Of a stretch of DNA of 64,000 nt, positions 1-64,000 are shown one piece after another; within the stretch, counting starts at the first letter, position 1; the number at the start of each line of letters is the position of its first letter. The DNA lies in assembly GCA_037576195.1 (NCBI GenBank), contig CM075102.1, forward strand, positions 30,190,745 through 30,254,744, read 5' to 3'. The position numbers and the translations under genes were made by a program. Origin of the DNA: Phytoseiulus persimilis. Lineage: Eukaryota; Arthropoda; Arachnida; Mesostigmata; Phytoseiidae. The notes below the pieces were generated by a model. The model made no database searches and had not been told where the DNA came from. It worked only from the letters and a program-made list of their open reading frames with translations.

Positions 1-3000
1 TGGAGGGAAGCCGAGAGAAAATGCAGGCCGTGAGGGAGAAACGGCTGCTGCTCTTCCCGTCTGAAGGAAGGACGAGGCAAAATATTATTTCGATTCATTA
101 AGAACTTGCCGCCAAGCAGCCCGCTCGCTTGCCTGATGGCTCGCCCGTCTGAGGTTCTGCTCATTAGAGAAAGAGAGCCGTTTCTCGCGCGAAACAGGAG
201 AACCCGAGGAACCGTCAGTAGAAGCGAAACGAGCCAAATAGCTCCTGCTACCGCCCAATCATCAAGTCAAGCAAGGCGTATGGAGGGAATCGACAATCAG
301 ACAGACGATCGGGTACGACAAGTGGTTGAACGTTCGGAACGGAATGAAGCCAATTTTAAATGAGAAGCACGTCTCAACTCCCATCGTGAGCGTTATCGGG
401 ATCATCACCGGAGTGCTATTCCTTCATTAGCGCCCGATCAACTCGGGTGGAGTGGGCGCATTGTTTCCTCAGCCATCACTTCTCGATCTCGACCTGGCTG
501 CACCGTCCTGGAGCCGCTTTCTGAAAGCGTTTCCTTCGATGAATGACATTCGATCATAATGTTTGATAGATGATTGAAGTTCCAGAAGGGTACGCAGAAC
601 ACATTGCCCACAGCGGAAGATTTCATTGCACGCTCGAACAACTCGGTCATCGCGTCGGTTCAGCGAGTGTCTCAAGCTCGCTCCTCGTCTCCGGCCTTCT
701 TTCCGAGCTGGTATCGAACGTTTCCTCTGCTTGCCGGCCGGATTGCGGATGAGCTGAATGCGACCAACGCTCGCAGGTGCTCCGAGAGCCTTGGCAGAAC
801 AAATGAGGGTGGACATCGCACTGTTCGTGCGTTGCACTCCGTGGCGAGGTCGAGGTCAACAGCGGAGAACCTGAGCGGAGTTATCCGATATCGGCAACAG
901 CATAAGTCGCAATTTATTTGTGACTTGCGCAACGCAACGGAGAAGGGGTCGAGAGAAGGCAACGAATCCTGACACCATTTAAGGCAACCTTCTCTTCTGT
1001 GACACCTCCTGGCGCGCTGCCAGATCTCGCGTCGCTCCTCGTTGACCCTCTCCGCGATTCTCTCCCACTTTCGGTGACTCGTTCTTCAGCTGCCAAGGGT
1101 CGTTCTTACTCCTTTTTTCCATTCCGCTTCTGCAACACACAACCGAGGATCCGGACACGCGCACTCATAGAGCACAATGCCGCCTCTATTCGAACGTACG
1201 CACAGATGGACGGACTGACCATCACCAAGACCGCCGCCTCAGTTGTCCAGCTCCTCTCTCTGTCTCTATCACGTTTTCTTTGTCTGTCGATGCGACCGTC
1301 CGTCCGCCGCTCCGTTTTCCTGTTTTCCCGAGTCCCATGTGGGCGGTTGTCCGTCGAGAGCGTAGAAACTATTATTAAGAAAAATAATCCACAGAATACA
1401 TTAACGGTCCTGAACGGGCCGGAGGACGCGCGGGGGGGGGGGGGCTGCGCTGAACTATCAAAAGGGCAGGAGAACTCGCAGGAGCTTAGGTCGTCTCCTT
1501 CAAGATACCGAGTATCCAGTGGTCGTCCAGGAACCCTCCTGGAAGTGCGAGCCAACGAGGAGACCAGGAATCGAAACCCTCGGTTCCTCCACTCGCTCAT
1601 TCGTCGAACGAGTGGGCGAGCTCGGCCCGGGCGTTCGTGGGTGGTTTGCTTGCTCGTTTAGTCGTCGCGAGGCTCCTTTTTATAATTAATGAGGATGAGA
1701 ACTAGGGAGCTCTTTCGGACGAGCCAGGCGCCGAAACCGAGAGCTCAAAGCCTAAAAACTTTTGTTGGCCTCAACACATTAGACTCAGGACGGGGCGGCG
1801 GGAATCCCTACTTGATTCGTAAGTCGGTTCGTCCAACCACTGGGTTCCCCATCCAGCCAGAAGCCAGAGACGCGTGCTTTACTCACGAGTGGATGGTGAA
1901 TAATTCGCGAAGCAAATGTTAACGAAAAACGAGGTGACTTTTAATAGTTGAAGATCTGGGTGCCTTCGGCTCCCTGCGCGTTCGGCGGACCGAACGACCG
2001 TCAAAGTGAATGGTGGCGTCCTGCCGACGCTGTGGATAGCTGACCGGATAACCATTATCAATACGAACTCTGGCTGCATAAAAACGTTTCACTGGACTCC
2101 TGAACTGTTTGATGCTGCGGCACATAAATCATTGTGGATAGCCGATGACGGTACATATATCAAACATTCGCCACACAGAGCGATTGCCGGCGACTCTTTT
2201 CTATCACGATGTTCGGCCACGCCGATTCGTCCAAAGGCATTGTGCCGCGATCATTGAGGTCCTGTCCAGGTCTCGACTCTAGGAAGTTGCACGAAAAGTG
2301 GAGAATGCTTACCGCTGACTGTTCCGACAAAGATGAAGCTATCGGAGTCGAATCCCGACCCTTCAACGAGTCTTCAAAAGTCGGCTCCGAGGTTCGGGAG
2401 TAAATCTGAGGCTTTCTCCGTGAAAGGTACAGCTTCAGCAGCTCCAACGACGAAGCTCGGTCGGAGCTCAAGTTTCATCTCGGTTCAGTGCTGGCCGCGA
2501 GAGATCCCACGAACAGCAAACAGTTCGAAGGAAAAAACGACGGTGCGGGGGAAACGAGCGACTGGATGCTGTAGGGTAGTCTTTGTTTGTCAAGAAGTGC
2601 CATGATACGAAAAAAATTGCATTCGCTTCTTCTTTGGAGAAACAACTTCTGAGATGGTGGAGACAGCCTCATAGGCAACTGTTGAGAGGAGGAAAACATT
2701 TCGGATTTCACTATCATTGGAAGCATCCAGTCCTCCAAATTGCTGGGAACAACGGTTGTCGCTCTGTCTCTGTCAGGGCAACCTCCTCTCAAAGCTGGGC
2801 TACGCAAGGCTGGTCTGTTCTGCTTGTCCACTTCCTCGGTCTACGGAATTCCGTTTCTCGGAACCAAACGTGAATCGTCTCCAAGACTGGCAAGTCCGAC
2901 GACCTGACAAGACGGTCGAATGGTCGGCGCGTTGAAGCCACACGGTCGATGTTTCGAGCCGGAGGTCGGAGCGGCAACGCTGGATTCGGTCCCCATCGCT

Positions 3001-5216
3001 CTCCCTTCGAGCGTGATTGCAGGGCTCTCATTGTATCGAGCCTCCTCTGGCGGCGGAAACGAATGAGAATGAAAGAGTTCCACACCCCACTCGAGTTCAC
3101 TCTTTCGGGGTCGTTCATGATACAGTTACAGGCCTCGGTGACGTGGATGACGAGCTCGCCAGAGAGGAATTTGAACCGAGAGGATCGTACAGTCGGAAGG
3201 GGAGGTTTTTGGGAATCCGGATCCTTCTCAAAACGAATTCACACTGTCTCTGCCTCCCTCCGAATCTCACGGAAGAACGATTTCTGATCCCACTCCTCTG
3301 GTCTATCCCCTTCCATTTTGCCATCCGTCACTCAGCTCCAAGAAGGCGTCAAACTTATCAGATATTCGTAGCACGACTTCCGTTTCGCCGATCGTATCTG
3401 GACCTCTTGGCACAGTTCCGGATTTCGGTCCGTTTTCGAGAGATAGTTCACATGTCAGATGACTTGAACAAAAGCCGGAAGCCGTTCAAAACCAGTTCCG
3501 GACGGCCCACAAGGTCGACTCCCAAGCGAGCGAAAAAATCGGGCGTGGATCGATGTCGCGGTCCTGGGAGGCTCGAAGCCACACCAGAACTGGCCTCCCG
3601 TGACCTGATCGCTCTCCGGAGCTGAATCGGTTCCTGACCGAGGCACGAGCCGAGACTTTCTCCCATGGTTCGACGATGCGACCGGGGATACCACGCACGA
3701 TGTCAACACTACGATTCTAAGTCCGGGCCTGGAACCCCAAAACACCAACGAGGACAACCAACCGTCCTAAGTCACAGCCTACACGACTCCGTGCTTACCG
3801 AAGTCCTCAGCTGAGCGATACTAAGACTTTCATCGACAGGACATCATGTCAAAATGTGAACTTCTTCTCGAAACCACAGCGAGCAACAAACTTGAAAAAA
3901 ATGGAATGGGGACGATTTCTTCGAACGGAAGCCGGAAGCTGGATATGGGCGACGCTCAAATTCTAAACCGGAGATACAGTCTCCGTTTCCATTCTCGCTT
4001 TCGGCTCTGCAGTACTGCGAACTCTCGGCTGTTTCCTGTACCACTGACGCAACAGACTATACGGCACGGTCTGAAGGTGTCGTTGCCCTCAGCAGTAGCA
4101 GAGCGGAGATCCGGATCTCGAAAAATTCAGGATATTGGTCGGAATTTTCCAAGCTCGAAGTCCTGCCGTGAACGAGCAGGTGACCTATCAGTGACGTTCG
4201 TGTCTGACAGCGGCTCAAGAGAGCCAGAATGGAGAAGTTCCGTCCCGAGTCCCGACCCGCCGATAGCTCAACGCGGCGCACTCGATCCACTCGCAAAGCC
4301 GCGATCCGTTTCAAATGGATTAGCGATCTTGGAGATGTCGCTAAAACAGCCCGAATGAATCGTCTCAGGCGAGTGATGTGGCAGCGAGGAGCTTGCAATA
4401 GAAAAATTCTTGTCACCTTGCGTCCTTTCGCCTCAATTTTCATCACACGCTACGACCACCTCCTTCATCGCCCTCGCCGGCTCTCGCAGAATTCCTTGAC
4501 AAGTATTTGAAAAGAAAGTTCTATCTTGACCAGCCGCCTTCCCATTCATAGTCGGCACTTCTCCTCAATGCGGCTCTTCCACGAAGCGGCCAGGATTGAC
4601 AAGAAGAGGTGGACGTTCCCTTCTCCGGGACTCCTTCCAGCAATACCGATCACTTCCGTTCTTTCCCGGACATGCTGAAAACTATTTCCAGCTCATGCTA
4701 CCCGAGATCGACCATATTGGACATCCCTTAACTCCGAGTGTTGACTCATCTCGGACAAGAGCACTCTCCTGGAAAACGGTGCGAATCTTTAAGGATGGAA
4801 GGTCCCGCTCCCCCTCCCCCCCCCTTCCCAGGATCGGACCTGGGTTCTCCATCGCTGACCCGAAAAAACTGGATTGACCGCGGAAGGGGAGCCGCAGGAG
4901 AGAACGAGTGCCGGAACTAACACAGGCGGGCGAGCTGGCAAACGGAGCCCCCGCCCGCCAGACGGGGAAGGAGTTTGACAAAGGCTTCATGAGTAGAATA
5001 CTTATGTTGATCAAAAGAGCTCACTTTGCGCCGGTCTGTCACTCGGTCGGCGCCACTTTCGCCCGTTTTCTATCTTCCTCCCGCCGTCCCGGGGGAGAGG
5101 GGCACGGAGGAGCCCGCGGGGAGCAGGTAGCGGGGGCCGCCGAGGGACGGGTCGCTTGTATTCACAGCGAATCGAAAGCCTGACGGTTCACAGTTGCCAA
5201 CCTAAACGCGCACAGC
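1..5216. other. No identifiable gene (5' gap)
   Basis: I see no open stretch here with recognisable protein similarity or a convincing exon bounded by splice sites. Many overlapping short open frames exist on both strands, as expected in moderately GC-rich DNA. A G homopolymer lies at about 1431-1443 and a C-rich run near 4810-4825. The last few hundred bases before 5217 are GC- and CpG-rich and could be a promoter or 5' untranslated region for the candidate exon that follows. That is inference only. Confidence 0.5.
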
Positions 5217-5367
5217 ATGAGCCAACAAAGGGGCATTGAGGGTCCTCTATTCCACGAACTCCACCATGAACCCAGCCAACTAAGTAGCCTACCGGCGAAC
5301 AACATCAGGGGCGGCGCTCGGTCGTACGCGTACTTCAAAAGATACATCGACCACCCAAAGCTCCACG
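5217..5367 (+). CDS. Candidate first coding exon, unknown gene
   Basis: An ATG at 5217 opens a 50-codon stretch (MSQQRGIEG... to ...HPKLHG) that reaches a good donor, G|GTGAGC, at 5368 and would leave phase 1. Upstream DNA is GC-rich. The peptide is hydrophilic, with no signal peptide or membrane segment, and I do not recognise it. No continuing exon was found downstream with confidence. The frame stays open beyond the donor to about 5552, so this could also be a chance open frame. It is listed because start, composition and donor agree. Confidence 0.3.
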
Positions 5368-8300
5368 GTGAGCCCATCGTTCAGCTCAGCGCGCTTCTTC
5401 AAAGGGAGAAAGCAAAGCGGTTCTTCTCCGAAACGTCCCTGTCGAGTGGGAGTTTATTCAAGAGTGAGTGTGAGCTCCTGTGTCATGATAGTGGCATTAG
5501 AGGCCACTTCCTCTTTATCGTTTATTCTCCCTTTTATTGTGCCCTCTCATAAAAACTGCGGCACTTGCTACAAGAATAGCTCAATTAGCGCTTCAGGGTA
5601 GTTTACACTCAACGGATACGCTTTAAAATATCGTCTATCAAGCCCCTCCATATAACTGTTGTCTATGTGATGGAGATTCGCTCGTGAATCCGTGACAAAA
5701 TGTCATCCGGTGATACAAATTTCCCGAGATTGACGGCCGGGGTCAAGGCTTGTTGAACGATGTCGTTGATGTTGCTCTGCGGAGCGAACGAGAACGGCCG
5801 CACTGGACAGGGGCAGTGATGATGAATTGTAAACGTTTCAGAAATGAAATTATTCTGCTGAATGTTTTATGGTCGCGTAATGGTCGTGCTCCTGTCGCAG
5901 CGCGTGGACTGTCTGGATGGCACTCGAAACGGCAGACAGGCGCTGCGGTGGGGACGCGAGGCGCAGGGCACGGGGAAAGGGAGGATCCCGAAACGACAAG
6001 AAGAAGTCAATTTAATGAGCGTCGGCTGGCGAACGACTGACCGACGGACGACAGCTCTCGCCTGAAACTAGCGCCCGCCCCATGCCCAAGGGTCCGATGG
6101 AGGTCACCCGTCAGAAGTCGTGAACGTTATTCCTGCATCCGAAAACATTGGGAGGGGAGGTAGAGAAGAGGGACGAATGAATCGTGAGAGACTTGTTCTC
6201 ACAGGGAGCAGAACAGGCTGAAATAAAAAGCACGATCCGGGAGGAGAACAGAACACGCTTCAGAGAGCAGACCTCGGCCCCTAATAGAATTTCTACCGGC
6301 TCAGGAGTCTGGGTTCTTCTTCGTCGGGTTTCCAGAACAGCCATTAGACAGAGTCCATCCCTCCCTCATCAATCACATGCCAATAATCGTCCAATTTCCA
6401 TCTTTCCCGTCTGTAGAGGGCTCATCGGCGATATTGCGCCTCAAAGGTCTTCGGGAACAATCGGAAATAGATTTTCAATCAGACCTCATCGCGCAGGTCA
6501 GATGAGTTGCGATTGGAGCTGCTCAGAAAACCCTCAGGAGTTCCCTCATGTGTTCTATGAGCATAAGAATCGAGGATCTGCTCCGTTGTTTGTCTTCGAT
6601 TGACTTCCTCGCAATCGATCAGATCCGCATGAAACTCGCGGCATGTTGTGAAGTACAATAGAACTCCGGAAATGTCAAACGCCACCAACTCCGAACTCTC
6701 CTCCTTCCTCAGTGCACAGGATAGCAGGCAGAGCTCATCCTCAGAAACCTCAACTTCAGTTCATTGAGAGAGGTCGACATCGCAGGCGAGCTTCCGGGAA
6801 ATCAGAATCCAAAATGGGCGGGCTAAAAGTCGAGTTTCTCTCTCGGTCGCGTATTCATTGGTTTGAAAGGTCGTCATCTCATTTGGGTAGCTTTTCGGAA
6901 CACAACTCAAGTGCTCGGCCCAAAACCTCTCGATGATTGGCTCCCTTTTTGGAAGAAGCTTCTCCTCACAGGCAGGGTGACCATGAACAACATCTAGATT
7001 CTTGTTCAATACTCACTATACCGCCGACCGCTGAAGATCAACTTCCGCGACACGTGCGACTCGAGGGTCGCCGAACGAGAGTGACACTTCATCCTTGAGC
7101 GACACGTCCCGTGCCGTCGCCCAATCCCCTCTGTCTGGACTCCCGGGAGCTCTCCATCACGCCCTCGCGCCGACCCAAGGAGACGTCTTGGTCATTTGTT
7201 TCTAGGATTGCGCTCTTCTCCGTTTTGCTCAGTTGCCTTTTTCTTCGCTCCCTCCGTCCGTTCCCTGTTTGGCTTGAGTAGGCGGATTGTTGACGTTGGT
7301 CGGCTCCAGAATGAGGGGCAGAACAAGAACGAACACTTGGCCACGGGATGGGGCGCTCTGTCTTCCCTCCCCTCGGTGTTTTACCCATCGCTCACTCCCA
7401 CAGAGCCTTATCGCGGGTTTATACGGCCTCACGACATCGCCCATTCAACTATCGTTTGTATTCGTTCGCTCGCTCAGCGGCTCGTTCGGCACATCATCTC
7501 TACGCAAAGACAGACGGATCTTCATCGTTTCTGCGTCGAACGGGATTCGAATGAGATATTCATTGGATCATTATTTCGCTCACCGAGTCACCCCAACGTT
7601 GTCGCAACGACAAAGGATACGATCGCTGCGACGCGTACCGCGGACGATTTTTCCCGATCTCAATCAGAGAGCTACTGGTCGGAAACAGGAAAAAACTGCC
7701 GTGACTTTTCAGCGGGTCATTGGTCCATGGTCCGGAAGATGGAAGAGGCACTGGATGGGGACAAATTCAAGATTGCCTCCGACTTGACGGGTCGAAAAGG
7801 AGTGAAGATCTAGGATCTGCAAGGGAAGAGTCGCCCGTTCTGCGTTCGCAGATCATCGTCTCCGAGCCGGTGTTGAGAACAGCCAGGAGTTCATTTTGGG
7901 TCCTGGAGTCAATAACCACGGTTCGGAGGAGTACGTGAGCGCACCATCGGCACGGTACGGAGATCGGATCAGATCATCCGCTCGTTTCATAAACTTGCAA
8001 TCAGGCAGCTTTTGCTTTGCCCGAAATAGTTCTGAGTCGTCATATTGCGTCACGGAATCCGGATATCCATCTGTTGCCTTACAGGATCGTTTGAGCTCAG
8101 CAACCTCCCAGAAGAGCAGAACATGAACACATCGGCATTTGGCGTCACCACCATCTTCCCGTTGAAACTCTCACTCTCTAGCTTCTCTCCTGAAGGCTCT
8201 CGCCGATGCCCGGTAGCACACTACAGACGGTACTCAGAGCGACTTCAAGTAAACTTTTGAGAGTCTTTCGGTTCAAATAGACCGCCGCAGCTCCCTCTTT

Positions 8301-11300
8301 CGTCTCGCTCAGTCAGGGAAGGCAACTAAAATGCGTACAGTCGACTACGAAGGAACCGAGAGGATACAGGCAGTTATAGCCCGCGGCTAGAAAAGGCCAC
8401 ATCCCATTTTTGCCATTTATTCCTTCCACTCTCCAAGGAAGTCCGCGAACGAGCTGCAGCCCGGAAACACTCGAGCAGCAATGTTGGTTCTTGAAGACGA
8501 ATGAGAGCAGGGAAGCGACCACGGCGGTAGAGGAACTGAACTTCTTTTCGTATTTTCGAGCTGTATTCGTTTGGAAGAACACAATGGTGGGCGCATCATG
8601 ATCGTTTTGTTTGAACGCGTGCAGATATGACCGCTCGATGCTCGGACGCGATCCCTCCAATAAACGGGAATTCCGGTGTTTTCGGATGGAGTGGAAGAGA
8701 AAGCAACGATCGCTTCCGGACAGAAGTGCACTGATTGCTCAACTCCCCATCGCAACGTCAGTCCTGGTCTAAGCTGGAGGTGGTCCTTCGGTGTCGAGGG
8801 TCGAGCGCTCAGCATTTTGCCCGAGTGAGCTTGAAATTTCCCCAGCGATTCCGCAAACGCTGCGATGGATACTTATCATTGTGGAACCGATTCGCAGAGC
8901 AAAAATGGAAACTCTATGGGGTCGGAATCAGATGCCAGGTCCCCTTTTTGTCCTTCTGCCAAGACTGAGGAGCTCCAAGTTGGCCGGATCGACTTGCCCA
9001 AAACCAACCGTTCCTCTTGTGCTTGGCACCGAACTCTTCCTGGAGAGGGGGAGAGCATAATCAGGAATTAAGCGTTATCTACGGGATTCCATCCAGTTCC
9101 TCTCCTCAGAAAAACTTGCTTTGAATCGAGAACTGAGAATAAAAAGCTCGTTAGCAAAACAAACTTCCAGAGGGAGGGGAACATGGAGACATCGGCAATT
9201 GGCTCCACCACCAATTCTCCGTCGAAGTTCTGCCTCTGGGCTCTTTTTCGGTTGGTGGCACAATATCACCCACGATCACAGAGCCGAGGAAAATTGCTCT
9301 CCGGTTGGGAACCTCCCTTAAGCTCCTTGACAAAGCCGCAGCCGATTGAAGAAAAAGCGCGAGCCCTCAGAATTGAGCGCCGGGATCGATTGCGGCCCAT
9401 GGTTACAATCCATGTGGACTGGTCGCGCTTCCTCTGTGGAAATAGCTGCAAACAACATCACTTAACCGGATGCGCAAGCTCAGACGAGTTCGCGGCGAGT
9501 GACGGACATCTTACGTTTTCAGGGCGAGTAAGCACTGGGTGCTTAGAGTTCTCCTCGACAATGACGCAGCTTGGCGGAAAATGCCCCATGGATGACTCTT
9601 TGGCATTTTGATTTTTTATCAGATGACAATTCGAGTTCCAACTTTTCGCCTTGAGATTTTTTTTTCTTCGAACTCTCCGGGGGAAACGAGGTTCTATCGA
9701 GAAATCAGCAATTTTCAGGCTGATCCTATCGTTCGCTCATTTTTGGGCTCTGAAGAGATTCCCGATCCGTTCAGTGGCCAGTGGATAACGGGATCCTTCT
9801 CCGCATTGAGTACCCCTCCTCCGTCGACTCGTAAAACAACAACAAGTAAAGAATAGTGACTTATCTAGTGGAATCTCCTGATTCCGGGGAACTAGGTTTC
9901 TAAGAGATTCCGATAGATCGGGTTCTGATGTTTGAATTTTTCAATGATGATTCGTTGTGTCCGTTATGCCCGGGTCGAATCGGATCACCCTGTATGAAGC
10001 AATCATGAGCGAGTAATAGGTACGACAATCAGAATCTATTGGAGAGTCGGTACGATTCTGCCGAAGATTCTCAAGAAATTCGAAACCTGAGCTGTCCCCG
10101 GCCATGAAAACAATAGGGAAGTTGGCACCCTCATATGAGATTAGGCCCTGGGTCAGTGTCAATTGGCTGCTGAATGATGGGATAGGGGAGCGGGACTCGG
10201 AGCACATACATGGATCGAGTAAGCAGAGAAGTGTTTTTTTACGGCACGAAGAACCTTCTTCTGATGTCCAAGTTGGTGCTTCGAGACAATGTGCGAGTTG
10301 CGACTTAACTCCCATTGCTGTGAGTACGAGCGAGCGGCTTTCCGTGTCTGAAGCTCGGCTGAGGTTGGAGCTTCGGCGCGTGATGCTAGGAATCAGCCGC
10401 CGAGAGCTTGTAGAAAGCCCGCGCACATCCCACATGGGTAACTGAATGGACATCACGACTCGTTCGGCGTGTGGATTGCCAGCTTGTGTCTCCTCTGGAA
10501 GAGAACAAGGAACATCGGGAAAGGACGAAGAGTTTCCGAGACCAGGGGAAGATGGACACGAAAAGGACGTAGAAATAAAAACGCATTCGAGTGAATCCCG
10601 ATTTGTTTGGAGGAAGAGCTACCACTGCCGCTGCGCAACCGAGCCAGAGAGTCAGCCCCGTCGAAGCCCGACAACCCGGTAGTCCCGACAGACCGTGTCG
10701 GGGTCAAAAGTCATCGTGGTTTCTGATTGTGGCCGATCCGATCTGCCTCACGAAACGATTCGATATCCGCGCAGTCAGGTCGAAGAGCGAGGATTGAATT
10801 CGCTCGAACAGTTTATGCCGCGCAAAAGCGACACTTCTTTCAGCACCGGTAGCGTGACGGTGTCCTGTGTGAGCCGTCGCGACTGGGTTCTCCAGTGAGT
10901 TGAAAAGATCTCTTGAAAATTCATGGAGAAGGCATTTATTTGTATTTTTATTAAAGGCATTATCTCGCTGTTGGAGAAGGGACGAACGAGAGATAGACAG
11001 AGTGAGTGGGAAAAGAAAGAAACAGTAACAGCAGCCGCGCAGGCAAGGAGAAAAGAGAGATTGGCAACCATTTATCATTTTCCCTGACCGACCGGCGGAC
11101 CCGAGCGCCCCACAATTTTCCGTCGTGTCTTCCTCCGTTCTGATGTGTCTCAGGATTAGTGATGTACCAAAAAAGACGCACGGCACGGAAGAGCAGAGCG
11201 TGGATCCCCCGACGAGCGGCCTGGCTTGCTGGCTCGCAATACCGCAGCCGCAAAAAGCAGAGCACTCTCTACTTCCAAGCCTCCTCAAGGCGAGCTGAGG

Positions 11301-14300
11301 GAATCATTGCTCTCGAACAGAGGATTCTATTTGTTGTTCTATTATCATCCGCTCATGTCAAGCAAATTGCACTTGAAACAAGTTCCTCGCTTTCCCGAAT
11401 CGTATCTTTGAACATCATGGACCACAATCAGCGGTGCCCATAGGTGTTGCAACCGGAAAACGTTGCGGGTTCACGAGAACACTAACCGGATAAATATTTC
11501 CGAGCACCACAGTTGGAACTCTCTGCTCACTGCTGCTCGATCCGAGTGTGAGCGGCCTCAACTAGCATAGCTTAAGATGTGAGTCGTCCAGGTCTCGGAA
11601 TCATGCAGTTAAGATTCCGGGAGGGGGGGGGGGGGACTATCCGAGCGCAGCGTACAGGCTTGTTCATCTCCAGGAAGACGATGCACCTTAGAAATCTGCG
11701 ACAACAGAATCGAATCGATTTCTGTGGAATGGATTCAGCGGCATGATCCGGGGCTCTTTCGGCCGAAAGTCGCCGGTGCCCCACCGCACCAATCAGACAT
11801 GAATCAGAACGTTGAACAGGATCGCAGCACTTTGAAAGTGTTCTGCGGAATCTCACAACTTCGCTCTGATTTCATAAACTCAAACACAAGCTCAGATTTC
11901 ATGTGAAAATATGCACACTGAGATGTGTTAAATTCATTTGCTGATATGCGGGCTGTCCGTTGTTCAGATCTCACAAAAGTGCGCGCTTCCATCAGGAACT
12001 TCCACTCGATCAGAGATTGCACAAACCCAGCGATGATCCCAGAGAACTCTCGCGGGAGTTGTTGAGAACGATGATTCCATGGGTTTTAATCATCATGGGT
12101 ATGATATTAGGGAAGCCGAAATCGGTCTCACTCCTCTCGGACCCGATTCTCATTTTTCTGTTTGTTGTCCTCCAGATTTTTCGCTCCAAGAAACGCGAAA
12201 AATGCCATTAGACGGCGCGGGTCTCGATTCTCCGCGTGAATGAAGTGCTCAGGTCAAGGTATGACGTAAGCTCGTACCAGTTGTTCGGAATCGATGAGGA
12301 AAGCACTTCACTTTCATTCTCGTTCCGGGAGAAGCAGGAGCTCGAAGCTTCGGAGAGCCCAGGGGTTTGGGAAATGCTGACAAGTTTGGGGGAAGCCTTA
12401 GGGGATGCGGGAGACGATCACAGGACGAACCACCGGAAACATCCAAAGAAAAGCTTGCAAAGCAAACCTGAGGACGTGAGAAGGTCGTGACGGGACGGAA
12501 ATTCGGGGCAGGGGGCATTCGGTGCCGTGAAGGAAGGCGTCAAGGATGGAAAGGCGAAGGATCTTTCGACGCTGGAGGCGGGGGGAGGGTTCGAGAAGAG
12601 CGCAGGGAGACCTCAGACGGGCGCAAGCGGGAGTGGCGAGAATCGACGAGGATCGGCTCTGACGTAGGATCAGCAGAAAGCCTCGCGTCGGAGCAGGCTT
12701 CGAAAGCAACGAGGTTAAATGTTATCAAACCATTTATTGAGCAGTTGTTGATAGCGTGAGACGGACGGGACGGCAGGACGCGGACGACTCAGGGATTCGA
12801 CTCACGTCGACAGCCTGTTCTGCTCGGTGGCCCTGCGTGCCTCCTCCCAGCCCGTTTGCCAACCAAGCCGTCGACTCGTCCGCTTGCTCGTTCGCTTTTT
12901 CCCTTTAGCTGCCCTCGCTGAAATATATTGGAGCCAGCCATTCGTAAAGCCATATCCGACACCTCCACGGCCCGCGAGGATTTGTCACAGAGATCTGCGA
13001 GCAGCTCCGGCGGACACGGCTGGAAAAAAGCGAACCGAGAAAGAAACCAAAGAGGAAACTGAACGAGAAATGGAGGGAGAGCCCCCGTAGGGTGAGGAAG
13101 TCGGCGGATTTCAGGATCGGCACTTCAATTCCAATTACGTCTAGCATGTGGTATCCCGGCATCCATTTCGGAAAGTGGATTCCTTTTCCTTCCGATATTC
13201 CTCGCTTGTGGCGCCCTTCTGTGAATCAGGAAGCGGGAAAGATTTCCGAGAGCTAGAGCGGAATGACAGGAAATCGTCGTCGCATGAAACAAATACCTGC
13301 ATGACCATTCGTAGCTGAATTCAGAGCCGGCTCCGAGCGGGATCCACGAAACAGCTCCAGCTCGGCGGAGACAACTGCACGAGGGGGGTGGCGCTCACGG
13401 TGTTGCTGTTTCTAAAAACAACAGAACCTCGTGAAAAATTGCTGGTGCCCGTAGCTCGCTCGATATAGAATATATCGATGGCCGCGTCTAGTCCAGGTCC
13501 GGCGATTGTCCTCCCTGAGTCCACGAAACACTCGATCATCTCACGAGCTTCCACGAATCGCAAACGAGAATAGTTCAGCTGTCGATGGCCGGCACCGAGC
13601 CCCGGTCCTCGGGAAGGCACGAGAACTCCTCTGTCCACGCGGCGTTGATGCATCGTGCACATGGTGGGCCCGCACGCGAGCGGGCAGCTGCAAAACAGAT
13701 CGTTGAGTATCCCTAAACAAGATGCGGGATTTTTCCTTACGTAAAGATCGGTTCCACAGTTGGTAGGGCGAAGCGGGTCCAGGGAAGATTAACAATGTAA
13801 TTAACTCTTGCCGAGTTGGTGGGGAGCCACTTCATCGAACGCAAACTTGGGTCGACGACACAGATCCGTCACGGAGCTCAATGTTGTGCTGCAGCACCCT
13901 CCTGCGTTTCATCTTTCTGATTGTACTGAGCAGCTTCGAACGATATTCCGTCTCCATTGCTTCCCGAAGCGGCTGATTCGTCGCGCACGCCGGCTCCCGA
14001 ATCTTTCTCCTATCAGGAATTCTCACCGAGAGAAGTGGGGTGAGGGGGAAGAGGCAAGGCCGCATTTAGCCAGCTCAAGTGTTGACCACTGCCGAGACCA
14101 CTCAACTCGAATGATCGACGATGAAGAAAGGAAAGCAACAACCGGGCTTTCCGTCCGACCATCAATGTGATCTGCGAAGTCCTGGTCAGGAGCGACCTCC
14201 TGAAATTCTTCCAACGGAATCGCCGTTATTCAGCGGGGAACGGAGACGGAGCCAGTGATAGAAAGTCTGGATTTGCGGATGCACGCTCAGTCGTTTAAGC

Positions 14301-16715
14301 GCCGCACGCACGCCCACATAGGTGGACTCATTCATCTGGCTCGCTCCGTCCAACCCTCCATCTATTTATTTATTTAGTCACCCATCCTCCGTTCTACCTA
14401 CCCGTTGTAAAAGACTTTTGTACCCTCTTCGGTCTCGTCTTCGCAGTCGTATTCGCACAACGGTGCCAGCGGTAACGGTTTTAATTAAGTCCAACTCCCT
14501 CGCTCCCTGAGTACTCTCTTACTCTCTATTTCCCTCTCTTCCTCTCTCCCTCTCTCTCGCACGCAATCCAAGTGAATCGTCCGTTGACGGTTGGTTCGGT
14601 CGTTCGCTCGCGAGCTCCTACACGGAGTCGGTCGATCGCAACATCCGCTAAATCTTGGAGTCCTTGAGAGAGTCGGTTGCTATTGAACGTGTGAGGAAGC
14701 TCAGACCCGGGATGCTCGGCGCGTTCAACCGGAGTCGGGGCGCTGAAGCACGAGTTCGCCTTCGTGGCGAGAAGCATCAAACGAGGCGTTGCCTTCGATG
14801 GTCGGCCAGGAATCCACTTTGATCCCGATTGGATTTGGATCTATGCGTTCCTGCTCCTCGGAAGATTACAACGACAGGAATCCGTTCCAGAGCGAGCCCG
14901 AGGCCGAACCACCTAGCGGTGGAGCATCTGGATTTCGCACCACGACCACTGGCAGGGCTCGCAGCGAGGAGTCCCGCTGATATCGCATCGACGCAAATAC
15001 ATTGTATCTGGAATTTCGAGCAGCGTTTGAATCATTGACGAGCACGGAAGAACTTGGGAGACGGACGAAGCATAGGGCTATCCGTCCCCTCGGTGGACTC
15101 GAGGTATCCCGGCCGCGGATGGAGAGAGACGGGCTCGAGGGGAGGTCGCGTGCGCCGGCGGACGACTGGGAAAAAAGCAGAGACAGAGATTCCTCTCAAA
15201 ATGAACTCTAAATCGAGTTGTAATCTTCGTCTTCCTTCTCCCCGCCTGATGACGCTTCCTCATTACGAGCAATTACCTCTTTGTACGTTCTCCTCATTTT
15301 ACTTTTCCTTCGATGCTGCTCCACTCCCGCTCAGGCTTGGCTTCGCCAGCCATAGCTGACTCCTAGGACTCTGCCGTCTTTCTGCGTATCCTCTCCTTTA
15401 TCCATCCTCTCATTTCCCTATTTATTCCCTCGTATCCCCCGAGGCTCCCCTCCACATCTTCCTCTTGTGCTCACTCTTCCATCTCCTTTTCCCTCTCTGT
15501 TCCGTGTCCGCTCCTTGGTTTGTGTGGGAGTCACCCCACGATCGGGAGGACCTGTGAGTTCGTGCTCGGGGCTGGCGGCGGCCCGCGCCAGCGGCCCACG
15601 ACGGGGACATTTTCTTCCCATTTAGGATCATGCCGTCGATGGGATTCTCTGGAGGACTTATTCTACTGGAGCAATCGCAGCAGAGTGAAGGGGCCTTGGG
15701 CCATCAGAGTACCAGCCCTGGACATCCGGTCGAGGGAGCAAGCCACCTGGATCTCAGTGTCTGCAGGTTGTATCAAGATGATGCTTTATCTTGGATTGTA
15801 GTTCAACGCCATTTGTGGAACATGAGAAGAATCTCCGATTCTCCCTCTCACCCTCGAATCACGATAAGGAGTGGAATTATCGGGGACGAGACGCTTGGAG
15901 GATGAAAATATCTTATTGACCATTTTCTGTTCCCACGGGGCTGAAAGTTTTGAAGTACGAGTTAAACCGCACTGGTTCGGGACTCCACTGTCGCGAATTT
16001 AAACTACGGGGGAAATAAATCAAGACACAGTCAAGGGGATTCAGCTTCTATCAACGTTCTGTGTATTTACAGAGTCAACAATCAGCGCACGCAGGCATGC
16101 ACGCTCGCACACAGTCACACCCAGCCACCCGACCCTCGCACGCGGCGCAAATGTATACACAAAGTCTCTCCATGAGTTCCTCCGTCCCTCTGACCGACCG
16201 ACCGACCCACCGCCCTCCGTAAAGTCAGGCTGACAAGGACAACTAACGAGATTCGATTCAACATCGCTCAAGCTATTTCGTTTGTCTCGTGACCAGTTAT
16301 TCGGTTCGACTGGGCCCATGTTATTCTCTGCTTAACAGTTTTACTTTCCTTTCTAATTTCGCTCACTGGCCTTGAAAGTTTTTGCTGAATATTGGTGAAA
16401 ATCGTTGCGACATCATCCCGTCAAAAGTCAGCAGAATGAATATCTCAGAGTTCTTTGTACAGCTATAACGAGGTACTAAATAAATTATCGTTTTTTTCCG
16501 GGATCTGCGAACGACGCATTGAAGTGCAAATGACATTCGTTTCGTGCCTCATGCAGTGCCTTCGAGGGAAATGAACAGCCTCGAGTTTGAACCCTATCCG
16601 CTCAAGCCTCGAACCGACTGATGCACGAAGCGAGGATTCATCCAACACGAATAAATATTATCAGAACTAAGTTGTGCCGAAAAGCTGTTCAGTATCGATG
16701 AGGGTTATCACCGTC
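5368..16715. other. Long stretch without an identified gene
   Basis: No recognisable domain was found on either strand. Features seen: a 13-base G run at about 11622-11634, pyrimidine-rich runs at about 14520-14560, and T-rich TTTA repeats near 14360. Two open stretches look slightly coding-like. One is at 14801-14980 (plus), with SSEDYNDRNPF in it. The other, at 15627-15905, begins just after a TTTAG acceptor-like site with ATG at 15630. Neither matches a family I know, and both lack a full exon structure. This could be intronic or regulatory DNA of a gene extending beyond what I can assemble. Confidence 0.45.
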
Positions 16716-19700
16716 TCAAGCGCAGTGACACTCGTCAACAATCATGTTCTCAAGCGTGGATTGGTGAACGTTCTTGCCATCGACCGAATACGCTATGTTC
16801 AAGGAGGACATTTTCACTCCGGTACAGCACATGGATAGCTCGATCTTCTTCGCCTGAATAGGATAGTGCTTCATGTAGGCGCTCATGACGATTGTGTGCT
16901 GGCGTTGGAGGTTGACCTCGAGGTTGCACGTTCCTCGGCAGAAGTTCGGTTTGTACGACTTGGGCAAGATAATCCAATCCCAGCCTATTTGGTGGAAGTC
17001 CACCTCGAAGGGGTACCGGCAGCAGCCTGGAGTTTCGTTTTTGAGATCGCAATCTACACTTCTTCGAGTTCTCCTCTTGATCTGCGAGTGATCCATCTTG
17101 AGAATCATGAAAGGGCGCGATTGCTCAGCGTCGATCAGACGCTGTCTCTCCGCTTGCCTGAGGTACGAACACGTCGAGCAAACCACTTGGAGGACTCTTA
17201 TCAGAGGCTGTCTCCTCTGTGTCAGGTTTATTTCCCTTGTCCATTTGCGAGAGAGATTTGTCGTGTCGAATCGCACCCAACCTGGAATTCGAAGAGTCCT
17301 TGTGAAACCGAGCCGTTCGGGATTGATCAGTTTCATCTGAAAACTGCGGCGTTCCTTTTCCCCTCCTAACAGGAAGACTGTTGTCGAAGCTGAAAAACTC
17401 GACTGATAGAGAGAAACCGGACTTACCGCCGCTAGCTGTTCCTTCGGAAGACGCCTCATCGAGACTGCTCTGAACGTCGCTGCGGAATTCCCGCAGCTGG
17501 AAGGAGTGATTTCTTCCAGCAGAGAACGAGAATCCGATTTCCGCGTTGGCAATCACGCGACTCTGGATCTCCCTCGAAATTTGGAACTTTAGACAGATCA
17601 CCGCGTTCTCGTTAGCGCCCGGAGGACACGACAGGTCTGAAACGAGACACCGGGGTTAGCGAATGGTTTTGGGATCCGGGTCGTACCGGATATCTCTCAG
17701 CGGAGGTTCGAGCCTCGTGCGGGCTGTGTTCGAATCGCTGGCCTCGTATTGGGCACGCAGAACGAAGCCTGAACGGAATGGCTCTGAGGTGGGTTCCGTG
17801 TTTGCGTCGAGAGGAATCGCATGCGCGGCATTTAGAGCGAATCAACTCGTCAGCGCACTGAGCCAGCGGGCTCTTCGATCTGCTCCAATGACACGGTAGT
17901 CTCTCGCTCAACGCCGAGCCCTTGACTGAAGGCTCATACACGAAAACATCGTTTCAGGAAGCATCTTAAATGAATTTTTGCGAGCTTCCGCCGCCGTTCG
18001 GCCTGAGGACCGTTTCATCGTCTCCTCTCGCGCGATCGGTTCCTCGTGTTTTCCTTTCCAACGGGCAGCTATGTTTGTGGGTCCGCCCGGTCACCCAAAG
18101 CGAGGTATTCGGGAAATGTTCGTCTGCCGGAACGAACGAAAAGTTGTTATCCGCCGATTAAGAGGGTGAGTATCTTTGAGAAGCGTCCGATTGCGCTGAT
18201 AGCGGGGAATGCCATCAGGGTGACTGCTTGGCGTCACCGATCGCTAACAGTGAGTGTGTACGAGAGTGTTATGATTTGTCCTCGGCCTGGTCAAATATTT
18301 TATCAGCGCCGTCTCACTGGAGGAAGAAGCTCGCAAACAGCTTTCAAGAGCTCTCGCTTGCCTGCTCGCCCGGGCCGGTTGTCAGCCGGCCGGCCGTCCT
18401 ACTTGCCGCTTCTCATTTCGTTCGTCGCGGGTTCGTTGGTCGCCGCTGTGTCATCCTCCCTGGCGGCGGAATCTCGAGTCCCCTTTGCGCCACCGAACTA
18501 TTCTCAAAGCGGTTCTCGACAGCTCCCGGGGCCGGGGAATCCGCGATCAGTTCGGGGCTTCGTTGGATAGCGGCTCATGCGTTTTATCCTTCTCTGAGCT
18601 CCGGGCTTGAGACTCCCGGATTCGAAGTCTTCTCCATAGCTCGAGAAGTTTCAATTGGCCTGCACTGACATGCTGCTGGGTGGTTAAGTTTGTGACTGGC
18701 AAGATTCGCGATCGGGCTCGCGCGGGCGCCCGTAATGATCTCTCATCTTTGATATCTCACTGCCATTCCAGATTGAGTGATAGGCTCCTCGTCGTTCCAC
18801 AACTGCATCCAACGGAGAGATGGTAGCGGTCTGCCGAATCTGGGAACGTTGCCAGCGACCTAGCCGCTCAGTCCGCCAACAAGGCGGTCAGGGAATTTGG
18901 CCTTAGTCTTCACTCGTCGTTCACATTCACTATCAAGACTCGAGAACGAAATCGAGACGAGGAACGCTTGCTAGAGACCGGAGGAACAGACCAGAGCATT
19001 CGACCCCGGAAAACGCCCGAAAATATTCAACATTTCCAGGAATGCGTCGAACCTTTCTTCCGCAACTCGAAAGGGCTCGGTAACGCCCCCGTCCAGGAGG
19101 GCCGAGGCGGTATCGAATATTCACAATGGAAAGCAAGAGCTCTCTCGACCTGCCCCTCTCGATATCGAACGCAGCTCCCATTCTGACAATTCCACCTGTA
19201 TGTATGAGATAGTGGTGAGGAATGACCCTGCCAGGCATCAGCCGGCGTCGACCGCCTGCCCTACGGCAGTGCTCCATGACCGGCAGCCATGGCGAATGTT
19301 AGCACCGAAAACGGTAGCTTGGGAAGAATATCAGTGGTTCCACGCGGTCTGCAACGAGCTCTCGTAGCTTTCAAGAGTTCAGTGTGCGGCGGCAAACGGC
19401 GATCGCTCTTCTCTCGAAGGAAGCATCTCATCTGTCTTCCGAATCTTATCTCATCGGTTCGGCATTCCACGGCGTCAGGTTACATTAGCTTGTTTGTCAG
19501 GCGAAATCTGGCCATCTATAGCCTTCTGGTTGCTTATCGGCTCTTTTTCAAGAGGGAAATGAGTTGGATTCTAGAATAAGAGAGGGAAAGCACCGAGCCG
19601 GCCGTACGTAACCGCCTTTTCCTTTTACCGGTGACCGTAGCAGAGTTCTCCAGACTGCTGACCTCTCCTCGGAAGCAGATAGGTCACGCAAACCGGAAGA

Positions 19701-20721
19701 CACTTCCTGAGCTGGAACGATTGATTGTCTTGGTCGGCTCCATCCTCGGTATGATCGATACCTACGCGGACGGTGCTGAGCTCTTTCGGGAGACCGAGCC
19801 GATATCCATCAGCGAAATTTCCCCCGACAGAACTCGATTCTTGCCCAAGGTCCCGACCAAGATCTCGAATCGTCGTGTTGACTACTTTGCAGCGCTCCTC
19901 AAAGTCACGTCCGTTGTTTCTATCCGCCGGCTCCGCTCGTCGCAGGTTGCTGTCAACCATAGCGCCAACTGTCGGAGCCTCAAAATTCGGAGATCTACCG
20001 AAGGTCAAATCCACGGCAGTATTCTTGAGTCCAACTTTGAGTCAACGACTACGTCTGACACATAGAGAAAAAAAACGGCGAAAGAGAGAATTTTCGGCCC
20101 ATGGCTGATGTTAACAACGTGTTTATCCAAAACATGTTGTTTTAGATTTGAGATATCATGCCCGAACACGACTCGGGTGTAGCGCTGAGAGTATTGCGAA
20201 GCCATCGGTTGCCGTACAAGCCGAATCTTTTGATGAAGCGGAGCTCTCCCAGATCCGCTTGAACCTCAGTGAACACAAGACACTACTGTTGCCGCCACGA
20301 GAGTTCTCAGACCGCGGGTTGGAGCTACTCGCCGGGAAGGACTTCGAGAATTCTTACCTTCGTCAGCGAATAAGGCGCTCGATTTGCTTTCCTCTTCGAA
20401 TTTCACCTCCTCTTCCGAAGTCATGTGACTTTCCTCGGCTTCAGAGCTCATCTCATCGCTGAGCAAATCGAGAATTCTTCTTCTCCGTTCGGCTGACATG
20501 GTGATATTGGGCGCCTGCCTCAAGCCGAGATGTTTGAGGATCTTGTTCTTGATCGCTTGAACCTGGGCTTCGCGAACCAGAGCGGAATTCGGATCCATCG
20601 ACGCAAGCCTGTTTTTACTGCAGCCGTAGTTGCAGCTCCCGACCGCGGCCTGGACCGCGTGCGTCGATTCGAACAAAGCAGCAAAACATACAGCTGCGAT
20701 GAGGAAAAGCCACCTGCACAT
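16716..20721 (-). CDS. myo: Myoglianin / GDF8-11-like TGF-beta ligand, 3 exons
   Basis: Secreted TGF-beta family ligand of the myostatin/GDF11/myoglianin group, predicted to signal through Activin-type receptors. Exons, in transcript order: 20721-20358, 17636-17427, 17365-16716, giving about 407 residues. Exon 1 has a signal peptide (residues 1-25) and the propeptide helix EAQVQAIKNKIL...APNIT, close to GDF8 EAIKIQIL...APNIS. Exon 2 continues the propeptide (ICLKFQISREIQ). Exon 3 carries the furin site RRTRR (near residue 293) and a 114-residue mature domain with nine cysteines, including CCRYP, WDWIILPKSYKPNFC and terminal CHC. Both splice junctions are phase 1 with GTAAGA and GTAAGT donors. 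The last intron could instead end 24 bases earlier, at the acceptor before 17389, giving 415 residues; frame is kept either way. Start chosen for the signal peptide. The subgroup call rests on the propeptide helix and the nine-cysteine pattern; inhibin-beta/activin is less likely. Confidence 0.93.
17637..20357 (-). other. Large intron 1 of the myoglianin-like gene
   Basis: This 2.7-kb intron separates the signal-peptide/propeptide exon from the rest of the gene. Its donor on the minus strand is GTAAGA and its acceptor TTTCAG. It is far longer than most introns in this window. It has open stretches on both strands (for example 18046-18570, plus) with no recognisable domain. Nothing in it looks like an additional exon, because exons 1 and 2 already join in frame at GAC (Asp). 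Confidence 0.8.
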
Positions 20722-21338
20722 TGCGGGTGAGGATTAAGGCTGCGTTCGTTCTGTTCGCGGTAGATGAGGAGACTCCGCTAGAAGCGGGTAGTCGATGTCG
20801 ATTCGGTTCTGATTCTTCTCCCTTTCGAGTTCGCTCCCTATGGACACTCGCCCTCCAAACAACAACAGGCAAGAGATAATAATCCTGGTGCCACCGGAAG
20901 CGAAAGTTGACGTTACGCGCTAGTTCTAGCAAGTAGGATGACCACTGTCGGGGCAGACAACAATTCCTTGATGTTGAGGTTGCTTTTCATTTAGTTCGAA
21001 TCCGAGTCACTCACTGGCGGGAATTGTTCTTAGTTTGCACGTCAACTGTGACCCGGCTCCTGGCGATCGTCACTTTTGACGAATGAAGATGCGGAGAGGA
21101 GAAATCACACTTGCCACCGCTCCCTATCAACGCATGTTCGTGAGATAGAAATCAAATAGCATCCCGGCCAGTTCTCTCTGAGAACCGTAAAAACTAATTC
21201 GCTTGATTCTGTCTTTGGGACTCGACATCGAGTCTCTCAAATCTTCAGTCCACAGTGAGAACCTCCCTCTAATTATCGTTCCCACGTAGTAGTAATCATA
21301 ATAATTTTATATACATCACCGATTCGGTATTTGCTACA

Positions 21339-21357
21339 CATATATATATATATATAT
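21339..21357. repeat. (TA)n microsatellite
   Basis: About nine TA dinucleotides in a row, set in AT-rich DNA upstream of the myoglianin-like gene. Confidence 0.9.
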
Positions 21358-24300
21358 AAATCAATTCAATAAACGTCGTGGTAATGAGCAGATCTCATGT
21401 TGGACACGGCATGTTCCAACTCCTTTGTTTCCGCCGTTCGCCTTCGGGGCCACTCTTGTTCCCAGTTCCGGGCTTCAAGGTTCCCTCCCCACTATCCGCG
21501 GATCATGGATTTGATGGATATCTTGCTCCAGAGAGCGCTCCAGCCCTCTTATCTGTTGATTGATCTACTTCAGCGGTGCCGCTTGGAAAAACCTCCCTTG
21601 GGAATGCTCTCTGGATCGATACCTGCCTTTGCTTGTTCTCAAGTCTGCGGTTTGATTCTCATCGAATCTCCAGCGCTTCCCCTGGACGGAACGACTGACT
21701 CCTACTCCCGGTCTAGCACTGGATTCTCGAAACTCGCTCGCTGGCGAACATAGCAAGAACGAACGATGAATCAAGTCGTTCAAGCACTGCAAGTGTGCCA
21801 CAACCATTGAATCACTTGAGATTTCTGAGGAATTATCGACCGCGGCACGGGTTGAGTGACGAGGAATAGATGGGAAGGTCACGCAGGGTGAAGAGTCACT
21901 GCATGGCCTATGGCTTCTGCGACTCGAAATCGCAACGACCCTTTACTGAAACGCATATCGATATTATGCGCAGCAGGGAGAGATCTTCCATTGTTGTTCG
22001 ATCGCGCAATGACGAAATATTGAGGAATGCAGGTGGAATCCGTGAAGGCCGTATCGTCGTGTCCTCCACAACCTCGTTCATACACCGAACAGGAACACGA
22101 AGCGACATGTTGATGGCGCTTCCGCAAAGAGGCCTCCATTGTGAGGAATGTCGGCATCTCGGTCTCTCGAAGGGTGCAAGTGGAAAGATACTTCAACTTT
22201 GAGGAGGGAAACAGTCGGGGAATCCCTTACCTTCAACCTCTCAACGTCATCGTTGAGGGCTTGATAGAATGTTAGGGAAAAGGAAGAACAGTAGCTATAT
22301 GTAGAATCGTTCTCTAGGTGGTTTCCTCCATCATGATGGTAGTCAGCATATTTGAACAGCCGTCAGAGACTGTTGCACAAGCGCTCAGGGTTTGAATGAG
22401 TTGTGCGAGTGGGGGAACGGTTCGCTCGCCGTCGGCAGCTCGAAACACAGCGATTCCAAACAAAATCTCCAATGATGGGGATATCAAAGGACAGCCGCCT
22501 TCGATCCCGCCGCCGTCATCGTTTCCAACATCACAACCATCTTCTCTCAATAGCTTGCCTTCGAGAATCCATATCTCGCTTATGGCCAGCGTTTCTCGTC
22601 AGTCATTATCTTTTTTTATCCTGTTGGGAGCTCCCAGGAGGAAACTTCACAGTTCATCTCCTTACAACGCGGTCCGAAACCGCCGCTGCCGACCAGGACC
22701 GGAGGAGGCCGACCGCCGTCAATTATGAAAGATGTACGCGAGCACTTGGAGCCAAGTAATAAGAAACTCCAACACGGAATCCTAAAATCCATTCAGTCCA
22801 GCATAAAAACTGCCCAGTGGCCAGCAAATTTTTCAATCGCGATCGCTCCCGGTGATCCTACCAGTTTCTTCCTCGACCCTCCCCACTCTCGGACGTACCG
22901 GTGATAACCGAAGGAAAAGTTGACAATCGTGAACCGAGGGCTCTTAGTTGGGGCTATCCGCTAATTGAAACTTTGACAGACCAACGGTAAGTAGCTTGGG
23001 CCAGAGGAAGAGAATGGAAGGTGTCAGATGTTAATTAGGCTGGTGCTCAGTGGGTTTGGGTGACCGACTGCGAATTCAGGGAGCTCCGATCCTATTTTTG
23101 TTTCGGCTTTCAGACCTCCCTCTCCGTTCCACCCGGATTGATTCCAGTTGTGTCAACAGATTTCCAATATACCTCTTGCAAATTACCTCCTTCCTCCTTT
23201 GACGTCCATCGCCGGGAAGAGAGTCGGCTTTTGTCATCTATTCCGTTGAAGGTCTAGACTCTATTTCGTTTGCGATAGGAATTATCATACACTCCGCAGG
23301 GTAGAGCGACAAGCGATCACCTAGAATCCGTGCTGAGCGAGAACTCTTTCCCAACGGTGGAACCATCATCTCAGGGATTCCCTCGCGGCATGGCAACCGT
23401 TCTCAAGCCGGTCGTAGGAAAACGAGTTCTCCCGGAATCACCGGTGAAATCTTTTGTAATGAGGTTTGAACAATCACTGGGTATTACGGGAGCAACCAAA
23501 GGCATCTGATCGCCCTGATAAGATTGCGGCTTTTTAGAATCGTTACCGCAGACCGTTTTGGTGAATTTAGTTTATCGGCTAACTCATTACCCGCCCGAGG
23601 ACAGGAGAGGTACGTTCCAAGATTTCCCGAGGAGTCCTGGGTCTGGCCGACGTCAGTGCCCGAAAATTCGGAGCACTTGATTGCGTCAAATGATAATTGG
23701 CCGGAAACTTCGCTCATTTGGGAGGAGAACGTAAGCCGTAATCTGAGCTCAGGATGGTTATCGCGTGACACTGGATGACTCGTGTAGCTACCATTCTATC
23801 TAAATTCATTGCGATAAAGAGGGCTGATATTCGTGTGGCATTCACCACAAGGTAACGCAGTCTCCCCACTCGCCTGTTGAAGTTCCGCTAGATGCTGTAG
23901 AATCGCTTTATTAGAAATTTTATCTCTAGATGTTTGTATCAGCAGTGGTCAAGGACTGGTCTCGGGGGCATCCGATAGGACTTCGGGAGTCGGAACCGAT
24001 CGCATGCGCTGTGCTCGCGGAACGCGTTCTTGTTCCATCCGCCGATGCCTGCTTTCCTCGAAGCCGAGACGGAGCTCACGGGCTTTCGTGGGCTCATCCG
24101 GAAGCTGCGGACTCGGTCAATTCTCTTTCGTCGCGTTTCGGGTAAATATCCTTCCCAATATGCGGTACTTTTTTTTCTCAGACGCGGGGTACTGCTTTCG
24201 TCGTGAGTTGTGGGTGAATCCCCCTCACCGAAAGTCGAAAAGAGACTTTCAAATGCGAACTTTGAGTGCGCTGCTGCGTGAGAGCAATGAGAGGAAAGTG

Positions 24301-26158
24301 CACTCAAATTGAAACAGTCTATCCGGTACGAAAACGGGAAAAGAAGAACGGAATCGTTCTTTGAGTCTGCCTAATCGAGCTGATTCCGGGTGGATTCTGA
24401 GCGCTTCCGTAGTGTCTGTCCGTACGGTGACATTGTCAAAAGAGGGGAAGGAATCCTGCACTCGACTCAGAGGAGAGCAAAAATCTTACTCTCAGCTCTA
24501 ATCGGTGTGAATGAATCATTTTCCACCTCCTCTCTCCTCCCGAAGGTCCTGCAATTGGTGTGGAGACTCCCTCCTCTGGAACAGCTGTCATATGTTCTCC
24601 TCATCGTGAGATATTCCGAGCGCCTTCGTAGCGACAGGATATTCATTCACACATCGCTTGCCCAAGTTTCGTTGTACCTCACGGAGGCCGGAGGATTCGG
24701 TTTCAGTCCCAGGTGATCTTATCCTGCCGGATTCATGACAGACTGAAGCTATAAGGTTTTGCCCGACAGTCGTGGTTTCAGGAAAGTTTCGGATGGGCCG
24801 CTGTCGGACCAAGCCCGAGTTTAGAGCTGAAAAGACGACAGAAAGAAGCGATCGTAGAGCGAGTAAGATTTCTTGGCAGGAAACGTCGGCTAAGGCCGGT
24901 CGTGGCCGAAACGAACGAGACCAAAGGCTGTTGATTCTTCTAGTTGTTTTGCACATCTGCCCGGCACGTAGGCAACGTTGGACTCTACGTCGACGATTCT
25001 GCCTGGGACTATCATCTACGTGATGAGCATATGATTCGCTTCCGAATAAATATTCGAGTTCTTTTTGGCTGAGCCCCAGCGCTGTGAATGAGGGACCCTT
25101 GGGAAAAAATCCCCGCAAAATAGCTAGTGGAACTGATGCATCGGGTGTCGGTTGCTCGGGTTGTATCCATCCAGATTGCTATCGCTAACTATCCGGAGGT
25201 TTCCGAGCGCAGGACCGACCCAACGCACTGAATCCTCGTTAGAGCCTCTTTAATTAGGGCCGAAAAGGAGCTCAAGTTTTGCATCTATTAAGGACAACAA
25301 TAGAGTAGGCCTAATTCATTTTGCGCCGTCATCCATCCTTGCGCCCTCACTCACACTCAGCGCTGCTCGTCGGCTCTCGCGCTCAGCCGTTCACTCCACG
25401 CACTCACCAGCAGTAGGCGTCCTCTCATCCGTCTGCGCACGTATTCAATACAACATGTCTGCATCAGAAATCGCGAGCGAAAGCGCTCCTACTTGTACAA
25501 CTTCCACTGCGCCCCATCGATGAGTGGGATCGTTCGAAAGAAATAATCGCCTGGCATCACACATTCGTCGGGTTCATTACGATCGACATGGACTCCTCCA
25601 CTGATGAGAAGCAATTCAAACAAGAAACCTGAAACTCTCGCGGGCAGTGTGTTTCATGAAGGTAGTACGGGAGTGTCCAGTATGAGAAGCGTAATTAGGG
25701 GAAAGGAGTGCTGGCTGCGTGAACCTCCCCATGTGCTTCTTACAACAGTACCCGCTATGGGCTATTCTAATCAATGAAAGTTGGCTCAGCTGTCTAAGTT
25801 AATAAACACACATGTGAGTGTCGGAGCTCAGTATGGCTTTTTCCTGGTGGTACCCGACGTTGCGGCCCCAACGCATCGCGGCCCGGACAACTCGGCTCCA
25901 GATGGTGGTGGCCGCCTGGGTATGATACTGAGCATGATCCTCTTGTACTCATGGTTTTTTTTCATGGTTTTCATTATTTCATGTTAGCACAGGTGGCAGA
26001 GCAAATTACACCAACACGCTAGTGTTATTCACTACGGTAGGGATCCGATGAGGAATTATTCATAATGAGAAACTGGAGTGAAACCCAAAGAACAGTTCAG
26101 AATCACAACGTGCATGAGGACCACGCACAGTGTGATGCACGGATGACTACCACCGATC

Positions 26159-26255
26159 AGGGCCACAATGTCTAGGGGCCGAAATGTCTCTTGGGGCCGA
26201 AACGTCTCTTGGGGCTGAGATGTCTCGGGGTCGAAAATTCGAGGGCTGGAATGTC
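26159..26255. repeat. GC-rich minisatellite, 16-18 bp unit
   Basis: About six imperfect units of the form GGGGCCGAAATGTCTCTT follow one another. The two central copies differ at one base, and the outer ones are shorter and more diverged. On the minus strand it reads as a repeated SAPRDI-type peptide within an open frame; I regard that as incidental. Confidence 0.75.
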
Positions 26256-26934
26256 TGGGGCTCCCTTTCTTTCTTGAAATCACATCTATCTCGCCGCTCG
26301 GAGATTCTTTGCGATGCATTGCTTTGAGGGTCTCTGTCAAAGAGGCGTCGCATCAGTTGCTCAGATTCATCCGAAACTTTTCAAGAGAGTCAGATTGGCC
26401 CCGAAAATCTTCCCCTTCGGAGATTCAATTCGAGCCCGACAAAAACTGCTGGACCCCCTTTTCCCTAAAACGATTTCATAGGAGTCGCGGATATCCCGTT
26501 CCCATGATAAGACTAATCGGCAACTGATCCAAATGCTGATCGAGCGGGAACCATCGCATTTCTCGCTGGTCAGGGAGCGTCCTCAGGGCGCGCGATGGCT
26601 CGTGGCCCTCCGCTGGATGGATACCCGGTCGGACGGCTCAGCTGGCGGATCGGGGCTACGCGAACTTGAATAGCCTGAATCGCGAGCCAGCTCGACAACG
26701 ACAGATTCTTTCAAATGGCTCGGCAGGTCGCTCGACCGAACGGCCGAGAGGCCTACCGAGAGAAAGACAGGCAGACAGAGTTTAATGGGCGTCTCGGAAA
26801 GTGTGCCTGCGTGTGTGAGTGCGGATGATGGAACACGGGAGCAATTGAATACACCCCACCAAGACGAGCGCTATTGTCCTTTGAACTCCCGCGACGAAAG
26901 TCCTTTATGAAAACGGCGGTGCTCATTCAGTTTC

Positions 26935-29718
26935 ATGCCTTCGCTTACGCTGTCTGTGCTGTGTTTTCTTCTGAGAGCACAATCGGTTGCGCTTTTGTGT
27001 GCTCAGAGTGCTGGCGAACCGGACGACATCGGAGTCTTGGATTGCCTTCTAGAGCACTACAATGTTCCCGCACGGCCGGAGAATCTCACTGTGGTCGATA
27101 TTTCAGTCCGGACAGAGTCATCCACGACCCCGGACGAAACGAGCCTTGATTACAGGTTCACTGTGACTCTTGAGCACCGATACGTCGATAAGAGGCTTCA
27201 CTTCCAGCCCAGCAACATCACGAACCCCACGCGTAAGTCGCTAACCACTACGCTGAGGAAACGCTTCACTTGTTCTCAAGAGAGCTGCCTCGCTATGACG
27301 ACTCGGTGGGACCCGAGGCGATGTTCAAAGGAGCGCCGGCTGCTCTCGGACAGAGCCGCGCAAACAGTCGGATTACAGACGGAATATGAGGAGTCCCTGC
27401 GAACAGTTGCGAAATCCGTAACGAATTCCAGCCGTGAACGCGTGGTATCATATGGAACGCATCTGGCGGCCGACCATCACGGTCATTGAGAGCAGGAGTG
27501 ACCTTGGTTTCGACCCAGAGAACGCGGCCATGAAAGTCTGGCCGTCTGGTCTGATCGAGCTCACCAGGACGCTGGTCATCGATGTGAGATGTCGAACCGT
27601 GTTCGAATTATTCCCATTCGATAAGCCCCTCTGTCTCATGACGTTCGCCGTGACTGGCTTGACCGCGAACGAGGTAAAAAATCACGGAGTCGAACGATAA
27701 AATTCCGTTCCGTACTCTGCGTCCACTCGGTTTTCTCATTTGTCGCGGGAAAGCTCTCGAAAACCCTCTCATACTCCAGGTTCAACTGCGCTGGCTTAAC
27801 GAACTCGATGAACTATCCTCCTCGTCCACCGTGTTTTTCAATACTTACCTCGAAGCAGAAGACCGCTCAGATTGCCCCCGGGAGCAGATCGAGCAATACC
27901 ACTACTCCTGTCTGAAAGTGAGCGTTCCAAAAACATATGGCCGGATCCTCTCGAATGTCGTCGATTCTTTCCCGAAATCGAGTCGGTCGCACCCAGAGTC
28001 GGTTTGCTCGGGCCCGCGTCGCGGCTGCTACTCTCGTCGAGGGCACCATCAGAAAATCAGAGTCTCGTATTCTGCTTAGCCGGTTCAGTTTGCGCTCCAT
28101 TTTTCTCAGGCACTCCTGCTCTTCACGCGCGAACGCAGCGTTTACTGGGTTACCGTCTTCATTCCGGGATTCATTATGGTCACTTCTTCATTTATGACCT
28201 TTTGGCTTTCGCTGAGAGCGCCTCAACCCAGGGTCATGATCGGTGAGTTCAGAGCGCGCGCACTTCATCTCGATCATGTCACTTCCCGTTTCTCCCTTAT
28301 CTTTTCCCGTCGAGCCGACCGATTCCCGTCTCCCTATCCTCCGATCGCTCCAACACTCTTTCCATCATCCTCTTTGGTATGGCACTCATGTCCTCCATAA
28401 AGTAATGGTTTTCGAACAATGGTTGTCCATGGAGAGAAGATTCCTTGCATTGCTTGCGGCATCGCCTTTGGACATCCCGACATGCTTTTTGCTCTGATAT
28501 ACAATAGCTTGTCTTGGATCGCCGCTCCACGCGAATCTATTCTATCTCGACAGCCAGTAACCGATTGAAAACGTGAAGAGTTCAAGCCACTGCTCGGGGC
28601 AGGCAGCTGTCTCCACCTCGCTGAAAGGAATTTCATACATTACCCACCGGTGAATTTTATTCGCCATACATCTGACAAATTTTGGTATTCGTGAGGACAT
28701 TCGGTTCCGAAGGCTGTCGGACAAATCGCCCGCTTCGTTTGTTCCGACCTGCTCTACCGCTTCGTTAGTTGAAAAAGCATCAAAGAAGTCAAAGTCCTCG
28801 AGGCGTTTTGCTTCAATGGGAGCAAGCTCGTTCTCAGAATGAATCCTTTGCGTTTTGCACTGCTCGTTCGAGGATTTGCGAGTGCGATGTTTGTGAAGTC
28901 AGGGGAGCTTTCCTCCTTGTAACCTAATTAGGCGCAGCGAGCAGGCGGAAGCGACATAAGCTCAAATGAAGGGAAGACCTTCCGTCGGTACTCTTGGTTC
29001 ATTGATCCACTCATGCATAAAACAACGATATTTGGACGGGAGAGAAGAAATAGGAAATTGAGGTCGAAAACTCTTTGCCGCTCTCGGCAACTTCTTCCTC
29101 CTACCATTACAACTACCTCCTCTACTAAGCAGGGAGGGAAACGGAAGACTCTGGGAAGGAGGGATCAGGCATTGGTGGTGCACATCATCAGTGTTCCTTA
29201 CGACTTCCGAAGCAAGGAATCCACCGAGAGGGAAAGGATGAACGAAACTATCCACCCACCAACGAAGGTCTTACTCTCTTCCAGGAACGACAACTCGGCT
29301 GAACTTCCTTTCGACGGCCAGGTCCTTCCGGAACAAGCTCCCTGCCTTTTCCAATTTAGTCGCCCTGAATATTTGGGACTCTGTGTCTATTATCTTCATT
29401 TACATTAGCCTTGTGGAGTTCATCTTGGCCGATTATGTGGATCGCCATCCTCGCAGCAACGAGGAGGAAGACGCTCGATACCTAGAGGCCACGCGGTCGC
29501 CTGGCTACGCGCTCACGGCTAAGGAACGACTCCTACTCTATTTCAGGAGATCCAACAAACAAATAGCCTCGGACATCGAGTGGTTCTCGAGGATCGTTTT
29601 CCCTATTCTTTATTTTGGTTTCATCGTTGGATATTTCATCGCATACGAAGGACACTTTAGCCACAGTGTGGGTTACACATACGGAGCTTTTGAACGACTA
29701 ATCAGTACGAGTGTTTAG
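26935..29718 (+). CDS. Divergent Cys-loop ligand-gated channel subunit, copy 1 (5 exons)
   Basis: Predicted plasma-membrane pentameric receptor-channel subunit of about 414 residues. Exons: 26935-27232, 27432-27673, 27780-27917, 28110-28242, 29285-29718; phases 1, 0, 0, 1. Residues 1-27 look like a signal peptide. LLEHYNVPARPE is typical of the glutamate/GABA/glycine receptor N-terminus. The Cys-loop is C153-x13-C167 with FPFD inside. A second pair, C212-x11-C224, matches the extra disulfide of glycine, GluCl and HisCl receptors. Membrane segments lie at about 237-259, 268-288, 301-322 and 372-391, with a short M3-M4 loop. The M2-M3 region (SFRNKLPAFSNLVALNIWDS) recalls the insect pHCl/Hodor-like zinc- or pH-gated chloride channels; that comparison is from memory. 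The selectivity motif is QPR rather than PAR. Intron 4 is 1042 bp. A paralogue lies 3.7 kb downstream. The ligand cannot be deduced. Confidence 0.9.
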
Positions 29719-29815
29719 AAGGCAGCGACCGAGTGCTCCGGCCCCGCTGGGTTTATCAGCCAATGGTGCTGAGCAACGAGAAAATATTCTCGAAAATGCA
29801 GGATTGGTGCGAATG

Positions 29816-29821
29816 AATAAA
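29816..29821 (+). terminator. Poly(A) signal AATAAA, channel copy 1
   Basis: A canonical AATAAA lies 98 bases after the stop codon of the first channel gene, a sensible distance for a compact 3' untranslated region. No other copy is nearer. Confidence 0.6.
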
Positions 29822-32800
29822 CCAGGAGAGCAAATGTATCGATCTGCGGTTCGGGTATATGCCTAGAGGAGCACCGCCGTTGTGAAGATTCTCGCTTTGT
29901 GGAAACAGCTCGGTTCTTCCGTAGCTCATACTTTTGGGAAACTCCAGGCCGGTCACCCTGAAGTATCAGATCAAGGTTTCGACCCCGCGATTCGGGCCCG
30001 TTCCATGCAGCCAACGCTCACGCCTCGAACCCTTCCGTGCAGCTTCGTCGCGGATCGGGACATCCCGCCTGAGTCCTCGCGCGAAGCATGCGCGCTCCAG
30101 TGAAATGCATCCGAAGTCATTGTTGAGGAGCTGCATTCAACGGCGGGGCATGGCGTTCATTTCCTGCACCTTCAGCTCAAGCACGTGTGCATCCAGGCGT
30201 GGCAATCGGCAGCGAAACATTCCTCATTTCCGAAGTGAACGAATCATCGTTTGTGCTCCGCGCGCGCGCCCGGCCGGGTTTCAGCAGTCGTAGCCACCCG
30301 GTCGACAACATTTATCGTGTGTTGCTGCGAAGCCAGAAAACGAATTAAGTCTAACGACCTCGATTGAACGGACGATTGACTGAAGAGTACAACTTTGGAA
30401 GGCAAATCAGGCTTTCCGGCCTACGTCTCCTGTGCAGTTTCCCGAGCCTACATTTTCCCCTCTTCTCTCGCAGTACCGACTGCTCTTCTTCGATCTCATT
30501 GCTTCGCATTCATTCGATTCAGTCTGTGCTCGCAGCAAGTAAAGAAGGTACAGAGAGCCTTGAGACACGCATATCGTGGGGAAAATACGCCTACCGTTCC
30601 GAAATATCGCTCGCCTGTGGAAGCCGGGTCTGGTTTGGGAATCGTTTGAGAGCTTCTGCGATTGGAAAAGAACCTAAAGGATATGGAACACATTCGAATA
30701 GCTCTCCGTAGAAGAGACGAAGGGACCACGATTCTCCGTGGCGAGAAATTTATGCTCGACGGATTCATACACCTTCTTGTCCCGCGGGGATTGTGAACTG
30801 AGGAATTTCTTCAGCTGGGGCTCAATCTGTCAAGACAAGGTGTGGAATATCGTCTTCAACTCTTCGCTGGCCGGGAAAAAAAAATATTTTTCAAGAGGAG
30901 CTGAAGAACAGGGGCTTCTCTGGAAATGAGATCCTCCAAGCATGACAGCGAGAGAGGGAAACACTCGGACACTACTCAATCGGACTGACACTCGAGCTCT
31001 GGCTTCCGTTTTCCATTGCAGGGGGGCAGGGGTCCCGCGCACCGTGAAGTGAGCGGATAGATGACGAAATTGAGTTGCGCACAGTCAGGGGGACTCGGAT
31101 CGACACGCAACTTTCGGGAAATGGAGAGGAGACCAGGGAGAGGAACGTGATCTTAAACCGTTGAGGATGCTCGACTTCCAGCGGGAGAGCAGACGAACAT
31201 TCGAGCAAACGAGCTTATTATGAGTTCAAGAGATGGACAAGGTCAAGAAAAAAATGGGAAGTCGGGCGGCGCCCAGGCAGGCAGAGCTAACTTGGAAAAT
31301 GAATTAGAAGAGACGCTCCTCTGCCCCGGGCGAAAAACAAGGCGATCGCCGGTTGCTACGGAAGCGGCTCTAAGCGGAAAGAGAATTCTCCCGAACATGT
31401 CTTTTTGCCGTCTACATATGGGCGGGCGTTTGTAGGCGAGCGTATCCTTTGTGATACCTCCCCTGAGAGACTTATACAAATGCAAAGACCAGCCATTCTC
31501 AGGCGTGCGCAGGGAGCACCGGCGGCAACCGCAGTAGCGGCAGTAGCAGAAGCCGTTTTAAGCTTCCGCCTGTAAATCCGACATTCGGTTGAGATTCGAG
31601 GAACAGCGGCGGCAACGGCACCGGCTGCGGGCGTCGCGACCCCCTGTGTTCGCCTACGAGATGTCCCTAAGGAACTCGCAACGAAACCTCTGTTCGTCCG
31701 CTGGCTGACTGGATGGCTGTTTCGTTGTGCCTGCTCGGGGCCTCGGAGCTTTCCGAGTTGTGGCGCAGACCTCACAAAGTTTAGATGACAGCCTGAGGAG
31801 AGCTGAGATTCCGATGGAAAGTTTCTCGCTCGGCCGTGAGAATGCATGTGCCAACGGATTCCGGAAAGCTCGGCAGCCGACTTCCAGGGACGACAATGAG
31901 AAAGAACATCAAAGCGAGGGCAGAGCCGAGCGGCGCACAGGCAAGCGAGGGAGCTTTGCCTACATCTGCGTGAATCAGACCCAAGGCACTCATCAGGGGA
32001 CGCAGTTGTGCTTTCTCATTCGCTATGACCTCAGGAAGAACCAACCTCCTGAGACCTCGCGTCTGCGAACGGGATCCTTCTCGAGATATTTATGCGTAGC
32101 TTCCTTAATCTTTTCCGCGCGGCAAAACTCGTAATGAACCGTGATCCCAGGATTTTAATCATGGAGCTGGCCGCACGCGTTCGCTTCTCGTGAGCGTTTC
32201 CTACCGGACTCGCTCCGGAACGTCCTTGGCACGAGGAGACGATATTCAAGCCGGGCGGATTCACTTCCGTGAATGTTATCAAGCGAAGGGCATGCCGAGG
32301 GCTTGAGAGGTTTTTTTCGCTCATTAGCACTCTCCCCGTTCGTAGTGAAAGTTTCACAGTAGACGACGCGCGAGACCATTTTATTCATGATTCTGCGACG
32401 GAGCTACCTGAGTTGAGGAGCTCGCAGGCAGTAATATGCAGGTCGTCGTCGTGACGTGTTGGGCAGAGTACTCGAGTGGAAATTATGTAGTTGGCTAACA
32501 TTTTTACTCAGGCGCCGCCTCACGCCACCTGTCCACGAAGCACACCGGTAAGTCGAGAGGGCCCGCTCAACTCGACCGTTACTTTCTGGTACACAGACAA
32601 AAGGATACTTTTCCCCGCGTCGTCAACCAGAAGGGGGTTTCTCTTTGTTTTCCGGCTGAACCTCTCAGCCAACCCTCAGAAGTGTCCTGGGATCACCTTT
32701 CGGTATTGCTTCAGTAACACTCCCTATCGCCTCGCAAATCCCATTTCGGGCGGTGGGCTTGGGTTTTAAGATGGTTCAGATTCAATTCTGATACAAAGTA

Positions 32801-32833
32801 AATCCTCTTTTTACCACATAAGAAATTTTTGTT

Positions 32834-32913
32834 GTCGGTCGGGGATCGAACCCGCGATTGCTAGCTTAGCGTGGCACCCGAGGCGTTGGTTTATGCCACA
32901 CGGCCAACGAGCC
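32834..32913 (-). mobile_element. tRNA-derived SINE-like segment
   Basis: Read on the minus strand, it has an RNA polymerase III box A-like TGGCCGTGTGGC (plus 32895-32906) and, about 50 bases on, a perfect box B core GGTTCGATCCC (plus 32842-32852). The putative acceptor ends pair only partly, and no proper anticodon arm forms. There is no T-run terminator just downstream, so I favour a tRNA-derived SINE head or a tRNA pseudogene over a working tRNA gene. Confidence 0.5.
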
Positions 32914-33439
32914 GATAGAAGGGGGGTTTCTCTGCCTGAGCCAGAACGGTCTGATTCTCAGCTTCCGGTGCTGTGATTCCGATCTGACCCTCGCTCAGGC
33001 CGGAGGAAGTGCCACATTCAGTCTGGATTTTTATAATTGCTGAAAAAATCCTGTGAGGACACCTGCAGCGAACGACCCCCGAGCATTCAATGCTCCGCAT
33101 CGGGACAAAGGGCTGGTGACATCGGGCTCCGAGGAAAGAGGGGCAAAGGAAACTATACTTCACTCGACGAACTCGCGAACCGCAAAGTAAACTGATGACA
33201 ATGCAACTCCAGATCGCAGTGTGGTTGTGGAACGGCACATCTGCGACTCTTGTGAGCTCAAAGGCCTCAAGGGTTGAATCGGAAATTCAAAACTCACGAT
33301 GATCATTGTTCGCAGCTTCGTGGCGTGTGGATCAGTTCCTCTCGCAGCGGGAACGCATTATGGCTGCTGGAGAGTCATCCGCAGCACGCTTAGTATTCGT
33401 CGATTCGTGGACATAGCGCATGCTTTCCCGTTACTTCCT

Positions 33440-36215
33440 ATGCAGAATAGGCTCTTGACCGTCTTCCTGTCTATTCTTCCCTCGTGTCTGGGCGATTGTG
33501 TTCAAAGCTCGGACGATGTGATCGTTTTGGACTGCATCTTCGACCGTTACGACGTTTCGAAACGGCCTGAGCCGGACTCGACTGTGAACGTTTCGATGTT
33601 CGTGGAATCGATTGCTTCTTCTGAGGAAACGAGCCTCGACTACAACTTCCGCATAAGACTGACGCATCACTACATTGATGAGAGGCTCCAATACGATCCG
33701 GGGAACAAAGGCGCGCTGCGAGGTAGGATCAGAACATTCGAATGAGATGAAGCTACTCGCTCCCATCCCAACTCGGCATCGTATCGCATAGGCTGATGAT
33801 TCGATCTGGTCCTCAGGTCTGAATGCGTGGCATCATCTGGACCGCATGTGGCGACCTTTTGTGGTGGTTATAGAAAACCGGAACATTCTGGATCTCAACC
33901 CTGCCGATCAGACGTTGCGGGTGTGGCCCACGGGGCTCGTTGAGTACACCCGCTCCATGGAACTCGACTTGACGTGTCGCACACTCCTCGATGTTTTCCC
34001 ATTTGATTTTCCGACTTGCTTAATAACCCTCACCGTTTCTGGCTTCAATGAGAACGAAGTAAGCATGCGCGTGATTTCTACGAACTCGTCTGCCGACATT
34101 GAACCCGAAACCCCCAGGCTCTTGGAGTTCATCACAATGCCGAAGGCCTGATACGTCGCCAGCGCGGTTGGGTTTTCGGTTGTTTGCAGCATCTCCCTCT
34201 TGTTCGCAGGTGAAACTCAACTGGGTCGATGAGGTCCTATCCATGACCGGCACCACTTTCTACAATGCTTACCCGGTGAGATACGCATCGTCAAGCTGCA
34301 CTCGAGAAGAGCGCAATGCTTATAACTCTACGTGTCTCAAGGTAATTTGGACACGAATATGTTCTGATACGGTACTGATTCCAAGAGACAAAATACTCGA
34401 TCGGCTGCATGTGAAGTGAGCGCTGGCCGGGGAGGTTGGAGAAATGCGCCTCAGTGGAGATGCATGTCCTACGGCATTCTATGTGTTGAGCCGGGTGACC
34501 GTGGCTGGTTCACCCAAAGAGAAATGGCCCCTCCCCCCCCCTTAACCATATATGCTCATCATGAAAAGGTAGTTCCGTCCGCAAAGTCCTCGCCAGTTCG
34601 TTACGAAGAGTCGCTTCAGTCCAACACTAGCTTCTTTGCACTTGACCGACCAGGGCCGTTCAACGCCTGAGAGGTTCAAACGAACGATGGCTGGGAGAGG
34701 GGAAACGAAAAATCCATCGAATCCCCCTGATGGAAACCTATGAGTCTCTTTCCATGGGAATACGCACAGCCTTGAGCAGAAATCGCGAGTTTTTGGCGAA
34801 ATTGAGCAAGATGGTTCTCGTGTCGCTGAAGAACGAATATTAGGGGTCCAAATGTCTTCTCTGCGATGTGGGACCGCGCATTGTGGTGATGGAGGATGAC
34901 TGCTAGCCTCGAGACGAGCCTGGATTGCTTCCTCAGCAACGCAACATGCCCTCGTTCTAGCTGGGCAGAGAGTACCTCGGCAGCGATGGTTTCGCCAGGT
35001 TTCATGAATTCGTTATGAATGTTTCTGCGCTATCCCACCAAACGCAGAGCAGGACCTTTTTCGATTGCTTTCTCGCTTTGCGTGCGCCGGAGCAGCCGTT
35101 CCTTTGGGAACCCAGGAACGGCTCCGCGTTTCGTTGACCGAGCGGCGACAACAATCGGAAGTTGTTTCCGATCGCAAACGGCCCGTGTTTCTCCCAGGGC
35201 GCGTCAAAGTTCGAGAATGCGAAAACCGGGAAAAACTTCTTTGGACCCCTAATATTTCGATTAAATGAAATCTTAGGCCTCCCGGGGACATTGCGAGACA
35301 ACCCACAGTTTTCCCGAATCCATTGGGATGGAATAGCAAAGAAGCTTCTCTCGAGGCGAACCAGTTGCGGACACACAAGATAACGTGCTGCAAACCGCAT
35401 TTTCTCTTTGGCACCCTTCGTTGATCACTCTCTGTCACTTTCTTATATCTCTGAGCGAAAGCCAAATTACGGTAATATTGAGAAAATTCGGCGATTTCAA
35501 ACCTCTCAACGGCAAAATGATTCTTCCAGACAATGATATTGTTCTCTCGGGATCGTGGAACATATTGGGTGACAGTATTCATCCCGGGTTTCATCCTGGT
35601 CACATCCTCGTTTATGGCGTTCTGGGTATCTATCAAATGCGTTCCTCCCAGGGCCATGATCGGTGAGTAGCTGGCTCGGCACTCCGATTGCGCGCCGCAG
35701 CGAGCGAGGAACCGTTAGCGCCCCGTTCCGTATCATAATTAAAATTCATTATCACAAACGTGAGGGCAGTCCATTTTCCTATCGATTCTGCAGGAACGAA
35801 TAATCGTCTGACGTTTCTTTCGGCGGCGAGCTCGTTCAGGAATCGGTTGCCCGCAGTTTCAAACTTGGAAGCATTGAATCTCTGGGACTCTGTATCGATC
35901 TTATTCATCTACGTCAGCCTCCTCGAGTTAATTATCGTCGACCATCTGGAACGCCACCCGAGAGACGGGCAGGAAGCCGATTTGGAATTCCGTCAGAAAG
36001 CACTACAGCGACCGGACCTCACTCATTGGGAACGCTTTTGTTTATATTTCCGCAAGCCTAACACGCAGATCGCCAGTGATATCGATGTGTGGTCTCGTGG
36101 AGTGTTCCCGATTTTGTATTTTGCTTTCATCATCGGCTATTTCGTAACGTATCAGGGTTACTACGCTAACAATATTGATTATACCTATAAAACCTTCGAG
36201 TCGCTCATAAGTTAG
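33440..36215 (+). CDS. Divergent Cys-loop ligand-gated channel subunit, copy 2 (5 exons)
   Basis: Paralogue of the gene at 26935-29718, about 403 residues. Exons: 33440-33722, 33817-34058, 34210-34341, 35530-35662, 35794-36215. Phases 1, 0, 0, 1 equal those of copy 1, and exons 2 and 4 have the same lengths (242 and 133 bp). The start at 33440 gives a signal peptide (MQNRLLTVFLSIL...); the frame is open further upstream, but that extension has no such sequence. Cys-loop C148-x13-C162 holds FPFD. The second pair is C205-x11-C217. M1 begins at YWVTVFIPGF (residue 231). M2 and the following linker hold TNNRLTFLS, SFRNRLPA and NLWDS. The selectivity motif is PPR with Met at the 2' site. Intron 3 (34342-35529) holds an antisense mariner remnant. 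Function is inferred from the family as a ligand-gated, probably anion-conducting channel. Co-assembly with copy 1 is possible but unproven. Confidence 0.9.
34840..35145 (-). pseudogene. Degenerate mariner transposase fragment in intron 3
   Basis: On the minus strand the translation gives, in order, SRSWVPKGTAAPAHAK, KKVLLCVWWD, MKPGETIAAEVL and VILHHHNARSHIA. These match the central part of mariner/Tc1-family transposases (KKVMLCIWWD, LKPGETI, HDNARPH). The catalytic aspartate of HDNARPH is His here. A one-base frame change separates CVWWD from KPGETI, next to an in-frame TGA. No N- or C-terminal transposase domain or terminal inverted repeats were recognised, so it is an old, truncated, inactive copy lying antisense to the host gene. 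Confidence 0.75.
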
Positions 36216-36687
36216 GTCGGTGTATGTGTTGATGATTTTTTCTCAAAGTCGTAATATATAGGACATGCTTCTCAAGTATGCACCCAGAAGATGAAACCAA
36301 CTTTCTTTCCCATTATTTCTCCTCGCTCCGTTTGAAACAGCTCCTCGCGGTTATCTCATGGACAGTCGACTCTGAAGGCCCCTCTCCACCATCTGACACG
36401 AGGCTGTGTTCTAGAACTGCGCTGATTCCCCCAGAGTGCTGAAATTTGGACATTTCTCTAGAGTTCTCGGAAACCGAACACACAGGACGGATGCGGACAT
36501 GACCATTCTTATTGCGTACTAGCCGGCCGCTGGCTGGCCTGTCCCTTGCTTCGGGAGTCAACTGCTGACAGACACACATTGCCTTACATGTAGTGTCATG
36601 AGACCGTCGGGAGTGGCCACCGATTCTCGATAGGATTCTGACCTGGAATCGAGGCACTTTTCTCTCTCTTCACTTGATCAGCATCGT
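36216..36687. other. Spacer between channel copy 2 and the tandem array
   Basis: About 470 bases holding the 3' untranslated region of channel copy 2. There is no clear AATAAA; an AATATA variant occurs at about 36252. I see no gene. Confidence 0.5.
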
Positions 36688-36863
36688 GGTTTTGAGAAGT
36701 ATGGTCAGATAGGTGTCGTAATCACCCCTACAGATTCGGAGAAGCATGGTCAGATTGGTCCCGGAATCACCCCTCCAGCTTTCGAAAAGTATGGTCAGAC
36801 TGGTACCGGGATCACCTCTTCAGACTCGGAAGAGTATGTTGAGATTGGTCCCGAAATCACCCC
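36688..36863. repeat. Short diverged array of the 45-bp repeat
   Basis: Four strongly diverged units of the same 45-bp family as the main array (TATGGTCAGATNGGT...GGAATCACC), ending in CACCCC immediately before the tail at 36864-36941. The divergence suggests these units have escaped the homogenisation seen in the main array. Confidence 0.85.
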
Positions 36864-36941
36864 AATGTCTTCCAGGAAAAGTGCGGACAAACTGACAAAC
36901 TTACAAATTGACAGACTAAGCTGATTACATATAGTAAGGAT
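36864..36941. repeat. Array tail, copy 1
   Basis: Non-repetitive sequence that follows the small array: GTGCGGACAAACTGAC, then an extra 18 or so bases, then AGACTAAGCTGATTACATA and TAGTAAGGAT. Nearly the same sequence ends the main array at 42853-42914, so array plus tail behaves as one repeated module. Confidence 0.85.
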
Positions 36942-39900
36942 CGGTGCCGGAATTACCCCTCCAGGTTTTGAAAAATATGGTTGGATCGGTTCCGGAATCA
37001 CCCCTCCAGGTTTTGAAAAGTATGGTCAGATCGGTTCCGGAATCACCCCTCCAGGTTTTGAAGAGTATGGTCAGATCGGTTCCGGAATCACCCCTCCAGA
37101 GTTGGAAAGTAATGGTCAGATTGGTCCCGGGATCACCCCACCAGGTTTTGAAAAGTATGGTCAGATCGGTTCCGAAATCACCCCTCCAGGTTTTGAAAAG
37201 TATGGTCAGATCGGTTTCGGAATCACCCCTCCAGAGTTGGAAAGTAATGGTCAGATTGGTCCCGGAATCACCCCTCCAGAGTTGGAAAGTGATGGTCAGA
37301 TCGGTCCCGGAATCACCCCTCCAGGTTTTGAAAAGTATGGTCAGATCGGTTCCGGAATCACCCCTCCAGGTTTTGAAAAGTATGGTCAGATCGCTTCTGG
37401 AATCACTCCTCCAGGTTTTGAAAAGTATGGTCAGATCGGTTCCGGAATCACCCCTCCAGGTTTTGAAAAGTATGGTCAGATTGGTCTCGGAATCATTCCT
37501 CCAGAGTTGGAAAATAATGGTCAGATTGGTCTCGGAATCACTCCTCCAGAGTTGGAAAATAATGGTCAGATTGGTCTCGGAATCAGCCCTCCAGAGTTGG
37601 AAAATAATGGTCAGACTGGTCCCGGAATCACCCCTCCAGATTTGGGAATCAATGGTCAGATTGGTTTCGGAATCACCCCTCCAGAGTTGGAAAATAATGG
37701 TCAGATTGGTTTCGGAATCACCCCTCCAGAGTTAGAAAGTAATGGTCAGATTGGTCCCGGAATCACCCCTCCAGAGTTGGGAAATAATGGTCAGACTGGT
37801 CCCGGAATCACCCCTCCAGAGTTGGGAATCAATGGTCAGATTGGTTTCGGAATCACCCCTCCAGAGTTGGAAAGTAATGGTCAGATTGGTCCCGGAATCA
37901 CCCCTCCAGAGTTGGGAAGTGATGGTCAGATTTGTCTCGGAATCATTCCTCCAGAGTTGGAAAATAATGGTCAGATTGGTCTCGGAATCACCCCTCCAGA
38001 GTTGGAAAATAATGGTCAGATTGGTCTCGGAATCAGCCCTCCAGAGTTGGGAAATAATGGTCAGACTGGTCCCGGAATCACCCCTCCAGAGTTGGGAATC
38101 AATGGTCAGATTGGTTTCGGAATCACCCCTCCAGAGTTGGAAAATAATGGTCAGATTGGTTTCGGAATCACCCCTCCAGAGTTGGAAAGTAATGGTCAGA
38201 TTGGTCTCGGAATCACCCCTCCAGAGTTGGGAAATAATGGTCAGATTGGTCCCGGAATCATTCCTCCAGAGTTGGAAAATAATGGTCAGATTGGTCTCGG
38301 AATCACCCCTCCAGAGTTCGAAAGTAATGGTCAGATTGGTCCCTGAATCACCCCTCCAGAGTTGGGAAGTGATGGTCAGATTTGTCTCGGAATCATTCCT
38401 CCAGAGTTGGAAAATAATGGTCAGATTGGTCGCGGAATCACCCCTCCAGAGTTGGAAAATAATGGTCAGATTGGTCTCGGAATCAGCCCTCCAGAGTTGG
38501 GAAATAATGGTCAGACTGGTCCCGGAATCACCCCTCCAGAGTTGGGAATCAATGGTCAGATTGGTTTCGGAATCACCCCTCCAGAGTTGGAAAATAATGG
38601 TCAGATTGGTTTCGGAATCACCCCTCCAGAGTTGGAAAGTAATGGTCAGATTGGTCCCGTAATCACCCCTCCAGAGTTGGGAAGTGATGGTCAGATTTGT
38701 CTCGGAATCATTCCTCCAGAGTTGGAAAATAATGGTCAGATTTGTCTCGGAATCATCCCTCCAGGTTTTGAAAAGTATGGTCAGATCGGTTCCGAAATCA
38801 CCCCTCCAGGTTTTGAAAAGTATGGTCAGATCGGTTTCGGAATCACCCCTCCAGAGTTGGGAAGTGATGGTCAGATTTGTCTCGGAATCATTCCTCCAGA
38901 GTTGGAAAATAATGGTCAGATTTGTCTCGGAATCATTCCTCCAGAGTTGGAAAATAATGGTCAGATTTGTCTCGGAATCATCCCTCCAGGTTTTGAAAAG
39001 TATGGTCAGATCGGTTCCGAAATCACCCCTCCAGGTTTTGAAAAGTATGGTCAGATTGGTCCCGGAATCACCCCTCCAGAGTTGGGAAGTGATGGTCAGA
39101 TTTGTCTCGGAATCATTCCTCCAGAGTTGGAAAATAATGGTCAGATTGGTCTCGGAATCACCCCTCCAGAGTTGGAAAATAATGGTCAGATTGGTCTCGG
39201 AATCAGCCCTCCAGAGTTGGGAAATAATGGTCAGACTGGTCCCGGAATCACCCCTCCAGAGTTAGAAAGTAATGGTCAGATTGGTCGCGGAATCACCCCT
39301 CCAGAGTTGGGAAATAATGGTCAGATTGGTTTCGGAATCACCCCTCCAGAGTTAGAAAGTAATGGTCAGATTGGTCCCGGAATCACCCCTCCAGAGTTGA
39401 GAAATAATGGTCAGATTGGTCCCGGAATCACCCCTCCAGAGTTGGAAAGTGATGGTCAGATCGGTCCCGGAATCACCCCTCCAGGTTTTGAAAAGTATGG
39501 TCAGATTGGTCTCGGAATCATTCCTCCAGAGTTGGAAAATAATGGTCAGATTGGTTTCGGAATCACCCCTCCAGAGTTAGAAAGTAATGGTCAGATTGGT
39601 CCCGGAATCACCCCTCCAGAGTTGGGAAATAATGGTCAGATTGGTCCCGGAATCACCCCTCCAGAGTTGAGAAATAATGGTCAGATTGGTCCCGGAATCA
39701 CCCCTTCAGAGTTGGGAAGTGATGGTCAGATTTGTCTCGGAATCACCCCTCCAGGTTTTGAAAAGTATGGTCAGATTGGTCTCGGAATCATTCCTCCAGA
39801 GTTGGAAAATAATGGTCAGATTGGTTTCGGAATCACCCCTCCAGAGTTAGAAAGTAATGGTCAGATTGGTCCCGGAATCACCCCTCCAGAGTTGGGAAAT

Positions 39901-42852
39901 AATGGTCAGATTGGTTTCGGAATCACCCCTCCAGAGTTGAGAAATGATGGTCAGATTGGTCCCGGAATCACCCCTTCAGAGTTGGGAAGTGATGGTCAGA
40001 TCGGTCCCGGAATCACCCCTCCAGGTTTTGAAAAGTATGGTCAGATTGGTCTCGGAATCATTCCTCCAGAGTTGGAAAATAATGGTCAGATTGGTTTCGG
40101 AATCACCCCTCCAGAGTTAGAAAGTAATGGTCAGATTGGTCCCGGAATCACCCCTCCAGAGTTGAGAAATAATGGTCAGATTTGTCTCGGAATCATTCCT
40201 CCAGAGTTGGAAAATAATGGTCAGATTGGTCCCGGAATCACCCCTTCAGAGTTGGGAAGTGATGGTCAGATTTGTCTCGGAATCATTCCTCCAGAGTTAG
40301 AAAGTAATGGTCAGATTGGTCCCGGAATCACCCCTCCAGAGTTGAGAAATAATGGTCAGATTGGTCCCGGAATCACCCCTCCAGAGTTGGAAAGTTATGG
40401 TCAGATCGGTCCCGGAATCACCCCTCCAGGTTTTGAAAAGTATGGTCAGATTGGTCTCGGAATCATTCCTCCAGAGTTGGAAAATAATGGTCAGATTGGT
40501 TTCGGAATCACCCCTCCAGAGTTAGAAAGTAATGGTCAGATTGGTCCCGGAATCACCCCTCCAGAGTTGGGAAATAATGGTCAGATTGGTTTCGGAATCA
40601 CCCCTCCAGAGTTAGAAAGTAATGGTCAGATTGGTCCCGGAATCACCCCTCCAGAGTTGGGAAATAATGGTCAGACTGGTCCCGGAATCACCCCTTCAGT
40701 GTTGGGAATCAATGGTCAGATTGGTTTCGGAATCACCCCTCCAGAGTTGGAAAGTAATGGTCAGATTGGTCCCGGAATCACCCCTTCAGAGTTGGGAAGT
40801 GATGGTCAGATTTGTCTCGGAATCATTCCTCCAGAGTTGGAAAATAATGGTCAGATTGGTCTCGGAATCAGCCCTCCAGAGTTGGGAAATAATGGTCAGA
40901 CTGGTCCCGGAATCACCCCTCCAGAGTTGGGAATCAATGGTCAGATTGGTTTCGGAATCACCCCTCCAGAGTTGGAAAATAATGGTCAGATTGGTTTCGG
41001 AATCAGCCCTCCAGAGTTGGGAAATAATGGTCAGACTGGTCCCGGAATCACCCCTCCAGAGTTGGGAATCAATGGTCAGATTGGTTTCGGAATCACCCCT
41101 CCAGAGTTGGAAAATAATGGTCAGATTGGTTTCGGAATCACCCCTCCAGAGTTGGAAAGTAATGGTCAGATTGGTCTCGGAATCACCCCTCCAGAGTTGG
41201 GAAATAATGGTCAGATTGGTCCCGGAATCATTCCTCCAGAGTTGGAAAGTTATGGTCAGATCGGTCCCGGAATCACCCCTCCAGGTTTTGAAAAGTATGG
41301 TCAGATTGGTCTCGGAATCATTCCTCCAGAGTTGGAAAATAATGGTCAGATTGGTCCCGGAATCACCCCTTCAGAGTTGGGAAGTGATGGTCAGATTTGT
41401 CTCGGAATCATTCCTCCAGAGTTAGAAAGTAATGGTCAGATTGGTCCCGGAATCACCCCTCCAGAGTTGAGAAATAATGGTCAGATTGGTCCCGGAATCA
41501 CCCCTCCAGAGTTGGAAAGTTATGGTCAGATCGGTCCCGGAATCACCCCTCCAGGTTTTGAAAAGTATGGTCAGATTGGTCTCGGAATCATTCCTCCAGA
41601 GTTGGAAAATAATGGTCAGATTGGTTTCGGAATCACCCCTCCAGAGTTAGAAAGTAATGGTCAGATTGGTCCCGGAATCACCCCTCCAGAGTTGGGAAAT
41701 AATGGTCAGATTGGTTTCGGAATCACCCCTCCAGAGTTAGAAAGTAATGGTCAGATTGGTCCCGGAATCACCCCTCCAGAGTTGGGAAATAATGGTCAGA
41801 CTGGTCCCGGAATCACCCCTTCAGTGTTGGGAATCAATGGTCAGATTGGTTTCGGAATCACCCCTCCAGAGTTGGAAAGTAATGGTCAGATTGGTCCCGG
41901 AATCACCCCTTCAGAGTTGGGAAGTGATGGTCAGATTTGTCTCGGAATCATTCCTCCAGAGTTGGAAAATAATGGTCAGATTGGTCTCGGAATCAGCCCT
42001 CCAGAGTTGGGAAATGATGGTCAGACTGGTCCCGGAATTACCCCTCCAGAGTTGGGAATCAATGGTCAGATTGGTTTCGGAATCACCCCTCCAGAGTTGG
42101 AAAATAATGGTCAGATTGGTCTCGGAATCAGCCCTCCAGAGTTGGGAAATAATGGTCAGACTGGTCCCGGAATCACCCCTCCAGAGTTGGGAATCAATGG
42201 TCAGATTGGTTTCGGAATCACCCCTCCAGAGTTGGAAAATAATGGTCAGATTGGTTTCGGAATCACCCCTCCAGAGTTGGAAAGTAATGGTCAGATTGGT
42301 CTCGGAATCACCCCTCCAGAGTTGGGAAATAATGGTCAGATTGGTCCCGGAATCATTCCTCCAGAGTTGGAAAATAATGGTCAGATTGGTTTCGGAATCA
42401 CCCCTCCAGAGTTGGGAAATAATGGTCAGACTGGTCCCGGAATCACCCCTCCAGAGTTGGGAATCAATGGTCAGATTGGTTTCGGAATCACCCCTCCAGA
42501 GTTGGAAAATAATGGTCAGATTGGTTTCGGAATCACCCCTCCAGAGTTGGAAAGTAATGGTCAGATTGGTCTCGGAATCACCCCTCCAGAGTTGGGAAAT
42601 AATGGTCAGATTGGTCCCGGAATCATTCCTCCAGAGTTGGAAAATAATGGTCAGATTGGTTTCGGAATCACCCCTCCAGAGTTGGAAAGTATGGTCAGAT
42701 TGGTCCCGGAATCACCCCTCCAGAGTTGGGAAGTGATGGTCAGATTTGTCTCGGAATCATTCCTCCAGAGTTGGAAAATAATGGTCAGATTGGTCTCGGA
42801 ATCACCCCTCCAGAGTTGGAAAGTGATGGTCAGATCGGTTCCGGAATCACCC
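36942..42852. repeat. 45-bp tandem repeat array (~131 copies)
   Basis: A 5.9-kb array of 45-bp units with the core AATGGTCAGATTGGT, then CTCGGAATCACCCCT and CCAGAGTTGGAAA. Variant units recur (GGTTTTGAAAAGTAT, GTTGGGAATCAAT, GTTGGGAAGTGAT, GTTAGAAAGTAAT types) and are shared between distant parts of the array. Because 45 is divisible by three and the unit lacks stops in two plus-strand frames, very long open frames appear. The longest reads as a 15-residue repeat (GITPPELENNGQIGL). That frame has no ATG anywhere, a TGA at 38344-38346 and a one-base deletion near 42690. The other open frame has ATG in each unit but is broken by TAG in GAGTTAG units. I treat it as a non-coding minisatellite. 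Confidence 0.93.
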
Positions 42853-42914
42853 AATATATTCTCGACGGAGTGCGGACAAACTGACAGACTAAGCCGATTA
42901 TATATAGTAAGGAT
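42853..42914. repeat. Array tail, copy 2
   Basis: Follows the main array directly: GTGCGGACAAACTGACAGAC, then TAAGCCGATTATATATAGTA and AGGAT. It matches the tail at 36864-36941 except for an internal gap and a few substitutions. The end contains an AT-rich, partly self-complementary TATATATA core. Confidence 0.85.
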
Positions 42915-45419
42915 GGAGTAAGAGATGGGTTTGCCGGAGTGACGGGTACCTGCGGGTTTGCAGCGGGTGACCGCGGCTCCGGGGCAGGAGCGCGGTTTGC
43001 TTCGCGTTTTTTTGAGACCCCCATTTCCAGCGGTTCTCTCCAGAGACGATTCTTCCTCTCGTGGGACTTTGACGGCGGATATTCACCCGCGTCCTTGCGC
43101 TTTATGACATAGATGAGATGGATATCCGATCGCTGCTGACTCCTCGATATCCGGAGTTGGAAGTCGCTCAGAAGTGATACCTACATAAAGAGTCGCGTGG
43201 AGCTGATGATCGAGTCTTGTATATGACCGGTCTTCCAGAATGCTCGTTCTGTGATTCAGGTGTTGATGAATGAGGACATAGCTTTCACATACGGGGAGGG
43301 AAACGAGGTGCGTGCATCCATTCGCAGACAGATTCAGGGGCCGGGCCAATGATGACGATCTCTGTCCCGGAGCTCCCTTTCCCTGAGCTAGGCACAAACT
43401 ATTCGATGGCTGGGACATACATCAGCCGGAGCGCTTGGCCTCTATGGCTCCATCCCTGAGATTCCGAGACCAGCACGGCTCACGGCTGTGTCTTGGATAT
43501 GGATGTCGTAGAACACGCAAATGCCGTTGTCGTGGATCGGGTTTCTAGATTCCATCTCCATAACAGATTTTTCACGAAATACACTGTGAGTGAAGCCGGA
43601 GCTGGGTCATATTTTTACCGAGATACCGAAATACCGAGAAATGGGCATCCGAGATTTTTGGTTTGCCCCACGACCCTCGCGAGCTTCTGCGGCATACGCA
43701 AACACAGTTCATGAAAAGTGAACTCAGTTCAGTGGATTGCGCGATTTCCTACAGAGTACCTACGTCGTTCCTCAAAATGGTCCTCAAAACGAAGATCTTC
43801 CTAGAATCAGCCGCCAGAGCTTGCCGAAAGATCGTGTCTGGGACTTCTGAGCCATCTGAGTCACTCCTCATCAAGTGAGAACGCAGTTGTGGATCTCCCG
43901 GACGCGACTGGAGTTCATTTATTCCTGGCTCGGCAGTCAGTGGCACTAGCGTAGCAAGGGGGGCAGCGTATCGCCCACCCCGGGAATCACGACATCCTTC
44001 TGGCATCCGGCGACGGCATTCGCCGAATCCTACCTCGCGTCCCGGAACTCCCATGGGCCCCACAGGTGGCGGGATCTCCCTCTAGCGGACTTGTTATCGG
44101 ATCCTTCGCCATGAGGGCATCAGATTGAGAAAATTTCCGCCAGTAGGGGCATCAGATTGAGCTCCTCCCCGAGCATCATCGAGCGTCGCTACGCCGCTGG
44201 TCAGTGGAGTCACGCTGATCCTTGCTGACTCTTCGAGCATACCAGGATTCATCCATGAGCTGACCAAGAGCGTCATCCCTGATGCGCCCAGAACCTCCAG
44301 GGAACACACGGCAGCCTCGATGAATGTGTGAGGCGCAGAGTGGAGCCAGTCATTCCCCGCGATTACGACTACGATCGAGTCAAAAGGGTGACAGAGCTCG
44401 TCTTCAGGGATTGACGCGACGTTCAGTCCTCCAGGAGCGGCGCTCTCGCTGTCGATAACGGAGTTTATAAATAAAAATGGTTCTCTCTGCAGAAACGTAG
44501 GAACACGTCATCGTACAAATATATTTAGAAATGCATACTTCTGTTTCTCCAGTTCAGGTCTCGCTTCTCACAGCGCATCTTTGCTCGCATCTTTCTGCGA
44601 TTTTCAATGCAAGAAGCTACGGGCCCTCTCCATGAAATTCCGCCCCCGCGAGATGTTCGTATCCTCCACGACAGTGCCATCGAGTGCTTCCCTCCAGCGA
44701 GTCTCCGACGGCAAGACGACCTGAGGTTTCCCTCCTCCGCCTCTTCCCTTCCCGGGCCTTTTTCCAAAATGGCTTCCCGAGCTCTCCGCGGAGTCGAACA
44801 CCTCGTCCATTCAATTTTTCGAACGTAGATGAAAAGCAGTTGATCGAGTCGACTTGCTTCATATATTCAACTTTTATTAAATTTTTACACTATCGATGGA
44901 GTCACCAGCTGGAATAGACGAAGTTTGTGTAGCAGAGTCAGGCTAAGACTGTGAGCGACGCAGCTTACTTCGACCCGACGGAACGATAAACAACGCCAAA
45001 CATCGAAAATGGGAACCCGAGCGGCAGCCTGTGAGTTGACTACCGAATCATGACCAACATTCTGTGAAACAGTCTTCCCCTCGACTGGCTTCGGTGACAC
45101 TTCGAGCTATCTTTTGAAGTAGAAATGCTTCCCACTTTGGGCGTCACTAGTTGGGAATGAAGACTTTTGTAGGCATATGAAACGGAACCAGATCGTAACG
45201 GCCAACTCGCGACAGTAATTCCGGCTCAGCGACCTCTTCGAAGGAAATCCTCTCGAAACAACCTCTCGGGTGTGAACAATAGCTGTCGGATAGCAGCACA
45301 TGTGAAACTCCTTCGGTGACACCGATCCTCGACACAGATTCCGAAACTAACAAATTCCACACGATAGGAATGGTGAACTTGAGAGTGTTCATGGAAAGCG
45401 GGGGATTAAGACGATCAAC
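42915..45419. other. Region between array and UNC79
   Basis: No complete gene recognised. The minus strand is open from about 44490 to 44094 without an ATG and is described separately. Other open stretches (43083-43418 minus, 43749-44063 minus, 43493-43714 plus) look weakly coding-like but lack recognisable domains. The right end must hold the promoter and 5' leader of UNC79, though no core promoter motif is clear. Confidence 0.45.
44094..44490 (-). pseudogene. Open stretch with SGNH-hydrolase-like segment
   Basis: About 130 codons are open on the minus strand with no starting ATG until 44309. The stretch FDSIVVVIAGNDWLH resembles the VVVxxGxND block of SGNH/GDSL hydrolases, a domain found in several retrotransposon proteins as well as host esterases. 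The nucleophile Ser block (GDS) is not seen upstream. It ends at a stop after SWRRIR. This could be a decayed retroelement fragment, an isolated exon, or chance. The family call is weak. Confidence 0.25.
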
Positions 45420-48242
45420 ATGAAGCAGCCGATGGTCCACTCGAATCTACGCTGTGAGGATGTGAGATGGATTCTCGATGAAATTCTCCTCCATTTCAGT
45501 CACGGCCAAGATCAAGAACCTGCAGGAGTTCCACACGCGTATTCTGTACGGTTTACCGCCGCCGCCGTCCGGGGTTGACGTGGCTAACACCTTGAAATAC
45601 TTTTCGCTCACACTTCTTAGGTGGGTTCGTGAATTTTGAGCCGAAATACGCTGGTAACGACGGATTATGAAGATTTTGAAACCATTGATTCCATCTAGAG
45701 ACACTCGGAACTTGGGAGTAACCGTTCAGCTTTATCTTTCCAGCGTGCTCAAGGATGTTCCAACGATCCCCCTTGAAATGTTGCGCTCAGCCGAGAAAGA
45801 CCACGCGCGCATCAGCCTTTTCCCGAGCCTCGACTATAAGGCACTTTATAATGCGCTGGTCCAACTCGTTGACTGCGTACCTCTAGTAACCTGTGGGGCA
45901 CATGGTGAGTGCTCCGTTCCATGAATTCGTGAATTCACGGACGGACTTCTTCATTCTGTTACTCCTCGATTTCTCTCCTTCCAGTTTTGGGTCAGACGAT
46001 TCTCAACACGATGGCATGCCTTGTGCCCTTCTTAGAACACGAATTTATGGATACACTCGGCTACATTGTGGCGTCGGCGCTTGCGAACTTCCCCGCCAGT
46101 CTTCATAAAGACATTGTTGATTTGCTTTGCAATCATCTGCTACCTGTGACGATAAGTGAGCATTGCTTCCGGCGATTTACGGAGAAGCGAGTTCGACGAT
46201 AACACCCATTAAGCATACGATCTCAAATGTTCAAAACTCCACTACAGCGAATTACTCTGTGGGTTGTGGAAATGAGCCGGAAGTGCCCGACTACGCCAAC
46301 CTATCGGTGGCCAGTGTCATCATGCTGGTGTTCCAATATACCGACAACATGGCTCATCAGGCTCAACTGCTCGAGTGTCTCCTTTCGCTTAAGAAGGACA
46401 TCGTCAAAGACCTCTTGTGCGTGATAGCGCATGGTACGGCCAAAGCGCGCCATCCTGCCGTGGAGATGCTATTCCACTACTGGCCCACACTAAATCCAAC
46501 GTTGAGAGACAAAAAATTCGCGCCTCCGCCTGGTCTCGGGGGCAGCGGTGGTTCTGCAAGTGGAGTCATTCAATGGAAGGCGCAGCAGTGTCAGATGGAG
46601 AACTGCATCGGGGCGGCCACCGGGAATAATCAAGCGATAAAGGTTGAACTTCCGATACACGAATAATTCGCCTGAGAGATACGGAATGAACATTTGACGG
46701 CCTCGGACGGTCGATTCGGTAGCCTGCTAAAACTGCTCGGACATTCCACAGATCTGCCTTGATCATTCGGTGTCAATCTCATCCGGTGAGCGCCCTCCTC
46801 CGCTGTACGTCTGCCAAGCGTGTTCAGACCTGATAAGGGGCGAACACGCCAATGCCAACTCCTTCTTGCAGCCGTGTTTGCTACCCCTAAACGAGATATC
46901 GCTTCAGTGCGAAAACAGAGTAAGTTGAAAACTAACGCTCCCTCTGTTATGTCGGCCACTCGGTGCTGGTGTCCGCCACTGTGGCGGACTTCATGCGGCG
47001 GTGATCTGAGTCCTGATTTTCCGCTCAGACCTGCGCAAGCAAGGACAAGACGGCAACAAGCACATGCTTCTCGACAGAGTGTGCCTCTACGAACGGCAAC
47101 CGACCAACCAGGCTATGTGGGCCCTGTACACACTTAAAGCACCCAGTCGGGCACAACCACGTAATTCACCGAAATATACCGAGTCCTTGGTCGATGGACA
47201 CCGAAACGCAAATGTTTTTCGTTGAAGCTGTTGTGAGGTCAGTCGCATTCTTTCTATGCCCGGACCTGACGGGAGCTCCTTCGGATGTAACTTTCTGATC
47301 CAAGGTCTCCTCCTAACAGTTTACTGAAGGAAGCTCAACCAAGCAACGAGAAAGGATCTAAAGATTCCACATCAGTGGATCGACGAGCCGGGGTTACTCT
47401 ACAAAGTAACGAAGGTGAAGAAAGCTCTGAGCGCTTAGCCCAGGAGGAAAGACAACTGCTTAGTAGATATGGTGAGTTTTCCGGGCAGCAACGACAACAA
47501 CACTGAACAAAGCCGAAATTCGGAGGCAAACAAACGTAACCACGCTTCATTGACGCTTCGAAGGGATTTGGCTTCTTGTCGGTCTGTGCACCCCCGACGA
47601 AAAAACACCCCCGGACGCATTAGGTCGACTTCTCGGAATGCTGTTCCAATGGTTCCATTACACTGCCTGCCTACCTGACGATCAAACTGGCAATTCCCTC
47701 GAACGTCTCAAGACAGAATACATCAATGGCTGGTTGATGGACATTGTACGTACGCACTTCGAAGTGTTCGTCTCGTGTTTGCTGCCTCATCCGGCCGAAT
47801 ATGCCCAGGTGGGCGGCCACTGGGACGTGTGGCCCTCTCAGACAGATCATATAAAAGAGGGCTTCAGGACGCTTCTGTGCCTCGTTCCTTACGACATTAT
47901 AAATCGTCAGGTTAGCGTTCTCGTGCAAGCTGTCAGAATTGTCCGAGTGAATGTCGTGGAATACTCTTTGTTTTCCAAAGTTTTGGATATCGCAATCGCG
48001 GCTGACTCGATCTTATTTCAACTGCAAAGGTTTGGGAATTCATCATGCCCTACTGGATGGAGGCGTTTCGGTTCGAGATTCCGGAACCTGAGCTCGCGGA
48101 GCTGAAGATCTTGCTCAGCAAAGTGCTCGATCCTGATCTGAGTCCGTTGGGCTTCGAAATCAAACAAATGTACAGCTTTCTCACGCAGCGTTTCGAGTGT
48201 ACAACTGCGAGGGTACAAGAACAGGCCCTCTTCTGGCTTCAG
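45420..48242 (+). CDS. unc79: UNC79 exons 1-10
   Basis: Exons: 45420-45453, 45500-45620, 45699-45904, 45985-46155, 46248-46642, 46752-46919, 47029-47237, 47320-47471, 47564-47910, 48030-48242. Exon 1 is a 34-base piece starting at ATG 45420 and splicing over a 46-base intron into ...FTAKIKNLQEFH, which parallels the vertebrate FASKIRYLQEYH. An in-frame TAA lies upstream at 45348, and no other ATG intervenes. Exon 5 ends at a weak GTTGAA donor, supported by phase and by the match continuing as ICLDHSVSISSGERPPPLY. Exon 7 holds a cysteine-rich segment (CFSTEC, RLCGPC), conserved in the family and possibly metal-binding. Exon 9 holds the well-conserved MLFQWFHYTA block. Confidence 0.88.
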
Positions 48243-51200
48243 GTGAGTCGATTCGAGTCAAATCTCTCTCTCTCTCTCTCTCTCTTGATTTCTGCGTAAC
48301 ATCCTCGATGATTCAGCAAAGATGGTTTCTCTTCTCTCCCCAGATAATAACTCAACTTGAAGTCCCAGTTCCGCTTAGTCTTCTGTTCTCAATGTTCAAG
48401 CAAGGTATTGAGGCTCTCAAAAAGAGTCATGAAGAGTCAACATCTCTTCTGGAAAACAGCGGGGCAAACCAGCCTACACCGAAGTTCCATCCTGTGCGCC
48501 AGGATACGACCGGAACAATGCTCTCCAGCTTGGGTCTCGACGGTCTGCCTTCAAGCTGCTTCCCACAAGACCTTGTTCCCGAAGAGAAACCCGACTGCGA
48601 AGTTCATATAGGCTGTCACATACTCATGCTTGACATTCTGATAAAGCAGCTCGAACTCCAGGAGCTGAACAGCCACAGAGGCTTAAACACCAAGGAAAGC
48701 AAAGAAATCCAGGTTTTGATACGAGAAATGCTCATTTGTGAATGGACTCGAACTCACGACTGCCTACCGCCGACGACCGAAGAGACGGGAACACAAGTGG
48801 TGGACCTTGGATGTGTCAATTGCGAGCTCAACTCTATCTGGTTCCAACTGGCTCTCTCGCTCATTGAATTCATCTGCCCCGTCATGGAAGTCGCTATGGC
48901 AGACGTAAGGATCCGCATCGACCTTCTTCCCGGCTAGTCGAGTGTATGCGAAACGAGAATATTGAATGCTGATGTCTTCCCGCAGATCCCAGGCGACCAC
49001 GCTCCCGCTCCTAGGACACCAAAGGATCAACATTCGGCCGCAGGTGTCAGCTCGGAGAAGCACAGATCGATGACCAAGAAAGATAAAGACAGAGATTACG
49101 TCGCTATAGACATTGATGAGCAAACGCCTTCAGTAGCCGGTGCTATCGTTCACACTGCACAAGTCACGGACGTGACGGGTGAAACCGTTGCAGCCCTGCC
49201 ACAGGAACAGGTAAATTTATTCAGGCTTCGACACGGAAGCAGCTCTCACCTGATCTCCCCGGCTTCCTCTCGTCGAGAACGGATAAATTGTGAGCTCAAG
49301 AGGTGCCAATTCCAGGTCGTGCAAGCAAAAGCCACAGCAGTGACCCTGACAGAGGACGACGTGCCAGAGTCCAAAGTAAGAGCATATCAGCACCGATTCA
49401 ACCTCAAGAAGGTCTCCACCTGTTGTCGATGCTCGGTCTTCGAGCGGTTTGAGCGAGTGAAAGCAACTTTCGATGCAGTTCCCTAATACCGTCTTTCCGT
49501 AGGTGACAGTGGCCGCAGCCATGCTGCTGGACGAAAATGACAAGCAGGTTCCAGTCCTGGAAGACAGTGATTTCTGGGTGACGAGTCAAGGGAAGTTCAA
49601 GATCAACATAGACGAACTCCCGCCCCATCTTTCCCTGGTGTACCACCTTCTACAGGAGATGACCCGGCAGCTGAATACGGACGTAATGTACCACCTGCTG
49701 CATTGCCTCAAGCTCCTGTGTCTTCACGCAGAAGTTCTCAATAAGGCTGCGCACGATCATCGCGGCTTCCTTCTGTGGTGCCAAGAGAACCTCCTGGTTG
49801 TCAAGTGAGTTCTGTTCTTGTCACGTGGGAGGGGGAGGGGGGGGGGGTTAGAGCGCTCCGCTAACTCGTGTCATTCTTCTAGCCTCTGGAAACTACTGCA
49901 AGCGGAATGCTCTCAGATCGCAAGACTGTGTGTTCCGTTACTACTTCACTGTGTGACACTTCCCTCCGGGATGGACCAATTCTGGAAGTGCGTCGAGAAA
50001 GACTTCCACTCCGACTCGTGGCTGGACCGCTTTTCAGCTGTGGAAAAGGTGACCATGATCGGACACTTCATGGAGCCGGCGACTGTTCGGAACAGTCCAC
50101 TTCTGCAATCGTCCCTGGCGAACGCCTTCTGCTATCTGAGCCACAGCATGGACGACATCAATGCGGCAGTCGCGCAACGGGCACTGCTGTGTTTGGACAC
50201 AATCAAAACAGTGAGTGCGATTCCTGAATATAGGCCTCGTCGATCTCTGCTCCCAGCTCCTCCGAATTCGGTGGTCCGCCTGAATCCAGGGTCTGCCCGG
50301 ATGATTGCACGAACTCAATCTTGCAGGTGTCTCTGAAGCTTTTCATTTGGTGCCTTGAAGCCCAATTCGACACGGTGGTCGTGGACCGTCCAATGATCCT
50401 GCAAACTATTTTCCAACTGTTTAGTCACTTTTCCGAGCGTCGTTTCTTGTCTTGGGACTTTTTCCTGAACAGGTTCGACGCCTTATTCATGGAAGTACAA
50501 CTTGTCATGGAACGGAACGGAGAAATATCCTACACGAGAGGTAACAAAGCGCAATTTCCCGCGCAACCTTGGATCGACACTTGACTATCCCTTCCGTTCT
50601 TCGTCCCCTCGGCGAACGAAACTGTCTTCCACTACTAACCCTGCCGGTATTCCGCACTAGATTTGAAGAACAGCAACAAGAGCAGCGAGGTCTTCCAACG
50701 CAAACTGTCGCGAGCTCAGGAAGCTCTCTCGTTCACAAAGATCAATCGAAGTCTCACTTCAAGCTTTGCAACCAAATACCCCTATAAGAGAACTATGTCT
50801 GCGCCAGGACTTCTACGCTTTACTGATCCCAAAGTCCAGCATGGTAATAATGATGAATTTCCTACTGACTTATCCCGTGACTCAGAAACTATCCCACGAA
50901 ACTTCTTTTCTGCGCACCACGAACGCACCGAACTCTGGTCGATGTCATTTCCTGTCTACACGTGTCTCCGCTGAAAAATCCCTGAATTATTTCTCCTCAA
51001 CTCGACCTCCACAGATAAAGAGAAGATCCATAGTAGACAGTCGTCAGCGCCAGTCCTAAAGAGAAAGAGCTCGCGTCTATCGACGGGCCCTGCTGCGGGA
51101 ATGGCGCTTGTGATGGCGGCTACTATTCCTACTCAACATTTCCCCAACAGTTTCTTCCAAGGCAAGTTCCTCCTTCGCGATCGAAACAAGCAGGGGTGTA

Positions 51201-54200
51201 TTCTGGAAAACGAGCATTCCGCTCTCCGATTCCCGTCGATTCTCCTCGTTCTGATTTCCACGCCGGCATCCTGATCGTCCTTTCATTGCTCGCGTCTCTC
51301 TCACAGGAGATCCTAGTCAGAAAGAAGCGGCGGAAGAGAAACATTTTCTGCAAGTCATGCAGCGGACTCTTGAGAACGATGATCTCAATGACCAGGTAGG
51401 ACGTCCTTGCGGACTTCCTGGAGCGAGATTTATTACTCGAGCGCTTGGCCTGTGAACTCTGGCGGGAAAGTCGCTCAGTATTCGTTCTTTTCAGGATACC
51501 CTTCACATGTTAGTGTTCGTGTTCCTGGAGTTCCTCTCCCGGCCAGACCCCTCGCACCCCACCGAAGAGAAGACCATGGTCAGATCGCATTCAATTGTCC
51601 TAACCCATCTCAACATGTTGATGGGCTACGGAATGCAAGACCGACACTTCATCATCAACCCTAACCGACTGCGAGTGTCGGCTGTCTTCAACGCATTCTT
51701 GTCGCAAATAGCGAGAGTTCTCGACCTTAACCACCACATGGGGAACGTTCTCATGTCAACAGTGATGGCCGTTCTGCTTTACTGTCCCGCACCTCAAAGG
51801 CACAGTTTCAATACAGGAGCTCATCCTCGTTACTCCCTCTGGTCTCTGGATTTTAGCCAGAGACGATCGTGGCTTATGTCTGTGCTCGTCATTCTATATA
51901 AAGTAAGCCCCCGCGTGGGATGAGCAGGAAGCCCATCGAAAACTATCAGACCCAGATCATAGCTCGAACGTTCGTTCGTTCCTGAGGAACGCATCGAATT
52001 TTGCTTGCAGTTCGAGTACACTTCTCCACCGTTGTCGCGTCAGGTGAAACACCTGGTCCACATCATCCTCAATACCCTGCAAGCTCACAACCATCTTTGT
52101 AGAAACGTGACTGATCCATCCGTGTTCGGTCCGGTGTCATCTATCTCCCGAGGTGAGACAATTTGCCAGCAGGTGTTTGAATGGATTTCCCGCTCCCTCG
52201 AAAGACGCCCACGCTTACAATTTTTCGCAAAGTCTCCATCGTTGCAGACCTCATGAGTAGTGAACTTAGCACTGCGGCATCGGGTGGTGACTTGAGCGGC
52301 GTACTTCAGAATGAAGAAAACGCAAATGCAGCAATTGCAACGACACTCGGAAACGAAGCAGGAAGTTCAAGTGACAAACTGACAACATCTGCAGGATCAT
52401 CTTCAGTGAACAGTCAGGGCTATGTCCACAAGCCACTCTCTAGACTAGACGCTCACGACCCTTCCAAACCTCACCCCCTAAGGTTGACCGGCTCATCGCT
52501 ACAAAGAGACAGCGAGGAGCAGACGGAGCCCGAGAAGGAACTCGAGGCCATTCCTGAATCGCCCAAGTCCGACGAGGGTTCCAATGAAGTCCAAGAACTC
52601 CAGCTGTCGGCCACCCTCGTCGAGCAAGCCGTGCTTCGCGTCGTCAAGGACGCACCGCCTGGAAGTATGCAGCTTACCATAACTGAACCCGCCTCGAGAG
52701 AGAGCGTGCAACAGAATATAGTCGTCAAAGACGCGTGTCCACCGGAAGCACAATCTCGGCCTACTACCGAAGAGAAGGAAGAACGACCCCACGGAGTGAG
52801 CCACTCCGTCTCCGAAAAAGAACCCGAATCGAAAGACACCGCGGAAAAGAGCTCATCCGAGCCCATGGAAAAGGTATTGAGTGTTCACATGCCGCAAACC
52901 CCGTGGAATTTGAACATGATTGATATTTTGAGGCGGATCGAGTGACATTCTCTATTTTTCCCCGAGAAACAGGCTTTAGAATACGAGTTCGCAGCCAGTA
53001 GCAGCGTCGTAGCCGCCGGCAAAAAACCTGAGGAGGGTATCGAGCCGAAAAAGCCCGAGATTTTGGCAAAGAAGTTTTTCGCTCCGCCACAGCTGCAGGA
53101 CCAGGAACAGCAGGAGCGGGACGGGAAGAAAGAGCTGCTTACCGGCCAGCGATCGCTAGACATATACACTGGGAGTCATGGGACCGCTACGGCCGCTGGC
53201 CTAGGCTCCAGTCACGTCCGAGAAAAGGAGTTCGTCTATAGGACGCGGTCAGAGCAGACCCCCGCGCCGATGCCGTCTCTTCCATGCGTCGAACGGCTTC
53301 TGCCAATTGGTCCCCAGCCTGTAGCCAAAGTAGATAGGCCAGACAGAGAACGAAGGCTTCCCTTCGACGCGAACGTAAGGCTCACCCAAGTACTCGCGCC
53401 AAAAGGCGCCGGATCCAGCATAGAGATTCCTTCACTAGAACGACTCTTGCCGGTCGGTCCTATGCCTACTAGGTGAGTACATCGCACCCTCTCGAGCTCA
53501 CAGACTCACTCGTTCACCTCTTTGGTCACCGCGAATCGGGTTTCGTCGGCTGCCCCAACTCGCCAAGGCCGTCGGTGACTAATTCCGTTGTGATCTTTCG
53601 AACCCGCAGACGAGAGGGAGACTCCCATGGCCGCAGTGTCCCGGGTTCTCCCGCGAGACAGAGGCTCGGCAGCCAAACGGCCCCGTCAGGCTCGACAATA
53701 AGCCTAGGACCAGGACCTTTCAGGGATAACAGCACTGCGAAAGACGACTTGCCGCTATCAGATATCGCGAACAGAACTGGAAATGCCACAGAAATCGAAG
53801 TAGGAATTCGGGGAACTTCCCTCTCTCCATGTCTCCAAGATGAAGTATCGAACGCTTATATTATCTGACTCACATTCCAGGATACCTCATTCATCGTCGA
53901 TCCTCCGACCGTCACCTCAGTTCAGGCCGAAATCATATCTGCTGAAGAAAGCGCCAAGACGAAAGATCAACTCGAACGATATCAAACAACCGAAAAAGAT
54001 TCCGAGTCGAAGAACAAGAGAAACGAAAAGAAGAGAGAAAAAGAAGAAGAGCGCAAGAGAGACAAACAAGAAAAAGACGAAAAGAAAGAGAAGAAAGGTT
54101 TGCATCTAGGGCCCATTTCGCTCGCTCGCTCAGGAAAGCGGCAATCAATTAGGGATATGAATGTCCACTCGTTCTGCTGTTGGAAAATGTTGTGAAAGCA

Positions 54201-57200
54201 GCTCCGACTGAAATGTCTACCTCTCATTCTAGACAAATCCGTAACTTTATCGCACGACGACTCGAAGTCCGCCGGTCTAACCGTCCCCGATGAAGAAGAC
54301 AATAAAGGTACAGAAAACATTCTCTCATCCTCTCCCCTCCGCTTCCGAATCGATTGCTCGCGCTCTTTGCTTCCAAACGATCCGAGTATTGATCCGATTG
54401 TTAGTCACAGGTAGTCACATCGAAGAAAGCAAATCGAAGTTGCACTACAAGCAACGGAAGCAACGACGAGCAGCCGAAGACGCCCAGAGGAAAAACGATG
54501 CAAAATCCGCCGCTCAACTGAGACGCTCTCGAAAGATCAACGAAGTCAACTTCCAGTCCCAACCGAATACTTCTGGAACGGCGAAAAGGTACGAACGACG
54601 GCATCCGCGCTCGTGATCCAGGTCTCGTCGATCAGCCCAGCTCCAGATTGACAATGATGACCCTTGGTTGGGGCTCACTGAATTGGATGAAAAGCTGCGC
54701 TGAGGCACTTCTAGTCTTTTCGCGCAGCAGCGTTTCGTGGAGTATCTTGATTATATCAGTATCGATGCCCAAGAATCGAGGTGAAGCCCTTAAGGGGAAA
54801 TCACCGAGAGTTGGCGGCCGACGACTCGGCTTGGAATCCCGGTTTCAGAATGGCGCGTATCCACGAGAAGAAGCTCATGAGCGCAACCATCAGACGGATG
54901 CTTCGAAATATTTCGATCTGGGTGGCAATCGAAAAACTCCCCTCGGATTCACCCCTAGTCCGCATCGAAGATTCTACTCCGTCTTTGGTGCCCACCTCTC
55001 ATTTCTGGGGAGATTTCGGTACCTCAACCAGCCAAGGAATGGCTATCTTCTTTTCCCTCGAGGAGACTTCAGGAATCCTTTCCGCGGGAAGCAGAGTTTT
55101 GACGCTCTATCCGTACTCGAGAAACATTCTCCCATTGCTCCTGAGGAATGCGAATCTCTCACTTGATATTCTGAAAACATTTCCGCTCCCATGTTGCTTC
55201 GGAACTCTTTCGCCCACGGAGGAAAGCAATGAGGTTTGCCTCAGGGTGGGACAATTCAGCATCCCCACTGGTCCAGCTGTTGGAAGGGAGCCAGGTCTGC
55301 TACAGCGTTCCCTACAGAGGGAGGGGGCGAAGAACGGATTCGAGAAGCTGTCAAGTGAGGGACAACTACTAATCTTCTCGAGATGTCCGCAGATCGAGCT
55401 CTGTCTCGTCGTCGAGCGTCCCGCGGCCAGCTGACGACATTGTCTTGGATCGGTGCTCCGACTGTGGAGCCATAATCGAGCACTACGCTCACGATGAAAT
55501 CGGTCTCTGCATCGTCTCGTTGGCAACTTATATTCACCGTGAACCCTCTCTAGCTGCTCCGATCATGCCCGATATCCTCCGGGTCGTTGGGAAGATCGCT
55601 CAGCAACATTTCTATTCGTGGCAGAGTGAAAGGTTCGTATGCAACGGAGTCCGTGATTCCGTGGAGCCGCCGGAATGACGAGAACCGGGCGCGATTGGAG
55701 CGGCCCCTCTTCGGGACCGTAGTCGACAGCAGCGGCTGATGTTTTTTTACGATGTTACAGCAATATGCACTTGCCCGGGGGATGTAACAGCGTGGCATGT
55801 CAATTCATCCGATGTACCTTGCACCGTCTTTCAGCCAACGGAATATTCATACAGATATTCCAAGGGCATTTTGGTGAGTAGTACTCCATAAAACATGGGA
55901 CAGGCTTCGGTGCCCGACTGTTGCGCCAGGGAGACTAGGGTGACAATGGCTTCTCGTTCCAGATCAAGACTTCTTCAAGGTTATGGCATCATGTCTGGCG
56001 GACTTCAACGAATTGAATCCACTGCAGCCTTTGATAATTCTGGTAGAGGATCTGAACGAACGCAAACAGCTTTGCCGCGAGCAAACTTTGCACATACTCA
56101 CGAATGTGGCTACGTACCTGGAAGCACTCCTACCAGCGGACATTAATGTCAGCAGCCATTGGTCAACGTTCCTTACCCACCTCGACACTTTATTGAGAAA
56201 AGTCATGCTCTTTCTGAGCCCCCTACAACAAACGTCTGGTGAGCGGGCGGACACGACACCAAGTGGCACCTCCGAACTATCTTCGCCCTTTCATGAGTCG
56301 CTGATATCGAGATAACCAAAAATCTTCGATAAATACTCAGAAATCACGGCCCAATGCGTTCACCGTTCCAGGTGGAAACACGTTGAACACTCCGGTGGCA
56401 TCCCTGAGTTGTCTGCTACGCATAATGACTTCGATAATGAAGGTTAGCTTCAGGCTGTTCCCGAAGGAGTGTGTAAGCGATTCGATCACACGAGAACTGT
56501 TATGGAATGGAGCTTCAACTCGGCTATTTTTCAGGTTCCCGTTATAAACGCGTGTAAGAACATCCTAGAACCCTTCTCCAAAATCCTGAGTCACGCCATC
56601 GGACACTCCATTGTGGGTTATAATCAGGTTTTGGAGTTGTGTCATCTCTGCTATAGAAACATGTCACGAGTAAGTCAGACCCCGAATTCTCCAATCGACG
56701 TCATCCACGAACCTTGACTGCGCAATGAGCGAATCTCATGATTCAGAATTGGACAACAACGGAGACTATCCTATGAAAACGATCCCCATTCACAGGAACG
56801 TGACAAGAACGTGCTGAGTCGGACCGTCGTATACGAACTGGTTCAGGCTCTAAAATTCAAGGTGTCCATACCCGACGAAAATCTTCTCATGCTCGTACAG
56901 TTTGTCTTGCAAGACGCGGGAGGTGCTCTTTGTCCTAATGTCATCCTCGACGACTCGCCCCTGACCCATGAACTGCAGACAAGCCAGTACAACACGAACG
57001 CGGCTGAGTGTCTACGAACACATCTTGCGGACGCCATTGAGTTCCTGGCTGATGTCCATACCCTCAGCCGAGTTAAGAGCAATTTCCACGGCACCACGAG
57101 TCGGCTGAACGAGGAAACCTTGGGTGGCCAACTGAAGGCCGGCATCTCACAATACCTGGCGCTGGAAATCACCAGAGGTAAATTCGTGTCAGGAACGCGC

Positions 57201-58772
57201 CAAGAATCAGTTCCAAGAGTCTCCTCATACTTATCGTTTGGAAGCCGTCTCAAATGGGAACATATCCGGTTGAATCTTTCAGGTAACGGTAGGGACAACA
57301 GAGCCATTAGCAAATACCTTCCCTGGCTATACAATCCCCCAACCGCAGCACAACAAGGGTGAGTCGACCAAGCTCATCAGCCTTCACGCCGCAATCTTCA
57401 TCATAGTTCCTGAGGGCCCTCGGACTTATCATGCTCTGCAGACACCGATATCAATTTCCGGGGGGGATTCATATCGTTGGACGACCTAATTTGTCAGATC
57501 GAGGGGTCAGTCGATCCACGGCGCCATACGTTGCGGTGACACGTATCTGTTTCTTGCACACGGGTTGCATGTCTCGGATCGACCTCAAAACTATTCAGAT
57601 CCGATTCCACTCGGCCCCGGGATGTTGGACCTTTTGGCTCAATCCCAACGTTGAGTGATCAACCCCAGAGTGAGCCGTCTTCAGAAGAGTTTTCCTTCCC
57701 CAGGCCCAAAGAATTCTCCGATTGTGTGGCCCATATACGACTCCTATCCTGGATACTCGTTGGGGCTCTCACACACTCTGCGTTACTAGGTGAGGACGAG
57801 CAGCCGCAATATACTCAAGACCTTCCGGTCTGCGTGATTGGAATGTCTCAGACCAATCGAGCGCCTAATTTCTTCCAACGAATCGCTAATCCCAGCTCCG
57901 CCGTTCCCTCAGGTGGACAGCACAGCCACTCGACGATAACGTGCCAGCCAATACCACTCGAAGCGAATGCTCACATCGCAGATCACATTCAAGTGATTCT
58001 AGCGGGTTTCTTCGAACAATCGAAAGCCTGCATTCTCCACATGTCCTCGCTTTTCCATGCGTTCATACTTTGCCAGGTGAATACTCCAGTCCACGAGCTC
58101 ACTTTCATTTTGAATCAAAACGCTCCGAGATGAAAAGGAGCCTTCCGGATAGAATTGAGGAGAGTCACTTTGAACGCCTCAGATGGCTGAAAGTTTTCCT
58201 CATCCTCCGGTGAATTCCTATTCCAGCTTTGGACGATGTACTGCGAGCACATGGTCTCGTTAAATCCTCCCGGATCCGAGCAGAATACTACTTGCACCCT
58301 TGTTCTAACAGACTTCTGGATTAAGGTCACTCCTGGGGTTTTGCAAGTAGTCTGCAACCCCAAGCTAACGGACATGGTCAGCCTCCATTTTTTGACCCTT
58401 ATGGAGGCGCTGATGGAATGTAACTCCACGGTTTTGGCACGGGTAAGTTTGAACTGGATTACATCTTCTGGGATGCTCTGCAATCTGAAGGTGTCGGATT
58501 CGCTCCGAAATACTGGACTCTGTGTGATTTTTTCGTTATTTTTGCAGCTGCTGCCCATGTGGACCCCGGCTCTCTACTCGTTCCAGGGCCAAATTCCCAA
58601 TCAACTCAAGGTGCGGCTCCAGGCGTGCTTAGATTGGGTCCCTCCTCTCCAAACGAGGGAAGAGGCTGCGTTTGTGTCTACAACTTTCCTCAAATGGCTG
58701 CAACGCTTACAATTCAAGATGGGGCAGATCGAACAGCAGTCGTCGACCGCGACTCAGTTCTACTCGCTCTAA
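45420..58772 (+). CDS. unc79: UNC79, NALCN sodium-leak channel complex subunit (38 exons)
   Basis: Orthologue of UNC79, the large cytosolic HEAT-like scaffold that works with UNC80 in the NALCN sodium-leak channel complex setting resting excitability. The joined exons give 8445 bases, 2814 residues plus stop, compared with roughly 2600 in vertebrates. Diagnostic matches to vertebrate UNC79 run from end to end: KNLQEFH...ANTLKYFS, CFS...NGNRPTRLC, MLFQWFHYTA, FDTVVVDRP, CIVSLATYIHREPSLA, FNELNPLQPLIILVEDLNER, RYLPWLY-like SKYLPWLY, HIADHIQVILAGFFEQSK, and the C-terminus KMGQIEQQSSTATQFYSL. All 37 junctions keep phase. Exon coordinates are in the four block entries that follow. No signal peptide or membrane segments are seen. 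The start codon and first exon are the least certain part. Confidence 0.96.
48263..48286. repeat. (TC)n microsatellite in UNC79 intron 10
   Basis: About twelve TC dinucleotides just downstream of the exon 10 donor. They lie inside a 101-base intron, so length changes here would alter intron size but not the coding sequence. Confidence 0.9.
48344..50843 (+). CDS. unc79: UNC79 exons 11-17
   Basis: Exons: 48344-48904, 48986-49210, 49316-49375, 49503-49804, 49883-50210, 50327-50540, 50661-50843. Exon 11 starts at IITQLEVPVPLSLLFSMF, matching vertebrate LDIMVPLQLLISMF. Exons 12-13 encode a charged, poorly conserved linker; exon 13 is only 60 bases. Exon 14 (LPPHLSLVYHLLQEM, LNTDVMYHLLHCLKLLCLHAE) and exon 15 (SLANAFCYLSHSMDDINAAV) are strongly conserved. 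Exon 16 holds LEAQFDTVVVDRPMIL. Intron 14 contains a purine run of G and A at about 49830-49848. Confidence 0.93.
51015..54588 (+). CDS. unc79: UNC79 exons 18-27
   Basis: Exons: 51015-51161, 51307-51395, 51495-51902, 52011-52152, 52248-52873, 52973-53472, 53610-53799, 53881-54097, 54233-54307, 54411-54588. Exon 18 ends at a GC-AG donor (G|GCAAGT). Exon 20 holds RLRVSAVFNAFLSQIARVLD, matching vertebrate RLSTCFNAFIAGIAQVMD. Exons 22-27 encode a long low-complexity region, first Ser/Glu-rich, then Lys/Glu-rich (EKKREKEEERKRDKQEKDEK in exon 25), probably disordered and probably responsible for much of the extra length. Within exon 23 a pair of similar motifs, VERLLPIGPQP and LERLLPVGPMPT, sit about 56 residues apart. 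Exon 25 ends at a weak GTTTGC donor, supported mainly by phase. Boundaries here are less certain because similarity is low. Confidence 0.85.
54589..55392 (+). other. UNC79 intron 27 (804 bp)
   Basis: The largest intron of the gene as modelled. Exons 27 and 28 join in frame (phase 2, AG|A) across it. It contains a 217-codon open stretch (54781-55434, no ATG start) that runs into exon 28 in a different frame and has no family similarity. A missed cassette exon cannot be excluded. Confidence 0.65.
55393..58772 (+). CDS. unc79: UNC79 exons 28-38 and stop codon
   Basis: Exons: 55393-55632, 55761-55873, 55963-56238, 56372-56442, 56535-56669, 56796-57177, 57283-57358, 57704-57789, 57913-58076, 58227-58442, 58548-58772. 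This is the conserved C-terminal third: CSDCGAIIEHY, LCIVSLATYIHREPSLAAPI, HLPGGCNSVACQFIRCTLH, DQDFFKVMASCLADFNELNP, DFWIKVTPGVLQVV, LMEALMECNSTVLA and the terminal QFYSL. The intron at 57790-57912 is 123 bases, a multiple of three and without a stop, so its retention would add 41 residues. I spliced it because the joined protein then fits the vertebrate spacing between LTH and PIPLEANAHIADH. Confidence 0.93.
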
Positions 58773-59151
58773 AACTGCAATATCAAGTTTGAAAAAGGTT
58801 TCTGAGACTCTCGGACAAAAGTCTTCAGGAAATGCCCAATGTTCAATACGTGCTCGCTGAGCCAGAGGAGTTGAACACAACTGATGCAAAATAACGTTTA
58901 GCTACGCCGAGCTGGGAAAGGCGAAATGACGGGGTCTTGACATCTGTGTTAACTCTCTTAGGCGAACAAGTTTTTGTAGTTGCCAGTTTGCAAGCCTGTC
59001 GCAAGTTGCTTTTAGCCTGTCCATAGTTGTTTTCTAAAAGTCTCAGCTCCTGGGACAACAAGTTACTCGCGGTTGGTGCCTTGAGTTACTCTTTGTAGAG
59101 CAAGCGATTTCCACGTTTTCACACCTGTTCCGATGAGATCCAGTTGAACTG

Positions 59152-59157
59152 AATAAA
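59152..59157 (+). terminator. Poly(A) signal AATAAA, UNC79
   Basis: Canonical AATAAA 380 bases after the UNC79 stop codon. A second AATAAA occurs at about 59242. Either could define the 3' end. Confidence 0.55.
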
Positions 59158-59376
59158 CTCGCAATCCATTGGAATCTGTTGAGTCCAGTTTTTCATTTCA
59201 AAACGGTGTGTCTATTACATTTCCCTACTTCTACCCGTGAAGAATAAACTGTTATCCGAATCGTTGCATAAGATCTGTTTGGGCCACTGCCATGGACGGA
59301 AATCCTGGCTCAGCAATCGCTGTCCGTATCTTCCATCGGGAATCAAAAACGCTGTGCTCGCGGTGTCATCAAAGCG

Positions 59377-60460
59377 ATGGCCTCGGCTCAAATATCTAGA
59401 ACTGGCTCGGCGACTCCGACCCCAAGAACCTCGATACCAGGCGATTCCGATGTAGAGAGACCTCCCGGTATAGATGCGACCGAACGGAAGCCGCTCACGA
59501 ATGTGATGAATATACGGCGGCTTGTCGCTGAATACAATGGATTAAAAACGTCATTTTCCGGGGTCGAATACCTCGGGAGCCATAAGTTTCGGGCAAGAAA
59601 ACGTTTCGACTCACTATGATCCTGTGAGCCTGCCAGTAGGATTGGCGGGGATATTTCATTCAAGGATAAAAATCAAAGATTTTTCTTCCTCCTGGTGTTT
59701 CCTCGGTTTGGACGTGCGAGATATATTTCAGGACCTTACAGTCGAGACAGCGAAGTCATGGAACGAACACTCATAGATGAGCATCTTCACGTTTCTGAAC
59801 CCTTCAGTTCCAGGCTCAAGGCAGCCCGTCATCATTTCCGAAAAGTTCGCAATTTCGACTTGGCTCCACATTCAATCAGTCGCTTGGAGCTCCTTGCTAG
59901 CGGCTGCATCAAAAATTCCGTCTTCTGACGGTGTGCTCACCAGGGATTGCAAAGGAATCGACGTGTCGCTCTCCTCGTCTATTTCCAAGATTGCTTGACT
60001 TACTGAGCTCGGCGTGGGCGAGATCGAGTCTGCTCGTCGACTTGTTGATAATGAGCCCCGCCCCCTCGCTGACACAGCCCGTCCCCGCCTCGTATCAGGT
60101 CGAGCGAAGATGGCAGTTTTCGGACGAGGCGCCACGCGGCTTTCGATCGCTGCAACGAAATTTGCTCGCGGTCAGATGGACTTATCAGGTGGAAGGGAGC
60201 CCAACTCTATCAAATTATTCTCAAGCCCCCCAATCTCATCGATACTCGCAGCTCGTCGACGATGCAGAACTCAAAGCCTCGGTCGCGGCGACCTCAGCTG
60301 CTGGGAATTTTTCCACGGGTGTAAGCCCACATTTCGAAACAACTCGAGCGTCAATTGCCAAAATGTTCGGCGCGTTGTTATCATTCAAATCTTCCAGGGA
60401 AGTAGTGAAGTCTGGACTCTCGGAGCTGGCCACGGAGACGCTCTCACTCTTCTGAAATGA
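59377..60460 (+). CDS. Possible unidentified gene or gene fragment
   Basis: Several stretches have coding-like composition on the plus strand. An ATG at 59377 opens MASAQISRTGSATPTPRTSI... to 59619. A TATATTTCAG acceptor at about 59731 opens GPYSRDSEVMERTLIDEHLH.... An open frame at 59931-60455 includes QVERRWQFSDEAPRGFRSLQ and RYSQLVDDAELKASVAATSA. I could not join them into one frame with good donors. The minus strand is also open across much of the same interval (60475-60236, 60135-59872, 59663-59388) and has its own acceptor-like and GTAAGT donor sites, so the strand is uncertain. No protein family is recognised. Confidence 0.28.
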
Positions 60461-63400
60461 AGAAGGTCGAAACAAGTACTCATTCGATCCATGGAATCGA
60501 CGAGATACGATTGATGCCTGAACCTAATCACTCACGCCAGCACGGACCCCACGGTGTGGGAAGATCTCCTTCCTCTTTCGATCTCACTCAGACTTTCAGT
60601 AACACCAAACCGTGATAAACACATTCGGGGTAAGGATTTGGATGCAGGAAAGACTCGGGAGAAGGAGCTTATTTCTCCTCTTCTTCTTTGGATTACACCG
60701 TGGGGCTGGCCCTGTGACTATCTGAATCGTTGCATCTCTATCGGAGCTCCACTAACCTCTGACTTGCTGGGAGCTCTCACGGGGAGCGCTGTCGCTGGTG
60801 TGATTTTGATCTCTGGAAGCGAAATCCTTGTTCCTAATCCAGCCTCGTCTATCTCGGATCCACGGATCGGAAGGTTCGGAATTTCTTTCTGGAGGGAAAA
60901 CGGAATGAAACTCCCTATACTCACGGACAGACGGCTCAACGAAAATTCTATCCTTGGATTTGAGCCCCTGGCACACCAAACAGCACCTACAGCACTTCCT
61001 AAGCAACGCGATCATGATTCACAGGACGTCCCATCCCGTCGAAGGGAAACCGCATCGCTCATGAGGAAGATCGAACGGCTCCAACCACTCAGTCGATGAA
61101 CCAATGTTGCATTGCCACTGACAATTCTGACACATGTAACACATTGTTCACCTGACACCTGCCTCCAATCTCTGAGATTCCGGAGTTTTGCAGACCAGTG
61201 TTGCGTGGTTGATATTCACCAGAGCAAAACGAGCGTGATTGTCGACACTCGCAGCTTCTCGGAAGGATCTACGAAATACTCAGACTTGGCCTTATCATCT
61301 GGGAAAACATCTGAGATCGTTCGTGAGATAATTCAGAACTGAATCGCGGACCGTTGCACGCAAGGAGAATTTGCGACGGACTTCACATCCCCTGCGTTCA
61401 AGTTCTGAGCTAGAGAGCTGTCAACAGGGCTGACCCGAGCATATGTCCAGCTTCTCAAGATCTGAGCGTACAAAGTTCCTGCCCGACACTCAGGGGAGCC
61501 GCGAACTCAGCAACCATCAGCAGCAGTTGCGACACCTCTACCACTCGGGCCTGAGAGAGACAAAACTCGCTGCCTCAGAAGATTTCGTCCGGAAACGATA
61601 AGAAATTTTGTTGGAATCGGTTGACCTCGACTCAGCAATGCAACGCATAGACAGATCGAAACAGGGTTCGATCTGCCGCGTGGAAACTCTATGCAGCGCC
61701 AAGAACTGTCGCCACTAGACGAACAGTTTGTGGAAAATTCGATCGCCACACCTTAGCAACGAAAAATTTGCAAACACGACACGCGAGACCTTCTCCCATG
61801 GAGGAAGATACGGCCACGCATGTCGGATGTTTGATGAAACACAAATGCTTGTTGATGACTCTGACAAGTATCTACTATTTATTCTGGGGTCGGTATCGAC
61901 AAATAGAATCTCATTCGTCGGCTCTGTTGTGGACCCCGGTCAGAGAAGGAATCGATCACGCCAGACCGAGCAAAGCATCGATTATACAATCCTTCTCTCG
62001 TGTGATCCATTTCCTTTTCATAGCATTTCATCCACTCATGAGCCTGATCTGGTTCTGGAATCCAGGGCATTGGTTACTCGATAGGACTCATCGCCATTCA
62101 GGATCGCACAGAATTCAATCTCGTCTCGAATTCTCCCATCCGGTCCTTCGGATTTCCGAACAATGAGGGCTGATGAACATCGGTGTCGGGAGTGACATAT
62201 TATGAATCTGTTGACCCGGGTGAAAATTTCGACATTATGTCCATTCATACCATCGCGGGTACAATGTGGGATACTCGCGAGGTATTTGATCGTGGGGACT
62301 GGGCAAAGGACATCTCGATTCTCTCGGAGAAACTTACACGGCACCAGCGTGAAGTACCATATTCCTCCGGATGCCCTCTGGTGAACACCAGTCCAGGCTA
62401 CGATTCCCCCAATGAGTGGCATCCCCAAGGGTCACGTTGCCGTTGGATCAGGCGTCTCGATTGGAATGTTTCCCCTCGAGAACCCCCTCAAAAAGTGCCC
62501 GGCGGCTCGGCGCCCCGAGGCGGAGAGAACTGTTGGCTCCAGGTTCCTACTCAAAGGCAATGGCTAGTGAAATTGAGCCTGTTCGAGATACCTAGGCTCC
62601 AGTAGTAAATTCACAGGAGTCAAACTTCAATTACTTCCGTCCACTCGAGTAGTTAGGGCGCAATGTGCAAAACATCCAATCCGAATATGAACCTGTAAAA
62701 GTCCCTCAGTCAGGAGCATTCCGGACCGAATCACACATTCGACTCCCCCGACGTCGTGTGCAGGGACAGGCTCCCTCATTCGTGCTATGCGCATGCCCAA
62801 CCCTTGAAAATCGTGAAATGACTCGCTTGTCATGATGGTTTGCACGTTCCTGAACATCCAGATATGCATTTCTGGGAAGTCATTGTAAGGCTCGTGTTAT
62901 CGCACGCTTGGGAAGATCAGAAGACACTCACCCTGATCAACGATCATTAGGCGCACCTCACCTTGCCCTCAAGTCCTGACATCATGCGGAAGATCACAAC
63001 AGCCTTGGAGAAAGTGGCAATAATTCTGTTTTTTGTCGAGGACTCGGCTGTTCTAAAATCGTCATTGAGGATCGCTCATCGGATCGGGCCATTGAGGAAG
63101 ATTTCTTTCATCTGAGGTCCGCTTACGATTCATCCGAGCAAACGGAATCATTCTGAAATACACTTGGTGGAACTAGCGACCTACTACTACTTTATCTAGA
63201 ACCCGTGTGTAATATCTGTGTCTCCACACTATATGTCCAATCCTCTGTTCATGGGACCTCGAAGGGACGTGTGTAGGAACTCCCTACTCCTCCTACTAAT
63301 CGAGAAATGCTCCTTCTAGGGAGGTTTTCAGGGGAGACCAGATCTCCTTAGGCAGGATATCCTGAATTGGAGGATAACCTCGCATGGCAGCCGACACAGA

Positions 63401-64000
63401 GCGAGAACACTCTTCATTGCTCAGTATGGTATCTCAAATTGGGGCTCGGAGGAAACTGTCCAGTAAGCGGCACCCTCCCCCATTCACCTCAAGTACAAGT
63501 CATCTAGATCTCGTTCGCCTCAAGACCAAGAGGCCTATTCGTGAAGGGAGGTGAATAGGGTGCGCTAGGAGGGTAGGAGCTATCAATTTCCACGTCATGG
63601 AATGTTGCGAATCGCTCTGATTCGAGGACGATCGTCATGCAGCCATCAGAAAATTCCATCAAACAATGCTTGATCGTACGTAATGTATGAAAAGATCATA
63701 TATATCGGATTAGGAGCGTTGCCCTGGTTCCTGTCACTACACGAAGGATCTGTGCGATTTCTGTCCATGGTGACGGATATCACTGGAAATTGCGTTGAGC
63801 CATCCGGACGTCGAGTGCAGCTACCACAGCAAGTTTGAGGCCCCGGCGATCCCCGTTGGGTTGCAAGGACAGAGTTGATAGGTCAAAAATTCTGTCTAAA
63901 TTCGAGCGTTAAACCATAGCGCCCATCGGCAATTTTTCGCCGCCATCTTCTGGCGTTATCCGATCCAAGATCGGCCGATGGCTTCTATGATTTTGATTCT

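Follow-up and report, generated by a model that had tools for sequence, protein, structure and literature searches.

Evidence for a composite, non-coding Helitron with a 45-bp minisatellite in Phytoseiulus persimilis

The repeat block in the analysed window, by which we mean the whole stretch of 64,000 nucleotides from Phytoseiulus persimilis, is very probably a composite, non-coding, canonical Helitron (a rolling-circle transposon) that reads on the minus strand. The preliminary description of this DNA was right that the block is a dispersed element, with a minisatellite inside it and one defined end, and not a local segmental duplication. The defined right end that it proposed is indeed a constant terminus, but it is actually the 5′ end of an element lying on the minus strand.

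Layout of the composite element

We read the block as a short complete element (E1) joined to the array of a second, incomplete one (E2), with the following parts (window positions, strand, feature):

36519-42913 (6395 bp), minus strand: whole composite Helitron, with one 3′ end and two 5′ ends, flanked by host A (36518) and host T (42914)
36519-36940, minus strand: E1, complete short element (422 bp); 3′ CTAG at 36519-36522 and 5′ TC at 36939-36940, ends of the kind seen in other copies
36519-36690, minus strand: 3′ terminal segment of E1, of the divergent CTAG type, as in the copy at locus L042
36688-36863, minus strand: small 45-bp array of E1 (Tandem Repeats Finder: 36701-36863, 3.6 copies)
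36881-36940, minus strand: 5′ terminal region of E1 (first tail)
36941-36942, no strand: junction at which the 5′ end of E1 meets a unit of the E2 array, between A and T in CAGA^TCGG
36942-42869, minus strand: main array of E2 and subterminal stretch (Tandem Repeats Finder: 36948-42852, 131.2 units)
42870-42913, minus strand: 5′ terminal region of E2 (second tail)

Tandem Repeats Finder assigns both arrays a period of 45, with 88% matches in the larger one, and their difference in length (131.2 versus 3.6 units, about 36-fold) bears out the earlier statement that the second array is more than 30-fold larger. Inter-unit identity is 0.87-0.90 at all lags from 1 to 40, with a mean pairwise value of 0.88, and no clear higher-order unit is apparent in the 45-bp array over these lags. 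By eye, the first units of the E1 array resemble those of the copy at L040 and its last units resemble those of other complete elements.

Each array ends in a matching tail at the coordinates originally given. With up to three mismatches allowed, GTGCGGACAAACTGAC occurs in the window at 36881 and 42870 only, exact in both cases and on the plus strand, and both tails terminate in AGTAAGGAT, at 36941 and 42914. The tails are alike and not identical: counted from GTGCGG on, the second tail is 45 nt long and the first 61 nt; the longer one has 16 extra nt, and the remaining 45 positions show 2 differences. As the bases immediately before GTGCGG also differ, and the version found in the second tail recurs in L002, the two tails are read as belonging to two subfamilies.

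To the left, the element reaches beyond 36688 to a constant left edge at 36519, which is present here in a divergent form (host A followed by CTAGCCGGCC, at 36518/36519). E2 has its 5′ end (42913) and its long array, while its remaining array and its 3′ end are absent; the array starts at 36942 with CGGTGCC, i.e. at the A^T of the unit's CAGATCGG. The two modules share one orientation, as was proposed, but they are not two whole copies: a left (3′) end is present in the first alone, and the second joins the first at an A^T that lies within a repeat unit.

Dispersal of tail, array and left edge in the genome

A tail confined to this locus, which the preliminary description had named as the outcome that would speak against a dispersed element, is not what the genome search returned. 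In the genome of 180,977,233 bases the tail 16-mer has 280 exact matches (150 forward, 130 reverse), whereas its reversed sequence, which served as control, has 0 forward matches and 1 reverse match. The last 21 bases of the tail match 718 times at up to three mismatches (control 0), and the recurrence of the tail is therefore not a matter of chance.

In the loci read, the tail is preceded nearly always by array. Among 20 loci taken from the 21-mer matches (16 on C1 without an adjacent exact inner 16-mer, four on C2 outside the range of the listed 16-mer matches), 19 have at least one array unit upstream of the tail at the set threshold, and L106 shows a partial unit by eye. The converse, that every array ends in the tail, held for nine of ten distinct arrays with their right end in view, a sample that is biased since the loci were fetched with a query of array plus tail; L035 and L036 contain the inner part of the tail only, and the array of L038, the tenth, is without it. 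For this one array the second adverse outcome named in the preliminary description, an array lacking the tail, applies.

A constant left edge, for which the preliminary description had suggested a check, is present as well. Copies have in common a second constant edge, ACCAGCCGGCC..., from which about 100 bp lead on to the first unit, and an inner 29-mer of this edge has 330 genome matches at up to two mismatches (control 0). On C1, a same-strand tail lies within 12 kb of 29 of the 43 listed left ends, at distances of 399 to 10,991 bp with a median of 2109, and this pairing is a lower bound as only exact matches were used on the tail side.

Termini, insertion sites and fold

Canonical Helitrons, as outlined in PMC4067079, have a 5′ TC terminus and a 3′ CTRR terminus with a palindrome of 16-20 nt about 11 bp from the 3′ end, and they insert between A and T without a target-site duplication. 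The P. persimilis family is alike in its 5′ TC, its 3′ CTRR with palindrome and its A/T insertion, and no duplication of the target was observed. On the minus strand the tail becomes the 5′ end, A|TCCTTACTATATATAATCGG, and the layout of the family is a 5′ end TCCTTACTATATATAATCGGCTTAGTC, an array of 45-bp units and a short 3′ segment. This segment closes with ...GGCCGACTCCAGTCGGCCAAAGGCCGGCTGG, comprising an 18-nt palindrome and then CTGG|T, or CTAG|T in the window copy. In the main subfamily the palindrome lies 13 nt from the 3′ terminus, the last 23 nt form a 10-bp hairpin, and a 62-mer folds with a z of -2.2, with 4 of 200 shuffles as good; the 3′ end of the window copy folds no better than shuffles (z -0.15).

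A host A stands before the 3′ terminus in all 47 distinct left ends, which were found with a pattern starting two bases inside the element, the host base thus being outside the pattern. CTGG is present at 46 of the 47, with the limit that the pattern is that of the CTGG subfamily and omits only the last two terminal bases; CTAG is found in the window and in L042. On the opposite side, 59 of 66 distinct right ends read GGAT or GGGAT (TCC... when reversed), two are without a terminus and five are truncated, fused or altered. These right ends were located via the inner 16-mer, and nine of them are found in the same satellite context and may go back to a single event. In the window, the 5′ TC terminus is present in both E1 and E2.

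Joining of left and right flanks gave A|T in 19 of 20 pairs, the window included, and the exception, A|C, goes with a truncated end; L075 and L077 have an identical right flank, and one more pair, which lacks a right terminus, was left out. Target-site duplications, for which the preliminary description had suggested a search, were not seen by eye in 16 pairs, as is expected of a Helitron because it inserts between A and T. Two insertions, L055 and L067, sit in copies of one unrelated repeat. Here the joined L067/L068 flanks align to the L055 flank without a gap across the junction (76% over 162 columns, with gaps elsewhere), and the joined L055/L056 flanks align to the L067 flank in the same gap-free manner (74% over 94), the two alignments being reciprocal, from one repeat family and not independent. 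The other 18 joined-flank queries gave no empty site among the fetched loci, with trivial self-matches in three, and for the window insertion the joined flanks matched only their own two halves, yielding no empty site.

The left flanks carry a TTATA-like motif at positions -9 to -5, with T at -9 in 30 and at -6 in 34 of the 47. TTAT, TATA or ATAA occurs in the 14 end-adjacent bases of 32 of 47 flanks, compared with 6 of 47 for a stretch lying 20 bases farther from the end, and the window flank TCTTATTGCGTA fits this target motif.

A protein-coding copy of the family

A copy of 9.5 kb at C3:24444287-24453759 has the ends and the 45-bp array of the non-coding copies and, in addition, a 1951-aa open frame. 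Profile matches, on which the domain calls rest, place PF14214 (Helitron_like_N) in this frame at C3:24450345 and PIF1 (PF05970) at C3:24452196 in a frame of equal length; a Rep domain (PF14214) and a PIF1 helicase in one frame of a same-ended copy are a further likeness to canonical Helitrons. In the genome as a whole PF14214 has 101 profile matches, and it has none in any of 14 control genomes.

Upstream of the frame lie 54 array units and several stacked 5′ ends, the first of them at C3:24444287. The first 90 bp or so equal those of two non-coding copies except at a single base and in how many times a short TGTCAGTT repeat occurs. The 3′ end reads CTGG|T at C3:24453759 and shows 2 differences in 48 positions from a non-coding copy and 9 in the last 60, so that the likeness of the 3′ segment to the compared copy covers only about the last 48 bp. 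Judged from its sequence, this copy is likely the autonomous partner of the family, and its protein, or that of a close relative, may mobilise the several hundred other copies, those read being non-coding.

Origin of the composite and of nested copies

The A^T junction inside a unit points to a nested insertion, after which the pair would have moved, or been trimmed, as one composite. If rolling-circle transposition starts at the 5′ end and stops at the 3′ palindrome and CTRR, E1 may have inserted at A^T inside a repeat unit of E2, and a later transposition that began at the 5′ end of E2 would have halted at the first terminator, which is that of E1. The remaining array and the 3′ end of E2 would then have been left behind because transposition stopped at the terminator of E1. 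We give this route to the composite, from nested insertion to a move ending at the E1 terminator, roughly an even chance. The difference in array size would stem from ordinary expansion and contraction of arrays.

Junctions of both kinds recur in the genome. A pattern joining a unit to a 5′ end has 119 matches at up to two mismatches (control 0), which are mostly unit variants; 17 are candidates, seven without mismatch and ten that have one but still start with GTAAGGAT, and six of these 17 are confirmed as true 5′ ends: that of the window, those at C1:2116343, C1:2158036 and C1:2160149, and two within the C3 copy. Loci in which 5′ ends are joined to units at A^T also include L006, L007, L102 and that of the C3 copy. 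For junctions at CAGA between a unit and a 3′ end, there are 14 exact places, and 46 at up to two mismatches against 13 in the control. C1:2116343 and C1:2118693 appear to belong to one nested copy with both kinds of junction. From these matches to 5′ and 3′ ends, nested insertion into units is therefore well supported.

The outer 3′ end in the window would have been lost either through the transposition stop or through recombination. In the latter case only the last step would differ, the 3′ segments of E1 and E2 having recombined after the nested insertion; as the two segments would be direct repeats, the product would be identical. This alternative would need repeated events to produce the several stacked 5′ ends with one 3′ end in the C3 copy, but nothing direct speaks against it, and we consider it a serious possibility that is somewhat less than even. 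Since unit/3′-end junctions (14) are about as frequent as unit/5′-end junctions (17 candidates), a stop at the first terminator is not the sole route to a composite. Nor does the simple model always explain what is seen, as 6 of 48 left ends have an inverted 5′ terminus immediately beyond the 3′ end.

Self-insertion

Six of 47 left flanks consist of family DNA, one being a unit (L047) and five the family's own 5′ terminus (two in L040, plus L138, L149 and L151). Head-to-head fusions at the A^T of the family 5′ end occur at 11 sites at up to two mismatches (control 0). If 718 tails with a median of 2.1 kb make up about 0.8% of the genome, six of 47 flanks is more than tenfold over expectation. 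This estimate is rough, two of the six flanks being from a single cluster, and the target motif alone, by way of the TATATA in the 5′ end, could account for the excess.

A bolder and rather improbable reading, which we offer tentatively, is that minisatellite and TA-rich 5′ end act as landing pads for preferential self-insertion at A^T, and that the resulting nests transpose to give stacked 5′ ends with one 3′ end. If true, the array would be a working part of the element and its route of growth, not a passenger. The family shows how Helitron-type elements can stack by inserting into one another.

Alternative identities of the block

A local segmental duplication of array plus flank, followed by expansion of one array through unequal exchange, would be in line with two adjacent modules in the same orientation, with the tandem array-plus-tail modules that are also found in L102, and with the duplicated right flank of C1:47152164 and C1:47154961. 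Yet tail and opposite edge occur 280 and 330 times in the genome, the two window tails are of different types, and the units of the small array look by eye like those that open and close complete elements at other loci. A segmental duplication is refuted as the source of the modules and could explain only their pairing; we regard it as very unlikely.

Slightly fainter still are the prospects of a cut-and-paste or foldback DNA transposon in which tail and array form inverted termini. Such an element would fit the head-to-head copies in L003, L039 and L040, the tail at both ends in L005 and L013, and the inverted 5′ terminus directly outside the 3′ end mentioned above. That inverted terminus, however, is missing at 42 of 48 left ends, the head-to-head copies can be understood as the family having inserted into its own 5′ end at the A^T (the 11 sites given above), and copies like those of L005 and L013 share one satellite context and may copy one event.

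The 3′ end of a non-LTR retrotransposon (LINE), or a LINE-mobilised SINE, with the array as 3′ UTR, can be practically dismissed: the LINE frame of L094/L113 ends directly before array and tail, and AAGGAT repeats are possible in the tail, but the LINE next to the array in L094 has its own 3′ end with the terminal sequence TGCGGAAAATCCGCGAATAAATCGCTATTATT, mostly followed by unrelated DNA, only 3 of its 20 fetched copies adjoin an array, and target duplications were not seen by eye in the 16 pairs. Insertion at TT in T-rich DNA, the manner of Helentrons and HINEs, was likewise rejected, given the A|T in 19 of 20 pairs.

Relation to known rolling-circle elements

Taken as canonical Helitrons, the P. 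persimilis copies differ from the known type by a 45-bp minisatellite between 5′ end and gene, present in the coding copy too, by stacked 5′ ends and by the TTATA-like motif that lies beyond the 3′ end at a distance of 5-9 bp. A tandem core is already known from other rolling-circle elements. PMC4067079 describes DINE-1/HINE elements as non-coding rolling-circle elements of this build, and the oyster Cg_HINE has, according to PMC7492417, an array core, no duplication and a preference for TT. Both resemble the P. persimilis family in being dispersed and non-coding, in that some or all have an array between constant flanks, and in lacking a target duplication. They are, in contrast, of the Helentron type, with T-rich or TT sites and subterminal inverted repeats, whereas the family described here has A^T sites and TC/CTRR termini. 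It is the A^T type, together with the array in the coding copy, that sets the P. persimilis family apart. Helitrons are described as a source of satellite-like arrays in a passage of a review (PMC9659126). PMC6902594 gives Helitrons as 0.99%, and the words tandem repeat and minisatellite are absent from it; for two predatory mites it states a chromosome number of three in males and six in females.

The canonical Helitron reading ties a dispersed minisatellite to its carrier, with non-coding and coding copies that have the array in common within one genome. Such a family allows tests of how Helitrons spread, how satellite-like DNA is built and how composites arise from nested copies. Chimeric Helitrons form by passing a terminator. 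They are comparable to the window composite in that the end of one copy is combined with the other end of a neighbour; they differ in that the window's two partners belong to one family and are joined within the array.

Open frame in the array and genomic setting

The array contains an open frame of 1519 aa with no Pfam match at E 0.01. We rejected this frame as a gene: it looks like a by-product of the 45-bp period, because in L031 and L102 the corresponding frame is interrupted by a stop that a TTTAGATTGG variant creates. Being probably not a gene, it carries a risk of mis-annotation.

We also considered a self-cleaving ribozyme for the left edge, but it is not credible: nothing in the window reached an Rfam gathering score, and the 23 matches obtained at E up to 10 in five loci all fell below theirs, the strongest being to microRNA and sRNA models within the palindromes that the head-to-head copies of L040 form. 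No telomere repeat was found in the outermost 200 bases at either end of C1. A nematode origin was rejected, as the spliced-leader pattern SL1 had no exact match. The genome has four large contigs and about 51% GC.

A plus-strand exon at 35760-36215, similar to the transmembrane region of a ligand-gated chloride channel (best match pHCl-A, 21wy, E 1.1e-14; PF02932 at 24.8 bits, below the cut-off of 28.1), has its stop some 300 bp upstream of the composite. As pHCl is a channel of arthropods, the exon suggests an arthropod genome. Further upstream, a frame at 26935-27486 contains the ligand-binding domain PF02931.

Inverted termini around the protein-coding and non-coding copies

The stretches of host DNA to the left and to the right of the protein-coding Helitron copy are inverted copies of one another over about 100 bp in the printed sequence (contig C3, C3:24444100-24453960; loci L177 and L175). 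In the same stretch, an inverted 5' terminus (TTATATATAGTAAGGAT) lies immediately beyond the 3' end of the element. Such an inverted 5' terminus also borders the 3' end at loci L040 (in two copies), L138, L149 and L151. Where the remainder of the host copy is absent, its presence there is not accounted for by nested insertion. The 5' terminus is also often piled up as partial repeats, reading TCCTTACTATCCTTATCCTTACTATATA or, on the opposite strand, AAGGATAAGGAT (L177, positions 187-700; L024, L058, L060, L086 and L109).

Association with other repeats

Copies ending in GGGAT are embedded in a dispersed GATTCGAATC satellite (L005, L013, L090, L157, L158, L159, L163, L165 and L170). Since these copies share the satellite and have similar flanks, a single insertion with this end seems to have been amplified via another repeat. 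At C1:47151424-47156886, two adjacent copies have identical right flanks and different left flanks, and their arrays differ in length by 360 bp (8 units). Contig C1 also starts within a copy of the family (C1:1-600, L133); no telomere repeat occurs in its first 200 or last 200 bases as printed.

The 3' end of LINE copies (TGCGGAAAATCCGCGAATAAATCGCTATT) directly abuts an array of the Helitron family at L094/L113, L116 and L118. At L038, an inverted array without the tail, the element's 5' end, interrupts a LINE that has ORF1-like and endonuclease-like stretches.

Arrays and coding potential

An open frame of 1519 amino acids runs through the window array (38362-42921). A Pfam search with this frame gave no match; it is probably not a gene and looks like a by-product of the 45-bp period. 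The window also contains an exon that encodes a TGF-beta domain:

16719-17552, minus strand (PF00019, E 1.4e-24)

Elsewhere in the genome, a unit variant (beginning GTGCGGATTGG) gives about 30 matches on a single strand across 25 kb of contig C2 (C2:2512003-2537534), which probably represent an array of great length built from a diverged unit type.
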